This document shows, in pieces, positions 1 through 64,000 of a stretch of 64,000 nucleotides of DNA. Under the pieces are notes generated by a model. The model made no database searches. It was not told the origin of the DNA and saw only the letters and a program-made list of their open reading frames with translations. The translations under genes were made by a program, and so were the position numbers. Source of the stretch: Rickettsia tillamookensis (lineage in GTDB: Bacteria > Pseudomonadota > Alphaproteobacteria > Rickettsiales > Rickettsiaceae); contig NZ_CP060138.2 in the NCBI RefSeq assembly GCF_016743795.2, positions 186,001 to 250,000 of the forward strand. Reading direction: 5' to 3'. Numbering within the stretch: position 1 is the stretch's first letter; every line of letters begins with the position of its first letter.

Positions 1-1008
1 GAACCGTTACCGTTTGTTGAGTTTGGAGATTCAAATGATGCAAGAGTAGGAGACTGGGTTATTGCAATCGGTAATCCGTTCGGTAATCTAGGGGGTACGG
101 TGACAAGTGGTATTATCTCCTCGAAAGGGCGGGATATCGATATAGATACTGATAATATAGTCGATAATTTTATTCAAACGGATGCTGCAATTAATAACGG
201 TAATTCCGGCGGTCCTATGTTTAATTTGGATCAGAAAGTAATTGGCGTAAATACGGCAATTTTTTCACCGCTCGGTACAAATATAGGTATTGGTTTTGCT
301 ATTCCCTCAAATACTGCAAAGCCTATAATCGAACGTCTTAAGAAAGACGGAAAAGTAAGTAGAGGACGTCTTGGAGTAACAATACAAGATTTAACCGAGG
401 AAATTTCTGAAGGGTTAGGGCTTAAAGATACTAGGGGGGTGTTAGTAGCTAAAGTACAAGAAGACGGTCCAGGTGATAAAGCAGGAATTAAAACAGGTGA
501 TATAATAATAGAGTTTGCAGATATACCGGTTAAAAATACTAAAAAATTGCGTGTAATTATTGCAGATGCTCCTATTGATCAGGAAGTAAAAGTAAAAATA
601 CTTCGCGATAAAAAAGAGCTTGAATTACCTATTAAAATTACTTCAGATAATGAAGAAGTTACTAAGGATTCTACAGAAGAGACCAATAAAGAAGAAATAA
701 CAAACAAAGAAAAAAATAATTTATCTATTACTAAAAATAATATTACTTTTAGTAATTTGACTGAAGAATTAAGACAACAATATAATATTCCGAGCAATAA
801 AGCGGGAATAGTTATAACCAATATTGATGAAGAAGAAAGTAGTTTCAAAATTGGCGATCTGATAACCAATATTAATCAGGAAAGCATAGACAATATAAGT
901 AAGCTAGAAGAATTATATGAAAATGCAAAAAAATTGAATAAGCAAAATATTTTGCTCTTGATTGAAAGGGACAGTGGTAATATGTTCGTGCCGTTACAAG
1001 TTATATAG
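1..1008 (+). CDS. htrA: HtrA/DegP-family periplasmic serine protease, 5' end outside the window
   Basis: This is a trypsin-like protease/chaperone of the HtrA family that handles misfolded envelope proteins in the periplasm. The frame is open from base 1, so the N-terminus (signal peptide, catalytic His and Asp) lies upstream of the window. The visible part has the nucleophile motif GNSGGP (Ser codon at about 205-207). It is followed by two PDZ domains: the first begins at RLGVTIQDL and contains [12 protein letters not shown], the second begins near [17 protein letters not shown] charged linker rich in Glu, Lys and Asn separates them. The protein ends with FVPLQVI just before an R1 repeat. 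Family assignment is secure; whether it is DegP or a DegS/DegQ-like member is less certain, but two PDZ domains favour DegP/DegQ. Confidence 0.93.
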
Positions 1009-1017
1009 AGTGATTAT

Positions 1018-1108
1018 CGTCATTGCAAGGAAATACGAAGTATTGACGAAGCAATCTAGTAAAAAAGTCCTGAGATTGCTTCAGCCACGTTGTGGCTTCG
1101 CAATGACG
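1018..1108. repeat. R1 palindromic repeat (cgtcattgc ... gcaatgacg)
   Basis: Imperfect palindrome between htrA and trhO. It starts cgtcattgcaagg and ends ttcgcaatgacg; the middle holds the usual gacgaagcaatc and gagattgcttc halves. It is one of about a dozen R1 copies in the window and could fold into a long hairpin in RNA. Confidence 0.8.
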
Positions 1109-1149
1109 TTAAAAAGTCAAGCCATACAAAAATAATACCTAAATAATTT

Positions 1150-1893
1150 ATGAATGAAAAAATAGCAATTTTAAGTGCATACAGTTTTGTTAATATAGAA
1201 GAACCGGCGAATTTGATACCGAAACTTTTGCTTATCGGTAAAAAAAAATATGTTAGAGGTACTATTTTATTAGCTAACGAAGGTTTTAACGGTTCTTTTT
1301 CAGGCTCATATGAAAATGTAAATCTTGTACTTGAAGAACTAATAAAACTAACCTATCCCAAAGATGTTAACGTTAAAATAAATTATAGTGATGTTCATCC
1401 TTTTCATAAGCTGAAAGTTAGACTTAAGAAAGAGATTGTAGCGATGAATGTCGATGATTTGAATGTTGATTTATTTAAAGGCGAATATATAGAGCCGAAA
1501 GATTGGGATGAATTTATCACCAAACAAAATGTTATAGTAATAGATACTCGTAATGATTATGAAGTTGAGGTCGGTACATTTAAATCGGCAATTAATCCTA
1601 ATACTAAAACATTTAAACAGTTTCCTGCTTGGGTTCAGCAGAATCAAGAATTGCTCAAAGGTAAGAAAATTGCTATGGTTTGTACAGGTGGTATTAGGTG
1701 TGAAAAATCCACCAGCCTACTTAAAAGCATAGGTTATGAAGAGGTATATCATTTAAAGGGTGGTATATTGCAGTATTTAGAAGATACGCAAAACAAGAAT
1801 AATTTATGGCAAGGTGAATGTTTCGTCTTTGATGATAGGAGAGCAGTAGCAGATGATTTGTCACCCGCTGAAGGACATTGGTTACAGAGATAG
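1150..1893 (+). CDS. trhO: tRNA uridine(34) hydroxylase / rhodanese-domain protein (TrhO, UPF0176)
   Basis: The TrhO/YceA family hydroxylates U34 of certain tRNAs, which modifies wobble decoding. The 247 aa protein has an N-terminal acylphosphatase-like domain (residues about 1-100) and a C-terminal rhodanese domain starting near [15 protein letters not shown]. The rhodanese active-site loop reads CTGGIRC, with the catalytic Cys at residue 178. The end, [12 protein letters not shown], is typical of the family, so the gene looks full length even though an R1 copy precedes it and another follows. No clear Shine-Dalgarno is seen before the ATG at 1150. The name comes from family knowledge; the activity itself is inferred. 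Confidence 0.88.
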
Positions 1894-1921
1894 ATGTCGT
1901 TGCCCGATTTTCCATACCTAA

Positions 1922-2040
1922 TCGTCATTGCGAGGAGCGAAGCGACGTGGCAATCCAGAAAAAATAATAAAAAAATTCTGATTTACAGAATTTTTTACTG
2001 GATTGCTTCGTCAAAATTTCAATTTTTCCTCGCAATGACG
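1922..2040. repeat. R1 palindromic repeat
   Basis: Near-complete R1 copy: cgtcattgcgaggagcgaag at the left, ctcgcaatgacg at the right. The centre is the A/T-rich inner hairpin aaaaattctg / cagaatttttt. It runs up to the sdhC leader and supplies a spurious in-frame GTG at 2040. Confidence 0.85.
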
Positions 2041-2072
2041 TGACGTTATACAAGTTTTTTATTATTAATATT

Positions 2073-2447
2073 ATGACTAAAACCAAACAAGAAATTTATA
2101 ATAAGCGTCCGACTTCGCCGCATTTAACTATATATAAGCCGCAAATTAGTTCTACTTTATCAATTTTGCATCGTATGACCGGCGTAGCTCTATTTTTTGC
2201 AGTATCGATTTTGGCGTGGTGGTTGATTCTTAGCAAATATGACAATAATTATTTACAACTTGCTAATTGCTGCATTATAAAAATATGCTTAGTAGCAGTG
2301 AGCTACGCTTGGTTTTATCATTTATGTAACGGCATTAGGCATTTATTTTGGGATATCGGTTATGGCTTTTCTATAAAAGCAGTTAATATCACCGGTTGGT
2401 GTGTAGTAATATGTTCTATATTATTAACTATATTGCTATGGGTATAA
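2073..2447 (+). CDS. sdhC: Succinate dehydrogenase cytochrome b556 subunit
   Basis: Membrane anchor and haem b-binding subunit of complex II (succinate:ubiquinone oxidoreductase), in the inner membrane. The 124 aa protein opens MTKTKQEIYNKRPTSPHLTI and has the family motifs IYKPQ, SILHRMTGVALF and HLCNGIRHLFWD, with three hydrophobic helices. A longer frame begins at a GTG at 2040, but that GTG lies inside an R1 repeat and adds residues not expected in SdhC, so I chose the ATG at 2073. sdhD and sdhA follow on the same strand, but a nucleotidyltransferase-HEPN gene sits between sdhC and sdhD. sdhB is not in the window. Confidence 0.93.
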   Translation: MTKTKQEIYNKRPTSPHLTIYKPQISSTLSILHRMTGVALFFAVSILAWWLILSKYDNNYLQLANCCIIKICLVAVSYAWFYHLCNGIRHLFWDIGYGFSIKAVNITGWCVVICSILLTILLWV

Positions 2448-2464
2448 AAATATAAATAAGAATA

Positions 2465-3073
2465 ATGAAAACCACTTTACCTGAACGTTCTTTAAAGATT
2501 GAAGTAAGGCTTAATTTTATAGTGCAGCAGATTTTAGATATTGCACAAGATAAAATAGCCATGATTATCTTGTATGGTTCATTTGCTAGAGGTGATTGGG
2601 TACGTGATCTACCGAACGGTTACCATAGCGATACCGATATTTTGATAATCCTAAAAAAAGGTAAATATAAAGGGCATGCTACTTTAAGGCTAGAAGATAA
2701 AATATATAAAAGATTAGAAAAGACGGGTGTAATAAATCCTAAACAAATTATCCCGTATGATTCACTAATATCGATAATTCTAGAGTCAATAGATGAAGTA
2801 AATAGGCAATTAGAAAAAGGACGTTATTTTTTCACTGATATTAAGAAAGAAGGTATTCTTTTATATGATAGCGGTGAATTTACACTTAGCGAAGCTAAAG
2901 ATTTACCTTGGAGCGAGATGAAAGAAATTGCTAAAGATTACTACGAAGAATGGTTTGATAAAGGTAAAGATTTTTTAGATGGAGTAGATTACTATTTAAA
3001 AAAAATCGATATGCCGTTGCTGCTTTCTTGTTACACCAAGCTACAGAAAGTCTTTACAGTACTATTTTATTAG
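2465..3073 (+). CDS. MNT-HEPN protein, N-terminal part before a frameshift: nucleotidyltransferase domain
   Basis: N-terminal part of a fused MNT-HEPN protein. The nucleotidyltransferase (Pol-beta-like) signature is clear: YGSFARGDW followed by HSDTDILIIL, that is G-S-x10-13-D-x-D with both metal-binding Asp residues present. HEPN-MNT proteins are usually toxin-antitoxin-like pairs, with the MNT part silencing the HEPN RNase by adding nucleotides; this is family knowledge and not shown here. The frame goes wrong at a run of eight A (2998-3005). After it the translation is nonsense and stops at 3073, while the HEPN residues continue in the next frame. Adding one A gives a continuous protein through to 3342. 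The gene sits 17 bp after sdhC. Confidence 0.75.
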   Translation: MKTTLPERSLKIEVRLNFIVQQILDIAQDKIAMIILYGSFARGDWVRDLPNGYHSDTDILIILKKGKYKGHATLRLEDKIYKRLEKTGVINPKQIIPYDSLISIILESIDEVNRQLEKGRYFFTDIKKEGILLYDSGEFTLSEAKDLPWSEMKEIAKDYYEEWFDKGKDFLDGVDYYLKKIDMPLLLSCYTKLQKVFTVLFY

Positions 3074-3342
3074 TGTTCTCTAATTATAAACCTAAACTAC
3101 ATAATTTACAAAAATTAGGTAGCATGGTAGGAAATTATGATAATGAATTATGGACTGTATTTCCTCAATTAACCGAAGAGCAAAAAAAATGTTTTGAGCT
3201 TCTTGAAAAAGCCTATGTTGATGCAAGATATGATAAAAATTATAAAATTACTAAAGAACAGCTTTTATATTTGATTGATAGAATTGAAAAGCTAAAACAG
3301 ATAACAGAAAAAATATGTTTAGAGAAAATTAATGGTATATGA
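3028..3342 (+). CDS. MNT-HEPN protein, C-terminal part after the frameshift: HEPN domain
   Basis: C-terminal HEPN portion of the gene that starts at 2465. The frame has no convincing start of its own: the first possible codon is a TTG at 3028 without a ribosome-binding site. The true continuation is visible upstream as NRYAVAAFLLHQATESLY, beginning just after the A8 run at about 3004. The segment AAFLLHQATESLYSTILL and the C-terminal DARYDKNYKIT are characteristic of HEPN domains fused to MNT. I do not see an unambiguous R-x4-6-H catalytic pair, since Tyr occupies the position after the Arg. The end overlaps the start of sdhD by 11 bp, so ribosomes that complete this frame could couple to sdhD. 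Confidence 0.65.
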   Translation: MLHQATESLYSTILLVFSNYKPKLHNLQKLGSMVGNYDNELWTVFPQLTEEQKKCFELLEKAYVDARYDKNYKITKEQLLYLIDRIEKLKQITEKICLEKINGI

Positions 3343-3709
3343 TTTTAAAGCGGAAATTGTAAAAGCAAAAAATAGCGGTTCTGCTAAAAGCGGTTCACAT
3401 CATTGGTTATTACAAAGAGTAACAGGAATTATATTAGCTTTATGTTCCGTGTGGCTAATATATTTTACGTTAACCAATAAAAATAATGACATAAATATTA
3501 TTATGTGGGAGCTTAAAAAACCTTTTAATGTTGTGGCATTATTAATTACGGTAGCTATTTCGTTATATCATGCGATGCTTGGTATGCGTGTAGTGATTGA
3601 GGATTATGTAAGTTGTCACAAATTACGTAATATATTGATTATAATAGTGCAATTATTTTGTATTGTGACTATTGTGGCTTTTATAGTAGCAATGTTTTAT
3701 AGGGGGTGA
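3332..3709 (+). CDS. sdhD: Succinate dehydrogenase hydrophobic membrane anchor subunit
   Basis: Second membrane anchor of complex II. The 125 aa protein has SGSHHWLLQRVTGIIL near the start and the conserved LYHAMLGMRVVIEDYV in the last third; the His of that motif is the likely haem/quinone-site ligand. Three transmembrane helices can be read. The ATG at 3332 overlaps the preceding HEPN frame by 11 bp. The stop overlaps a strong AGGGGG ribosome-binding site for a 40-codon ORF that follows directly. Confidence 0.93.
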   Translation: MVYDFKAEIVKAKNSGSAKSGSHHWLLQRVTGIILALCSVWLIYFTLTNKNNDINIIMWELKKPFNVVALLITVAISLYHAMLGMRVVIEDYVSCHKLRNILIIIVQLFCIVTIVAFIVAMFYRG

Positions 3710-3710
3710 A

Positions 3711-3833
3711 ATGTTATTAGATAAATTAGAATTATTGCAGAAAGCTGTAAGCATAGGAATATATCAAGCAGAAAATAATATATTTAGTGAGAAATCAATT
3801 TTAGATTTGATTGATGATGAAAAAATAAATTAA
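3711..3833 (+). CDS. Small ORF (40 aa) coupled to sdhD, unknown function
   Basis: A 40-codon ORF begins with ATG one base after the sdhD stop. It has an unusually good Shine-Dalgarno, AGGGGG at about 3701-3706, in a genome where such sites are mostly weak. The peptide begins MLLDKLELLQKAVSIGIYQ and ends DLIDDEKIN; it is acidic, predicted helical, with no membrane segment. It ends just before an R1 repeat. I recognise no family. It could be a real microprotein of the sdh operon, or the surviving 5' end of a longer gene cut off by the repeat. Confidence 0.45.
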   Translation: MLLDKLELLQKAVSIGIYQAENNIFSEKSILDLIDDEKIN

Positions 3834-3838
3834 CTATA

Positions 3839-3970
3839 TCGTCATTGCGAGCAGGTATTACCTGTGTGGACCGGTTTTCCGTCATTGCGAGGAAATTACG
3901 TAAGTAATTGACGAAGCAATCTCAGGATATTTGGCGAGATTGCCACGTCGCTTCGCTCCTCGCAATGACG
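3839..3970. repeat. R1 palindromic repeat, with a duplicated left end
   Basis: Two left ends are seen, cgtcattgcgagcagg at 3839 and cgtcattgcgaggaa about 40 bases later, and one right end, ctcgcaatgacg. The structure suggests that one copy inserted into, or recombined with, the edge of another. It lies between the small ORF and sdhA. Confidence 0.8.
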
Positions 3971-4007
3971 TAAAACATTTCAAAATACAAGATAAAAAAT
4001 TAATTTA

Positions 4008-5798
4008 ATGACCAAAGCGTATAATATCATTCATCACAAATTTGACGTCGTTGTCGTAGGTGCCGGCGGAGCAGGGCTTCGTTCTGCATTCGGTATGGCT
4101 AAAGAAGGGCTAAATACCGCCTGTATAACTAAGCTGTTTCCAACTCGTAGTCATACTGTGGCTGCTCAGGGTGGAATTAGTGCAGCACTTGGGAATATGG
4201 GCGAAGATGATTGGCGTTGGCATATGTATGATACCGTGAAAGGTTCAGACTGGTTAGGTGATCAGGATGCTATCGAATATATGTGCAAGAACGCTCCCGA
4301 TGCGATTTTAGAGCTTGAGCATTACGGCGTACCTTTTTCAAGAACCGAAGAAGGAAAAATTTATCAACGTCCTTTTGGCGGTATGACTACGGAGTATGGT
4401 AAAGGAAAAGCAGCTCAGCGTACATGTGCTGCGGCAGATCGTACGGGGCATGCCATACTGCATACTTTATATCAGCAGTCACTAAAACATAAGGTGCAGT
4501 TTTTTGTTGAGTATTTTGCTATTGATTTATTGATGGAAGACGGTGAATGTAGAGGTGTAGTTGCGTGGAATTTAGATGACGGTAGTCTGCATTGTTTTAG
4601 AGCTCATAATGTAGTGCTTGCAACGGGCGGATACGGGCGTGCTTATTTTTCGGCAACGTCCGCTCATACTTGTACGGGTGATGGAGGCGGTATGGCGATT
4701 AGAGCAGGTTTGCCGCTGCAAGATATGGAGTTTGTACAGTTCCATCCGACAGGCATATATTCGGCGGGCTGTCTTATTACCGAGGGAGCTAGAGGTGAAG
4801 GTGGATATCTCGTTAATGCAAACGGAGAGCGTTTTATGGAGCGTTACGCTCCGGCTGCAAAAGATTTAGCTTCAAGAGACGTAGTTTCAAGAGCGATGAC
4901 TATCGAGATTCGTGAAGGGCGAGGAGTCGGCGAGCATAAAGATCATGTATTCCTGCATTTAAATCATTTATCGCCTGAGATTTTACATAGTCGTTTGCCG
5001 GGTATTTCTGAGACGGCTAAAATTTTTGCCGGTGTTGATGTTACTAAAGAGCCGATACCGGTACTTCCCACGGTTCACTACAATATGGGCGGGATACCGA
5101 CTAATTACCACGGTCAAGTCATAATTAAAGATGGTACGAATCACAATAGTGTAGTAAAAGGACTTATGGCAATCGGTGAAGCGGCTTGCGTATCTGTACA
5201 CGGTGCTAATCGATTAGGGTCAAACTCTTTACTTGATTTAGTAGTATTTGGTAGAAGTAGTGCTTTAAAAGCAGCTGAGCTTATTAGTCCAGCGAGTCCC
5301 CATAAGCCTATAAAAGAAGAAAGCTTTGAAAAAATTATAAATAGATTTGATAAAGTCCGTCACGCTAATGGTAATATTTTAGTTGCAGATTTAAGGCTTA
5401 AAATGCAAAGAACTATGCAAAGCCACGCTTCGGTATTTAGAACTCAAGAAGTACTAGATGAAGGAGCAGAAATGATTAGCGAGATAAGAAGTGGCTATAA
5501 AGATATAAAAATTAACGATAAGTCTTTGATTTGGAATAGTGATTTAGTCGAAGCCTTAGAGCTAGATAATCTACTTGATCAGGCTTTGGTAACGGTATAT
5601 TCAGCAGCTGCAAGAAAAGAAAGCAGAGGAGCTCATGCTAGAGAAGATTATCCTGATCGTAATGATGGGGATTGGATGAAACATACTCTTAGTTCTATCG
5701 ATGAAGCAGGTAAAGTAGTTCTTGATTATAAACCTGTAACGCTAACCACTTTAACCGATGAGATAAGTGCAATTCCACCGGCCAAGAGGGTGTATTAA
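4008..5798 (+). CDS. sdhA: Succinate dehydrogenase flavoprotein subunit
   Basis: Catalytic flavoprotein of complex II, oxidising succinate to fumarate on the cytoplasmic face. The 596 aa length is normal. The N-terminus has the FAD-binding dinucleotide fold [13 protein letters not shown], then SHTVAAQGG with the His to which FAD is covalently attached. Further on are the substrate-site region QFHPTGIY and the FAD-site [13 protein letters not shown], and the C-terminal helical domain ends PPAKRVY. Covalent flavin attachment usually needs an assembly factor; an SDHAF4-like (DUF1674) gene is present at about 52.1-52.3 kb. The gene is separated from sdhD by an R1 repeat, so sdhA may not be tightly coupled to sdhCD. 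Confidence 0.97.
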
Positions 5799-5802
5799 AA
5801 AA

Positions 5803-5902
5803 TCGTCATTGCGAGGAAAAACTGTAAGTTTTGACGAAGCAATCTCATGAAGTATTATAAAATTCCTGAGATTGCCACGTCGCTTCGCTCCTCGCAATGA
5901 CG
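5803..5902. repeat. R1 palindromic repeat
   Basis: A copy of about 100 bp between sdhA and glnP: cgtcattgcgaggaa at the left, cgcttcgctcctcgcaatgacg at the right. The central hairpin is short. It starts within ten bases of the sdhA stop and may act as its 3' RNA hairpin. Confidence 0.82.
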
Positions 5903-5941
5903 AAAACACCGATCCAAGCAGGAATAAATCTATAATAATTT

Positions 5942-6598
5942 ATGTTTGAGTATTTAATAAAATTTTATCCAAAAATCCTTTTTATTGTAGAGGGGACTTT
6001 GGTAACTTTAAAATATAGCGTTATTGCCGTTATATTCGGTTTAGTGATAGGGATGTTGCTCGCTATTTGTAAGGTAAATAAGAATCGTGCTTTAAGGCTT
6101 TTTGCAAATTTCTATACTTCTATTTTTAGAGGAACGCCTTTATTAATCCAATTAAGTATTATTTATTTCGCTTCACCTTATATTATAGGTGTTAAATTCA
6201 GTGTGTTTATGGCGGGAGCTATTTCTTTTTCCCTTAATTCAGGAGCATATGTTTCCGAAGTAATCAGAGCGGGGATTAATGCAGTTGATAAAGGGCAGTT
6301 TGAAGCGGCTGAAGCTCTTGCTATTCCAAAGTTTTTAATAATGAAAGATATAATTCTGCCGCAAGCAGTTAAAAATATTTTTCCGTCATTAGTAAATGAG
6401 CTTGTAAATTTGATTAAAGAATCAGCCATTATTTCTATGCTTGGAGAAATGGATTTAATGCGTAGAGCACAAATTGTATCAATTGAAACATATAATTATT
6501 TTTTTCCAATGCTTATTGCTGCGTGCTGTTATTATATTTTAGTGATGTTAATCAGCTTTATAGCAAAAATAATTGAGAAAAAAATGATTGTTAATTAA
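5942..6598 (+). CDS. glnP: Polar amino-acid ABC transporter permease (GlnP/HisM family)
   Basis: Integral membrane permease of an amino-acid importer, a plausible route for host amino acids in an obligate intracellular bacterium. The 218 aa protein has about five hydrophobic helices and the cytoplasmic EAA loop (EAAEALAIPKFLIMKDIILP), which contacts the ATPase. The substrate cannot be read from sequence; the glutamine label follows usual Rickettsia annotation. No ATPase gene is adjacent. A candidate binding lipoprotein is encoded about 28 kb away (34321-35046, minus strand). Confidence 0.88.
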   Translation: MFEYLIKFYPKILFIVEGTLVTLKYSVIAVIFGLVIGMLLAICKVNKNRALRLFANFYTSIFRGTPLLIQLSIIYFASPYIIGVKFSVFMAGAISFSLNSGAYVSEVIRAGINAVDKGQFEAAEALAIPKFLIMKDIILPQAVKNIFPSLVNELVNLIKESAIISMLGEMDLMRRAQIVSIETYNYFFPMLIAACCYYILVMLISFIAKIIEKKMIVN

Positions 6599-6605
6599 AA
6601 CATAC

Positions 6606-6633
6606 TTGCTTTTATGGAAAAAGTAATTATAAT
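6606..6633 (+). promoter_or_regulatory. Candidate sigma-70-type promoter for the rpsL-rpsG-fusA operon
   Basis: TTGCTT (6606-6611) and TATAAT (6628-6633) are separated by 16 bases and lie about 125 bases before the rpsL ATG. A second TATAAT occurs at 6661-6666 but without a good -35 box. In such A/T-rich DNA a -10 box alone means little; the pair is what makes this worth listing. Confidence 0.4.
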
Positions 6634-6690
6634 TTAAATTTAGTGTAATTTACAAATTCTTATAATTTGTATTTAGAAATGATTTAAAAT

Positions 6691-6718
6691 AAAGGGTGGA
6701 AGTATTTTTTCACCCTTT
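6691..6718 (+). terminator. Hairpin in the rpsL leader, terminator or attenuator
   Basis: Perfect 8-bp stem AAAGGGTG / CACCCTTT with a 12-base loop, between glnP and rpsL. No long T run follows directly, though T-rich DNA comes about 20 bases later. It could end glnP transcription, or sit in the leader of the ribosomal operon if the promoter at 6606-6633 is used. Confidence 0.45.
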
Positions 6719-6759
6719 AATTATCGTATATATAAGTTTTTTTTGGAGTATTTTTTTTA

Positions 6760-7149
6760 ATGCCGACATATAATCAATTAGTACGTTTTGGGAGAAAGTC
6801 AAAAACTCGTAAGACCAAATCTCCTGCCTTAGAATCTAATCCTTTTAAAAGCGGTGTTTGCCTAGTTGTAAAAACCGTTACCCCTAAAAAGCCTAACTCT
6901 GCACTTCGTAAGATTGCAACGGTGCGTTTAAGTAATAAAAGAACAGTAAATGCATATATTCCCGGTGAAAAGCATAGTGTAAAGGAGCATGATAGGGTAT
7001 TAGTAAGAGGCGGTCAGGTTCCTGATCTTCCGGGGGTGAAATATCATATCGTACTCGGTGCATATGATATTGCCGGAGTTAAAGGGCGTAAGCAAGGTCG
7101 TTCACGTTATGGTGCTCCTCGTAAACAAGTTGCAGTTACAAAAAAATAA
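6760..7149 (+). CDS. rpsL: 30S ribosomal protein S12
   Basis: Decoding-centre protein of the small subunit. The 129 aa protein contains the invariant [11 protein letters not shown] loop, with Lys at the classical streptomycin-resistance position 43 (E. coli numbering 42/43). It ends with the basic [13 protein letters not shown] tail. The second conserved loop reads [13 protein letters not shown], where E. coli has GGRVKDLPGVRYH, so the Lys known from streptomycin resistance or dependence mutants (87/88) is Pro here. GGAG lies 11 bases before the ATG. It is the first gene of the rpsL-rpsG-fusA unit. Confidence 0.98.
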
Positions 7150-7176
7150 ATTATTAGTTTAGAGAGAAAAAATAAA

Positions 7177-7659
7177 ATGTCACGTCGTCACGCCGCCGAA
7201 AAGCGAGTAATTTTACCTGATATGAAATATAACAGTATTTTACTGTCAAGATTTATCAATAATATTATGAAAGAAGGGAAGAAAGCCCTTGCAGAGAAAA
7301 TTGTTTATTCAGCCTTTAATAAAATTGAAAAGAAGCATAGAGTCGATCCGTATCAAACCTTTAATAATGCTATGCATAACGTGAAGCCGCATTTAGAAGT
7401 AACTTCGGTTAGGGTTGGAGGAGCTAATTATCAAGTTCCGACGCATGTTGATGAAAGAAGAGGATATGCTCTTGCTAGCCGTTGGATTATTAATGCTGCG
7501 TCAAAACGTTCTGAAAAAATGATGATTGATAAACTTGCTGAAGAGCTGTTTGAAGCTTCTAATAATAGAGGCGTCGCCATTAAGAAGAAAGAAGATACTC
7601 ATAAAATGGCTGAAGCTAATAAAGCTTTCTCTCATTTTAGCCCTAAAAAAATGAAATAA
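7177..7659 (+). CDS. rpsG: 30S ribosomal protein S7
   Basis: Primary 16S rRNA-binding protein that organises the head of the small subunit. The 160 aa protein opens [10 protein letters not shown] and contains [27 protein letters not shown] and the ending [15 protein letters not shown], all family-typical. It is separated from rpsL by 27 bp and from fusA by 13 bp, consistent with one operon. Confidence 0.98.
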
Positions 7660-7672
7660 GGTAGGGTATATA

Positions 7673-9772
7673 ATGAGTAAAATAAATAAACTTGAGCATA
7701 TTCGTAATATCGGTATATGTGCCCACATTGATGCCGGTAAAACCACAACTACCGAACGTATTTTATATTATACCGGTAAATCGCATAAAATAGGTGAAGT
7801 TCATGAGGGCGGTGCTACCATGGACTGGATGGAGCAGGAGCAAGAACGCGGTATAACCATTACCTCAGCTGCTACTACTTGTAGATGGCAAGATAAGATA
7901 ATTAATATTATCGATACTCCCGGACACGTTGATTTTACTATCGAAGTAGAGCGTTCGCTTCGTGTTCTTGACGGTGCGGTTGCAGTATTTGACGGTGTAG
8001 CAGGTGTTGAACCTCAGTCTGAAACGGTTTGGAGGCAAGCAGATAAATATAATGTTCCTAGAATGTGTTTTGTCAATAAAATGGACAGAATGGGAGCAGA
8101 TTTTTATAGATGCGTTGAAATGATCAAAGATCGTTTAGGAGCAAAACCGCTTGTTATTCAGTTGCCTGTAGGGATTGAAGAAAATTTTAAAGGTATAATT
8201 GATCTTGTTAAAATGAAAGCAGTGATTTGGAAAGATGAATCACTTGGTGCTGAGTATTTTGAAGAAGATATACCTGCCGATATGAAAGACAAGGCTGAAG
8301 AATATCGTGCTAAATTACTTGATATGGTTGTCGAGTTAGATGATCATGTTATGGAAAAATATTTATCAGGTGAAGAAGTAACAGAAGAAGAAATTAAAAG
8401 ATTAATCAGAAAAGGTACTATTTCAGCAGCATTTTATCCGGTTTTATGCGGTAGTGCTTTTAAAAATAAAGGAGTACAGCCTTTACTTGATGCTGTAGTA
8501 GATTTTCTACCTTCGCCTATTGATATAGGTATAGTAAAAGGTATGGAAGTAAGTACCGGTGAAGAAAAAGATTTTCCTATTTCGGTAACTGAGCCTTTTG
8601 CAGCTTTAGCATTTAAAATTATGAATGACCCGTTTGTTGGTTCATTAACTTTTATTAGAATATATTCAGGTAAAATTGCTTCAGGAACAACTGTTATTAA
8701 TACTGTAAAGAATAAAAGAGAAAAAATCGGCAGAATGCTATTAATGCATGCTAATAATCGTGAAGACGTAAAAGAAGCGTCAGCAGGCGATATAGTAGCT
8801 TTAGCAGGTCTTAAAGATACTACTACGGGTGATACGTTATCCGATATGGATAAGCAAGTAATCTTAGAAAGAATGGAATTTCCGGAGCCGGTAATTGAGC
8901 TTGCGGTAGAACCTAAATCAACAGCTGATCAAGAAAAAATGGGTCTTGCACTTTCTCGTTTGGCCGCTGAAGATCCATCATTTAGAGTTTCAACGGATCA
9001 TGAAACAGGGCAAACAGTGATAAAAGGAATGGGAGAACTCCATTTAGAAATTATCATTGATCGTATGAGAAGAGAGTTTAAGGTTGAAGCAAATATAGGA
9101 GCTCCTCAAGTAGCATATCGTGAAACTATAACAAAAGCTTGCGAAATCGATTATACCCATAAGAAACAATCCGGCGGTGCAGGACAATTTGCTCGTGTAA
9201 AAATTATTTTTGAGCCTCTAAAAGAGGTAAAAGATTTAAAAGATGAAGATAAAAATAAAACTTTTGTCTTTGAAAGTAAAATCGTCGGCGGTGCGGTGCC
9301 TAAAGAATATATACCGGGTGTTGAAAAAGGTTTAAATAATATTAGAGAAACCGGTGTTATTGCTGGTTATCCTATGATTGATTTTAAAGCGACTTTAGTT
9401 GACGGTGCGTTTCATGATGTAGATTCGAGTGTACTTGCGTTTGAAATTGCTGCAAAGGCAGCCTTTAGAGAAGGGATGCCGAAAGGTAATCCTAAATTAC
9501 TTGAACCGATTATGAAAGTTGAAGTTATCACTCCTGATGAATATATGGGTGATATTATAGGCGATTTAAATAGTCGTAGAGGGCAAATTCAAAGCATGGA
9601 TCCAAGAGGAAATGCTCAAGTAGTTACTGCGAATGTTCCTTTAGCGGAAATGTTTGGCTATGTTAATACGCTTAGGTCTTTATCTCAAGGTAGAGCTCAG
9701 TTTAGTATGACATTTTCTCATTATGATCAAGTGCCGAGTCAGGTAGCTGATATTATTAAAGCTAAAAAATAA
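7673..9772 (+). CDS. fusA: Elongation factor G
   Basis: Translocation GTPase. The 699 aa protein has G1 [13 protein letters not shown], switch regions with [11 protein letters not shown]3 DTPGHVDF and G4 NKMD, and then domains II-V, including the [11 protein letters not shown] region. It follows rpsG by 13 bp. In most bacteria tuf follows fusA; here the next gene is tRNA-Trp and then secE, a rearrangement I recall as characteristic of Rickettsia. Confidence 0.98.
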
Positions 9773-9932
9773 TTGATGGATCTAATTAGATATAATTAAT
9801 GTCATGTCTTGCAAAGGTAAATGTTGTTTTACTGTGACAACTTATAAATTAGAAGTACCGATTATTATAGTAATTTTTTAATAATAACAAATATTTTTAA
9901 TAAATTTATTGATTTTTTATTAAAAATATGAT

Positions 9933-10008
9933 AGGAGTGTAGCTCAATTGGTAGAGCGCCGGTCTCCAAAACCGGAGGTTGCGGGTTCGATGCCTGTCGC
10001 TCCTGCCA
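9933..10008 (+). tRNA. trnW: tRNA-Trp (anticodon CCA)
   Basis: Cloverleaf read by eye: acceptor AGGAGTG pairing with CGCTCCT (one G-U), D arm GCTC...GAGC, anticodon stem CCGGT/ACCGG around loop CTCCAAA with anticodon CCA at 9966-9968, T arm with GGTTCGATGCC, discriminator G and an encoded CCA end. It lies between fusA and secE, as expected for Rickettsia. Confidence 0.96.
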
Positions 10009-10078
10009 TTATAGGTTTAGAGCTTTTTTGCTATAAAATATAGAATTTTTACAAAATTTGCTTATAGAGAAAAATTTG

Positions 10079-10181
10079 AAAGAGATACTTCACCTCGAAT
10101 CGCAGCGTACATACTAGTATGTGAGAATTCCAGTGCTGGATCATTGTGTCAATTACCTCTAGAAGTAGAATTTTAAAGAAG
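10079..10181. repeat. Degenerate palindromic element upstream of secE
   Basis: The core cgcagcgtacatactagtatg followed by tgag resembles the centre of the RPE1 copies elsewhere in the window (for example gcagcgtatacttaatacgtg then ag near 18890). The outer arms are only weakly complementary. It provides an in-frame GTG at 10146 that falsely extends secE. Confidence 0.45.
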
Positions 10182-10205
10182 TCTAATAAATTACCTAACA
10201 AAAAT

Positions 10206-10406
10206 ATGTTTAAAGAATATAAAATTTATAAGTTTTTTGAACAAGTTAAACAAGAAACTTATAAGGTAGTTTGGCCAACTAGAAAAGAGCTTGTTGCTTC
10301 AACATTAGTAGTAGTAGTAGCAGTTTTTATTTTTAGCCTAATTTGTTTGGTACTTGATTATAGTATACATAACATAATGCAGCTTTTGCTTAATATCGGC
10401 AAATAG
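10206..10406 (+). CDS. secE: Preprotein translocase subunit SecE
   Basis: Essential small subunit of the SecYEG channel in the inner membrane. From the ATG at 10206 the protein is 66 aa: [17 protein letters not shown], the conserved amphipathic [11 protein letters not shown], then a single transmembrane helix [16 protein letters not shown]. The frame stays open back to a GTG at 10146, but those 20 codons lie in a repeat, so the shorter start is preferred. nusG follows after 15 bp. Confidence 0.95.
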
Positions 10407-10421
10407 TATAAGGAATAAATT

Positions 10422-11000
10422 GTGACAGAACAGAGTATAGATAATATATTGCCTTCTTCTGAAAAAAATGTAAAGCAGTGGTATGTAGTACATACGGCAT
10501 CAGGAGCAGAGAAACGCATTAAAGAAGATATGCTTAGAAGAATCTCTAAACAGAAAATGACGGATTTTTTTGAAGATATATTAATACCTGTTTTTGGAGT
10601 TTCTGAAGTTAAACGCGGTAAAAATGTCAAGGTAGAAAAAAAATTAATGCCGAGTTATATCTTGATAAAGATGAATATGACTGATAAATCTTGGCATTTA
10701 GTGAAAAATATACCTGGTGTAACCGGCTTTTTAGGAAGCAAAACTACGCCAAAAGCTCTTACAGAAAGCGAAATACAAAATATTTTTAATAATTTAGAAG
10801 CAGAAGCTAAAGAAGCAAAGAATTCTAAATTGTATGAAGTTGGTGAAATAGTGACTGTTACAGACGGTCCTTTTGAAACTTTCATGGGTACAGTAGAAGA
10901 AATAGATCAAGAAAAAAATAGGTTAAAAGTTTCAGTATCAATATTTGGTAAAGCAACTCCAATAGAACTAAATTTTAACCAAGTAAAGAAAAATGATTAA
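10422..11000 (+). CDS. nusG: Transcription termination/antitermination protein NusG
   Basis: RNA polymerase-associated factor linking transcription to translation and Rho. The 192 aa protein has the NGN domain with [19 protein letters not shown] and PGVTGFLG, followed by the KOW motif [20 protein letters not shown]. The start is GTG at 10422 with AAGGA upstream. Standard secE-nusG pair, directly upstream of rplK. Confidence 0.97.
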
Positions 11001-11098
11001 AGGTAGTTAGATTTTTATACTAATCAGTATATTGTTGCTATTAGCCTAACCAGCACAACTTATAAAACACTTGTTTTTTTAAGATATATTTTATTTTA

Positions 11099-11122
11099 GA
11101 TTCCTGCTTTCGCAGGAATGAC
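11099..11122. repeat. Short palindrome (ttcctgctttcgcaggaa)
   Basis: Palindromic ttcctgctttcgcaggaatg then ac in the nusG-rplK gap. The same unit bounds the longer repeat at 43345-43450, so this looks like a solo end of that element. Confidence 0.6.
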
Positions 11123-11168
11123 AAGTTTATACACTATTAATTTAAGAGAAAAATAAGGATATTTATAA

Positions 11169-11606
11169 ATGTCTCAGAAAGCAATAAAAGGGTATATTAA
11201 CTTGATAATTCCGGCAGGCGGAGCCACTCCTGCTCCTCCTATAGGACCGGCCCTTGGGCAAAGAAAAGTTAATATTAAAACATTTTGTGATGAATTTAAT
11301 AATAGTACAAAAGATAAGGAAAAAGGAGTACCTTTGCCGACTTTAATTACTGTTTATGAAGATAGTAGTTTTTCTTTTAAAATAAAAACTCCTCCTGCCT
11401 CTTATTTTTTAAAGAAATATGCTAAAATTACTAAAGGTTCTAGTGCTACTAAGAAAGAAGCCGTAGTAGGTAAAGTTACTATGGATGATTGTCGTGAAAT
11501 TGCAAAGTTAAAAATGCCTGATTTAAATACAAAAGATATTGAAGCAGCAACAAAAATTATTTGTGGTAGTGCTGCATCTATGGGACTTGAAGTGGTAGGG
11601 AATTAA
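11169..11606 (+). CDS. rplK: 50S ribosomal protein L11
   Basis: Protein of the GTPase-associated centre. 145 aa; the N-terminal domain carries [15 protein letters not shown] and the C-terminal rRNA-binding domain carries [13 protein letters not shown] and [13 protein letters not shown]. The ATG at 11169 follows AAGGA. It begins the rplK-rplA-rplJ-rplL block. Confidence 0.98.
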
Positions 11607-11611
11607 TTATT

Positions 11612-12331
11612 ATGTCAAATAAGAAAGATGTTGCCGTAAAAATTAGCGGCGGTAAAAAAATAAGAGAAGCTAGAGAAAAAGTAAAATCAGATAGTTTATA
11701 TAACTTAACAAATGCAGTTGAACGATTAAAATCAGCATCATATGTTAAATTTGATCCAACCTTAGAAATAGTTATGAAGCTTGGAATTGATCCTAGGCAT
11801 TCCGATCAAATGGTACGTGGTGTAGTTAATTTACCTGCCGGTACAGGTAAAACCGTAAGAGTTGCCGTTATTTGTAAAGAAGAAAGAGAAGAAGAAGCTA
11901 AAAGTGCCGGGGCAGATTTAGTAGGTTCAACAAATATTATTGATGAAATTAAAGCAGGGAAAATTAATTTCGATGTATGTATAGCTACTCCCGATATGAT
12001 GGCAGCTATAGGTTCAGTTGCAAGAATTTTAGGACCAAAAGGTTTAATGCCTAACCCTAAACTTGGCACCGTAACTTTAGATATTAAAAATGCTATTAAA
12101 AATGCTAAAAGCGGTCAGGTAGAATATAGAGCAGAGAAAGCAGGTATAATTCATGCAGGGCTTGGAAAATTATCTTTTTCAGACCAAGATTTATTAAAAA
12201 ATTTAAATGCGTTTATTGAGGCAGTAGTTAAAGCGAAACCTGCTGGATTAAAAGGAAGTTATTTAAAAGCAATGTATTTATCTTCTACTATGGGAGCATC
12301 GGTACAAATAGATTTAACTAGTATAGCATAA
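11612..12331 (+). CDS. rplA: 50S ribosomal protein L1
   Basis: L1-stalk protein and, in many bacteria, the translational repressor of its own operon. The 239 aa protein contains [37 protein letters not shown] and the C-terminal [16 protein letters not shown]. It starts five bases after the rplK stop, so the two are probably translationally coupled. Confidence 0.98.
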
Positions 12332-12441
12332 TTTTTATAGCCGTTTAACGGTAGTATAGTAATAATAAAAAAGCTTTGTTATTTTAAGCATTTGTATCAG
12401 TTTAAATATATTAAACTGTGTTATAAAAGGAGAATTAAAAG

Positions 12442-12951
12442 GTGTTAAGATCAGAAAAACCGGTAGCAGTAGAGGATATTGTAAATATTTATAAAGAATC
12501 GCCCTCCGTAATTATTACTCATTATCATGGGTTAACCGTTAGTCAAGTGAGTTCACTTAGAGAATCACTTAAATCTAAAGAAGCAGGTTTTAAAGTAGTT
12601 AAAAATACTTTAGCAAAAATAGCTGCAAATCAAACAGGGCTTGATAGTATTGCTAATTTATTTGCAGGTCCTACTGCTATTGTTTATTCTAAAGAACCGG
12701 TTGAGATGGCAAAATTAGTAGTTAATTTTGCTAAGGCTAATGATAATCTTAAGATTATTGGTGGAATAGTCGATAATCACGTATTAGATGAACATTCAAT
12801 AAAAGAACTTTCTAAGCTACCTTCACTTAATGAGCTTAGAGGTAAAATTGTTGGGTTATTACAAGCACCGGCTACTAAGGTTGTAGGTGTTTTACAAGCC
12901 CCGTCTTCGAGTATGGCGAGAGTAATACAAGCACATGCTAGTAAAAATTAA
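12442..12951 (+). CDS. rplJ: 50S ribosomal protein L10
   Basis: Stalk-base protein that binds L7/L12 dimers. The 169 aa protein has [27 protein letters not shown] and a C-terminal helix [20 protein letters not shown]. The start is GTG at 12442 with AAAGGAG upstream. The 110 bp before it contain short inverted repeats (ccgtttaacgg) that could form the leader structure through which L10 often controls its own synthesis, but no known leader motif is obvious. Confidence 0.97.
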
Positions 12952-12959
12952 CTTAAAGG

Positions 12960-13110
12960 TTACTGCACTAGGGATTTTAATTGATAATTAAAGAGCTTTT
13001 ATAGTGAAAATTAATAAGGTTTTTTATAGGAGATTGTTCTTATTTAAAAAAAATCTTATAATTTGCAACAAAAAAGAATTTAATTAACTTTGAAATACCT
13101 GATGCAGTAA
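12960..13110 (+). repeat. R4 element copy A (rplJ-rplL gap)
   Basis: Ends ttactgcactaggg and, inverted, ttactgcatcaggt. The core has attaataaggttttttatagg and aaaaaatcttataattt, shared with the other R4 copies. It fills most of the rplJ-rplL gap. Confidence 0.65.
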
Positions 13111-13145
13111 TCTCTCAATATAAAAAAAGTAAAAAGGAAAAAATT

Positions 13146-13523
13146 ATGGCAGATTTAGCTAAAATTGAAGAACAATTATCATCATTAACATTAATGCAAG
13201 CAGCTGAGCTTGTGAAAATGCTAGAAGAAAAATGGGGTGTATCTGCAGCAGCTCCTGTAGCTGTAGCAGCTGCTGGTGCAGCAGCTCCTGCAGCTGAAGC
13301 AGCTGCTGAAAAAACTGAGTTTGAAATAGTTTTAATGGCTGCAGGTGATAAGAAAGTTGAAGTAATTAAAGTCGTAAAAGATATTACGGGTCTTGGTTTA
13401 ATTGAAGCTAAGAAATTAGTTGATGAAGCTCCAAAGCCTATGAAAAGCAATGTGAAAAAAGCAGAAGCTGAAGAAATCAAAGGTAAGTTAGAAGCTGCTG
13501 GAGCAAAAGTTGAATTAAAATAA
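13146..13523 (+). CDS. rplL: 50S ribosomal protein L7/L12
   Basis: Flexible stalk protein that recruits translation GTPases. 125 aa with an N-terminal dimerisation helix ([20 protein letters not shown]), an Ala/Pro hinge ([20 protein letters not shown]) and the C-terminal domain with [28 protein letters not shown] precedes the ATG. Confidence 0.98.
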
Positions 13524-13533
13524 TTATTTCTGC

Positions 13534-13696
13534 ACTAGGTTCTGTAAAGAAAAATTAAATTATTCGTATTATTAGATATTTTTAAGTAAAAATTAATAAG
13601 ATTCTTGTTGGAACAGTTATCTTTATTCCAAAAAAAACTTATAATTTTCAATCGAAAACAACTAAATATAGATTAATTTTTTTTACAGGACCTAGT
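13534..13696 (+). repeat. R4 element copy B, with clear terminal inverted repeats
   Basis: 163 bp. The left end actaggttctgtaaagaaaa and the inverted right end actaggtcctgtaaaaaaaa match closely. The core carries aaaaattaataagattcttg and cttataatttt. It starts ten bases after the rplL stop and is the best preserved of the cluster. Confidence 0.75.
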
Positions 13697-13753
13697 ATTT
13701 TTTGTATTACATGATAAAATATTTTATAGCTTTAAATTAACTTCTTAAAATCT

Positions 13754-13797
13754 AAAAAGCCTTATTTTAGTAATTAAATTTGAATAAGGCTTTTTTG
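13754..13797 (+). terminator. Intrinsic terminator between rplL and rpoB
   Basis: Stem AAAAAGCCTTATT / AATAAGGCTTTTTT around a 16-base loop, with the right arm running into a T tract. This has the form of a Rho-independent terminator for the ribosomal protein operon or an attenuator reducing flow into rpoBC. No comparable hairpin was noticed elsewhere in the super-cluster. Confidence 0.65.
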
Positions 13798-13799
13798 TT

Positions 13800-13915
13800 T
13801 AAAAATTATTTTAAAGCTAATGTAAGTTATTTTTTTGAAATAGGTTAAAACTATTACATTGAAAATCTTATTGATTAAAATAATTTTGTTAACGTACCAT
13901 ACGTCTAGAAATTTA
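13800..13915 (-). repeat. R4 element copy C, inverted and degenerate
   Basis: Reverse complement of this stretch gives attttaatcaataagatttt and acctatttcaaaaaaataac, matching the R4 core. The end nearest 13915 (ctagaaat) is a weak terminal match; the other end is unclear, so the boundaries are approximate. Confidence 0.5.
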
Positions 13916-13930
13916 AATTATTAAAATTTT

Positions 13931-14080
13931 CTAGGTTCTGTGAACATTTATAATTGATTTTTAATGAAAATTAATGAGATTTTTGAAGGAATAATACCTA
14001 ATTTTAAAAAAATCTTATAATTTTTTGTAACAAACAAATAACCAAAATCAAATCTTTTTGGAAATGTTCGCAGAGCCTAC
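13931..14080 (+). repeat. R4 element copy D
   Basis: Left end ctaggttctgtgaacattta, inverted right end gtaggctctgcgaacatttc. The core contains aaaattaatgagatttttga and aaaaaatcttataattttt. Very close to copy G at 62.7 kb, including aaccaaaatcaaatcttttt near the right end. Confidence 0.72.
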
Positions 14081-14119
14081 ACAAGATCTAAATAGGAAAC
14101 TTACTAGGTTTCTTTAATT

Positions 14120-14261
14120 TAAGTTCTATGTAAAAAAATTTAAAACAGTATATTTTTATTTTACTGCAAATTATAAGCATTTTATTGAAATAGGTAGCTA
14201 TTCCAATAAAAATTTTACTGTTTAAAATATAAATAATTTAAATTTTATATACAGAACCTAG
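14120..14261 (-). repeat. R4 element copy E, inverted
   Basis: Read on the minus strand: cctaggttctgtatataaaa, then attttta, ttggaatagctacctatttc and cttataatttgcag, matching the R4 core. The opposite end, agttctatgtaaaaaaattt, is a degenerate terminal inverted repeat. It shares the junction ccta at about 14258 with copy F. Confidence 0.6.
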
Positions 14262-14425
14262 GTTTTGAACACTTTTGATTAATGATTATAATTAGGAGAT
14301 ATTTTTAAGCAAAAATTAATAAGATTTTTGAGAGGAGAGTTTATTACTATTTCAAAAAAACTTATGATTTACAGCTAAAAAGAGCCATAATTATGATTAT
14401 TCTATTAAAAATGCATAGGACCTAA
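14258..14425 (+). repeat. R4 element copy F, just upstream of rpoB
   Basis: Left end ctaggttttgaacacttttg; inverted right end taggtcctatgcattttt. The core contains aaaaattaataagatttttg, atttcaaaaaaacttatg. It ends about 40 bases before the rpoB start, so any rpoB-proximal promoter lies in or next to it. Confidence 0.65.
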
Positions 14426-14467
14426 TCACTTCAATACGGGCAGTAATTTTATCAGTCAGGAGATTAT

Positions 14468-17400
14468 ATGGTTTCATTAAGGGATAATATAGAAGCACAA
14501 CCCTTGTCACATAATAGAAGAATAAGAAAAAATTTCGGTCACATAAATTTAGTAGCAGATATACCAAATTTAATTGAAATTCAAAAAAATTCATATGAAA
14601 AAAACTTTCTACAGTTAAATATTAAAGATTCTGAAAGAAAAAATAAAGGTTTACAATCTATATTAAACTCAATTTTTCCTATTTCAGATTCCTCCAATAT
14701 TGCTAATTTAGAATTTGTAAAATATGAATTCGATACTCCAAAATATGATGTAGAAGAGTGCAGTCAAAGAAGTTTAAGTTATGCTGCTCCTCTTAAAGTT
14801 ACTTTAAGATTAAGTATTTGGGATATAGATGAGGATACCGGTACTAGAGAAATTAAAGGGATTAAAGAGCAAGAAGTATATATGGGTGATATCCCATTAA
14901 TGACTAAAAACGGTACTTTTATCATTAATGGTACAGAAAGAGTAGTCGTATCGCAAATGCATCGCTCACCTGGCGTATTCTTTTATCATGATGAAGGAAA
15001 AGTCCACTCTTCTGGCAAGCTTTTATATTCTGCTCGTGTTATTCCATATAGAGGGTCTTGGCTTGATTTAGAATTCGACGCTAAAGATGTTATTTATTTC
15101 AGGATTGATAGAAAAAGAAAGCTTTATGCGACTACTTTGCTTAGAGCTATAGGTATGAGTACTGAAGAAATTATAAAATTTTATTATAATTCAGTAACTT
15201 ATAAGCTTGTTAAAAATAAAGGTTGGGCGGTTAAATTTATACCGCAGCATATTACTGCTCATCGTTTAACAAGTGATTTAGTAGATGCAGATACCGGAAA
15301 TGTTTTACTGAAAGCAGGGCAAAAAATTACTCCGCGTTTAGCTAAAAAATATTTTGGGGAAGGGCTTAATAATATTTTAGTAGCTCATGAAACTTTAATC
15401 GGCAAATATCTATCCGAAGATTTAAGAGATCCTGCAAGTGATGAAGTATTAGCAAAAATCGGTGAAATGATAACTAGCGATATGCTAAATGTTATTAATG
15501 ATCTTAAAATTAAAAATGTTAATGTATTAGTAATCAATCCTCAATCCGGTCCATATATAAGAAATACCTTATTTGCTGATAAGAATCAGGACCGTGAGGC
15601 AGCATTATGTGACATTTTTAGAGTTTTAAGACCCGGCGAACCCGCTAATATCGAAGCGGCTGAAAGCCTGTTTTATAATTTATTCTTTGATGCGGAAAGA
15701 TATGATCTTTCAGAAGTCGGACGAATAAAAATGAATTCTAGGTTAGAGCTGAATATTTCTGAAGAAGTTACGGTTTTAACAATTGATGATATTAAAAATA
15801 TCGTAAGAGTTTTAGTAGAGTTTAAAGACGGTAAAGGTATCATAGACGATATTGATCATTTAGGTAATAGAAGGGTTAGATCAGTAGGTGAATTGATAGA
15901 AAATCAATTTAGAATAGGTCTAGTCCGAATGGAAAAGTCGGTAATTGAAAGGATGTCGGCAAGTGATGTTGATACCGTAATGCCTCATGATTTAGTAAAT
16001 TCCAAGATTTTAGTTTCAGTCGTAAAAGAATTTTTTAGTACCTCCCAATTATCCCAATTTATGGATCAAACAAATCCATTATCGGAAATAACCCATAAAA
16101 GAAGGCTATCAGCACTTGGTCCTGGAGGTCTTAGCCGAGATCGAGCAGGTTTTGAGGTACGTGACGTACATCCGACTCATTACGGTCGAATTTGTCCTAT
16201 TGAAACACCTGAAGGTCAGAATATCGGGTTAATTAACTCTATGGCTACTTATGCTAGGATAAATAAACACGGTTTTATAGAGAGTCCATATAGAAGAGTT
16301 AAAGATGGGCATGTAACTGATGAAGTGGTATATCTTTCTGCTATTGAAGAAGGTAAATACAAAATCGGACAAGCAAATTCTAAAGTTGGTAAAGACGGGA
16401 AACTGCAAGGAGAGTTTATTAATTGCCGAGTTGAAGGCGGTAATTTTGTAATGGTAGAACCGGATGAGGTAGATTTTATTGATGTGACTCCTATGCAGGT
16501 AGTATCGGTTGCGGCTTCTCTTATACCTTTCTTAGAAAACGATGATGCTAACCGTGCTTTGATGGGTTCAAACATGCAAAGACAAGCCGTTCCTTTAATT
16601 AAAACGGATGCACCTTTTGTAGGTACTGGAGTTGAAGGGGTAGTAGCTAAAGATTCCGGAGCGTCAGTACTTGCATTACATGACGGTATTGTTGAGCAGG
16701 TAGATTCAAATAGAATAGTGATTAGAACTCTAGAACAAAAAGCCAGCGGTTCTCCTTCTGTTGATATTTATAACTTACTAAAATTCCAAAAATCCAATCA
16801 TAATACTTGTATAAATCAAAAGCCTTTAGTTAAGGTCGGTCATTACGTTAAGAAAAACGATATTATAGCTGACGGTCCTAGTACGGATAACGGTGAAATT
16901 GCTTTAGGTAGAAACGTGCTTGTGGCTTTCTTACCTTGGAATGGTTATAATTTTGAAGATTCAATTTTAATATCCGAACGTATAGTAAAGGAGGATGTAT
17001 TTACATCGATTCATATTGAAGAGTTTGAAGTAATAGCTAGAGATACACGCCTTGGTCCTGAAGAAATTACCCGTGATATACCGAATGTAAGTGAAGAAGC
17101 GTTACGTCATCTTGATGAGGTCGGAATAATTTACGTAGGTGCAGAAGTAAAAGCCGGTGATATTTTAGTCGGAAAAGTAACGCCGAAAAGTGAATCGCCT
17201 ATTACTCCTGAAGAGAAGCTACTACGTGCTATTTTCGGGGAAAAAGCTTTTGACGTAAAAGATTCATCGCTGCATGTACCTTCCGGAGTTAGCGGAACTG
17301 TAGTAGAAGTAAGGGTATTTTCTCGTAGGGGTGTAGAAAAAGACCAGCGAGCTATTGCTATCGAAAAACAACAAATTGAAAAATTAGCAAAAGACAGAGA

Positions 17401-18589
17401 CGATGAATTAGAAATTATTGAGCATTTTGTGTTTAGTTGGCTTGAAAAGCTTTTAATAGGGCAGGTGATTGTTAACGGTCCTAAGCAAATAAAAGCCGGA
17501 CAAACAATTACTAGTGAAACGCTAAAAAGCTTATCTAAAGGGCAATTTTGGCAGCTTACCGTGGAAGATGCAAATGTAATGAATGAAATAGAGCAGATAA
17601 AGACTCATTATGATGAGAAAAAAAATGCTCTTGATAAAAGATTTGCTACTAAAGTGGAGAAGCTGCAAAGCGGGGATGATTTACCTCAGGGGGCTTTAAA
17701 AGTAGTAAAAGTATTTATTGCAACTAAGCATAAATTACAACCAGGTGATAAGATGGCAGGAAGACACGGTAATAAAGGTGTTATTTCACGTATTGTACCT
17801 GAAGAGGATATGCCGTTTTTAGAAAATGGAAGAGTAGTGGATATTGTTCTTAATCCGCTTGGTCTTCCGTCTCGTATGAATATAGGGCAGATTCTAGAGA
17901 CGCATCTTGGGTGGGCATCAATAAATTTAGCACAAAAAATATCCGAATTAGTCAAGGAATATCAAAATAAACAGGTCGGTATTGAGCAGATTAAGAAATT
18001 CTTAATTGAACTGTATGGAGAAGATATTAATTCTATACTTGAAAGATCGGAAGAGGAGATTATCTCTTTCTGTAAGAAAGTAAGTAAAGGCGTACATTTT
18101 GCAACGCCTGTATTTGACGGAGCAAAAGTTCAGGACGTTAAAGATATGCTAAAGCTTGCCGGTCAAGATCCTTCAGGACAAGTAAAATTAATTGATGGTA
18201 GAACCGGTGAATATTTTGACCGTCTAGTAACCGTTGGACAGAAATATTTGCTGAAGCTGCATCACTTAGTCGATAATAAAATTCACTCTCGTTCTATAGG
18301 ACCTTATAGCTTAGTAACGCAGCAACCGCTTGGAGGTAAGTCTCATTTCGGTGGACAGCGTTTCGGAGAAATGGAATGCTGGGCTTTACAAGCTTACGGT
18401 GCTGCTTATACGCTACAGGAAATGTTAACGGTTAAGTCGGATGACGTAAACGGTAGGATCAAAACTTATGATTCTATAGTACGCGGTGAAAATAATTTTG
18501 AATCAGGTATTCCTGAGTCATTTAACGTTATGATAAAAGAGTTTAGATCTTTATGTCTTAACGTAAAGCTTGAAGTGACTTCGAGCTAA
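14468..18589 (+). CDS. rpoB: DNA-directed RNA polymerase beta subunit
   Basis: 1373 aa beta subunit. The rifampicin-binding cluster (residues about 522-550) reads [20 protein letters not shown] and RLSALGPGG, with no change at the positions most often mutated in resistant E. coli (Asp516, His526, Ser531 equivalents). Later, residue 973 (codon TTA at 17384-17386, context [11 protein letters not shown]) is Leu; Phe at this position is what I recall for rifampicin-susceptible rickettsiae. The C-terminal part with [19 protein letters not shown] is complete. AGGAGA lies four bases before the ATG. A 404 bp repeat-filled gap separates it from rpoC. Confidence 0.98.
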
Positions 18590-18632
18590 GCAAGACGAGT
18601 CATTTCCGTACGTACATGGTATTGGCTTTATC

Positions 18633-18753
18633 CGTCATTGCGAGAAGAATTACGTAGTAATCAAGGCAAAGCAATCCAGTAAAAAATTCTGATTTACAGA
18701 ATTTTTTTATTATTTTTTCTGGATTGCCACGTCGCTTCGCTCCTCGCAATGAC
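18633..18753. repeat. R1 palindromic repeat in the rpoB-rpoC gap
   Basis: cgtcattgcgagaagaatta at the left, cgcttcgctcctcgcaatga then c at the right, with the central aaaaattctg / cagaattttttt hairpin. It would be transcribed as part of any rpoBC message. Confidence 0.83.
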
Positions 18754-18833
18754 TATTTGGTATTCAGGCGGGAATGACATATAGCAAGCAATAGGAACTC
18801 TAGTAAAATAGTATACTCGGAGTAAATAAAAAA

Positions 18834-18970
18834 TTGATAGACGAAGGTCAATTTCAAAAAGAGCTAGGAGTTCACAAGGCGAGGAACGCAGCGTATACTT
18901 AATACGTGAGTACCGAAGCTCTTGTAGAACGACAACGCCAATTTTTGAAATTCTACCTGGGTATATACGA
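18834..18970 (-). repeat. RPE1 copy a, between rpoB and rpoC
   Basis: On the minus strand it reads ttcaaaaattggcgttgtcg, ...ctcacgtattaagtatacgc, tgcgttcctcgccttgtgaa, ctcctagctctttttgaaat, tgaccttcgtctatc. This is the same order of blocks as the copy after pepA. It ends about 20 bases before the rpoC start. Confidence 0.8.
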
Positions 18971-18981
18971 GTAATTTTTAA

Positions 18982-23112
<4,131 letters not shown>

Positions 23113-23125
23113 ATATACTTTTAAT

Positions 23126-23224
23126 GTCATCCCGTGATTTATTCACGGGATCCAGTTAAAAATACTAATATTATTAGTATTTTTAGTTGTTTTACTGGAT
23201 ACCGTGGACAAGCCACGGTATGAC
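23126..23224. repeat. R2 palindromic repeat (gtcatcccg ... cacggtatgac)
   Basis: Left arm gtcatcccgtgatttattca then cgggatccag, inner hairpin aaaatactaa / ttagtatttt, right arm ctggataccgtggacaagcc then acggtatgac. The flank after it (gaggcgtgcaacaatgct) resembles the outer inverted repeat of the complete R2 copies at 58.6 and 60.2 kb. Confidence 0.8.
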
Positions 23225-23325
23225 ATCGAGCTGGGTTTTCGAGGCGTGCAACAATGCTGATGCCTCCACAGGAATGGCATAAAAGCGTTAAGCAATGATT
23301 TGCTATTTATATTAATTTAGGCTAT

Positions 23326-23523
23326 TTAACTTGAGGTCTGCTCACCTGAAATATTACCTAATATTTCAGGTATGTTTTCTTTGTTTTCTGAATTTTCGTT
23401 ATTTACGTCTACTTCTTCATAATGTATTGCATTTCTTCTAGTAATTATACGTGCCGGAAGCCTAGTTCCATTAGCATTAGCAACTGCATCGCTATTGTTA
23501 TTGGTGCTTAACGGTAATGGCAT
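23326..23523 (-). CDS. Hypothetical protein, 65 aa, Asn/Glu-rich
   Basis: Short acidic protein without recognisable domain: MPLPLSTNNNSDAVANANG, then a basic stretch RLPARIITRRNAIHYEEV, then an Asn/Glu-rich tail ending SGEQTSS. It starts 19 bp after the stop of the 387 aa gene on the same strand and probably shares its message. Low sequence complexity and lack of a membrane segment fit either a lineage-specific secreted protein or a decaying fragment. Confidence 0.5.
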   Translation of the reverse strand: MPLPLSTNNNSDAVANANGTRLPARIITRRNAIHYEEVDVNNENSENKENIPEILGNISGEQTSS

Positions 23524-23542
23524 ATTATATTAATATTTAAAG

Positions 23543-24706
23543 TTAATAACAAGCGATCGGTACTGTTAAATGCTCGTAGTTTTGACCTAAGTAAGATACT
23601 GGTTGTTCAAAGATATACATGTTATCATAATTATAATTACCGTATAATTGTAATCTTGCTAAAGAATCTTCATATCGGAAGTTTTCAAGTATTTCTTGAT
23701 TTTTAGATATCTGAATTTCTGCTAAACAATGTTCAACATAAGTTTTCAGTGCCTCTTGACAAATTCCATCATGTAAAGCTTTTAACATGAGTAAGTTTAC
23801 TAATGGGTTAATACCATTATTTGCATTAGTAGTAATCGTAGCTTCTTCGTGTTTTTGATCAATAGACATCTTCCCAAACTTCGCTTCTAGAGGTAATTTA
23901 TACGTCGATCCGGTATTTGTATCCTCACATATGTCTATGGTGGCAAGCACTTCTGTGTCTCCTTTAAATTCCTCTCTATAAGCTGGTTTAGAAAGATGTC
24001 TCACAGGCAATTCAGAAATTAAAGGCTCTTCATTGATTACTTCTACTTTCTCTATTTCAAGATTTTCTGATTCAGTATTGATTTTTTCTTCAAAATTTAT
24101 CTCTGGGAAAAGTGCTTTCACATCCGTTATTTCAAGCTTTTCTCCTTTTTTACCTACTTCATAAGCTTTAGAAACAATTTGTTTATAAATAACGTCAATT
24201 AATTCTCGTTTTGTTTGTATTTCATCAGAATAATTAATTCCTCCTTCATTCCAAAACTTTACTATTTTAGAAAAAGCAGGAATATATTTACCGGTCTTTG
24301 CTAAAAATTTTTGTATAAATGTAGGTTCAACAAGAGGTGCTAATGTAAGGTTTTCTTCATATTTTTTAAATACATACTCGACAATTTTAGGTATATTTTG
24401 ATCTGTTTCTATTTCGTCAGGTAAGCCGTGTAATATTTTTTTGGCTATTGCTTGATCCATCTTTTTATACAAAATATTAACCCCGATCCATGTCCATATC
24501 GGATTAGCCGTAAAACAAAGCTTTGTTACATAAAATGCTAGCGATATAGGTAGAGATAATAACTTTAAATAGTTAAGGCTAGTATATCGTATTGGATAAG
24601 GCGTGAGGCTATAAATCTCATCCATATCTTGGTTTAGCTCACATGATGTTTTAATTATTGTATACTTCTGCTTAATTATATGAGAAGTGATGTCATGTAC
24701 TGGCAT
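23543..24706 (-). CDS. Hypothetical protein, 387 aa, one hydrophobic region
   Basis: I do not recognise this protein. Residues about 45-75 ([20 protein letters not shown] and on to [10 protein letters not shown]) form a hydrophobic, possibly membrane-inserted stretch. The rest is soluble, acidic and rich in Glu and Lys, with likely helices around [15 protein letters not shown] and near the C-terminus. No signal peptide is seen. It is divergent from pepA, sharing a 160 bp gap with it, and is followed by a 65 aa ORF. Size, charge and apparent restriction to rickettsiae make a host-interaction role possible but unsupported. Confidence 0.75.
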
Positions 24707-24869
24707 ATTATTACTTAAATTTAACTAATTCATCAGCAAAATATAAAAAACATTAACATTTGTCAAATGCTATTTAATGAGATTTTGTTTTAAATCAATT
24801 ATAATACTTGCAAAGTTTTATCAAGATAAATAGAATTATCCAAAGTCAAAAGTAATATAAGGAATGAGT

Positions 24870-26375
24870 ATGCTTAACATAAACTTTGTGAATGAAGAAT
24901 CATCTACTAATCAGGGTCTAGTAGTTTTTATTGATGAACAGTTAAAGCTTGATAGTAATTTAATAGGGCTTGATCAACAACATCATGGATTAATTTCTAA
25001 AACTATTCAGAATAAACTGCAGTTTACCGGTAAATATGGACAGATTAAAGTTATTCCGTCTGTCATTAAATCAGGCGAGGTTAGATATTTGATAATAGCA
25101 GGTCTTGGGAATGAAGAAAAATTAACTGAAGCAAAAATTGAAGAATTAGGAGGTAAAATCTTACAAAATGCAATTTGTGCTAAAATTTCTACTATCGGCT
25201 TAAAAGTTACAAATAAAATTAGCAGGTTTACATCTCAAATATTTGCATCTTTAATTGCTAGTGGTGCATTTCTTGCTTCTTACAGATTTGATAAATATAG
25301 AACTACTTTAAAAGAAGCAGAGAAGTTTGCAGTAGAGTCAATTGAGATTTTTACCGATAATAGTACTGAAGCGGCAAAATTATTTGAAGTCAAAAAATTA
25401 ATTGCTGAGGCAGTATTTTTTACACGAGATATATGTAATGAACCGTCAAATATTAAAACTCCGCAAGTTTATGCTGAAAGAATAGTTGATATACTTGAAC
25501 CCTTAGGAGTAGATGTTGACGTTATCGGTGAACGTGAGATGAAAAATCTTGGTATGGGAGCATTACTTGGAGTTGGTCAAGGTTCACAAAACGAGTCAAA
25601 ATTAGTAGTGATGGAATATAAAGGCGGCAGTAAAGATGCTCTGACTATTGCTTTGGTTGGTAAAGGAGTGATTTTTGATACAGGTGGTATTTCCTTAAAG
25701 CCGTCAAGTAATATGCATTTAATGAGATACGATATGGGAGGTTCTGCAGCAGTCGTGGGTGCTATGATTGCGGTTGCCGGTCAAAAATTACCTGTAAATA
25801 TAGTCGGTGTTGTAGGGCTTGTAGAAAATATGCCGTCCGGTAATGCACAGCGTCCAGGGGATGTGGTAACTACTATGTCAGGGCAAACTGCCGAAGTTTT
25901 AAATACCGATGCAGAAGGGCGTTTAGTACTTGCTGATGCCGTTTGGTATGCACAAGAAAAATTTAAGCCTAAATGCGTGATTGACGTTGCAACTCTAACA
26001 GGAGCGATAACCGTAGCACTCGGCAGTACATATGCCGGTTGTTTTTCCAATAATGATGAGTTAGCTGATAAGTTAATAAAAATAGGGGAAGAAGTTAATG
26101 AAAAACTTTGGAGGATGCCGCTTCATGATGAATACGATGCAATGATCAATTCCGACATAGCCGATATGGCAAATATCGGGAATGTTCCGGGAGCTGCTGG
26201 AAGTTGCACGGCTGCACATTTCATTAAACGTTTCATTAAAGAGGGGGTTGATTGGGCACATTTAGATATAGCAGGCGTTGCAAATAGTAATAAAGCTTCA
26301 GCACTCGGTCCGAAAGGGGCAGTTGGGTATGGTGTGAGATTACTTGAAAAATTTATCAAAGAATATACTCGATGA
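24870..26375 (+). CDS. pepA: Cytosol (leucyl) aminopeptidase
   Basis: M17 metallo-aminopeptidase that removes N-terminal residues from peptides; in E. coli PepA is also a DNA-binding recombination accessory factor. The signature NTDAEGRLVLADA is at residues about 344-356, and the metal and catalytic region VGKGVIFDTGGISLKPS is intact. AAGGA at 24859-24863 abuts an ATG at 24864, which is too close, but lies six bases before the ATG at 24870; I therefore take the protein as 501 aa starting MLNINFVNEE. The last codons (EYTR) and the stop fall within the edge of an RPE1 element. Confidence 0.96.
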   Translation: MLNINFVNEESSTNQGLVVFIDEQLKLDSNLIGLDQQHHGLISKTIQNKLQFTGKYGQIKVIPSVIKSGEVRYLIIAGLGNEEKLTEAKIEELGGKILQNAICAKISTIGLKVTNKISRFTSQIFASLIASGAFLASYRFDKYRTTLKEAEKFAVESIEIFTDNSTEAAKLFEVKKLIAEAVFFTRDICNEPSNIKTPQVYAERIVDILEPLGVDVDVIGEREMKNLGMGALLGVGQGSQNESKLVVMEYKGGSKDALTIALVGKGVIFDTGGISLKPSSNMHLMRYDMGGSAAVVGAMIAVAGQKLPVNIVGVVGLVENMPSGNAQRPGDVVTTMSGQTAEVLNTDAEGRLVLADAVWYAQEKFKPKCVIDVATLTGAITVALGSTYAGCFSNNDELADKLIKIGEEVNEKLWRMPLHDEYDAMINSDIADMANIGNVPGAAGSCTAAHFIKRFIKEGVDWAHLDIAGVANSNKASALGPKGAVGYGVRLLEKFIKEYTR

Positions 26376-26491
26376 ACTTCAAAAATTGGCTACGTCGTTC
26401 TACAAGTGCTGCGGTACTCACGTATTAAGTATACGCTGCGTTCCTCGTCTTGTGAACTCCTTGCTCTTTTTGAAGTTGATCTTCGTATATC
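26364..26491 (+). repeat. RPE1 copy b, overlapping the pepA 3' end
   Basis: Blocks in order: atactcgatgaacttcaaaa, attggctacgtcgttctaca, actcacgtattaagtatacg, ctgcgttcctcgtcttgtga, actccttgctctttttgaag, ttgatcttcgtatatc. The first block includes the last two pepA codons and its stop. A 71-codon ORF reading through it is judged spurious. Confidence 0.8.
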
Positions 26492-26542
26492 ACATATTAC
26501 TTAGTATATTATACCTACCATTTGTTTATTCTGAATATAATT

Positions 26543-27343
26543 ATGAACACAATAAATAAACCTTATATATTTGTTATAGGTAATGAAAAAGGCGGAGCAG
26601 GTAAAACTACCTGTTCTATGCATCTAATAATCGCTCTGCTTTATCAAAATTATTCGGTAGTAAGTATAGATACCGATTCACGTCAAAGTTCATTAACGAA
26701 TTATTTAAAAAATCGAGATTTATATAATAAACAAAATCCTGATAAACCTGTATTAGTACCGAAACATTTTCATATATCGGAAAGCGAAGTAGAAGAGCAA
26801 GTAAAGAGTTTTGAGGAAGTACTAGAAAATAATCAAGATGCCGATTATATAGTGATTGATACCCCAGGTAGTCATACTCCTTTATCAAGAGTTGCTCATT
26901 CTTACGCCGATACAATTATTACCCCGATTAATGATAGTTTTCTAGATTTAGACGTAATAGCAAAAATCGATAGTAAGGATGAAATTATTAGCCCATCAAT
27001 ATATAGTCAAATGATTTGGGAGCAGAAAATGGAGCGTGCTAGTCGTGATAGAATTAGTATAGATTGGGTAATACTTCGTAATCGTTTAAGCAATCTTGAT
27101 GCGTTAAACAAAAGACGAGTAGGAAATGTACTGGCTAAACTTGCTAAAAGGATTAACTTTAAACTCGCAGAAGGATTTAGTGAACGTGTAATATATAGGG
27201 AGTTATTTTTACAAGGTCTAACATTACTTGATCTAAAAACTGCAAAATATGATAGAGCATTTAATAGCTCACACGTGCTTGCACGTCAAGAATTACGAAA
27301 TTTTTTAGACTTTTTAGGTATTAAGGCTGCGTTCAAAGGTTAA
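26543..27343 (+). CDS. mipZ: MipZ-type division-plane positioning ATPase (ParA family)
   Basis: Alphaproteobacterial relative of ParA that, in Caulobacter, forms a gradient from the poles and places FtsZ at midcell. The deviant Walker A NEKGGAGKTT is near the N-terminus, followed by SIDTDSRQSSLTNYLKNR, Walker B-like DYIVIDTPGSHTP and the MipZ-like DSFLDLDVIAKID, IDWVILRNRLSNLDA and VIYRELFLQGLTLLDL. These match MipZ better than chromosomal ParA, and there is no parB next to it. An upstream in-frame TTG at 26522 lies beside a repeat; the ATG at 26543 fits the family start (266 aa). Confidence 0.88.
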   Translation: MNTINKPYIFVIGNEKGGAGKTTCSMHLIIALLYQNYSVVSIDTDSRQSSLTNYLKNRDLYNKQNPDKPVLVPKHFHISESEVEEQVKSFEEVLENNQDADYIVIDTPGSHTPLSRVAHSYADTIITPINDSFLDLDVIAKIDSKDEIISPSIYSQMIWEQKMERASRDRISIDWVILRNRLSNLDALNKRRVGNVLAKLAKRINFKLAEGFSERVIYRELFLQGLTLLDLKTAKYDRAFNSSHVLARQELRNFLDFLGIKAAFKG

Positions 27344-27428
27344 TTTTTATTAAAGTTTTTCTTGTATAAAGTTAAAAAATATATATAATACGCAAAATTA
27401 ATATGTTTTAACTTTATAAGAGAAACAA

Positions 27429-27863
27429 ATGCCAAATATTGCTGAAAATATTTCAAAACTACCGGAAGAACAAGAAAAAGTTAATAAGCTTGTTGATCAA
27501 TACAAAAATTTAACTCCGGAAGAACAAAAAATTGTTGATAGAAAACTTAAGTCACATTTTACAAAAGAAGAGCTAGAACAAGATGAGCTTAAATCAAGAA
27601 TGAATAACATACGTAGTAATTTGTCCAATAAAGACCAAGAAAAACTACAAGCAGGTAATAATTCTATAGGTGAAATAGCAAAAGATGTATTATCGTTAGT
27701 TAAAGGAATAATAAATCTAGTAGAAAATGTTGCAGAGATAATTAAAAACCCTAAGAAAGCAATATATGAATGGATTAAAGGTGAGTTAAATCAAGTAAAA
27801 CCGGAGCAACAAAATTATCAGCAACTCCCATCAAAGCCAAAAGCTGCTGCAATATCAAGATAA
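27429..27863 (+). CDS. Hypothetical protein, 144 aa, helical
   Basis: Unrecognised soluble protein. The first half is strongly charged and likely coiled-coil (KLPEEQEKVNKLVDQYKNL, then LTPEEQKIVDRKLKSHFTKE; a PEEQ motif occurs twice). The second half has an amphipathic or hydrophobic segment, VLSLVKGIINLVENVAEII, and a basic Pro/Gln tail ending SKPKAAAISR. The gene stands alone between mipZ and aspS on the same strand; ACTTTATAAGAGAAAC precedes the ATG. No family can be named. Confidence 0.72.
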   Translation: MPNIAENISKLPEEQEKVNKLVDQYKNLTPEEQKIVDRKLKSHFTKEELEQDELKSRMNNIRSNLSNKDQEKLQAGNNSIGEIAKDVLSLVKGIINLVENVAEIIKNPKKAIYEWIKGELNQVKPEQQNYQQLPSKPKAAAISR

Positions 27864-27940
27864 ATTTTTAGTTTTTATTTGCGAAAATTTGCAATTTTAT
27901 GTATATAATATAGGGGAAATCGTATAATAAAGAAATAAAA

Positions 27941-29749
27941 ATGCATAAATACAGAACTCATAATTGTAACGAATTACAAATCTCCGATGTTGGGAAAGAA
28001 GTTAAATTATCCGGTTGGGTACATAGAAGAAGAGATCACGGTAATCTAGTTTTCATAGATTTACGTGATCATTACGGTATAACTCAAATCGTCTTTACCG
28101 ATCAAAACCCACAGCTTATGGAGGATGCTAGCCGTTTGCGTTATGAGTCGGTAATTACAGTAAGCGGTACAGTTGTAGCAAGATCAAATGATACTATTAA
28201 TGATACGCTTCCGACAGGTCATATTGAGGTCTTAGCAGGTGAATTTATTATTGAATCGGCTGCAGATACTCTACCTTTTGTTATTAATACCGAAAAAGAT
28301 GCTCCGGAAGATTCAAGGCTTAAGCATCGTTTTTTAGATCTTAGACGTGAGAAATTGCATAATAATATAATACTCCGCTCACAAATTATTTCTCATATTC
28401 GTCATTTGATGACGGGAAGAGGTTTTACCGAATTTCAAACACCGATTTTAACGGCAAGTTCACCTGAAGGTGCTAGAGATTTCTTAGTACCGAGTAGAAT
28501 GCATCCGGGTAAGTTCTATGCGTTACCGCAAGCACCTCAGCAATTCAAGCAGTTATTGATGGTATCAGGCTTTGATCGTTATTTCCAAATTGCTCCTTGT
28601 TTTCGGGATGAAGATGCAAGAGCCGATAGATCACCTGGCGAGTTTTATCAGCTAGATGTAGAAATGTCGTTTGTTACACAGGAAGACGTATTTAGTACTA
28701 TTGAGCCTGTGATGTATGATTTATTCACTAAATTCACGGATAAAAAAGTATCAGAGACTCCTTTTGTTCGTATTCCGTATAATGAATCTATGCTAAAATA
28801 CGGCTCTGATAAGCCTGATTTACGAAATCCTATTATAATTGCTGATGTAACTGAGATATTTAGAGATTCCGATTTTACGATTTTCAGAGAGAATATCAAA
28901 AAAGGTAGTATTGTTCGTGCAATTCCTGCCCCTAAGGCAGCTGCACTGCCTCGTAGTTTCTTCGATAAAATGATAGAGTTTGCGATATCGGAAGGAGCAG
29001 GTGGACTTGGCTATATTCAGTTTAGTGAAACCGGTGAAGCAAAAGGACCGGTAGCAAAATTCTTAAGCCCGCAGCAATTAGAGAGTTTAAAAGCTACAGC
29101 TAGTATTAGTAACGGTGATGCCGTATTTTTTGCTAGCGATAAAAAAGAAAAAGCTGCAAAGCTTGCAGGTAAGGTTAGAATAAGGCTTGGCGAAGAGCTT
29201 GATTTACTTGAAAAAGATTGCTTTAAATTCTGTTGGATTACTGATTTTCCATTTTATGAATTAAATGAAGAAACAGGAAAAATCGATTTTAGCCATAATC
29301 CGTTTTCTATGCCGCAGGGGGGAATAGACGCTTTAGAGCAAGCTAAAACCACTGAAGAGTTATTAGAACTTACCGCTTATCAATATGATATTGTTTGTAA
29401 TGGTATTGAGCTTTCCAGCGGTGCTATTAGAAACCATAAGCCGGAAATTATGTATAAAGCATTTTCCATAGCAGGTTATAGTGAAGAGGAAGTTGATAAG
29501 AGATTTGGGGGGATGATTAGAGCATTTAAGTTTGGAGCACCGCCGCATGGCGGGATAGCCCCGGGAATTGACCGAATCGTTATGCTGCTTGCAGAAGCAA
29601 CCAATATAAGAGAAATAATTGCATTTCCTTTAAATCAGCAAGCTGAAGATTTACTAATGAACGCTCCAAGCTATGTAGAAGATAAAGCTCTAAAAGAGCT
29701 AAGCATTATGCTATCACCGTCAGCTAGAAAAAATGCAGAGAAAGAATAA
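27941..29749 (+). CDS. aspS: Aspartyl-tRNA synthetase (probably non-discriminating)
   Basis: Class II synthetase charging tRNA-Asp, and probably also tRNA-Asn with Asp for later amidation by GatCAB. 602 aa bacterial type with N-terminal OB fold ([20 protein letters not shown]), motif 2 [20 protein letters not shown], the bacterial insertion domain and motif 3 [14 protein letters not shown]. GatB, GatA and GatC are encoded at 35.3-38.6 kb. No asnS or glnS is in the window. The non-discriminating role is inferred from the presence of gatCAB, not from a diagnostic residue. Confidence 0.97.
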
Positions 29750-29827
29750 GAATTCATAGTTGTTGTATGGCTCAAAAAATACGCTTGGTGTCATTCTCAC
29801 GTAGTATTGTGTGGCATCGAAATCCCT

Positions 29828-29923
29828 CGTCATTGCGAGGAGTGAGGTAGTCCCGACGTGGCAATCTCAGGAATTTCGCCTGAGATTGCTTCGTCAATTA
29901 CTTCGTAATTTCTTTGCAATGAC
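29828..29923. repeat. R1 palindromic repeat
   Basis: cgtcattgcgaggagtgagg at the left, tttctttgcaatgac at the right, after aspS. The following bases (cagaaccacgcaacaatacc) resemble the outer inverted repeat seen beside other R1 and R2 copies. Confidence 0.8.
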
Positions 29924-29993
29924 AATGAAACAGAACCACGCAACAATACCGTGACTGCTCGCAATGACGTTTAAGGCATATCCTCAACAATGC

Positions 29994-30344
29994 CTATCTT
30001 TGTTTCTGATTTTCCCTTTTAGCTTGTAATTTAGAGAATGCAATTTCTTTTACCGCTTCTACTCTTTTTGGCTGAATGCCTTGATTTCCTTTTTGTTTTA
30101 ATATGTTGCCAATTTTTATACTTTCTGCTATCAGCTTCTGTGTATCATGAATTTTATTTAAATTTTCAGGAGAAATTTTTTTCATAAAATAGTTTGAAAC
30201 GTTAGATAAACCTATCTTTTCACAAAAATTTCCTACCTTGTAATATATAGTATCTTTGGAATTTAACTTGAAAGATTTAGCATTTAATAAGTTAGTCGTA
30301 TTTTCGATATTATCCTGATATTTTAAATCTTTCTTTATACCCAT
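29994..30344 (-). CDS. Hypothetical protein, 116 aa, overlapping the kinase-like gene
   Basis: Basic, helical, no recognised domain: MGIKKDLKYQDNIENTTNLL at the start, KLQAKRENQKQR at the end. Its first 35 bases overlap the 3' end of the 597 aa gene in another frame. It may be a separate small protein translated by coupling, or the shifted C-terminal part of a once longer protein, since its composition (Lys, Asn, Ile-rich helices) is like that of the large gene's tail. Confidence 0.5.
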   Translation of the reverse strand: MGIKKDLKYQDNIENTTNLLNAKSFKLNSKDTIYYKVGNFCEKIGLSNVSNYFMKKISPENLNKIHDTQKLIAESIKIGNILKQKGNQGIQPKRVEAVKEIAFSKLQAKRENQKQR

Positions 30345-32103
30345 CCTGCTCAGTAAGATAATTTTCTTTTTTTAGCTCTTTCATTATATTGTCGTAGAAT
30401 TTTGTTACTTCTTTATCGGTTACGTTTTTAGTTGTTGCCTGCTTTGTAAAATCAACGATTAGTGACTCCAACTTTTCGCCTGTAGATTTATCTTGTGTAC
30501 GCATTGATTTTACAGGATCAGAAATTTGTACTTCTACTTTATCTTTCTTAACCTCAACTTCTGTTTCTTTCCATTTTCCTTCTAAATCTTTGCTCCATTG
30601 TTGTTCCTTGATTATTTCTTTTTTCAAGCCTATAGAAGTTTTAATTTGGTAATTATTTTCATACGCCCACTCTTTAGCATCTATACCTTCAATTTTAATG
30701 TTATTATTTATTGCATAGAGTACCGGATCTTTTACAGGTGAGTTAGCGAAAGCCTCTAACCAACCACCATTGTTAAATTCAGGTAAAACATTACTGAATT
30801 TTGTTACTATCTCAGCTCCTTTGGCAACTTCTTGCATATTAATAAGATTTTCTTTTATACTGCCTTTATAGTGTTTCCTCAAATCATCAAAATTTTTAAT
30901 ATTAGTGGATAACGCAATATTTTTCGGATCAAACCCAGCTTTTTTTAATTCATCAATTTTTTGATCAACTATTGCCTCCATCTGTTTCTCATCAAATTGA
31001 CTTATCATTTGATTTAACGATTCGCTATATTTATCGATACTAAATGAGAAATTACCTGCTTTAATAGCAGCACTGTAGCCGACTCCAGGATGTGCAAACA
31101 TTTCATTTGTTGATTGGATCATACTGCCAAAATCCTTATGAAATGCTAAAAAAGAGCGACCATGATCAATTTTGGTTATTGTTTTACCATCCTGCACCAT
31201 TAAATTACCAGCATGATAATCTACTTCCCCCAGCATATGACAAGCAGCTATGGCTTTTTCAAATCCTTCCAGCTTTTTTAAATTTTGATCATTAGCTCTG
31301 ACTCTAGTTTGACCCGATAAACCGGAAAATTCTGTTAGTGTTACAGCATTATCAAAAAATTTAGAACGTACATAAAGTGAATCAGGGTGTTTTTCATCTG
31401 CTTTTACTAGACCTTCTTTTGGTGCTCGATCATGTAATAAAAATTGATACATGGTAGAGCCTATTAATTCTTGTACCCCATCTCTTCGGTCAGCAATAGC
31501 CTGTTTTCGTGCCTTATTATCTTGTATTTTTTGGCATGCAGCATGAGTTTTATAAAAATGTTTTAAAATAAAAGTATTTCCTAGCTCATCTTTAGCAACA
31601 TAACCCGCAGAAACTCCCGCTGCTTTTTTACCTGCTTGAGCAAATTCGGTTTGCTGTGCTACCCTCTTATCACGTAGCATATCATCAATTGCTTTTTTAG
31701 GGTCATTAGGATTTCTTATTCCTTCAAGTTTTCTGTAATCTGCGTTATATCGGCTATCATCTAATCCAACTTGTCGTTCAATTGCGTCTTCCATAACTAA
31801 ATGCTGTAAAAGAGGTGTATCGATTATTTCCCTTAATTCCTTATTTTTATCTCCTGGAAATGTATTTTTTATTATTGTTGTTACTTTAGCTAAGTCTGTA
31901 GTACTAAAATTAGCTAATTCTATTTGACTGATATATAGGCTTGTAGTAGTAGGGGATTGGTCATTAGAAAGGTCAATAGCATATTCTGCAATACCTTCGC
32001 AGGCTCTAGATATTTTAGCATTTAATGCTGTATCTTCTGTTTTGAGGGCTTTAAAAAGTTGTTCTTGTAATAATAATTCCTGTTGAGTTTTTTCTTTAGA
32101 CAT
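30310..32103 (-). CDS. Kinase-like-fold protein, candidate phosphoinositide-kinase-type secreted effector (Risk1-like)
   Basis: 597 aa, no signal peptide or membrane segment. A kinase-like core is visible: a Gly/Ala-rich loop near residues 157-170, a possible ATP-binding Lys at 181 in NTFILKHFYK, a catalytic-loop-like VDYHAGNLMV (Asp295, His297, Asn300) and a metal-binding-like KIDHGRS (Asp313). The H-x-x-N ... D-x-G order fits PI3/4-kinase-like or other atypical kinases. R. typhi is known to secrete the PI3-kinase effector Risk1; I believe its gene maps to this part of the genome, but I cannot align them here. The remaining 280 C-terminal residues are helical and charged. Overlapped at its 3' end by a 116 aa ORF. 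Confidence 0.6.
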   Translation of the reverse strand: MSKEKTQQELLLQEQLFKALKTEDTALNAKISRACEGIAEYAIDLSNDQSPTTTSLYISQIELANFSTTDLAKVTTIIKNTFPGDKNKELREIIDTPLLQHLVMEDAIERQVGLDDSRYNADYRKLEGIRNPNDPKKAIDDMLRDKRVAQQTEFAQAGKKAAGVSAGYVAKDELGNTFILKHFYKTHAACQKIQDNKARKQAIADRRDGVQELIGSTMYQFLLHDRAPKEGLVKADEKHPDSLYVRSKFFDNAVTLTEFSGLSGQTRVRANDQNLKKLEGFEKAIAACHMLGEVDYHAGNLMVQDGKTITKIDHGRSFLAFHKDFGSMIQSTNEMFAHPGVGYSAAIKAGNFSFSIDKYSESLNQMISQFDEKQMEAIVDQKIDELKKAGFDPKNIALSTNIKNFDDLRKHYKGSIKENLINMQEVAKGAEIVTKFSNVLPEFNNGGWLEAFANSPVKDPVLYAINNNIKIEGIDAKEWAYENNYQIKTSIGLKKEIIKEQQWSKDLEGKWKETEVEVKKDKVEVQISDPVKSMRTQDKSTGEKLESLIVDFTKQATTKNVTDKEVTKFYDNIMKELKKENYLTEQDGYKERFKISG

Positions 32104-32165
32104 AAAAATAACCTGATTATATTAACTAATGCTTCAAAAATTTATTATATAAATTTATTAATCGT

Positions 32166-32259
32166 TATTAATTGCAGGGAAGAAAAAAATTCTAATGTGC
32201 AGAATTTTTTTATTATTTTTTCTGGATTGCCGAACTCGCTTCGACCGTTCGCAATGACG
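32166..32259. repeat. R1 repeat, partial (left end lost)
   Basis: Only the inner hairpin (aaaaattctaatgtgcagaa then ttttttt) and the right arm (ctggattgccgaactcgctt ... gcaatgacg) remain, upstream of the kinase-like gene. The right arm carries substitutions (ccgttcgcaatgacg) relative to other copies, suggesting age. Confidence 0.65.
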
Positions 32260-32351
32260 AGTCGGTATACATACAACAAGGTCCCGCTTTTGTGGGGGAG
32301 GTCTTTTTAAAAACTATTCAGTACTATAGATTTGATCGTGATATGACAATG

Positions 32352-32385
32352 AAAAAAACAAAGCCATGAATAAATCATGACTTTG
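32352..32385 (-). terminator. Intrinsic terminator downstream of the Bax-inhibitor-1 gene
   Basis: On the minus strand: CAAAGTCATGA, 5-base loop, TCATGGCTTTG, then a run of seven T. It lies 16 bases past the stop of the gene ending at 32401 and closes the leftward run of genes that begins with the solute-binding lipoprotein. Confidence 0.72.
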
Positions 32386-32400
32386 CAGAAAGGATACCAA

Positions 32401-33111
32401 TTAATCTCTTCTATTGCCTAAAAATCTCATTAAATATAGGAAAAGATTTATAAAATCTAAGTATAAAGTAAAGGCTGCCATAATAGAAAGCTTTTGTCCT
32501 ACTTCATCGTTTCCTGCCATGTAATACATAGACTTAATCTTTTGAGTATCCCAAGCAATTAATCCCATAAATACTACTATTCCAATAAGAGAAGTAGCAA
32601 AAGAAAGAGCCGAGCTTTTTAGAAATAAGTTGACTAATGAAGCAATGATAAGACCTATAAGACCCATTGCAAAAAATGAACCCATAGATGTTAAATCTCT
32701 ACTTGTACTATAACCGTATAAACTCATTGCTCCAAAAACGGAAGAGCAAATAAAGAAAGTACGAGCTATTGATGCACCGGTATAAATAAGAGCTAAATAT
32801 GCAAGTGACATACCGGTTAAACCGGCATAAACCCAAAATAATATTTGTGCTGTTTTCAGGTTCATTCGTCCGAAACCCATAAAGAAATATAAAGCGATAC
32901 CGAGCGGAGCAAACATTATAATAGTGCCGAAACCTGTTTGAAACATTAAATTATAAATAGGTTCAACTGATATAGTCGTTACGGCCGCTACACCGGTTAG
33001 TAAAAGTGCTAAAGCCATATAATTATATACTTTAAGCATATATTTTCTTAAGCCTTCATCAAAAGTTTTATTCTTCGAGGTGGCAGTTAAAGTTTTTGTA
33101 TAATCGATCAT
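32401..33111 (-). CDS. Bax inhibitor-1 / YccA-like integral membrane protein
   Basis: 236 aa inner-membrane protein with about seven hydrophobic helices (for example YMALALLLTGVAAVTTISV and GLIGLIIASLVNLFL). The family-typical FMGLIAWDTQKIKSMY with its conserved Asp and the final LYLDFINLFLYLMRFLGNRR are present. The bacterial BI-1 family (YbhL/YccA) is linked to calcium leak and to FtsH-mediated quality control, but the role in rickettsiae is unknown. It is the last gene of the leftward cluster and is followed by an intrinsic terminator. Confidence 0.9.
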   Translation of the reverse strand: MIDYTKTLTATSKNKTFDEGLRKYMLKVYNYMALALLLTGVAAVTTISVEPIYNLMFQTGFGTIIMFAPLGIALYFFMGFGRMNLKTAQILFWVYAGLTGMSLAYLALIYTGASIARTFFICSSVFGAMSLYGYSTSRDLTSMGSFFAMGLIGLIIASLVNLFLKSSALSFATSLIGIVVFMGLIAWDTQKIKSMYYMAGNDEVGQKLSIMAAFTLYLDFINLFLYLMRFLGNRRD

Positions 33112-33156
33112 AAGTAACCTTAGGATTATGTTATTTACATAATAAAATATAGTCTG

Positions 33157-33846
33157 TTAGAGCTGTTTTTTCAAGCTATAATTATAAATATCTTGCATTG
33201 AGTATAAAGCCGGTGATTTATCTTGTAGCCAAATAGCAGCTTTAATTGCACCAATGACAAAAGAATTTTTATTCAGAGCTTCGTGTTTTAAAGTGATTAT
33301 TTCATCCTCCCCTAGGAAAGATATTTCATGTATACCGTGAATATTTCCACCACGAAGCGAGGAAATACCTATTTCTTTTTCGCTTGCAATCGTTTCAGCA
33401 AGCATAATAGCAGTTCCTGAGGGTGAATCTTTTTTATTACGGTGATGGGTTTCTAGAATTTCAATATCGTAATCATCTAGTATTTTTGTTGTCTTTCTTG
33501 CTAAATAGCTGAGCAAATTAGCTCCGATACTCATATTTGCAGAATATAAAATAGGTAAAGTTTGAGCTGCTTTTTGTAAAAGCTTAAAATGTTGAGGTTG
33601 AAGTCCTGTGGTTCCGATTACTAATTTTGTATTATGTTTTAATGCATAATTAATTAATTTTTCTAATATTTCAGGAGTAGAAAAATCGATAATTACATCA
33701 GAATTTTTACAAAAATTATCTAAATCATCTAAATTATTAGTACTATTAAATTTTGCTGAAATTTTACAATTTTCAAATTCGTCTATTCTTTCAGCAATAG
33801 CTTTTCCCATTTTACCGGTAGCACCACTAAGACCTATATTAATCAT
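33157..33846 (-). CDS. dapB: 4-hydroxy-tetrahydrodipicolinate reductase
   Basis: NAD(P)H-dependent step of the diaminopimelate route that feeds peptidoglycan (and lysine). 229 aa, shorter than the E. coli enzyme (273 aa). The N-terminal Rossmann motif is [13 protein letters not shown], and the substrate and catalytic segment is [15 protein letters not shown] with the paired His and the Lys. It lies 7 bp after the flavin reductase gene. Retention in a reduced genome fits the need for meso-diaminopimelate in the cell wall. Confidence 0.94.
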
Positions 33847-33853
33847 GTTTGAT

Positions 33854-34336
33854 TTATTGTAAATTTGTATAAGATTTATGAAAATATAATAGAGGTTTTA
33901 AGTCATTTTTAATAGCAGTATTTATTACTTCGCCAATAAATATAACATGGTCACCGGCATCATAAGAAGCATATTTATTACATTCTATATGACAAGTTGC
34001 CCCGTTTATTAAAGGACAATCGGTTTTATTGCCAAGCTCATAAGCAATTTTTGTAAATTTATTAGGTTGTGATTTAGCAAAATGTTTTGAGATATCAATT
34101 TGATTCTCTGCTAAAATACTAACTGCAAACTTATCACTTTTTTGAAAACTGTTTATACTAAAAGAGTTTTTATTAAGGCAAAATAATATTAACGGCGGTT
34201 TTAAAGATACAGAAGTAAGAGAACTAGCAGTAAAGCCAAAAAGCTCGTTATTACAATTTGTTGTTATAATAGTCACTCCCTGAGGGAATCGACTCATAGT
34301 ATCTTTAAATTGACTTTCTGTTACTGTCCCAGCCAT
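33854..34336 (-). CDS. Flavin reductase-like FMN-binding protein
   Basis: 160 aa split-barrel flavin reductase domain: [13 protein letters not shown], then [20 protein letters not shown], the FMN-binding stretch typical of the family, and [18 protein letters not shown] later. Such proteins reduce FMN with NAD(P)H for a partner oxygenase or for general flavin supply; no partner is adjacent. It overlaps the 3' end of the upstream solute-binding gene by 16 bp, indicating one message. Confidence 0.88.
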
Positions 34337-35046
34337 TTTTTCATAATTTTGTTAATAGTTCCGTCTTTTTTTAATGAATCGATTGCCTCATTAATTTCAT
34401 TAATTAGCCCTGAGTTTTTAGACATACCTATAGCAAAATCTGATGAAAATTCTTCTAAAGTACTGCTTTCTAAATTTGAATTATTTTCTTTTAATTTTTT
34501 GCCTTGAAATTCCTCAGAAATAATAGCATCTATGACTCTGGCTTTTAATTCTTCAACTAACATTAAATGATTTGCTAAAGAATGAACTTTAATATTCATT
34601 GTCTGTGATAGGTCTTGTGCTTTTTTTTCTAAAACACTACCGAGCTGTACTCCTACTATTTTATTCTCTAGATCTTTGCTATTTTGTATATTATCGCCTG
34701 TTCTATATATTATGGCAAATCTTGCAGTAGCGTAATTATCGGAAAAGCTGATATATTCGGAACGCTCCGGTGTTACGGAAAGCTCCGCCACCGCAACATC
34801 AATATTTTCGCTAACCAAAGCTGCAAGTAAACCGTTAAAGTCGAAGTTTTTTATGATAACTTTTTTATTTAGACGTTCACTTATTGCTTTTATGATATCA
34901 ATATCAATCCCAACAATCTCTCCATCTTGAATGAATTCATAAGGAGGATTATCTGCGGCAGTACCGACTATTAAAGTTTTTTCCGTTTCTTTTTTTTCAC
35001 AAGAAACTAATAAAAAAGATAGTAAAAATATTTTTAGAAATTTCAT
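34321..35046 (-). CDS. Amino-acid ABC transporter substrate-binding lipoprotein
   Basis: 241 aa family-3 solute-binding protein. The N-terminus is a lipoprotein signal, [16 protein letters not shown], with lipobox LVSC and acylated Cys16, so it should be anchored on the periplasmic side. Domain motifs include [20 protein letters not shown] near the start, [20 protein letters not shown], and the C-terminal [20 protein letters not shown], all typical of GlnH/ArtJ-like proteins. The permease gene is at 5942-6598; no ATPase is in the window. It heads a cluster with a flavin reductase, dapB and a BI-1 protein. Confidence 0.93.
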
Positions 35047-35121
35047 AAAAATAATGTTTTAAGTTTGAGTATATCTTGTATTACCTGTAGCTTGTACTTG
35101 CATTATTATGGATCATTTTAT

Positions 35122-35254
35122 GTCATTCCCGCGAAAGCGGGAATCCAGTAAAACCTATAAAAAACTTGTTTTTTATAGGTTTATTTTATCAAATATGTAA
35201 CTTCTATATCAATATTGAAGTTATTTTCTGGATCCCCACTTTCGCAGGGATGAC
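35122..35254. repeat. R2-like repeat variant
   Basis: gtcattcccgcgaaagcggg then aatccag at the left, ctggatccccactttcgcag then ggatgac at the right, with an inner hairpin ctataaaaaa / ttttttatag. The flank cgagtcatgtaacaacgcc past the right end resembles the outer inverted repeat of full R2 copies. It fills most of the gap between the lipoprotein gene and gatB; no other feature is seen there. Confidence 0.75.
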
Positions 35255-35348
35255 ATCGAACGCTTTTTTCGAGTCATGTAACAACGCCAGCAAATGCTCG
35301 CAATAACGATTAAGTATACATGCAACAATACCTAAATATCGTTAAACA

Positions 35349-36800
35349 TCAAGAATCTAGCTTATCCTTTAAAAGCTGATTCACAAGCGTCGGATTAGCC
35401 TTACCGCCGGTTTTTTTCATTACCTGCCCTACAAAGAAACCAAATAATTTATCCTTTCCGCTTCTATACCCTTCCACAGACTCAGGATTTTCAGCTATTA
35501 CCTCATCAATTATTGCGTTTAGTACGTTATTATCCGAAACCTGTACAAGTCCGTTTTCCTCTACTATTTTATCAGCTGCTTTACCGGTTTCAAACATAAT
35601 TTCAAAAACAGTTTTTGCAATTTTACCGGAAATAGTATCATCTTCTATTAATTTTAGTAGTTTGGCAAAGTTACTAGGAGTAATTTTGCACTCACTTATT
35701 CCTATCGAAGTCTTATTTAATTGTCCAAATAACTCACCGGTTAACCAGTTAGCAAGCATTTTAGGGTTACATTCATTTACTGCTTTCTCAAAATATTCGG
35801 CAACCGATTCATCGGCTACTATTACTTCGGCATCATATTTACTTAAGCCAAATTCTTTCGTATATTTTTCAATCTTTTGATCAGGTAGCTCAGGTAAGTT
35901 TGCTTTTAGCTCGTTTATTAACTCATCGGAAATAATAAGCGGTAATAAATCAGGATCAGGAAAATATCTATAATCAAGTGCTTCTTCTTTTAAGCGCATA
36001 GTTCTTGTTTCACCGCTATCGGCATTAAACAAGCGTGTTTCTTGAATTATTGCTTCACCGCTTTCAAGCAAGTCTACTTGTCTTTTAGCTTCAAATTCTA
36101 TTGCTTTAATGATGTTACGAATTGAGTTAATATTTTTAATTTCGCATCTTGTACCAAGTGGTTCACCGCTACGTCTTACTGAAATATTAGCATCACAACG
36201 CATTGAGCCTTTTTCCATATCACCGTCGCAGCTGCCAATATAACGTAGCAAATTTCTCAGCTTTTTTACAAATTCAGCAGCTTCATCAGGTGATGATATA
36301 TCAGGTTCGGTCACAATTTCCATAAGTCCAATACCGGCACGATTTAAATCTATAAAGCTGTAATGTGGTGATTGATCATGCATAGATTTACCCGCATCTT
36401 GCTCTAAATGCAAACGGTTAATGCGAATAGTTTTAAGATCGCCGGTACTAGTCGGTATTTCCATAGTTCCGTTTTGCACTATAGGATAGTAAAATTGCGA
36501 GATTTGGTAACCTTGGGGCAGATCGGCATAAAAATAATTTTTACGATCAAATACCGAATATTTATTTATTTTAGCTTTAAGCCCAAGCCCTGTTTTAATT
36601 GCTTGGTGTACGCAATGCTTATTTAATACCGGTAACATCCCGGGCATTGCTGCATCAACATAGGAAACCTGCGAATTTGGACTTGCTGCAAAAATAGTAC
36701 TACTTCCTGAAAAAAGCTTAGATTTTGAGGAAATTTGAGCATGGATTTCAAGCCCTATTACATATTCCCATTTCCCCGTATTACCTTCAATATATGCCAT
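35349..36800 (-). CDS. gatB: Asp-tRNA(Asn)/Glu-tRNA(Gln) amidotransferase subunit B
   Basis: Kinase and tRNA-binding subunit of GatCAB, which phosphorylates and then amidates misacylated Glu-tRNA(Gln) or Asp-tRNA(Asn). The 483 aa protein has the signature [16 protein letters not shown] near the start, then [20 protein letters not shown] and [17 protein letters not shown]. The C-terminal YqeY-like tail has [20 protein letters not shown]. Two bases separate it from gatA; the order is gatC-gatA-gatB on the minus strand. Confidence 0.98.
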
Positions 36801-36802
36801 AA

Positions 36803-38284
36803 TTAAAAACCCTTTGGCTCAAATTTAATATGTTTTACACCTGACTCAATTGTCGATGCTACTTTCAAAACATTATATTCGTCTAATTGTTTACCTATAA
36901 TCTGCATTCCAAGAGGTAAACCTCGTGCCGATAACCCGGCAGGAACCGATGCACAAGGTAAACCGGCTAAACTTGCAGGAATGGTAAATAAATCGTTTAA
37001 ATACATAATAGTCGGATCATTTTGTTTTTCACCGATCTTAAAAGCTTCGGTCGGTGCTGCAGGTAACAAAATGGCGTCAACTTTTGCAAAAGCATTATTA
37101 AAATCGTTTGCAACTAAACGACGTACTTTTTGAGCTTTTAGATAATATGCATCCATACAACTAGATGAAAGCACATATGTTCCAATCATAATACGACGTT
37201 TTACTTCCTCCCCAAATCCGGCTGATCTAGTCATTTCATACATTTCGTCAAGCGTCATATTTTCACGTTCTACTCGAAGACCGTATCTAACGCCGTCATA
37301 TCTAGATAAATTTGAAGAAGCTTCAGCCGGTGCTATTACGTAATAAACGGCAACACCGTATTTAGCATGCGGCAGCGTAATATCAACTATTTCAGCACCG
37401 GCGTTTTTAAGTAGCTCTATGGTATCCTGCCACATTTTCATAATATCAGATTCAATAATATCGCCTTCACCAAGGCTAAGAGGTACGCCTATCTTCATAT
37501 TTTTCATAGAACTTCCGATAGCGGATTGTAGTTCTGGAACTTCTACTTTAATCGAAGTAGAATCTTTTTCATCAAACCCCATCATCGCTTCAAGCATAAT
37601 GCTACTGTCTAAAACGCTTCTAGTAAATATTCCTGCTTGATCAAGGGAGCTAGCAAACGATACCATTCCGTATCTTGAGCAACGACCATATGTCGGTTTA
37701 AATCCGACTAAACCCGTAAAACTTGCAGGTTGACGTACCGAGCCTCCAGTATCGCTACCAAGAGCAGCAGATGCCATAAATCCGCTAACTGCTGCAGCTG
37801 AACCGCCTGAAGAACCGCCTGGAACTAAATCTGCATTATCATCATTTGCTTTCCAAGGGCTAATTACATTTCCAAAACAACTAGTGATATTTGCCGAACC
37901 CATCGCAAATTCATCCATATTGGTTTTGCCGAGCATCACACCGCCCTTATCAAAAATATTTTGTGTAACGCTTGATTCATAATTAGGTATAAAATTTTTC
38001 AGTATATTAGAACACGCTGTAGTTCTAATTCCTTTCGTACAGAAAAGATCTTTAGCGGCAAATGGTATACCCTCAAGTGTTCGCGGCTGATTTTGAGCAT
38101 AATTTTGATCGGCTGCTTCAGCTTGTTTTAAAGCTAAATCAAAAGTTTCAGTAACATAAGCATTTAGGTTTTTATGTTTCTCTATTTGTTTAATATATGC
38201 CTTAACTAATTCCTTACTTGTAAAATCTTTATTTTTTAGACCTTTTACACTGTCTGCTACTGTTAATTTGTTTAGTTCCGTCAT
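36803..38284 (-). CDS. gatA: Asp-tRNA(Asn)/Glu-tRNA(Gln) amidotransferase subunit A
   Basis: Glutaminase subunit providing ammonia to GatB. 493 aa amidase-signature enzyme: catalytic Lys in [11 protein letters not shown], the Ser-rich core [16 protein letters not shown] with the cis-Ser and nucleophile region [15 protein letters not shown], and the C-terminal [14 protein letters not shown]. It sits between gatC and gatB with two-base gaps on both sides, so the three are clearly co-translated. Confidence 0.98.
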
Positions 38285-38286
38285 AA

Positions 38287-38589
38287 TTATTCAACAACCT
38301 TTGGAGTGATAAAATATTTTACTTCTTTAGCAAGTTGAGCACTATTTCCGCTTACATTATCAAATAATTTATTTGATAAATCAGAACTCGTAACGGCGTC
38401 CTCTCGCATTCTAGCATTCATATTAGAAACCGAAGTTAAAGGCTCTATATCTTTGCAATCTATTTCATTTAAAATATCAATCATATTCATAATAGTACTA
38501 AGCTGAGTAGAAAATTTTTCTACAGTATCTTCTTCAAATTTTAATCTAGCTAATTTTGCTATTTTCTGTGCTTCTTCTTTTGTAATCAT
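38287..38589 (-). CDS. gatC: Asp-tRNA(Asn)/Glu-tRNA(Gln) amidotransferase subunit C
   Basis: Small subunit that stabilises GatA-GatB. 100 aa, opening [20 protein letters not shown], with the family's [19 protein letters not shown] and a reduced ANMRAREDAVTS-type segment (here [16 protein letters not shown]). It is first in the gatC-gatA-gatB unit; an R1 element lies upstream. Confidence 0.96.
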
Positions 38590-38711
38590 AGTTTTATTAT
38601 TTTGAGTGGTATAGTCTGATGTTATTTCCGTGAGGCATTGTTGTGGGTATCAATTCCATCTCTGTCATCCTAGCTAACTTTATCAATGTTGTTGCATGGT
38701 TCGGTTTTCAG

Positions 38712-38829
38712 CGTCATTGCAAGGAAATTACGTAAGTAATTGACGAAGCAATCCAATAAAAAATGTTGAATTTAGCATTTTTTATTATTTTTTCTGGATT
38801 GCCACGTCGCTTCGCTCCTCGCAATGACG
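38712..38829. repeat. R1 palindromic repeat with outer inverted repeats
   Basis: cgtcattgcaaggaaattac at the left, cgcttcgctcctcgcaatga then cg at the right. Outside it, gttgttgcatggttcggttt on the left and, inverted, gttgtttcatgtctaccaaa on the right form a further pair, the same kind of outer end seen on the R2 copies. Confidence 0.8.
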
Positions 38830-38888
38830 ATTTGGTAGACATGAAACAACGTCAGTCAAGCCATGGTATGACAATTTACATAACCTTA

Positions 38889-39449
38889 TCAAACAGTCAT
38901 TATTTCTTGTTCTTTTTGTTTTATGCTTAAGTCAACTTTACTACTATAATCATCGGTTAGTTTTTGTACTTGTTCAGATAAGTTATGATGCTCATCTTTT
39001 GCAATAATATTATCCTTTTCTAGCTTTTTAAGTTCTTCATTGCCGTCTCTTCTAATATTACGTAATGAAATTTTAGTATCCTCACCGTATTTATGAGCAA
39101 GCTTTACAAGTTCTTTACGTCTTTCTTCAGTTAAAGCCGGTATCGGTAACCTAATCAATTGACCGTCCGTTGCAGGAGTTAAACCAAGATTTGCTACCGT
39201 AATTCCTTTTTCTACCGAGGACACCATAGATTTATCCCAAACCTGCACGTTAATTGTTCGTGCATCAGGGGTGGATAGAGAAGCAACTTGTGAAAGCGGC
39301 ATTTTACTCCCGTAAGCTTCCACGGTTACGCTATCAAGCAAATTAACCGAAGCTCTACCGGTACGCAAGCCTTTAAGCTCATGATCTAAAACTTTCAGAG
39401 CTTTATCCATCTTTTCTTGTAAGTTTTTCTTTAACGTTTCTGTGTCCAT
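38889..39449 (-). CDS. frr: Ribosome recycling factor
   Basis: Splits post-termination ribosomes together with EF-G. 186 aa, typical tRNA-mimic size, with [31 protein letters not shown] and [20 protein letters not shown]. It is downstream of pyrH on the minus strand as in many bacteria, but a R2 repeat-filled gap of 257 bp separates the two. Confidence 0.98.
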
Positions 39450-39507
39450 ATTTATTCATCCATATATTTATTTTATCTGTATATTATTATTAGTACATGA
39501 ACCAAGT

Positions 39508-39670
39508 ACATTATTGCGTGGATCGGTTTTCTATTGTCATCCCGCGAGCTTGTAGCGGGATCCAGTTAAAATACTAAAATTATTAGTATTTGTTTATTAT
39601 TTTTATGGACCCCGTGGTCAAGCCACGGGGTGACATAGTGGATTTTACTAGTCCACGCAACAAGGCCTCC
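39508..39670. repeat. R2 repeat with outer inverted repeats, between frr and pyrH
   Basis: Core gtcatcccgcgagcttgtag ... cacggggtgac at 39536-39634. Outer ends: cattattgcgtggatcggtt on the left and, inverted, ccttgttgcgtggactagta on the right, so the whole unit is about 163 bp, the same as the two copies that show duplicated target sites. Confidence 0.78.
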
Positions 39671-39706
39671 TCGCAATGACGAAAAACCGAGTCACACTAC
39701 AATATA

Positions 39707-40435
39707 TTATTCCTCAATTGTCGTATATTCGCCTTTATCTTGTATTACTCTAGCAAAATTTCCTTGTTCTTTTATCGAAAATACTCTTATAGGTAATTTA
39801 TTTTCTCTTGCAACTGCAATAGCTGCCGTATCCATGACTTGCAGGTTGTTAGTTATAACATCTTTATAGCTAATAGTGAAATATTTTTTAGCATCAGGAT
39901 TTTTTTTAGGGTCGGAATCATATACGCCGTCAACCTGAGTTGCTTTTAATAAAATATCGCAATTCATTTCGATTGCACGAAGTACTGCGGCACTATCGGT
40001 TGTACAAAAAGGGTTACCCGTGCCGCCAGCAAAAATTACTACATGCTTTTTTTCCATATGTCTTTTAGCTTTGCGGCGAATATAAGGCTCACACACGCTC
40101 ATCATAGGAATAGCCGATAGAACTCTTGTATAGATATTGAGGCTTTCCATAACGTTTTGCAATGTTAAAGCATTAATCACCGTTGCGAGCATACCTATAT
40201 AATCCGCTGAAGCTCGGTCCATACCGACAAGTGCTGCATTGATCCCTCGATAAATATTCCCGCCTCCGACTACAATAGCGACTTCTACTCCTAAATCAAT
40301 GACCTCCTTAATATTGCCGGCAATCTTTTTTATTACCTCATATTCATGTCCAAATTGCTTGTCTCCCATTAAAGCTTCCCCTGAAACTTTAAGCAAAACT
40401 TTTTTATACTTTAGAGCATTTACATCTGATATCAT
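39707..40435 (-). CDS. pyrH: Uridylate kinase
   Basis: UMP kinase of the amino-acid-kinase fold, making UDP. 242 aa with [14 protein letters not shown] at the N-terminus, the UMP-binding [10 protein letters not shown], and [20 protein letters not shown]. It starts nine bases after the MrpE-like gene stop, indicating co-transcription with the emrB cluster. Confidence 0.97.
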
Positions 40436-40443
40436 TTTCTACT

Positions 40444-40767
40444 TCAAGTTGTTTTTAATATTTGCTTAATTTTTTTAATCATTCTACCTCTTTGTAGGTC
40501 GGTAATCGATGATTTAGTGAGTGCATGTACTAATAGCATATTATTATTTATATCAAGTGTTACCGTACCAGGTGTTAATGTAATCGAGTTACTATAAATT
40601 ACTTCACCGATTTCTTCTAGCCCTTCTGCGTCAATCCATTCAAAAACCGGCTCTATCTCTATCTTTCTTTGCCAAATTATTTTAATAACCGAGAAAGCTG
40701 ATTTCCATATTTCTAATAATAACCAAGGAAAATATAATATAAATTTAATTTTAGTGAGCATTAACAT
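40444..40767 (-). CDS. Orphan MrpE/MnhE-like membrane protein
   Basis: 107 aa. One or two N-terminal hydrophobic helices (IKFILYFPWLLLEIWKSAF) precede a cytoplasmic domain with NSITLTPGTVTLDI and LLVHALT, the hallmark of the MrpE subunit of multisubunit Na+/H+ antiporters. No other mrp genes are adjacent, so either they lie elsewhere or this subunit has another role. It overlaps the emrB 3' end by 17 bp and is followed by pyrH after nine bases. Confidence 0.82.
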   Translation of the reverse strand: MLMLTKIKFILYFPWLLLEIWKSAFSVIKIIWQRKIEIEPVFEWIDAEGLEEIGEVIYSNSITLTPGTVTLDINNNMLLVHALTKSSITDLQRGRMIKKIKQILKTT

Positions 40768-42310
40768 TTCCGGTTAATTTGATATTTGAAGTAAAAGGTA
40801 TTAGTAGCATTATAAATACAAATAACAGCCCTATCATATTAAATATATTATTTATTGCAATTACAAAAGCATCATTATTTAATTTGTTTGCTAATAACAA
40901 ATAGGATGCTTTTTCAGGATTAAGGACTTTCCCGCTTAATAACTCAGTATAAGAATCTAGCTGTTCTAATGCCATTATAGAAGTAGACGAGATATTTTCC
41001 GATAAATATTGCATAAAGATTTTAGTATCATTAGTAAGTATAGTACTGATTACTGCAAGCCCTACTGCTCCTCCTAAATTACGGGTAAGATTATAAAGCC
41101 CGCTAGCGTTACCTACTCTTTCTTTCGGCATATTGCCAAGAGCTATATTATTAGTCGGTATAAAACAAAACATTAATGAAAGCCCTCTAACAAATTGAGG
41201 AAGCACAAATGCAGCGAATTTAGAATCAGGCGTTAGAAAACTATTCAAATGACATCCGAGAGCAAACCCTCCAAGCCCTATAATAAGCATCAGGCGTAAA
41301 TCTACCCCTAGCCCTAGCATCCTACCGGCAAGTGGTGCAGATAAAAATTGTGCTCCGCCCGTCACCATCATAGTAGCTCCGATTTGTAATGTATCATATC
41401 CGGCAATAGTAAAGAGAAATAGCGGTAATATATATACTGCCCCGTATAATCCGATACCCATAACGAATGAATAAAGGCAACCAAAAGTAAAGTCTTTATA
41501 AAGGAATGTTTTTAAATCTAAAATTGGATTAATAAAGGTTAGTTCTCTAATGATTAATAAAACAAAACCTAAAGCTACTGCAATACTTAAGAATAGTATT
41601 AAATTATCCTCAAGCCAACCTTTTTTGTTTCCTTCTTCTAAAACATATTGTAATAAGCCGAGCGTTAAAGCCATTAATAATATACCGAGAAAATCAAAAT
41701 TTTTCAGTAATTTATAATTTGGTTTATCAAAATCCCCATATAAAAATACTACCGTGCATACGAAAATACCAGGTATGACGTTTAATAAAAACATAAAATG
41801 CCATGATAAAATCTCCGTAATATATCCACCGAGTGTAGGTCCTAAAGTAGGGGCCACAGTTACGACAAGACCGATTAAGATAGTAACGGTAGGACGTTGT
41901 GATGCAGGAAAAATTATAAAAACGGTACTAAATACCGTCGGTATCATAGCACCGCCAAAAAATCCTTGTAATGCTCTAAAGATAATCATTGATTCAATAT
42001 TAGTTGCGAGCGAACATAATACGCTCATAACCGTAAATCCTAGAGCTGCAATAAAATAAGAAATTCTGGTAGAAAGTAACCTTGCTAAAAAGCCGGTAAT
42101 AGGAATAATGATAACTTCAGCTATTAAGTAAGATGTTTGAACCCACGAAAGCTCATCGCTTGATGCAGCAAGACCTGCAGCTATTACGGATAATGAGCTA
42201 GCGACAATCTGAATATCAAGTACCGACATAAACATCCCGACAACCATACCAAAAAAAGCAAATAATTGCTTTTTAGAAAGAGCAGGCGGTTGTAAATTAT
42301 CATTTGACAT
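40751..42310 (-). CDS. emrB: EmrB/QacA-family MFS drug exporter (DHA2, 14 TM)
   Basis: Inner-membrane proton-driven exporter. 519 aa with about 14 hydrophobic helices. The DHA2 features are visible: VVGMFMSVLDIQIVASSLSV in helix 1, SWVQTSYLIAEVIIIPITGF in helix 2 and the motif C-like VTVAPTLGPTLGGYITEILS in helix 5. Such pumps often work with a membrane-fusion protein (EmrA); none is encoded next to it. Substrates cannot be inferred. Confidence 0.92.
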   Translation of the reverse strand: MSNDNLQPPALSKKQLFAFFGMVVGMFMSVLDIQIVASSLSVIAAGLAASSDELSWVQTSYLIAEVIIIPITGFLARLLSTRISYFIAALGFTVMSVLCSLATNIESMIIFRALQGFFGGAMIPTVFSTVFIIFPASQRPTVTILIGLVVTVAPTLGPTLGGYITEILSWHFMFLLNVIPGIFVCTVVFLYGDFDKPNYKLLKNFDFLGILLMALTLGLLQYVLEEGNKKGWLEDNLILFLSIAVALGFVLLIIRELTFINPILDLKTFLYKDFTFGCLYSFVMGIGLYGAVYILPLFLFTIAGYDTLQIGATMMVTGGAQFLSAPLAGRMLGLGVDLRLMLIIGLGGFALGCHLNSFLTPDSKFAAFVLPQFVRGLSLMFCFIPTNNIALGNMPKERVGNASGLYNLTRNLGGAVGLAVISTILTNDTKIFMQYLSENISSTSIMALEQLDSYTELLSGKVLNPEKASYLLLANKLNNDAFVIAINNIFNMIGLLFVFIMLLIPFTSNIKLTGNVNAH

Positions 42311-42553
42311 AATTAAATTATACAGTTTAAATTAAATAAAGTTAATAAGTGACATAAAAATATATGTTTAAAATAAAAAATTGTTGTACAACTTTTAATT
42401 TTTAATTAAACTATTTATTAGGATATAAGTAGACAAGACCTAATATATGGTAATCATTTTATTTATATTTAGCAAATAATAAATATGTGATTGATTTATT
42501 AAAAAATATTTACTATAATATTAACATTTATTAACTATAATTGATTTATCAAT

Positions 42554-42757
42554 ATGCAAAATCCAGTACAAAAAGTTATATCTTTTTCAGAGCATAAATC
42601 TGATATAGAACGCATAAAGAAATCAATAGAAGAAGGGTGGGCAATAGTAAAGCTAGTACCTAATAAAGACCGTTTTATTGGACTTTTAGAAAAGATTTCG
42701 CATGCTGAAGATGAAACAATCTATATTCCTCCAAGAAAAAAGATAATAGTTAACTAA
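42554..42757 (+). CDS. Hypothetical protein, 67 aa
   Basis: Small soluble basic protein, not recognised: MQNPVQKVISFSEHKSDIER, then WAIVKLVPNKDRFIGLLEKI, then IYIPPRKKIIVN. No Shine-Dalgarno is evident. It stands alone between the divergent emrB gene and a long non-coding stretch. The upstream 243 bp are A/T-rich and contain a perfect 10-bp palindrome GTTGTACAAC at 42383-42392, possibly an operator. Confidence 0.55.
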   Translation: MQNPVQKVISFSEHKSDIERIKKSIEEGWAIVKLVPNKDRFIGLLEKISHAEDETIYIPPRKKIIVN

Positions 42758-42794
42758 TTTTTTTAGTTAACTACTACTCTTGCAATTTTCTTCT

Positions 42795-42823
42795 CAAGCT
42801 ATTGTACTTGAATCGATAGCTTG
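42795..42823 (+). terminator. Hairpin downstream of the 67 aa gene
   Basis: Stem CAAGCTAT / ATAGCTTG with a 13-base loop. Only a short T-containing tail (cttta) follows, so termination is plausible but not certain. A second small hairpin, AGTTAACTAA / TTAGTTAACT, overlaps the stop codon. Confidence 0.45.
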
Positions 42824-42860
42824 CTTTATAATAACATGGTTACTACCTTACCTATAAAGT

Positions 42861-43030
42861 CACTGTTCACGGATTTTCAAATTTTGCTTAATTTTATAAT
42901 CTTTCGGTGTAATTTTTATATATTTTTAAGTGTTTAATTACAATTTTTTCAAGTAATAATGGTTTTCGCTTATACTAATTTATATTAGCGATACTCAAAA
43001 ATTGAGAAAACTAAAAACCCGTGAACGCTC
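42861..43030. repeat. Unassigned 170 bp inverted-repeat element
   Basis: Ends cactgttcacggattttc and, inverted, gagcgttcacgggttttt, enclosing about 130 bp of A/T-rich DNA with no ORF. Its size is close to that of R4, but the core does not match R4. It lies in the 498 bp gap between the 67 aa gene and tRNA-Thr, which otherwise holds only an R1 copy. Confidence 0.45.
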
Positions 43031-43102
43031 ACCCTATAAAATAATAAATTAAAATTTTCTATTGATAATAAAAATGGGGTATTGCTAACTAAAAGCGGAT
43101 AT

Positions 43103-43221
43103 CGTCATTGCGAGGAGCGAAGCGACGTAGCAATCTAGAAAAAATAATAAAAAAATTCTGATTTACAGAATTTTTAACTGGATTGCTTCGTCAATTACTG
43201 CATAATTTCCTCGCAATGACG
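43103..43221. repeat. R1 palindromic repeat
   Basis: cgtcattgcgaggagcgaag at the left, tttcctcgcaatgacg at the right, with the central aaaaattctg / cagaattttt hairpin. It lies about 35 bases from the 3' end of tRNA-Thr. Confidence 0.83.
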
Positions 43222-43255
43222 TTAATTTATTAACTAATCTATCTAATGCCAAAAA

Positions 43256-43331
43256 TGGTGCCAATGTGGGGATTTGAACCCCAGACCTACGCATTACGAA
43301 TGCGCCGCTCTACCAGCTGAGCTACATCGGC
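43256..43331 (-). tRNA. trnT: tRNA-Thr (anticodon CGU)
   Basis: Minus strand: acceptor GCCGATG pairing with CATTGGC, D arm GCTC...GAGC, anticodon stem GCGCA / TGCG(T) around loop TTCGTAA with anticodon CGT, T arm with GGTTCAAATCC, discriminator A and encoded CCA (43258-43256). It decodes ACG. It stands alone between repeats, on the same strand as bamA. Confidence 0.94.
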
Positions 43332-43344
43332 AAGGCTGAGATAT

Positions 43345-43450
43345 GTCATTCCTGCGAAAGCAGGAATCTAAGTAAGCATATAAGAAACTATGTAATTTTT
43401 ATCCAATTATTAAGGTTGTTTTACTGGATTCCTGCTTTCGCAGGAATGAC
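43345..43450. repeat. Palindromic repeat with ttcctgcgaaagcaggaa ends
   Basis: gtcattcctgcgaaagcagg then aatct at the left and gattcctgctttcgcaggaa then tgac at the right, 106 bp in all, between tRNA-Thr and the bamA 3' end. One of its ends recurs alone at 11099-11122. Confidence 0.75.
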
Positions 43451-43485
43451 ATAGAACTATGCGACAATGTTTACAATCAGCATTT

Positions 43486-45792
43486 TTATAAATGCGTTGA
43501 AAATCTTAAATGGAAATGCTGCGTATCGTCATATTTCTTCTTCTTAACCGGGAAACCCCAATCCATTCTGATCGGTGCAAAACGTGTTACCCAAATAAAG
43601 CCGAAACCAACGGAAGCTCTAAGCGATTTATCGTTATAAAAACCGTTTGGAGTTTGATATTGTTTCTTATTTAAACCTACTCCCCAGACACTTCCTAAAT
43701 CCATAAAGACTGCACCTGTTAAATTAAACTCTTCAGGTACAGGAGTTGGGAAATTAAGCTCTGTTGAGAATGTATAATATCTCTCACCGCCAAGTCCTTC
43801 ATTAGTGACCTTTTCGCGAGGTCCTACACCACCGCTTGCAAAGCCTCTTAAACTATAATCACCTAAATTAAAGCGATCAGAAATTCTAATAATTTTTCCT
43901 CCAAGCCCTGCAATATCACCACCGGAAGCAGATAATTTTAAAGTAAGTTTGTTATGTATGAAAGATTTATAATATTTACCGTCAACTTCATGTTTTATAT
44001 ATTTGTTATCACCTCCAACGCCGGCAAATTCTTGGGTGCCGCTTACTAAATAACCGTTCTTTGGAACAATTTTATTATCGGTTTGATCATAAGTAATAGT
44101 ATGTCCTATAGCAGAAGTAATAAATCTTCCCATCTGCTCATTTAAGAATATTGAGCTTGATGGACTCGGTGCACTTAAAATATCACGTTTAATTAAATAA
44201 TCTATTTCGTGACCTAAATCCTCTTTAATTTCATAGCCAAGAGAAGTTTTAACCCCTATAGAGTGTAACTTATAGCTTTGATCGGTTGTATTTAATACAC
44301 TAGCACCGCGTCCGGTATAGTTTCTAAAAGCATTTACGCCAAGTGATAAATCACGATCTAAAAAGTGTGGTTCGGTAATACCGCCGTAATAGCTTGTACT
44401 GTTTTTACTTACTTGTACACCGGCATTAAGTAGTTTACCGGTACCGACTAAATTACGCTCTAAGAAAGAGAAACGCCCGAATAAACCGCCGGCAGTATTA
44501 TATCCTAAATCAAACCCTATAGAGGAAGTAGATTTTTCATCAACTTCAACGTTAACATCATATTTATCTTTAGCTTTAGTCGGAGCTAAGCTAATTGCTA
44601 CTTTCTCAAAATAATCTAAATTTCTAAGGTTACGCTCGCCTTTTTCAATATATGAACGGTTAATTATGTCACCTTCTTCTGTTTTAAATTCTCTTCTTAT
44701 AACATGGTCTTCAGTTTTAAGGTTATTAATAATATTAATTTTATTAATATAAACCTTATCAGCTTTCTCAATAATAAATTTAATATCTGCAGTATGATTA
44801 GCACTTTTCATTATATCCGGATAAACATTTACTGCAGGATAACCGTTTGCTGTAAAATATTCTCCGATTTTTTCAGCTATATCATCAACCCTTTTCATAT
44901 TAAAAACCTTGCCTTGCTTAATATTAACAATTTTATTAAGCGGTGTTATATCTATATTAGTTAATTTATTGTCTATTGTAATATTACCGAAGCTATATTT
45001 TTCTCCCTCTTCAATGGAATAGGTAAGGGTAAAATATTCTTTAGTATTATTGAGTTCTGCCGATGCCGAAATTACTCTAAAATCTGCAAAACCTACAGAT
45101 TGATAAAACTCTCTCAGTAATTCTTTATCATACTCCACTCTATCAGGATCGTAAGTATCGTTACTTTCTAAAAAACGAAACCAACGAGATTCTTTAGTTA
45201 AAACAATAGATTTAAGTTCTGAATCACTATAATTTTCATTACCGCTAAAATAAATATATTTAATACCGGTTTTTGGTCCTTCTGCTATATCAAAAATAAC
45301 CTTAACTCTGTTGTTTTCTAAATTTTCGATTTTAGGCGTTACCGTGGTAGCAAAACGTCCGCTACGTTTATAAATTTCTAATATTTTCTTTACATCTAAT
45401 TCAATTTTAGCTTGGCTAAGAGATTCGCCAGACATTGTATAAATTTCTTTAGCGAGCATATTAGTTTTGATTTTAGAATTACCGCTAAATACTACGCTAC
45501 TTATAAAAGGCGTTTCAGTAACGTTAACTATTAAATTACCCTCATTTGTTATATACATATTTATACTTCTAAAAAGTGAGGTGGCATATAAATTTTTTAT
45601 TGCTTCATCTTCTTTAGAATTATTATAGGTTTCTCCTATCTTAAGCTTTAAATAGCTCTCAATAGTAGAACGCTCAACCCTATGGTTACCTTCGATAGTT
45701 ATTTTACGAATTACAGAGTCAGCTAATGAAATATGATAATAAAAAATAGTTAATAATAAAATTGTTAACTTACTAATTGATCTGATTTTCAC
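43486..45792 (-). CDS. bamA: Outer-membrane assembly factor BamA (Omp85)
   Basis: Central subunit of the beta-barrel assembly machine. 768 aa: signal peptide MKIRSISKLTILLLTIFYYH then ISLA, five POTRA repeats (first one VIRKITIEGNHRVERSTIES), then the Omp85 barrel with SFLERNLVGTGKLLNAGVQV, the RISDRFNLGDYSLRGFASGG region that includes the conserved R-G-F/Y loop motif, and the VRMDWGFP-like end (here PIRMDWGFPVKKK). The last residue is Leu rather than the usual aromatic. rseP is upstream on the same strand, a common neighbourhood. Confidence 0.96.
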   Translation of the reverse strand: MKIRSISKLTILLLTIFYYHISLADSVIRKITIEGNHRVERSTIESYLKLKIGETYNNSKEDEAIKNLYATSLFRSINMYITNEGNLIVNVTETPFISSVVFSGNSKIKTNMLAKEIYTMSGESLSQAKIELDVKKILEIYKRSGRFATTVTPKIENLENNRVKVIFDIAEGPKTGIKYIYFSGNENYSDSELKSIVLTKESRWFRFLESNDTYDPDRVEYDKELLREFYQSVGFADFRVISASAELNNTKEYFTLTYSIEEGEKYSFGNITIDNKLTNIDITPLNKIVNIKQGKVFNMKRVDDIAEKIGEYFTANGYPAVNVYPDIMKSANHTADIKFIIEKADKVYINKINIINNLKTEDHVIRREFKTEEGDIINRSYIEKGERNLRNLDYFEKVAISLAPTKAKDKYDVNVEVDEKSTSSIGFDLGYNTAGGLFGRFSFLERNLVGTGKLLNAGVQVSKNSTSYYGGITEPHFLDRDLSLGVNAFRNYTGRGASVLNTTDQSYKLHSIGVKTSLGYEIKEDLGHEIDYLIKRDILSAPSPSSSIFLNEQMGRFITSAIGHTITYDQTDNKIVPKNGYLVSGTQEFAGVGGDNKYIKHEVDGKYYKSFIHNKLTLKLSASGGDIAGLGGKIIRISDRFNLGDYSLRGFASGGVGPREKVTNEGLGGERYYTFSTELNFPTPVPEEFNLTGAVFMDLGSVWGVGLNKKQYQTPNGFYNDKSLRASVGFGFIWVTRFAPIRMDWGFPVKKKKYDDTQHFHLRFSTHL

Positions 45793-45872
45793 CTAAAACC
45801 TTCTTTAAGATTTAATTTAAATTTCTAATGTTTAAATACGATGTCATTCCCGCATGGGGCGATTCTGCCAGT

Positions 45873-45949
45873 GTCATCCCGCGACTTGATCGCGGGATCC
45901 AGTCTTTTTAAATTTTTTTCTGGATACCGTGGACAAGCCACGGTATGAC
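45873..45949. repeat. R2 palindromic repeat (short form)
   Basis: gtcatcccgcgacttgatcg then cgggatccag, a minimal centre, and ctggataccgtggacaagcc then acggtatgac, between bamA and rseP. A fragment of another arm (gtcattcccgcatggggcg) lies just to its left. Confidence 0.8.
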
Positions 45950-46065
45950 ACCGAATGCGTTTTCCGATCCACGTACCACTACCACGGGATGACAGGTGCA
46001 TTTAAACGTAATTAATGTACTCCACTATAGTAGATAATATAAACGAGAGCAAGCAAATCTATAAT

Positions 46066-47139
46066 TTAGGAAAATAAATTTTGTATATCGTTGGAAATAG
46101 AGATTATAATAAGAAAAATTATTATTGCCGTTCCTAATTGTAATAAAATATTTTTAGTTTTAGGATTCGGTAATTTACCTGTAATTGCTTCATATAATAT
46201 AAATACTAAATGTCCGCCGTCAAGCACCGGTATAGGTAGTAAGTTAAGTAACCCTAAATTAACGGAAAGCATTGCTATAAATAATAGATACATTTGGGTT
46301 CCACCAGCTATAGATTTTCCTGACTCTTTAGCAATAGCTACCGGTCCTCCTATCTCATCGAATGAACGTTTTCCTACAATCATTTGCGATATTGCTTTTA
46401 GAGTTAAAGCAGACATATCTATAGTAGTATTAATAGCTTCCCAAAATCCTCTTAAAATTCCTATTTTAGTATGAATAGGTTCATTTTTAGCTATAATACC
46501 GATGCGAAGAGTTTTCTTAACTTTCTTTTCTTCGGGAGGCGATATAATTATTTCTTGAGGCATTATATTAACGGTAAATTCTTCACTTTTTCTTTCTATA
46601 GTTAAAGTAGAAGAGCTAAAGCCGTTAATTAATATCTCTCTCTGTACGTCCCCGAAATCTTTAACAGATTTATCGTTAACCTTAACAATTTTATCTCCTT
46701 CTCTTAAGTCTGCTCTCTCTGCCGGTGATGAAGCTACCACATCACCTATTATAGGAGGAATCTCTGTTTTTCCAAAGTAACAATAAAAACCTGCAAATAT
46801 TATTACGGCAAGTAAATAATTAATGAGCGGTCCTGCCGCAACTATTAAAAAACGTTCTAAACAAGATTTAGCATAAAAAGCTACTTTTTCGTCAACTTCT
46901 TTAGTCTTATCCATAAGGCTGCGATCATAGCCGTAAATCTTGACATAACCGCCAAGCGGTATAAGACAAATCTTCCACCTAACTCCTCTTGTATCGGTAA
47001 TGCCTATTAGTTCTTTACCGAAACCTATCGAGAATTCTTCAACTTTTACATTAAAATATCTAGCAATACAATAATGCCCAAATTCATGGATAAATACCAA
47101 GATACTGATAGTTATAATAAATCCGATTATAGAAAGCAT
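46066..47139 (-). CDS. rseP: Site-2 intramembrane metalloprotease RseP
   Basis: Zinc protease that cuts transmembrane anti-sigma factors and cleared signal peptides within the inner membrane. 357 aa with HEFGH in the first helix ([14 protein letters not shown]), a PDZ domain around [20 protein letters not shown], and [13 protein letters not shown] carrying the third metal ligand near the C-terminus. About four transmembrane helices. RPE1 copy c begins four bases before its start codon, so its ribosome-binding region lies in the repeat. Confidence 0.96.
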
Positions 47140-47142
47140 AAA

Positions 47143-47270
47143 TTATACTCGTTTTATTTGAAAAATTGGCGGCGTTACTTCTCGCTTATAATCCTCACGT
47201 ATTATATATACGCTGCGGTTATAAGCTTCAAAGTGCCTTGCTCTTTTCCAAATAAAACTTCGTCTACGCA
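47143..47270 (+). repeat. RPE1 copy c, immediately upstream of rseP
   Basis: Blocks ttatactcgttttatttgaa then aaattggcggcg, cctcacgtattatatatacg then ctgcgg, cttgctcttttccaaataaa then acttcgtctac. The left end is four bases from the rseP start codon (minus strand). Confidence 0.75.
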
Positions 47271-47384
47271 TTTTCATATTTTTTATAAGTTTACTAATAA
47301 GTTATTTTAAGGTATAAATTGCAAGATTATAGATATCGTTTCGTTGTTGCGAGTGATATTGTTGTAGGGTTTGAGTTTCTTAAT

Positions 47385-47462
47385 GTCATCCCGCGACTTG
47401 ATCGCGGGATCCAGTCTTTTTTATTTTTTTTTCTGGATACCGTGGTCAAGCCACGGTATGAC
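47385..47462. repeat. R2 palindromic repeat (short form) upstream of nusB
   Basis: gtcatcccgcgacttgatcg then cgggatccag and ctggataccgtggtcaagcc then acggtatgac, 58 bases before nusB. The flanks cgttgttgcgagtgatattg and actcactcgcaataacaaaa are a further, imperfect, inverted pair. Together with RPE1 copy c it fills the 380 bp rseP-nusB divergent gap. Confidence 0.78.
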
Positions 47463-47519
47463 CCTGAACGTAATACTCACTCGCAATAACAAAAATTAAA
47501 TTTTAAATTTCTTTTCTCT

Positions 47520-47990
47520 ATGAGTTCAAATAAAATTAATAAAAAGTCGATTGCACGTATTGCAGCAGTGCAAGCTATTTATCAAAACATATTGCAAAAT
47601 AACGACGATATGGATGATATCATGCAGAATGTACTTTCTTTTTATCAAAATAATAATTCTATAACAGATTCACCTGAGAATTTAAAAATATCACTAAGTA
47701 TAAGTCATTTTAAAATGCTGGTAAAGTCAGTATTTGAAAATATTAATAAACTAGACGAAATTATCGACAATCATTTAACAAATGATAAAGATCCTGCACA
47801 TATGCCGATCTTACTCCGAGCTTTATTGCGGGTTAGTATATGTGAGCTATTATTTTGCCCTACTACTCCTGCTAAAGTAGTAATCAACGAATATACGGAC
47901 ATAGCAAATGATATGTTAAATGAGAATGAAATTGGTTTTGTTAATTCCGTATTAGACACAATAGCCAAAGAGCATACTCGTTTAATTTGA
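47520..47990 (+). CDS. nusB: Transcription antitermination factor NusB
   Basis: RNA-binding factor for rRNA antitermination. 156 aa all-helical: [18 protein letters not shown], then [40 protein letters not shown] and [13 protein letters not shown], ending with the family-typical [13 protein letters not shown]. The last four codons (TRLI) and the stop align with the left end of RPE1 elements, so the natural end has been supplied by the repeat. Confidence 0.95.
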
Positions 47991-48227
47991 AAAATTGGCT
48001 ACAGCGTATTTCAGAAAGCTTGATACAAGCGAATTTTGCAGGATTCGCCTGTGCTCACGTAGTATATCTACGCTGCGCAGGCTTACCTTTAAATTCATCT
48101 TGTCTGAAGCTTTCTGAAATACGCTGTAAGTTGTCCTATAAGTACGCAGGTAGCCACGTATTAAGTATACGCTCCGCTCCTCGTCTTATGGACTCCTTGC
48201 TCTTTTCCAAATTAAACTTCGTCTGCT
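47973..48227 (+). repeat. RPE1 copy d, interrupted by RPE2
   Basis: Left part catactcgtttaatttgaaa then aattggct; right part cacgtattaagtatacgctc, cgctcctcgtcttatggact, ccttgctcttttccaaatta then aacttcgtctgc. Between them lies a complete RPE2 (48001-48127). A 94-codon ORF running through both is judged spurious. Confidence 0.82.
48001..48127 (+). mobile_element. RPE2 element nested inside RPE1
   Basis: 127 bp bounded by a perfect 20-bp inverted repeat, acagcgtatttcagaaagct. Inside are gcgaattttgcaggattcgc and a central ctcacgtagtatatctacgc hairpin. Flanking RPE1 blocks are continuous when it is removed. A relative lies in frame in the SDHAF4-like gene. Confidence 0.78.
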
Positions 48228-48260
48228 TATTCTTCATTTATTTAAAGTATAAAAGATTTT

Positions 48261-48944
48261 ATGACAAATAATTTAAGCGGTTATAGAAATAAATTCGTTA
48301 GAGTTAAGACTTCTAAAAAACGTACCGTCTCTTCTAGTAATTGGCTTAGACGCCAATTAAACGATCCGTATGTTGCAAAAGCACGTATAGAAGGCTTTAG
48401 GTCGAGAGCTGCATATAAACTACTTGAAATCCATGAAAAATTTAAACTTTTTAATTCTAACATGAAAATTGTTGATCTAGGAGCAGCTCCTGGGGGGTGG
48501 AGTCAAGTAGCTTCCAAGCTTATTAAAGCTTCAGATAATAGCTTAAATAATAAAATAATCTCTATCGATTTGTTAGAAATCGAACCTATTGCCGGAGTTG
48601 AGTTTTTTCAAAAAGACTTTTTTAAAGAAAATACGGAAGAATTAATTATTCAGGCTTTAGACGGTAAAGCTGATATAGTAATGAGTGATATGGCATCAAA
48701 TACCATAGGTCATAAAGCTACAGACCATATAAGAACCTTACTTTTATGTGAACAAGCTTTTGAATTTGCTTTAAAAGTACTAAAGCCCTCAGGTCATTTT
48801 ATTGCTAAAATTTTTCGTGGCGGTGCAGAAAATGAATTATTAAATAAAGTGAAGCGTGAATTTAGAACGGTGAAACATTTTAAACCTTCATCCAGCCGTA
48901 GCGAATCTACGGAAATCTATTTAGTTGCTCTAAATAAGAAATAA
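48261..48944 (+). CDS. rlmE: 23S rRNA (uridine-2'-O-)-methyltransferase RlmE (FtsJ/RrmJ)
   Basis: Methylates U2552 in the A loop of 23S rRNA. 227 aa: SAM-binding [16 protein letters not shown], the K-D-K-E active site read as K in [14 protein letters not shown], Asp in [17 protein letters not shown], Lys in [11 protein letters not shown], and Glu in [13 protein letters not shown]. The basic N-terminal extension ([20 protein letters not shown]) is typical of rickettsial copies. RPE1 copy d with a nested RPE2 lies directly upstream. Confidence 0.96.
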
Positions 48945-48952
48945 TCAATATG

Positions 48953-48978
48953 AAAGGCGAAAGATGGTTTTCGCCTTT
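48953..48978. terminator. Hairpin between convergent genes rlmE and the lipase-like gene
   Basis: Stem AAAGGCGAAA / TTTTCGCCTTT around a 5-base loop, nine bases after the rlmE stop. It touches the stop of the convergent gene, so it could serve both directions, but neither side has a long T run. Confidence 0.5.
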
Positions 48979-50038
48979 AACATACTAGAGGACATAGATG
49001 ATAATTACTTATATCTCCTGTTGTTTTGACTTCCTGAGTGTATTCTTGATTGCAGCTTTGAAAATTATTATATATCCCAACTAAATTAGCTCCGGTTTCA
49101 GTTTCAACTATTTGATTATATAAATTAGTTTTTAAGTTTAGAGTATTTTTAGCATATTTTTGTGTTCCTGCTTCCCAATCATCTATGGTTAAAGTAATAT
49201 TCTGTTTTAAATCAGAAAAATTAACAAGTCCATGTTTACTGATTCCGGCTATTATTTCCTCAAAGCCTTCGACTATTCCATTAATTCCTAGATATTTTGT
49301 AGCTTTTTGCTTGGCAAAATTATATAAATATGATGCCCATTCTTCTGATTGTGATAGTCCTGTTTTTTTACCAGGAAGAACCATTGTTGTTTTTCCCAAA
49401 TGCTTATTAGTAATATTAATAAGATTATGTTTTGCATTATATATCTTAGAATGGGTAGCTAGCTCTTCTATTGGAGTTGTTACTTTTCCGGTAAATAAAT
49501 TTTTTTCTATGCCTCTTTCAATTATTGGTTTTGAGCCAGGGCTGTCAAAAGTTGTAGATTTATTAAAATGTAAGTTGCGAGAATGTATTTCTACTGAAGT
49601 TAAATCTGCAGTTATTGCTCCAAGTGAATGACCGCTAGTATTAAAAATATATTCTGTGGCTTTACTTAAGCCGCCTAATTTGTTAATTACTTCATTAACA
49701 AATTCCTGAAGTGGAGTTAGTTTAGTAGGTAAATAATGAAGAGCGATAAGTAAGTCGTCTAGTAAATCATATATATTGAATTTTGTACCGGCACTAGCAA
49801 TATGAACTTCTTTAGTTTCTTTATTTATAAATGCAACAGCTTTATAACCATATTTAGCAGTGTTGACATAATCACATGAAGCAGTCAGTATTTCCCAGCC
49901 GCTATCTGTTAATTGTTCATTGACCTTTGATGCTTCTAGATTATAAACATTTAAATCATCTGTTTTATATGCGAGGTCTAACCCTATATAAGCAAGTTTT
50001 TTAGTGCTAATATGTTTAGAATTTTTGTGCTTAGACAT
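48977..50038 (-). CDS. Lipase-like alpha/beta hydrolase (GHSLG), downstream paralogue
   Basis: 353 aa from the ATG at 50038, chosen because GAGG lies five bases before it; a longer frame starts at 50095 without such a site. The nucleophile elbow GHSLG (Ser138) occurs in YIFNTSGHSLGAITADL, followed by FNKSTTFDSPGSKPII, which may carry the acid residue. Class-3 lipase-like proteins have this spacing. About half the residues match the neighbour at 50445-51563, for example LDLAYKTDD, YGYKAVAFINKETKEVHIAS and the C-terminal layout. No signal peptide. Function (lipase, phospholipase or other esterase) is inferred only from the motif. Confidence 0.7.
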   Translation of the reverse strand: MSKHKNSKHISTKKLAYIGLDLAYKTDDLNVYNLEASKVNEQLTDSGWEILTASCDYVNTAKYGYKAVAFINKETKEVHIASAGTKFNIYDLLDDLLIALHYLPTKLTPLQEFVNEVINKLGGLSKATEYIFNTSGHSLGAITADLTSVEIHSRNLHFNKSTTFDSPGSKPIIERGIEKNLFTGKVTTPIEELATHSKIYNAKHNLINITNKHLGKTTMVLPGKKTGLSQSEEWASYLYNFAKQKATKYLGINGIVEGFEEIIAGISKHGLVNFSDLKQNITLTIDDWEAGTQKYAKNTLNLKTNLYNQIVETETGANLVGIYNNFQSCNQEYTQEVKTTGDISNYHLCPLVC

Positions 50039-50191
50039 ATCTACCTCTTTTTTAACTTGTGACCATATTTTATGGTAATTTGAAATAAAAGTCAACTAAT
50101 TAGTTAATGTTTATTAAGATATAGAATATGAATCTGTTTTAAAATATTCTGTAAGACACAGTAAATTAAAAATTTATAGAGTGGCTTAAAG

Positions 50192-50228
50192 TAAAAAACC
50201 ATCAGCTATTTATCAATAATTGATGGTA
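50192..50228 (-). terminator. Intrinsic terminator after the lipase-like gene and its small partner
   Basis: Minus strand: ACCATCA, a loop of 16, TGATGGT, then six T. It lies about 30 bases after the stop of the 64 aa ORF and separates the two lipase-like genes into different transcripts. Confidence 0.68.
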
Positions 50229-50256
50229 ATTTAGATTGTAATTAAAGTATAAAAAT

Positions 50257-50451
50257 TTACTTTCCTATTAGAGATACTTCTACCCATTCGTCTTCAATAT
50301 CTTTTGACTCTAAGTTAGGTGCTTCTATTACTTCCGGAGTTGTATTTGAAATAGTATCAATAGTGTTTTTACAAGTTTCTACTATGTCTGAAATAGTATT
50401 AGCCCCACTGCGTGCTAGTCTAGCAATACCAAAAACAACATACTCTAACAT
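50257..50451 (-). CDS. Small protein, 64 aa, coupled to the lipase-like gene
   Basis: Starts with ATG overlapping the last 7 bases of the upstream lipase-like gene, so translation is probably coupled. MLEYVVFGIARLARSGANTI is amphipathic, the middle carries Thr/Ile repeats (DIVETCKNTIDTISNTT) and the tail DEWVEVSLIGK is acidic then neutral. No family recognised. It could be a partner, chaperone or inhibitor of the hydrolase. The downstream paralogue lacks such an ORF. Confidence 0.55.
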   Translation of the reverse strand: MLEYVVFGIARLARSGANTISDIVETCKNTIDTISNTTPEVIEAPNLESKDIEDEWVEVSLIGK

Positions 50452-51563
50452 ATCATTGATATTAAATTATTATTTATATTGCCTATTTGTTCAACTTCCA
50501 TAGCACAAGATTGTTGCAAATCATTATATGCCCAATGGAATACATCTACTCCAACCATACTAGTATATTCATCATCAGTAATTCTAGTGGTATCTAGTAA
50601 ATATACGTCCTTGCCGCTAGATGGAATAGCTTTAAGTTTTTGAGTATCTTCGTTATTTTCTAATATTTGTTCTTTCCAATCGGCTATAGGTAAAACAGCA
50701 TTACCTTTTAAATCAGCAAAATTCTTTAGCTTATGATTGTTTAATCCTTCAACCATTTTATTAATACCTAGATATTCTGCAGCTTTGTAAGCGGCAGAGC
50801 CAGCCATATTATATAAATATGTTCCCCATCCTTCTGCTTTTGATGATTCTGATTTCTCGATATTATTTACTTTCGGTAGAACTAAGTTTATTTTACCGGC
50901 ATGATTATTAGTAGTATTAATAATATTAGGTTTTGCATTATATACCTCGGAATGTTTAGCTAACTCTTCTAGCGGAGTTAGTACTTTTCCGGTAAATAAA
51001 TCCTGATTTATAGCGTATTTAATTACTTCTTGTGAACCTGGGCTGTCAAAGGTTACAGATTTATTAAAATTTAAATTACGAGAATGTAATTCTACGCCGG
51101 TTAAATCCGCAACTATTGCTCCAAGTGAATGACCGCTAGTCTCAAAAATATATTCTGCAGCTTTCTCAATACCGCCTATTTTTTCAATTACTTCATCAAC
51201 AAATTTTTGAGCCGTTTTTAGTTTATTAGGAGCATAATGGAAAGTGATAAGTGCATCATCCCATACGTCATTCATATCTGCTTTTGTGCCGGCACTAGAA
51301 ATATGAACGACTTTAGTTTCCTTATTTATAAATGCAACAGCTTTATAACCATATTGAGCTGTATTTGAATTATCACAAGAAGCAGCAAGTATTTCAAATC
51401 CACTACCTACTAAATGATTACCATCTGTCGTTAATGCTTCTGCAAGGTATCGATTTGTATCATCTGTCTTGTACGCAAGATTTACTCCTAAATGGGCAAA
51501 TTCCTTATGATTTATAGCATTTGTAGGAATTTCTGCTTTATTCACAAATTCAAAATTTTCCAT
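50445..51563 (-). CDS. Lipase-like alpha/beta hydrolase (GHSLG), upstream paralogue
   Basis: 372 aa with nucleophile elbow GHSLG (Ser146) in YIFETSGHSLGAIVADL, then FNKSVTFDSPGSQEVI. The N-terminal part has LGVNLAYKTDDTNRYLAEAL and YGYKAVAFINKETKVVHISS, and the C-terminus ends NINNNLISMIC. It shares these blocks with the gene at 48977-50038, so the pair arose by duplication. No signal peptide or lipobox, so if exported it would need a non-Sec route. I recognise it as lipase class 3-like only; its catalytic His is not certain from inspection. Confidence 0.72.
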   Translation of the reverse strand: MENFEFVNKAEIPTNAINHKEFAHLGVNLAYKTDDTNRYLAEALTTDGNHLVGSGFEILAASCDNSNTAQYGYKAVAFINKETKVVHISSAGTKADMNDVWDDALITFHYAPNKLKTAQKFVDEVIEKIGGIEKAAEYIFETSGHSLGAIVADLTGVELHSRNLNFNKSVTFDSPGSQEVIKYAINQDLFTGKVLTPLEELAKHSEVYNAKPNIINTTNNHAGKINLVLPKVNNIEKSESSKAEGWGTYLYNMAGSAAYKAAEYLGINKMVEGLNNHKLKNFADLKGNAVLPIADWKEQILENNEDTQKLKAIPSSGKDVYLLDTTRITDDEYTSMVGVDVFHWAYNDLQQSCAMEVEQIGNINNNLISMIC

Positions 51564-51635
51564 ATGTTTTTCAACCTATTTATATCTAAGTTACCATAAA
51601 ATACGGTATTTATTAACAAATGTCAAGCATTAATA

Positions 51636-52082
51636 TTAATATTTCTTAACAGTCTCTTTAGCTCTCTTTTCAAAAGCTATAATCATTTTTTCGGTTGCTT
51701 TGGTAAAATAAGTACCAATTAATTTATCCAGTATTAAGGACTTCATTTTAAAACTAATAAAGAATTTTAATTCAGTTCCTGCCGTGCATGGAACAAATTG
51801 CCAAGTACTTTTTAAATATTCAAAAGGTCCTGAAATAGCTAATGTATTAATCAAATATATTCCATCATACGTTATTTCGCTTGTAACTCGTGAGTTATAT
51901 TTTTCTGAAAAGCCTTTTAACTGAATTACTAATTCAGCAATAACCTCTTGATTATTTTCTGAAATGATTCTAGAAGCAGAACACCAAGGCAAGAATTTAG
52001 GATAAGACTCTACATCCCACACCAAATCAAACAATTCTTGTGGTTTATAAGGTAAAATTTTAGTTTCTTGGAAAAAGGCCAT
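51636..52082 (-). CDS. COQ10/RatA-like START-domain protein
   Basis: 148 aa of the polyketide cyclase/START family (COQ10, RatA): MAFFQETKILPYKPQELFDL then VWDVESYPKFLPWCSASRI at the N-terminus, LVIQLKGFSEKYNSRVTSEI in the middle, and the C-terminal helix FTKATEKMIIAFEKRAKE. In alphaproteobacteria and mitochondria COQ10 binds ubiquinone; an E. coli relative, RatA, was described as a toxin. The former is the likelier role here. Its start ATG overlaps the stop of the SDHAF4-like gene (ATGA), so both are translated from one message, a pairing that fits a respiratory theme. Confidence 0.88.
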   Translation of the reverse strand: MAFFQETKILPYKPQELFDLVWDVESYPKFLPWCSASRIISENNQEVIAELVIQLKGFSEKYNSRVTSEITYDGIYLINTLAISGPFEYLKSTWQFVPCTAGTELKFFISFKMKSLILDKLIGTYFTKATEKMIIAFEKRAKETVKKY

Positions 52083-52336
52083 CAGAAGTCAGTTACTTTA
52101 CCTTTATGTTGCCAATCGCCGTATCTTGTCGGTTCTAGTCCTTTAACACCGCCGATTTCTTTTGGTACAGCGTCATTCACAAAGTTTGATACAGGCGAAT
52201 TTTTTGAGTTAAGTCTGTACTCACGGACGTAAGTACGCCCCGTAGACTTACTCTTAAATTCATCCTGTCTGAAGCTTTGTGAATTTAGCTGTAAATTTTC
52301 TTCTTCTAATATATTATTATCTTTTTTATCGTCCAT
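52082..52336 (-). CDS. SDHAF4-like (DUF1674) protein with in-frame RPE2 insertion
   Basis: 84 aa from ATG at 52336 with AGGAG upstream. The C-terminal motif AVPKEIGGVKGLEPTRYGDW then QHKGKVTDF is the conserved core of DUF1674, the family of the SDH assembly factor SDHAF4 (Sdh8), which helps load FAD into the flavoprotein. Residues about 15-57 are encoded by a 126 bp RPE2 element (52167-52292), 42 codons in frame, so the insertion keeps the core intact. A longer frame to 52441 lies in an RPE1 element and is not accepted. It overlaps the COQ10-like gene by ATGA. Confidence 0.8.
   Translation of the reverse strand: MDDKKDNNILEEENLQLNSQSFRQDEFKSKSTGRTYVREYRLNSKNSPVSNFVNDAVPKEIGGVKGLEPTRYGDWQHKGKVTDF
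52167..52292. mobile_element. RPE2 element within a coding sequence
   Basis: 126 bp with inverted ends acagcgtcattcacaaagtt and, on the other strand, acagctaaattcacaaagct; the centre has ctcacggacgtaagtacg. It is the same kind of element as at 48001-48127 and is translated as 42 codons of the SDHAF4-like gene. Confidence 0.78.
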
Positions 52337-52364
52337 AATTAACACTCCTGCGAAGTGAAGAGTT

Positions 52365-52492
52365 GATATACGAAGATCAACTTGGAAAAGAGCAAGGAGT
52401 CTGTAAGCCGAGGAGCGGAGCGTACAAAAGTACGTGAGCATTCGAGGACTTACAAAGACGACACAGCCAATTTTTCAAGTTCATCGAGTATA
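52365..52492 (-). repeat. RPE1 copy e, between SDHAF4-like gene and rsmE
   Basis: Read on the minus strand: atatactcgatgaacttgaa then aaattggctg, ctcacgtacttttgtacgct, ccgctcctcggcttacagac, tccttgctcttttccaagtt then gatcttcgtatatc. It spans nearly all of the divergent gap and ends two bases before the rsmE ATG. Confidence 0.8.
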
Positions 52493-52493
52493 T

Positions 52494-53216
52494 ATGAAAT
52501 ATAATCGTATCTATATTAATAGTCATTTAGCTGAAAATATCAAGATAGAATTAGCAGGTGATCATATTCATTATGTTAAAACGGTGCTACGTCTTAAAGT
52601 AAATGATGGTTTGCGTATCTTTAACGGTACGGATGGAGAATTTTTAGCACAAATTACCGATATAGGTAAGCATAACCTATCGGTTAGGCTTAAAGAACAG
52701 TTAAAAAAGCCGTATACAGAATCTGCGTTAACTCTTGCTGTTGCTATAATAAAGCAAGATAAATTAATGCTTGCAATAAATATGGCTACGCAACTCGGTA
52801 TAACTAAAATTATTCCGTTAATTACTAGGCGGTGTCAATTTAGAACGGTAAATATCGAACGTTTAACGAAATGTGTTATTGAGGCAACAGAGCAATCAGA
52901 ACGTCTTACTCCCCCGATAATTGAAAAAGCTATCACAATACAAGATTACCTTAAAGAGAATAATAATTTGATGTTATATGCTAATGAACATGAAAAAGAA
53001 GAAAATTCTATATTACGAATTTTATCATCACTTAGTAATAGTGATATAACTATTATTGTAGGACCGGAGGGAGGCTTTACTAATGATGAGCTGGTACTTC
53101 TTGCCTCATATAAGAATACAAAATCTATAAGTTTAGGAAGTAATATATTACGTGCTGAAACAGCAGCAATAACTGCTATAGCACAAGTGAGGTTGTTAAG
53201 TCGTCATTGCGAGTAG
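52494..53216 (+). CDS. rsmE: 16S rRNA (uracil1498-N3)-methyltransferase RsmE
   Basis: 240 aa from the ATG at 52494; the longer frame from 52434 lies in RPE1. SPOUT-class methyltransferase: N-terminal PUA-like domain ([20 protein letters not shown]), then the knot with [30 protein letters not shown] and SAM-binding [35 protein letters not shown]. The final residues SRHCE and the stop are read from an R1 repeat starting at 53202, so the natural C-terminus has been replaced or trimmed. Confidence 0.94.
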
Positions 53217-53340
53217 GTATTGCCCGTGTGAATACCTGAGCCGTCATTGCGAGGAGATGCGTAGCATCGACGTGGCAATCTCAGGAATTTGGCACGAGAT
53301 TGCTTCGTCGAATTACTACGTAATTCTTCTCGCAATGACG
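53202..53340. repeat. R1 palindromic repeat overlapping the rsmE 3' end
   Basis: Two left ends (cgtcattgcgagtaggtatt at 53202; cgtcattgcgaggagatgcg at 53242) and one right end (ttcttctcgcaatgacg). The first left end encodes the final RHCE and stop of RsmE. The following cgagaaaattgatccacgca then ataatgtc resembles the outer inverted repeat of other copies. Confidence 0.82.
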
Positions 53341-53391
53341 AGAAAATTGATCCACGCAATAATGTCTGCTTGCAATGACAAAAAGATAAAG

Positions 53392-53628
53392 TTACTTCGC
53401 CTTTTCTATTCCGGGTTTACAAAATAGCTTACCTAAACAAAGGAAAGAATATACACCACAAAAGCCTATAATTATATAAAGTATTGTAACAATAATTGGA
53501 AATGAGCCAAATAAAAGTGTGACTAAATTAAAATTAAATAATCCGACTAAGCCCCAATTTATAGCACCTATAGAAGATAATAAATGTATAGTAGTAATAA
53601 GCGGATTATTAGAAGTATTTATTAACAT
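53392..53628 (-). CDS. DUF378 small membrane protein
   Basis: 78 aa from ATG at 53628, chosen for AAAGGAG upstream (a longer frame to 53664 has none). Two hydrophobic helices: LLSSIGAINWGLVGLFNFNL with the DUF378 hallmark INWGL, and VTILYIIIGFCGVYSFLCLG. Function unknown. It sits alone between rsmE and the split RND gene. Confidence 0.82.
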   Translation of the reverse strand: MLINTSNNPLITTIHLLSSIGAINWGLVGLFNFNLVTLLFGSFPIIVTILYIIIGFCGVYSFLCLGKLFCKPGIEKAK

Positions 53629-53713
53629 ATTTAAGCTCCTTTTAGTTAAACGTAAAATAATCATTTCTCATTTTGAGCTATATGTCTACTAAATTTTATA
53701 ATTCTATAATTTA

Positions 53714-55813
53714 TTAATCCTTCTTAAAAGTTTGATATATTACAGGTATAACAAAAATTGTAAATATAGTACCGATGCTTAATCCTCCAACTATTACAAA
53801 GCCTATAGAATTACGAGCAGCAGCACCGGCTCCATCTGCAAAGACTAGAGGTAAAGCTCCGACTACAGCAGCAAGGGTAGTCATAAGAATTGGACGCAAG
53901 CGAAGTTTTGAGGATTCTATTATAGCTTCTTGAACCTTTACTCCTTTTTCTCTTAGCTGATTAGCAAATTCTACTATCATAATAGAATTCTTAGTAATTA
54001 ATCCAATTAAAGTAATAAGTCCGATATTACTATACATGTTAAGGCTATTACCGGCAAGCCAGAGAGCAAGTACACCGCCGGTTATGGAGAAAGGCACGGC
54101 GAGTAATATTAATAAAGGATCAGTAAAGCTTTCAAATTGAGCTGCAAGCACTAAATAGATAAATACAAGAGCAAATAAAAATGTTATAAGCATATTACTG
54201 TCTGCCTCTCTCATTTGTTTAATTTCGCCGATATATTCAATTATAGTATTACTAGGGTCAAGTAACTTAGCGGCTATTTTATTGATTTCATTAATTGCAT
54301 CGTTAATTTTTCCGTCAGGAGCAAGATCGGAAGAAATAGTAACGGATTTTGAATTATTATAATGACTATATGATTTTACTGATATTTTTTCTGTAATATT
54401 GGCTATCGATTCGAGCGGTAACATATTATTATTTTTTGCTCTGATTAAAATTTTACTAAAATCGCTAATATCTTTTCGATCTTTTTGATTAAATTGCAAT
54501 ATAACATCATATAAATCATTACCCATTCTAAAATCCCCGATTTGTTGACCTGCAAGTAAATATTGTACCGTTTTGCCTATATTTGCCAAATCCATTCCGT
54601 ATAAATAAGCCTTATCACGGTTGACTTCTATACTTATAGTCGGCATTGCCGATTGTAAATTTCTATTGACGTTTAAGAAAATAGGATTTGTTTTCATTAT
54701 ATCAATAAATTGTTGTGATATTTTATCTAAATCATCATATTCAAGGTTCGTTTGAATAGTAAACTCGATAGGGCTACTTGCATTCCCGCTAACCATTGAA
54801 CGTGGATCCATAGCGAAAATCGACATGCCCGGTATTTCGGAAAACTGTTTATTTAACATATTCTTAATGATTTCTTGAGAACGAGAACGCTCACCCCAAT
54901 CTTTTAACGGAATGAATCCAAAAACATTATCACTACCGCCTGCACCTATTACCATCAGATAACCTAATATATCTTTATAATTAGCAAGGATTTTTTCGGC
55001 TTCTTTCACTACTTTAGTAGAAGATTCTAAACTAGAACCTTCAGGTCCTTTAAGAGAAACTTGTAAAAATCCGTCATCTTCTTGGGGTACGAAAATTTTT
55101 TGAGTAAATTTAAAACTAATAATCAGCACTATAAAAGATGATGCAATAATGATGATAAATTTCTTTTTATTGTCAAAAGTTAGCTTTAGATAGTAAATAT
55201 ATTTATTTTGAATAAATTGTAGAATGTCGTTAAACTTTACTAAGAATTTCGGTAAGTCCGTATTATGTTTTATAACCATACGACTTGACATCATAGGAGT
55301 TAAAGTTAAAGCAACAAATCCTGAGAACAAAACGCAAAATGCTAAAGTCCAAGCAAATTCAATAAATAATTTCCCAATAAAACCCTCTATAAAACCGACG
55401 GGTAAAAATACGGCAGCAAGCGTAATAGTCATAGCAATGATTGCAAAGCCGATTTCTTTAGAAGCAAGTAAAGCTGCTTCCATGGGTTTATGTCCCATTT
55501 CATTATATCTAAAAATGTTTTCAAGCATAACTATCGCATCATCGACGACTAGACCTATAGCAAGTATCATAGCAAGGAGCGTAAATATATTAATAGAAAA
55601 TCCAAAAGCATACATTATGCTAAAAGTACCGATCAACGATACCGGAATCGTCACAAACGGAATTAAGGTGATTTTAGCAGAAGCAAGAAATAAATAAGTG
55701 ACTAAAACTACTAATATTAAAGCTTCAAAAATTGTTTGAAATACCGCATAAATTGATGCTTTTACAGGTGTTGCTCCATCATATGCGATACCCATGCTTA
55801 TTCCTTTGGGCAT
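53714..55813 (-). pseudogene. RND efflux transporter (AcrB-like), part after an amber codon
   Basis: C-terminal part of an inner-membrane RND pump. The reading frame is the same as that of 55937-56740 and continues without break except for a TAG at 55937-55939. It holds TM helices such as SIYAVFQTIFEALILVVLVT, the RND motif with the essential Asp pair in ILAIGLVVDDAIVMLEN, and the duplicated second half ending PVIYQTFKKD. An independent start at the Met used here would lack the first helix and periplasmic portions. It is only functional if the amber codon is read through or the parts assemble. No adaptor or outer-membrane partner is near. Confidence 0.82.
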
Positions 55814-55936
55814 GGATTCTTTAATTCTTTCTAGCTCTTTAGTTACTTCATTTGATAAATCTATGACATTAGCTTTTGATTCTTTTATAAGACCAAGAGC
55901 AATGGAGCTTTTGCCGTTATATCTGAAAATTATGTC

Positions 55937-56740
55937 CTAATCGGGAGAAGTTAAAGATATTTTTGCTATATCTCGTAATTTTATGATACCTCCGTTTTGT
56001 ACTTTTAGAATAATATTACCGAATTCTTCCGGTGTAGATAAAGAACCTTCGAGAGTGACTATAAAATTATTACTTTTTGTTTTAATCGTACCTGCGGGAT
56101 AATCTTTATTTTGCTCTTTTATTGCAGATTCAATCTCCAATAAAGAAATTTTATGTTGATATAATTTTTTGGAATCGGGTTCTATTCTCATTATATATTC
56201 CCGACCGCCGTAAATTTGTGATTGTCCTACGCTTTCAAGTTTATCTAAGGGTGTTTGTAGATTATCTTCGACGATCTTTGTTAATTCCAAATCGCTATAT
56301 TGATCACTTTCAACACTTATGAAGAGGCTTGGGAAACTATCGGCATCAAGTTTTGCAATTGATGGGGCTTTCATATCTTGCGGGAACATATAAGTGATAT
56401 CCGATATTTTAGAACGAACATCGTTTAATGCTACTTCAATATCGGTAGATAGTAAAAATGATAAAGTAATACTACTTTCACCTGTAGAACTTTGAGAAGT
56501 TATATAATCTAAATTTTTAACCGTCTTTAAAGCTTTTTCTATACGCGTCGTTATTTCTTTTTCCATATATAAAGCATCGGCACCTGCATAATGAGCTTCG
56601 ACATTTATAATGGGAACTGAAATATCCGGAGTTCCTCTAATTTGTAGTTTGGTAAAAAAAATTGCTCCAAGAGCTACGATAACCAAACTCAAAACTGTAG
56701 CAAAGACAGGGCGTTTAATACAAATTTCAGACAATAACAT
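55937..56740 (-). pseudogene. RND efflux transporter (AcrB-like), N-terminal part ending at an amber codon
   Basis: Codons 1-267 of the gene whose remainder is at 53714-55813. It opens MLLSEICIKRPVFATVLSLV, the classic RND first helix, and continues into the first periplasmic loop (KEITTRIEKALKTVKNLDYI, SDITYMFPQDMKAPSIAKLD). The frame stops with TAG at codon 268 between SLTSPD and DIIFRYNGKSSIALGL, with intact homologous sequence on both sides. A single substitution explains the split. A truncated protein with one helix could be made but would not transport. Confidence 0.82.
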
Positions 56741-57235
56741 TGGATTTAATATATTTTTCTTTAAAAATTTTATTCTAAATTTAATGTGAGTAGAGAATTA
56801 TTACATAAATCTGCTATTCGGTTAGAAATATTCTATATAACAAAGTGAAAGATGGTTTCTAACTTATTATATAAATTAAGTATATATTGTTTTTTATTAA
56901 AAAACTTATAATTTTTTATAAAGTAGAAAATTAGCTTTTGTAATTTACTATTGACAATAAATTAGGGTTTTAATGCTAAATTTTCACTTTAATTACTTGA
57001 TTAAGATAGTTTTAACAGTATAACTGATGTAAAATGGCTACGTTTTTCTATAAATTAATATAATAACGTATATATTTTAAACTTTGTAAATAACTGGCAT
57101 TTGCAGTATGTGGGTAGTTTGTTATAATTAACTCACATAAAAAATATATTGATGTATATTATTGCCAGTTGTATATATTGTTTTATAAAAAAACATCAAT
57201 ACATATTAACCCATTAAAGGAGAGTTGATTTTATT
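56741..57235. other. Intergenic region upstream of the HU-like gene
   Basis: 495 bp between divergent genes, about 80% A/T, without a credible ORF. It holds a candidate promoter at 57101-57128 and two short inverted repeats: aactggca / tgccagtt and tattgatgt / acatcaata, flanking that promoter. No member of the repeat families R1-R4 is recognisable. Confidence 0.5.
57101..57128 (+). promoter_or_regulatory. Candidate sigma-70-type promoter for the HU-like gene
   Basis: TTGCAG (57101-57106) and TATAAT (57123-57128) with 16 bases between, about 100 bases before the ATG. Inverted repeats lie on both sides, which could act as regulator sites. Confidence 0.42.
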
Positions 57236-57568
57236 ATGAGTACACATAACAAAAAAGAACCAAAAAAAATGAATAAAACCGAATTTATAGCATTTATGAC
57301 CGACCATGGTCATAATCATAAACATGCTTCACATAAAACATTAACAAAAGCTGATGCTGAGAAAGCACTTAATTTAGTTCTTGATAGTGTGATTAGTGCT
57401 ATAAAGAGCCACCATAATATTAATATAACAGGTTTCGGTTCATTTGAAATACATCATAGAAAAGCACGTGAGGGCCGTAACCCAAAAACCGGAGCAAAAA
57501 TGAAAATAGATGCTTACAATCAACCTATCTTTAGAGCTGGAAGAAAAATGAAAGAAGCTTGTAATTAA
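57236..57568 (+). CDS. hupB: HU/IHF-family nucleoid protein with His-rich N-terminal region
   Basis: 110 aa DNA-bending protein. The family signature is present: ITGFGSFEIHHRKAREGRNP then KTG, and the final IFRAGRKMKEACN. Unlike canonical HU (about 90 aa) it has a basic leader (MSTHNKKEPKK) and, between helices 1 and 2, a segment DHGHNHKHASHKT with His at 24, 26, 28, 30 and 33, a possible metal-binding cluster. AAAGGAGA precedes the ATG by 12 bases. It stands alone with its own probable promoter. Whether it acts as HU, IHF-like or a specialised relative cannot be decided from sequence. Confidence 0.9.
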   Translation: MSTHNKKEPKKMNKTEFIAFMTDHGHNHKHASHKTLTKADAEKALNLVLDSVISAIKSHHNINITGFGSFEIHHRKAREGRNPKTGAKMKIDAYNQPIFRAGRKMKEACN

Positions 57569-57597
57569 TTAATAAATGATGTGACGTTGATCAAAAT

Positions 57598-57696
57598 CGT
57601 CATTGCGAGGAGCGAAGCGACGTGGCAATCTCATGAAATAGTAACAAACTCCTGAGATTGCTTCGTCAATTGCTATGCAATTTTCTCGCAATGACG
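57598..57696. repeat. R1 palindromic repeat
   Basis: cgtcattgcgaggagcgaag at the left, ttttctcgcaatgacg at the right, with the caatctcatga / ctcctgagattg centre. It lies between the HU-like gene and holB and ends 22 bases before the holB start. Confidence 0.84.
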
Positions 57697-57718
57697 AGAA
57701 ACCACGCATAAACCACTT

Positions 57719-58513
57719 ATGATAATTGAACGCCTAGAGTTTAACTTAAAACATAATAAGCTATATAATAGTTGGCTTATCGAAGCCGAAAATATAGAGC
57801 AAGCTTTAAAAGATTTAGAAGATTTTATATATAGTAAGCTTTTTAAGAATAGCATTCCTCTTGAAAACAATCCTGATTATCATTTCATCGCTAGGGAAAC
57901 TTCGGCTACATCTAATGCTAAAAATATTTCTATTGAACAAATAAGAAAATTACAAGATTTCTTAAGTAAAACTTCTGCAATTTCAGGTTATAAAGTTGTC
58001 GTAATTTATGCGGCTGATCTTATGAATTTAAATGCGGCGAATTCATGCTTAAAAATTCTTGAAGATGCACCAAAGAATAGTTACATTTTTTTAATTACTT
58101 CAAGAGCTGCAAGTATTATATCTACAATTAGATCAAGATGCTTTAAAATTAATGCTAACTCATCTCAACCTCATTCTATAAATGAACTATATCTTCAATT
58201 TATTCAGCCGATAGCAAATAATGAAACGTTAGATTTTATTAATCGTTTTACTACTAAAGACCGAGAATTATGGCTAGATTTTATTGATAATTTATTATTA
58301 TTATTGAATAGAATTCTTAAAAAATCTGCTAACGTTAATATTGAGCTTCTAGATTTAGAAAACAAGATTTTTGATAGACTGGCAAATAAGCATCCTTCCT
58401 ATTTAATACAAAAATTTACCGACATAAAAAAGTTAATATATAATACCGTTGATTATGATTTAGACTTAAAAATAAGTTATATATTAGTGGTAAATGAGTT
58501 TTTTAGTAATTAA
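57719..58513 (+). CDS. holB: DNA polymerase III delta' subunit
   Basis: Clamp-loader subunit. 264 aa, short for the family. The order LKHNKLYNSWLIEAENIEQA (where ATP-binding relatives have a P-loop, absent here), then KTSAISGYKVVVIYAADLMN, NAANSCLKILEDAPKNSYIF and the SRC-motif segment TIRSRCFKIN identifies it. Delta' of E. coli does not hydrolyse ATP either, so loss of the P-loop is compatible with function. The C-terminal collar domain is diverged. Confidence 0.88.
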   Translation: MIIERLEFNLKHNKLYNSWLIEAENIEQALKDLEDFIYSKLFKNSIPLENNPDYHFIARETSATSNAKNISIEQIRKLQDFLSKTSAISGYKVVVIYAADLMNLNAANSCLKILEDAPKNSYIFLITSRAASIISTIRSRCFKINANSSQPHSINELYLQFIQPIANNETLDFINRFTTKDRELWLDFIDNLLLLLNRILKKSANVNIELLDLENKIFDRLANKHPSYLIQKFTDIKKLIYNTVDYDLDLKISYILVVNEFFSN

Positions 58514-58552
58514 CACGATATCACTACGTTCCTTTCCACGTTATCCATAAAA

Positions 58553-58714
58553 GGCGTTATTGCATGGATAGGTAAAACCCGTTGTGTCACTTAGTTCGCT
58601 TGACCGCGAGATCCATAAAAACAACTTGAAATACTAATAATTTTAGTATTTTTAACTGGATCCTGCGATCAAGTCGCAGGATGACAACGGAAAATCGATC
58701 CATGCAACAACGCC
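58553..58714. mobile_element. R2 element with terminal inverted repeats and 9-bp flanking duplication
   Basis: 162 bp. Left end ggcgttattgcatggatagg, inverted right end ggcgttgttgcatggatcga. The inner R2 arms gcttgaccgcgagatccata and actggatcctgcgatcaagt are present. Flanking bases tccataaaa (58544-58552) and tacataaaa (58715-58723) match at 8 of 9, as expected for a target-site duplication. Confidence 0.72.
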
Positions 58715-58793
58715 TACATAAAACCATAAAATATATTGTTGCTAAAACATATTGAGCAAAATATATTAGAACTTTATAAATTAAATTATTTGC

Positions 58794-60143
58794 ATGTTTA
58801 AAACTTTAACACAAAATTTAACGAAGATTTTTGATAAATTAGTCAGCTCAGGGATTTTAACGGAAGCTCAAATAGACACCGCTATGCGGGATATAAGAGT
58901 GGCTCTTTTAGAGTCGGATGTTGCATTACCGGTGATAAAAGATTTTATAGCAGAAGTTAAACAAAAAGCTTTAGGGCATGAGGTTATTAAGTCTGTTTCA
59001 CCGGGGCAGATGATAATTAAAATTATCCATGAAGAGATGATAAATCTCTTAACTTCAAGCGAAAGCGATACGAAGCTAAATTTAAATGCCAAACCGCCCG
59101 TAAATTTATTAATGGTAGGACTGCAAGGCAGCGGTAAAACTACGGCTAGTAGTAAGCTTGCCTTACGTCTTAAGAATCAAAATAAAAAAGTTTTACTTGT
59201 TTCTCTAGATACTTACAGACCGGCCGCACAAGAGCAACTTGCTATACTTGCAAACTCAGTACAGATTAATTCATTACCTATTGTGCAAGGTGAGAAACCT
59301 TTGGACATTGTCAAAAGAGCTATTGCCGAGGCTAAAATTTCTGCTTATGACGTCGTAATTTATGATACGGCAGGTCGTACACAAATTGATAAAGAGATGA
59401 TGGAGGAAGCTCTTGCAATAAAAAAGATAGTAGAGCCTACGGAAACTTTGTTAGTAATTGATAGTATGACAGGGCAGGATGCGGTAGTTACAGCAAGTAG
59501 CTTTAATGAAAAGTTAGAGATTTCAGGATTAATTTTATCGAGAATTGATGGCGATTCCAAGGGCGGTGCAGCACTCAGTGTAAAATATATTACTAAAAAG
59601 CCGATTAAATTTTTAAGTAGCGGTGAAAAACTAACTGATTTAGAAGAATTCGATGCTGAACGTTTAGCTTCTCGAATACTTGATATGGGTGATATTATCT
59701 CTTTTGTTGAAAAAGCAGCTAGTATTGTTGATAGAGAAGAAGCTGAAAAAACGGCAGCTAAATTAAAAAAAGGTAAGTTTGATTTAAATGATTATCTTCA
59801 GCAAATGAGAAGTATAAAAAAAATGGGAGGTTTTGGAAGCATACTTAGCATGTTACCGGGTAGCGGTAAAATTATGGATCAAATAGATCAATCAAAATTA
59901 AATAGTAAAATAATTGAACATCAAGAAGCAATTATTTTATCTATGACGCTGAAAGAACGTAAGAATCCTGACATCATTAATGCTTCTCGTAGAAAACGTA
60001 TAGCTGCTGGAGCAGGGACTACGGTACAAAAGGTAAATATTTTGCTAAAGCAATATAAGCAAATAAACGAGATGATGAAAAAAGCAAGTAAAATGAATCC
60101 TAAAAATCTATTACGTAGCGGAATTGGGAAGTTGTTTTCGTAG
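58794..60143 (+). CDS. ffh: Signal recognition particle protein Ffh
   Basis: GTPase that targets membrane proteins co-translationally with 4.5S RNA and FtsY. 449 aa: helical N domain, G domain with GLQGSGKTTASSKLALRLK, DTYRPAAQEQLAIL, DTAGR and SRIDGDSKGGAALS, and the Met-rich M domain (GGFGSILSMLPGSGKIMDQI, RRKRIAAGAGTTVQKVNILL). The protein is complete. Its upstream gap holds an R2 element. Confidence 0.98.
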   Translation: MFKTLTQNLTKIFDKLVSSGILTEAQIDTAMRDIRVALLESDVALPVIKDFIAEVKQKALGHEVIKSVSPGQMIIKIIHEEMINLLTSSESDTKLNLNAKPPVNLLMVGLQGSGKTTASSKLALRLKNQNKKVLLVSLDTYRPAAQEQLAILANSVQINSLPIVQGEKPLDIVKRAIAEAKISAYDVVIYDTAGRTQIDKEMMEEALAIKKIVEPTETLLVIDSMTGQDAVVTASSFNEKLEISGLILSRIDGDSKGGAALSVKYITKKPIKFLSSGEKLTDLEEFDAERLASRILDMGDIISFVEKAASIVDREEAEKTAAKLKKGKFDLNDYLQQMRSIKKMGGFGSILSMLPGSGKIMDQIDQSKLNSKIIEHQEAIILSMTLKERKNPDIINASRRKRIAAGAGTTVQKVNILLKQYKQINEMMKKASKMNPKNLLRSGIGKLFS

Positions 60144-60176
60144 TAGTAAATAGACGTTGTTGCGTGGATACTGAGT

Positions 60177-60449
60177 CGTCATTGCGAGGAGCGAAGGGCT
60201 TTGTTGCATAGCTCGGTTTTTTTGTTGTTATCCCGTGATTTATTCACGGGATCCAGTTAAAAATACTAATAATATTAGTACTTTTAGTTGTTTTACTGGA
60301 TACCGTGGACAAGCCACGGTATGACACTCAGCAGGTTTTCCGAGCCATGCAACAACGCCGGAGCGAAGCGACGTGGCAATCTCGTAAAATAATAACAAAC
60401 TCCTGAGATTGCTTCGTCGAATTACTACATAATTCTTCTCGCAATGACG
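60177..60449. repeat. R1 palindromic repeat split by an R2 insertion
   Basis: Left part cgtcattgcgaggagcgaag, right part ggagcgaagcgacgtggcaa ... gcaatgacg. Between them lies a complete R2 element (60197-60359). Without it and one copy of ggagcgaag, the R1 copy is of normal length (about 101 bp). Outer flanks acgttgttgcgtggatactg and, inverted, acctgcgtggagcagttttc form a further pair. Confidence 0.85.
60197..60359. mobile_element. R2 element inserted in R1, with 9-bp target-site duplication
   Basis: 163 bp. Left end ggctttgttgcatagctcgg, inverted right end ggcgttgttgcatggctcgg. Inner R2 arms gttatcccgtgatttattca and ataccgtggacaagccacgg. Exact duplication ggagcgaag on both sides (60188-60196 and 60360-60368). 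Confidence 0.82.
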
Positions 60450-60477
60450 AAAACTGCTCCACGCAGGTGAGCTAAAT

Positions 60478-62640
60478 TTAATTAATTTTTAATTTCAAAG
60501 CATTTGCAAAAAATGTATAGATATTGATAAAATAATTAGCACTATCTTTTAAGTCACTGCCGCTACCGTGTCCGCTATCATTACTCTCTAAGAAATAAGT
60601 TGTAATGTTTGAATTTTGCTCAAGTGCATACTCAAAAATACGTGCATGCCATGGATGTACACGCTGATCAAGCACTGAGCCGGTAATTAAAATAGTAGGA
60701 TATTTTTGAGTTAAAGATAAATTTTCTAAAGGTGCATATTTTTTAATATGTACTAAATCATTTGGATTTTCCGGATCTCCATATTCAGTTACCCATGAAT
60801 GTCCTGCTCCGAATTCTTTATAGCGTACCATATCAAGTATCGGTACTTCGCATGCTATAGCTCCAAATAAATCGGGACGCTGCGTCATTGCAACACTTAC
60901 TAGCAACCCGCCGTTACTTCCTCCTTTAATTCCTAAATACTCAGGTCTAGTAATATTTTGCTTTATTAAATCCTCTGCTACTGCAATAAAATCATTAAAG
61001 CCGGTTTGACGTTTTATTCCTTGAGCCGCCTTATGCCACTCAGGACCAAACTCTCCACCACCTCTGATATTAGCAAGAACATTAACTCCACCATGTTTAA
61101 CCCATACTTCATTTTCCACACGAGAGAAATATGGAGAGTTAATTACTTGAAAACCGCCATATGCTTCAAGTAATGTTGGGTTTTTACCATCAAATTTTGT
61201 ACCTTTTTTATAGACAATAAAATATGGTATTTTAACTCCATCCGAACTTGTTGCTTCCTTTTGCTCTACAACATAATTTTTGCTATCAAACGGATATAAA
61301 GGCTTTCTAATAACTTTTAATTCATGAGTTTTATCCCATAAATAGATAGTTGGAGGAACTATAGAATTTTCTATAGTAATTAATGCGTCTTCTTCCTCAT
61401 CATCAGACAACATACCAAAAATTGCATTTTCATAAGGCAGTTTTAAAGTTACCGGTTTTGTCCATTCATTATTTTCTAATGTAAATGTTACTACTTTTGA
61501 AATAACATTCTCATAGCTAGTTAAAAATACTGTATCTTTAGTCATCCCTACAAAATAAAATACTTCTCTCTCTGTTGGGGTAAATAATATTTTTAAGCTA
61601 GTTTTATCGTTATCTTCTTTTAGAAGATCAGCGTAGTGTATGGCAATAAGCGAACCTGCTTTTATATTACTATTTTTAAATTTCCAATCGGAACGCAGCC
61701 GCCAAAATACATATTCTTTAAAAGAACCTTCAGGTGTTGCATCTGATGGCATATTTATTTTTTGTAATTTTAAGTCCTCATCTTTAGTATCTAAAATATA
61801 ATTATCGTAATTATAAAAATCCTTATCTGCAGATATAAATATTAAAGATGAAGAAATATTATCGGATAAAAGCTTACCGGCTGATACACGTATATAATTC
61901 TTTGGTATTTCAAATAGTTTTTTGGCTTTCTCTATAGGTTCTCCTCGCTTCCATATGTAGAGCGAGTTAGGATATAAAGAGTCAGTAACTTCCTCTTTAT
62001 GCAAAACTGGATTAAATATAATAGTATTTTGGTCAACCCAAGTAGGGTAGGTAAATTTACCTTCTAACAATTTTCCATCGCTAGTTTTTGGTTCAAATCC
62101 ATTTTTTACAAAATCTTTTTTCTCTAAATCCCATTCTCTAAAAAACATCTCATCCTTACCGCCAAATGACATGGCAATTAAGAAGCGATTAGGGTTTTGA
62201 AAACAATCACTTCCACCTCGATACATTACTTTTTTACCGAGTTTTTTGGATAATTTATCAAAATCGATTAGAACTTCCCAATTTGGTTTGTCTTTCGAGT
62301 AATTCTCAACTAATGTCCTACGCCATAATCCTTGCGGATTTTTATCATCCATCCAAAAATTATATACATATCCTTTACGGATAATACCATAAGGGGTTTT
62401 TCTTTGGTCATATAATATAGATTCTATTTCTTTTTTAAGTATCTTATAACTAGGCATAGATTGGAAAGCCTTTTCTGTTTTATCAGTACGCTCTTTTGCC
62501 CATTTTAGAGCTTCAGCTCCTTCAGCTTCCTCTAGAAACTTAGTGTCTTTTGAGTTATATATTTGTTCATCATTGTTTCCCATAGCTTGAACACAAAAAG
62601 TTAATAAAACAATTATAAAATAGCAGGTAATTTTTTTCAT
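60478..62640 (-). CDS. Prolyl oligopeptidase-family serine peptidase (S9), predicted exported
   Basis: Cleaves short peptides after Pro or basic residues, depending on subfamily. 720 aa from the ATG at 62640, chosen because it begins a clean signal peptide, MKKITCYFIIVLLTFCVQAM; a longer frame to 62712 would bury it. Propeller domain in the middle, then the hydrolase domain with nucleophile GIKGGSNGGLLVSVAM (Ser575), acid in ITGSVLDQRVHPWHA and His in SNDSGHGSG. It is isolated: repeats downstream, and R4 copy G with hemW divergently upstream. Periplasmic placement is inferred from the signal. Confidence 0.9.
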   Translation of the reverse strand: MKKITCYFIIVLLTFCVQAMGNNDEQIYNSKDTKFLEEAEGAEALKWAKERTDKTEKAFQSMPSYKILKKEIESILYDQRKTPYGIIRKGYVYNFWMDDKNPQGLWRRTLVENYSKDKPNWEVLIDFDKLSKKLGKKVMYRGGSDCFQNPNRFLIAMSFGGKDEMFFREWDLEKKDFVKNGFEPKTSDGKLLEGKFTYPTWVDQNTIIFNPVLHKEEVTDSLYPNSLYIWKRGEPIEKAKKLFEIPKNYIRVSAGKLLSDNISSSLIFISADKDFYNYDNYILDTKDEDLKLQKINMPSDATPEGSFKEYVFWRLRSDWKFKNSNIKAGSLIAIHYADLLKEDNDKTSLKILFTPTEREVFYFVGMTKDTVFLTSYENVISKVVTFTLENNEWTKPVTLKLPYENAIFGMLSDDEEEDALITIENSIVPPTIYLWDKTHELKVIRKPLYPFDSKNYVVEQKEATSSDGVKIPYFIVYKKGTKFDGKNPTLLEAYGGFQVINSPYFSRVENEVWVKHGGVNVLANIRGGGEFGPEWHKAAQGIKRQTGFNDFIAVAEDLIKQNITRPEYLGIKGGSNGGLLVSVAMTQRPDLFGAIACEVPILDMVRYKEFGAGHSWVTEYGDPENPNDLVHIKKYAPLENLSLTQKYPTILITGSVLDQRVHPWHARIFEYALEQNSNITTYFLESNDSGHGSGSDLKDSANYFINIYTFFANALKLKIN

Positions 62641-62739
62641 AATTTTAATGATATCTATTAAATTAAAAGCTTTATTTAAAGTTTTCTTTGAATTAGAATA
62701 GTGTTTTATCATACACCTTGAATAAAATCAAAGAAAATG

Positions 62740-62906
62740 CTAGGTTTTGTGGGCATTTCTAATTGATTTGCTATTTTGAGGTCTTTTTTAGCAAAAATTA
62801 ATAAGATTTTTGTAGGAATAGTTATTCATATTTCAAAAAAATCTTATAATTGCTAGCTGCAAATAACCAAAATTAAATCTTTTTAGAAATGTCCACAGAA
62901 TCTAAG
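62740..62906 (+). repeat. R4 element copy G, upstream of hemW
   Basis: About 167 bp. Left end ctaggttttgtgggcatttc, inverted right end cttagattctgtggacattt. Core gcaaaaattaataagatttt, tgtaggaatagttattcata, tttcaaaaaaatcttataat. It is nearly 50 kb from the rplL-rpoB cluster, showing that the family is dispersed. Confidence 0.72.
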
Positions 62907-62930
62907 CTAGCACTAGCAAAAATACAAAAT

Positions 62931-64000
62931 ATGAGAGTTATGGCTAATGATTTAAGTATTTATATTCATTGGCCGTTTTGTTTGTCAAAATGTCCATATT
63001 GTGATTTTAATTCTCATGTGGTAAGTACTATAGATCATCATCAGTGGCTTAAATCCTATGAAACGGAAATTGAGTATTTTAGGGATATTATTCAAAATAA
63101 ATATATAAAATCCATTTTTTTTGGCGGCGGTACTCCCTCTTTAATGAATCCTGTAGTCGTTGCAGGAATAATAAATAAAATCAGTAATCTAGCAATTATT
63201 GATAATAAAACCGAGATAACTCTAGAAACTAATCCCACATCCTTTGAAACTGAGAAGTTTAAAGCATTCAAATCCGCCGGAATTAATCGTGTTTCAATTG
63301 GAATACAATCCTTAAAAGAAGACGATTTAAAAAAATTAGGCAGAACTCATGATTGTATGCAGGCCATTAAAACAATTGAGGCGGCAAATACAATTTTTCC
63401 ACGCGTGTCATTTGATTTAATATATGCACGTAGCGGTCAGAAATTAAAACAGTGGCAAGAAGAATTAAAGCAAGCTATGCAGCTCGCAAATGGCCATATC
63501 TCTCTTTATCAATTGACTATTGAAAAAGGTACACCTTTTTATAAATTATTTAAGGAGGGTAATCTGATTTTGCCGCATTCAGATGCGGCAGCTGAAATGT
63601 ACGAATGGACGAATCATTATCTAGAATCTAAAAAATATTTTAGATATGAGATATCTAATTATGCTCTAGCAAATCAGGAATGTTTGCATAATTTGACTTA
63701 TTGGAATTATAATAATTATTTAGGTATAGGTCCCGGAGCTCATAGTAGAATAATTGATACTTCAAATTCAGTATCGGCAATTATGATGTGGCATAAACCT
63801 GAAAAATGGTTAGACTCGATTAACACAAAAAATGTTGGTATTCAAACTAATACTAAGTTAACAAATAAAGAAATCATTGAAGAAATACTAATGATGGGTT
63901 TACGTCTTAGCAAAGGCATAAATATTGCCACATTAGAGAAGAAAATAAACGCAAAATTAGTGGATATTTTAGACATGAATAACCTGCAGCATTATCAAAG
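62931..64000 (+). CDS. hemW: HemW-like radical SAM protein (HemN family), 3' end outside the window
   Basis: Open to the last base. The radical-SAM cysteines appear as CLSKCPYC in SIYIHWPFCLSKCPYCDFNS; this form (IHWPFC..KCPYCDF) is typical of HemW, a haem-handling relative of HemN, rather than of HemN itself. FFGGGTPSLM, RVSIGIQSL and HDCMQAIKTIEAA follow. Start options are ATG at 62931 or 62940; an in-frame ATG at 62889 lies inside R4 copy G and is less likely. Many databases label such genes coproporphyrinogen III oxidase, which is probably over-specific. Confidence 0.88.
   Translation, partial: MRVMANDLSIYIHWPFCLSKCPYCDFNSHVVSTIDHHQWLKSYETEIEYFRDIIQNKYIKSIFFGGGTPSLMNPVVVAGIINKISNLAIIDNKTEITLETNPTSFETEKFKAFKSAGINRVSIGIQSLKEDDLKKLGRTHDCMQAIKTIEAANTIFPRVSFDLIYARSGQKLKQWQEELKQAMQLANGHISLYQLTIEKGTPFYKLFKEGNLILPHSDAAAEMYEWTNHYLESKKYFRYEISNYALANQECLHNLTYWNYNNYLGIGPGAHSRIIDTSNSVSAIMMWHKPEKWLDSINTKNVGIQTNTKLTNKEIIEEILMMGLRLSKGINIATLEKKINAKLVDILDMNNLQHYQ

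Follow-up and report, generated by a model that had tools for sequence, protein, structure and literature searches.

A probable IS5/IS903-like miniature element nested at a fixed position in a palindromic repeat of Rickettsia tillamookensis

A miniature element inside a palindromic repeat

The window analyzed here is a 64,000-nucleotide stretch of Rickettsia tillamookensis DNA, bases 186001–250000 of a 1.44-Mb contig. Direct reading of positions 60177–60449 reveals R1, a palindromic repeat with a CGTC tag, which is interrupted by R2, a unit of 163 bp. The preliminary description of this DNA had claimed 20-bp inverted ends for R2 and an exact 9-bp repeat, GGAGCGAAG, on both sides of it, and both are borne out by the sequence (repeat copies at 60188–60196 and 60360–60368). 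Two types of unit are distinguished below by their ends and by how far inward from the CGTC/TGTC tag they are inserted in REP hairpins: 11 bp for type A, with ends GGC[G/T]TTGTTGCATGGCTCG, and 5 bp for type B, with ends GGCATTGTTGCGTGGAT. The features of the locus, followed by three other units of the family in the window, are:

38685..38853, + strand: R1-type core between degenerate, type A-like ends (end motifs, flank comparison)
39507..39667, + strand: type B-ended unit with R2-type (TGTCATCCCG) core (end motifs, flank comparison)
58553..58714, + strand: type B-ended unit with R2-like core and near-duplication TCCATAAAA/TACATAAAA (8/9)
60153..60170, + strand: type B-like outer end of the host R1 unit, GACGTTGTTGCGTGGATA (sequence)
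60177..60187, + strand: target REP hairpin, CGTC tag plus initial bases of the stem, CGTCATTGCGA (sequence)
60188..60196, + strand: 9-bp target duplication, left copy, GGAGCGAAG (sequence)
60197..60359, + strand: R2, 163-bp type A miniature element (sequence)
60197..60216, + strand: left terminal inverted repeat of R2, GGCTTTGTTGCATAGCTCGG (end-motif search)
60226..60256, + strand: R2 core REP 1, with tag TGTT, 9-bp stem ATCCCGTGA, 5-nt loop, stem and tail CCAG
60296..60326, − strand: R2 core REP 2, tag outward, TGTC on the minus strand (sequence)
60340..60359, − strand: right terminal inverted repeat of R2, GGCGTTGTTGCATGGCTCGG (end-motif search)
60360..60368, + strand: 9-bp target duplication, right copy, GGAGCGAAG (sequence)
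60369..60449, + strand: remainder of the interrupted R1 REP dimer, starting CGACGTGGCAATC (sequence)

In the window, a type A element thus sits inside a REP belonging to an R1 unit whose ends are type B-like. CGTCATTGCGA occupies the 11 bp before the duplicated target, and the same 11-bp offset is found in most copies. The opposite outer end of the host R1 unit, just past 60449, is degenerate; at the orthologous site in genome G007, an R1-type unit has type B-like ends on both sides. The similar outer ends previously noticed around the R1 copies at 38.7 and 60.2 kb are real, but degenerate on one side. An uninterrupted relative of R1 lies within the window at ∼57598–57667, with 95% identity to 60360–60418 over 59 bp.

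The core of R2 is a head-to-head REP dimer with both tags facing outward, and its first REP fits the published description of CGTC-REPs, with the tag mutated to TGTT (PMC3733652; Di Nocera et al. 2013). The traits of CGTC-REPs and of the Rickettsia palindromic elements (RPEs) are found in both R1 and the R2 core: a CGTC/TGTC tag, an 8–9-bp stem starting AT, a CCA tail and head-to-head dimers. The deviations are the TGTT tag in R2 and an imperfect stem in R1. R2 also shows the traits of a MITE, being short and devoid of a transposase gene, with terminal inverted repeats, a constant duplication length, many copies and both empty and filled sites.

Other members of the family are plentiful. The end motif occurs five times in the window at up to 3 mismatches, against a mean of 0.01 in 100 shuffles, and 127 times genome-wide at up to 2 mismatches, against 0 for a reversed control pattern. 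A whole-genome search with the repeat returned 91 match rows, and R2-like cores were found at at least 43 places in the fetched stretches of the same genome; since the whole-genome search scored 40 candidates and the analysis covers the fetched places, this copy number is a lower bound. In the window, the unit at 38685–38853 has a TGTC tag 20 bases out on one flank (an 11+9 register), the unit at 39507–39667 has a CGTC tag 14 bases out on one flank (5+9), and the unit at 58553–58714 is present at the same place in other genomes too. Locus L041 (genome positions 650051–650644) holds two R2 halves separated by unrelated sequence; its flanks are inverted and identical over at least 60 bp, which makes any outer duplication unreadable, and it was classed as a rearrangement (an inverted duplication).

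Duplication length, target position and empty sites

To characterize the duplication, inward-facing end pairs 90–420 bp apart were collected from all fetched loci and deduplicated by sequence. The 152 resulting candidates include 62 with two type A ends (GGCNTTGTTGCATRGCTC) and 39 with two type B ends (GGCNTTGTTGCRTGGAYM); the pool contains orthologous copies and loci fetched via end or tag patterns, neither of which biases the duplication length. Exact 9-bp direct repeats flank 15 of the 62 type A units and 3 of the 39 type B units, and none of the units in either set has a longest exact flanking repeat of any other length from 3 to 20 bp. With up to one mismatch, 9-bp repeats flank 18/62 type A and 9/39 type B units, and no repeat of another length between 6 and 13 bp appears; three type A repeats at 4 bp and one at 5 bp fall where chance matters. 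No such 9-bp repeat accompanies 44 type A and 30 type B pairs. The fetched stretches of the window's genome hold 29 R2 copies of nearly full length; 12 of them have a duplication when up to one mismatch and a boundary shift of up to 3 bases are allowed, and 17 have no recognizable one.

The insertion point is a fixed position in CGTC-tagged REP hairpins, a feature absent from the preliminary description. We inspected 45 bases outside each of 127 end motifs (up to 3 mismatches) in the window and the fetched loci of its genome. In 37 of these, GTCAT begins 19 bases out from the end; a further 9 have it 13 bases out, and 5 at some other distance. The reverse complement, ATGAC, was found outside none of the 127. 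Counted from the C/T of the tag, the position of the end is base 20 for type A (11+9) and base 14 for type B (5+9). The 14-base register was also considered as a 3-bp duplication, a reading ruled out by the duplication-length count, which gives 9 bp.

The register was then scored in the 31 duplication-bearing units, with the tag taken as present at 5 or more of 6 letters. It stands at 20 in 17/18 type A pairs and 3/4 mixed pairs, and at 14 in 8/9 type B pairs (at 20 in 0/9), where four of the nine type B rows (L049, L052 at 2929, L054 and L056) are apparently one insertion in four genomes and two more (L257 and L264) come from loci fetched with a pattern demanding GTCAT near the end. The loci of the window's own genome were retrieved through R2 similarity or the end motif, independently of the tag. 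Here, 13 units with a type A end bear a duplication, and 11 of them have the tag at 20, which for a background of 1.6% (both sides) gives P ∼ 1e-18, with a background that ignores local repeat richness; the sharp offset of GTCAT among the 127 end motifs is the better control. Two duplications from the same genome, at L042 and L039, have no tag.

The target nonamers vary (GGAGCGAAG, GGCAAGCTA, AGCCATGAA, GGAGCCGTA, AGTTTTTCC and others), so that the constants are the tag and its distance rather than the nine bases themselves. By position counting, the 9-bp target is centered on the loop in hairpins with a 9-bp stem and 5-nt loop, e.g. TGTC-ATCCCGTGG-CTTGA-CCACGGGAT, and lies off the loop center in CGTCATTGC-type hairpins; because centering holds for one hairpin type only, distance from the tag is the constant. 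The tag would be read as DNA sequence, not as an extruded hairpin. Of the 29 near-full-length R2 copies, 10 have a tag at 20 on the left only, 8 on the right only, 6 on both sides and 5 on neither. R2 has thus entered in both orientations, which argues for independent events; the copies tagged on both sides suggest flank exchange or later recombination between copies.

Empty sites were sought by comparison among species, as the preliminary description had proposed. The window's genome has a further R2 copy at 1338061–1338223 with the duplication CTTCGCTCC, the same target as in the window. At the orthologous site in G005, R2 is absent and the nine bases CTTCGCTCC occur once; the alignment contains a single 172-bp gap (163+9), and 380/391 of the other positions are identical. 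The site orthologous to that of the window was also followed across several genomes. In G007, an R1-type dimer lies between type B-like ends with its REP intact. G005 has that dimer with a 171-bp type B unit in its REP, 5 bp inside the tag and flanked by TTGTGAGGA/TTGCGAGGA; when the unit and one duplicate are removed, 239/254 positions are identical to the empty G007 site. In G014, the place is taken by a unit inserted at 11 bp whose core is different and whose ends are type A-like, the right one degenerate. The R1 spacer in the window differs from that of G007, so the two occupy the same place but are perhaps different R1 copies. No clean empty allele was found at L012, where almost every genome has a different sequence between the same genes. 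Two findings would have spoken against transposition, namely empty sites lacking the duplication and an origin of the composite by recombination between existing copies; neither was seen.

A candidate partner transposase

R2 encodes no transposase, and the earlier suggestion to look for such a gene bounded by the same ends led to other Rickettsia genomes (G021 and G014). A search with the NF033579 profile (bit-score cut-off 140) gave matches in 9 of 23 genomes of the genus, two above the cut-off, and none in the window's genome. A search with the transposase protein across the family matched 20 of 85 genomes and failed to match the other 65, the window's genome among them.

The most complete element is found in G021, as two 1150-bp copies identical at 1149/1150 bases. 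It has an intact 321-aa transposase frame from ATG and the ends GGCTTTGTTGCATGGCTCG / GGCGTTGTTGCATGGCTG. The protein scores 228 bits with NF033579 and matches Pfam DDE_Tnp_1_5 and DDE_Tnp_1 above cut-off, and, as a DDE transposase of the IS5_2 model, places the element in the IS5 family. One flank of each copy (L079, L088) lies in a TGTC-tagged REP at exactly 11+9. The other two flanks are reverse complements of each other, which indicates that the copies were rearranged and leaves no flanking duplication. In G014, the element is multicopy and contigs break inside it, and 10 junctions were fetched. The tag is at 20 in 5 of these (once as AGTCAT), 3 run into the far arm of an R1 hairpin, ending CTTCG[CT]TCC, and one has neither tag nor hairpin arm. 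Junctions L143 and L142, one pair of contig ends, match over a 9-bp flank, TCTTAAAGG. An insertion sequence with the same ends and the same target register as R2 is present in related genomes; one end of the G014 element matches the right end of R2, GGCGTTGTTGCATGGCTCGG, at all 20 bases. The two have ∼20–22 end bases in common and not the interior, hence R2 is not a simple internal deletion of that element.

The remaining relatives are more varied. In G030, the tag is at 20 in 2 of 4 flanks; three copies in G081 have in common one flank with the tag at 20, and in G054 it is at exactly 20 in none of the 4 insertion-sequence flanks with the end found. G017 has a type B-like fragment at a contig end, with end GGCATTGTTGCGTGGATAAG, the tag at 14 and a 73-aa frame. 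A more distant relative in another genus (G058), 1122 bp long with end GGCTTTGTTGCGTGGATAG, is bounded by an exact duplication of 9 bp, with no tag seen in its flanks, and four relatives in other genera, with ends GGCTTTGTTGCATGAATC, show no duplication. Plasmid records yielded matches to the transposase that were all below 60% identity among the at least 5000 listed, and no blastn match to R2. In a protein-pattern scan for the transposase across named genomes, 63 stretches matched the pattern and none was confirmed. IS5-type elements with ends GGCTTTGTTCGGAAGGGTA (L080, L081, L093, L095 and others, in G005, G020 and G021) were set aside as a different insertion sequence.

The combination of tag and end is itself widespread. 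The pattern GTCAT-N(0-30)-GGCNTTGTTGCATGG was found in 22 of the 23 genomes of the genus, and 0 times in G009. Counts are highest in G021 (179), followed by G018 (49), with 30 in G014 and 23 in the window's genome. The genome with the intact element thus has the highest count, but G018 has no transposase match, so the link between the two is loose. With the spacing fixed at 14 bases, 98 stretches were found in named species-level genomes, and the 80 of these that were listed comprise 78 from Rickettsia, 1 from Rickettsiales and 1 from a Desulfobacterales bin. The last (L305, JAOZRT010000193.1) is a match to the tag-plus-end pattern outside Rickettsiales, which may be due to chance, contamination or transfer.

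Nesting, origin and spread

To compare the cargo of the two end types, REP cores were classed by our own regular expressions as N (CGTCATTGCGAG), C (TGTCATCCCG/ACCGTG) or T (TGTCATTCC). The 62 type A cores comprise 31 C, 10 N, 9 T, 8 mixed and 4 unassigned; the 39 type B cores comprise 16 C, 7 T, 5 N, 10 mixed and 1 unassigned. The preliminary description had proposed one transposon family with exchangeable cores, and each end type does surround all three scored core classes; the proposal needs refining in that there are two end types, which insert in different registers. Both have REP-dimer cores of the same kinds, so that every element adds landing sites and nesting results. C-type REPs, e.g. 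TGTCATCCCGTGATTTATTC and TGTCATCCCGTGGCTTGTCC, are found directly outside type A ends and are also targets of the G014 insertion sequence, so the element's own core class is a target. When inner units were tested strictly for a complete pair of outer ends, both ends were present in 9 of the 55 rows counted, where two of the nine rows are one place and several outer ends have 4–5 mismatches. A three-level nest occurs at L009 (genome positions 905140–905480), where an outer palindrome, with its TGTC tag 14 bases from the next unit, contains a type B-ended R1 unit, which contains R2. The outermost arms are inverted and identical over ∼44 bp, which renders any outer duplication unreadable.

It is very likely that R2 is a type A, non-autonomous miniature element of an IS5/IS903-like family, mobilized by a DDE transposase in trans, which enters REPs in a fixed register and nests within its own kind. 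A transposase supplied in trans would cut and join the 20-bp inverted ends of R2, and a 9-bp staggered cut would produce the duplication of GGAGCGAAG. Rather than picking sites at random, the enzyme would enter REP hairpins that bear a CGTC/TGTC tag, and its 9-bp target would begin 11 bp inside the tag for type A ends and 5 bp inside it for type B ends. With a head-to-head REP dimer as core, every insertion would add landing sites, and nesting would follow. The transposase-driven, MITE-like insertion originally proposed for R2 is upheld by the single duplication length on many sequences, the empty site, the insertion in both orientations and the transposase gene with the same ends elsewhere. 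A broader proposition, which we favor with some reserve, is that of a self-targeting system: elements with their own target hairpins as core, two end types for the 5- and 11-bp positions, nested islands that spare genes, and core exchange between species via nesting and decay.

The marks of transposition could also be genuine and owed to another transposase, extinct or undetected, in which case the IS5/IS903-like element is a cousin with similar ends and target taste. We regard this as rather unlikely. It would fit the window's genome, which has no transposase match, and the fact that R2 and the insertion sequence have only end sequence in common; moreover, type B would need a second specificity, for which only the G017 fragment and the distant G058 element were found. 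Against it, the right end of R2 is that of the G014 element over 20 bases, and both use the 11+9 register. From ends, register and target, we infer that R2 was moved by an insertion sequence of the IS5/IS903 type or by a lost relative of it. The lack of a transposase match in the window's genome, and in 65 of 85 family genomes overall, indicates that this partner has been lost or acts elsewhere.

Two further explanations dispense with a DDE enzyme, and we consider both very improbable. In a repeat-rich genome (91 match rows) where many R2 copies lack a duplication (17/29), the composite might have arisen by recombination or gene conversion between pre-existing palindromes, with the 9-bp match as a by-product. 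Such an origin is at odds with a single duplication length across many unrelated sequences, with the 172-bp difference between empty and filled sites whose flanks otherwise align, and with R2 in both orientations. Alternatively, a tyrosine transposase (RAYT/IS200-type) acting on hairpins could move REP units without TIR-type ends. Terminal inverted repeats combined with a staggered duplication of 9 bp are characteristic of DDE transposition and point away from this, an argument that bears on R2 and the end types and not on the origin of bare REPs. Another REP superfamily, GTAG, has been linked to RAYT genes, and the portion of the same paper drawn on here states that no CGTC repeats flank such genes (PMC3733652).

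R1 and R2 resemble the RPEs, especially RPE-4/6/7, which are likewise short palindromic repeats of Rickettsia; our comparisons draw on parts of the papers cited, including PMC10969869 and PMC2635572. The CGTC-1 and CGTC-4 REPs of R. conorii are reported to correspond to RPE-6 and RPE-4, and the passages used here report no associated or dedicated transposase gene for CGTC repeats (PMC3733652). The target duplication of RPEs is entered as "?" in the relevant part of PMC2229807. RPE-4/6/7 types differ between species at orthologous sites and share an enriched ATGAC (PMC3767692), both of which would be explained by nested insertion into GTCAT-tagged hairpins. Relative to the RPE descriptions compared here, R2 adds an end motif, a 9-bp duplication, a register and a partner insertion sequence. 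R1 and the R2 core fit the CGTC-REPs in tag, 8–9-bp stem, loop, CCA tail and head-to-head dimers; unlike in the sections of PMC3733652 considered, here IS5-type elements both carry REPs and insert into them. REP sequences are specific insertion targets of ISPsy8, ISPa11, ISPpu9, ISPpu10, ISRm22 and ISRm19 (PMC1525189), and the present elements resemble these in that respect. Here, however, miniature derivatives carry the REP target inside, which the abstract of PMC1525189 does not describe, and the two end types differ in register. Another multicopy Rickettsia insertion sequence is ISRpe1 of R. peacockii, described in the part of PMC2791219 used without its ends or a link to palindromic elements. 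A literature search (titles and abstract openings, with the original RPE papers, Ogata 2000 and 2002, outside its scope) returned nothing that connects a 9-bp duplication or a transposase of the IS5/IS903 type with the palindromic elements of Rickettsia.

The partner element resembles the IS903 group of the IS5 family in its NF033579 transposase, its length of ∼1.15 kb and its GGCTTTGTTG-type ends. A 9-bp duplication may be a further likeness: it is seen in one pair of G014 contig ends and in the G058 relative, but not at the two G021 copies. IS903 itself has GGCTTTGTTG-type ends and a 9-bp duplication. Among the plasmid matches listed, IS903B proteins are 27.5–29.5% identical to the partner transposase. 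The fixed register in CGTC-REPs distinguishes the partner element, and we know of no habit of fixed-register REP insertion in IS903.

Self-nesting miniature transposons offer a mechanism for the spread of Rickettsia palindromic elements, also into protein-coding genes, for which a duplication length and a dedicated transposase have so far been lacking in the literature as represented here. A transposition assay could test what these data supply: a candidate enzyme, its end sequences, the length of the duplication and a predicted point of insertion. For the question of how DDE enzymes select targets, a transposon that creates its own, and whose two end types use two positions of one hairpin, is a useful case. 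If insertions do create landing sites, they would build nested islands instead of hitting genes, and self-nesting would thereby spare genes.

The window contains other repeats and features. A second palindromic family, with core CACGTATTAAGTATACGC and unrelated in sequence to R1 and R2, occurs at 18812–18953, 26374–26492, 47168–47266, 48127–48251 and 52353–52424. Elsewhere in the genome, the R2 copy of L042 (263986–264148), with its exact 9-bp duplication CTAGCAAGT, adjoins a TTCTGCGGTACT stretch resembling this CACGTATTAAGTATACGC-core family. A 300-nt direct repeat (78%) at window positions 49374–49673 and 50875–51174 lies in two adjacent 372-aa minus-strand ORFs, which are tandem paralogues, and a Rickettsia rpsL leader (RF01774, 140 bits) is found at 6599–6730.
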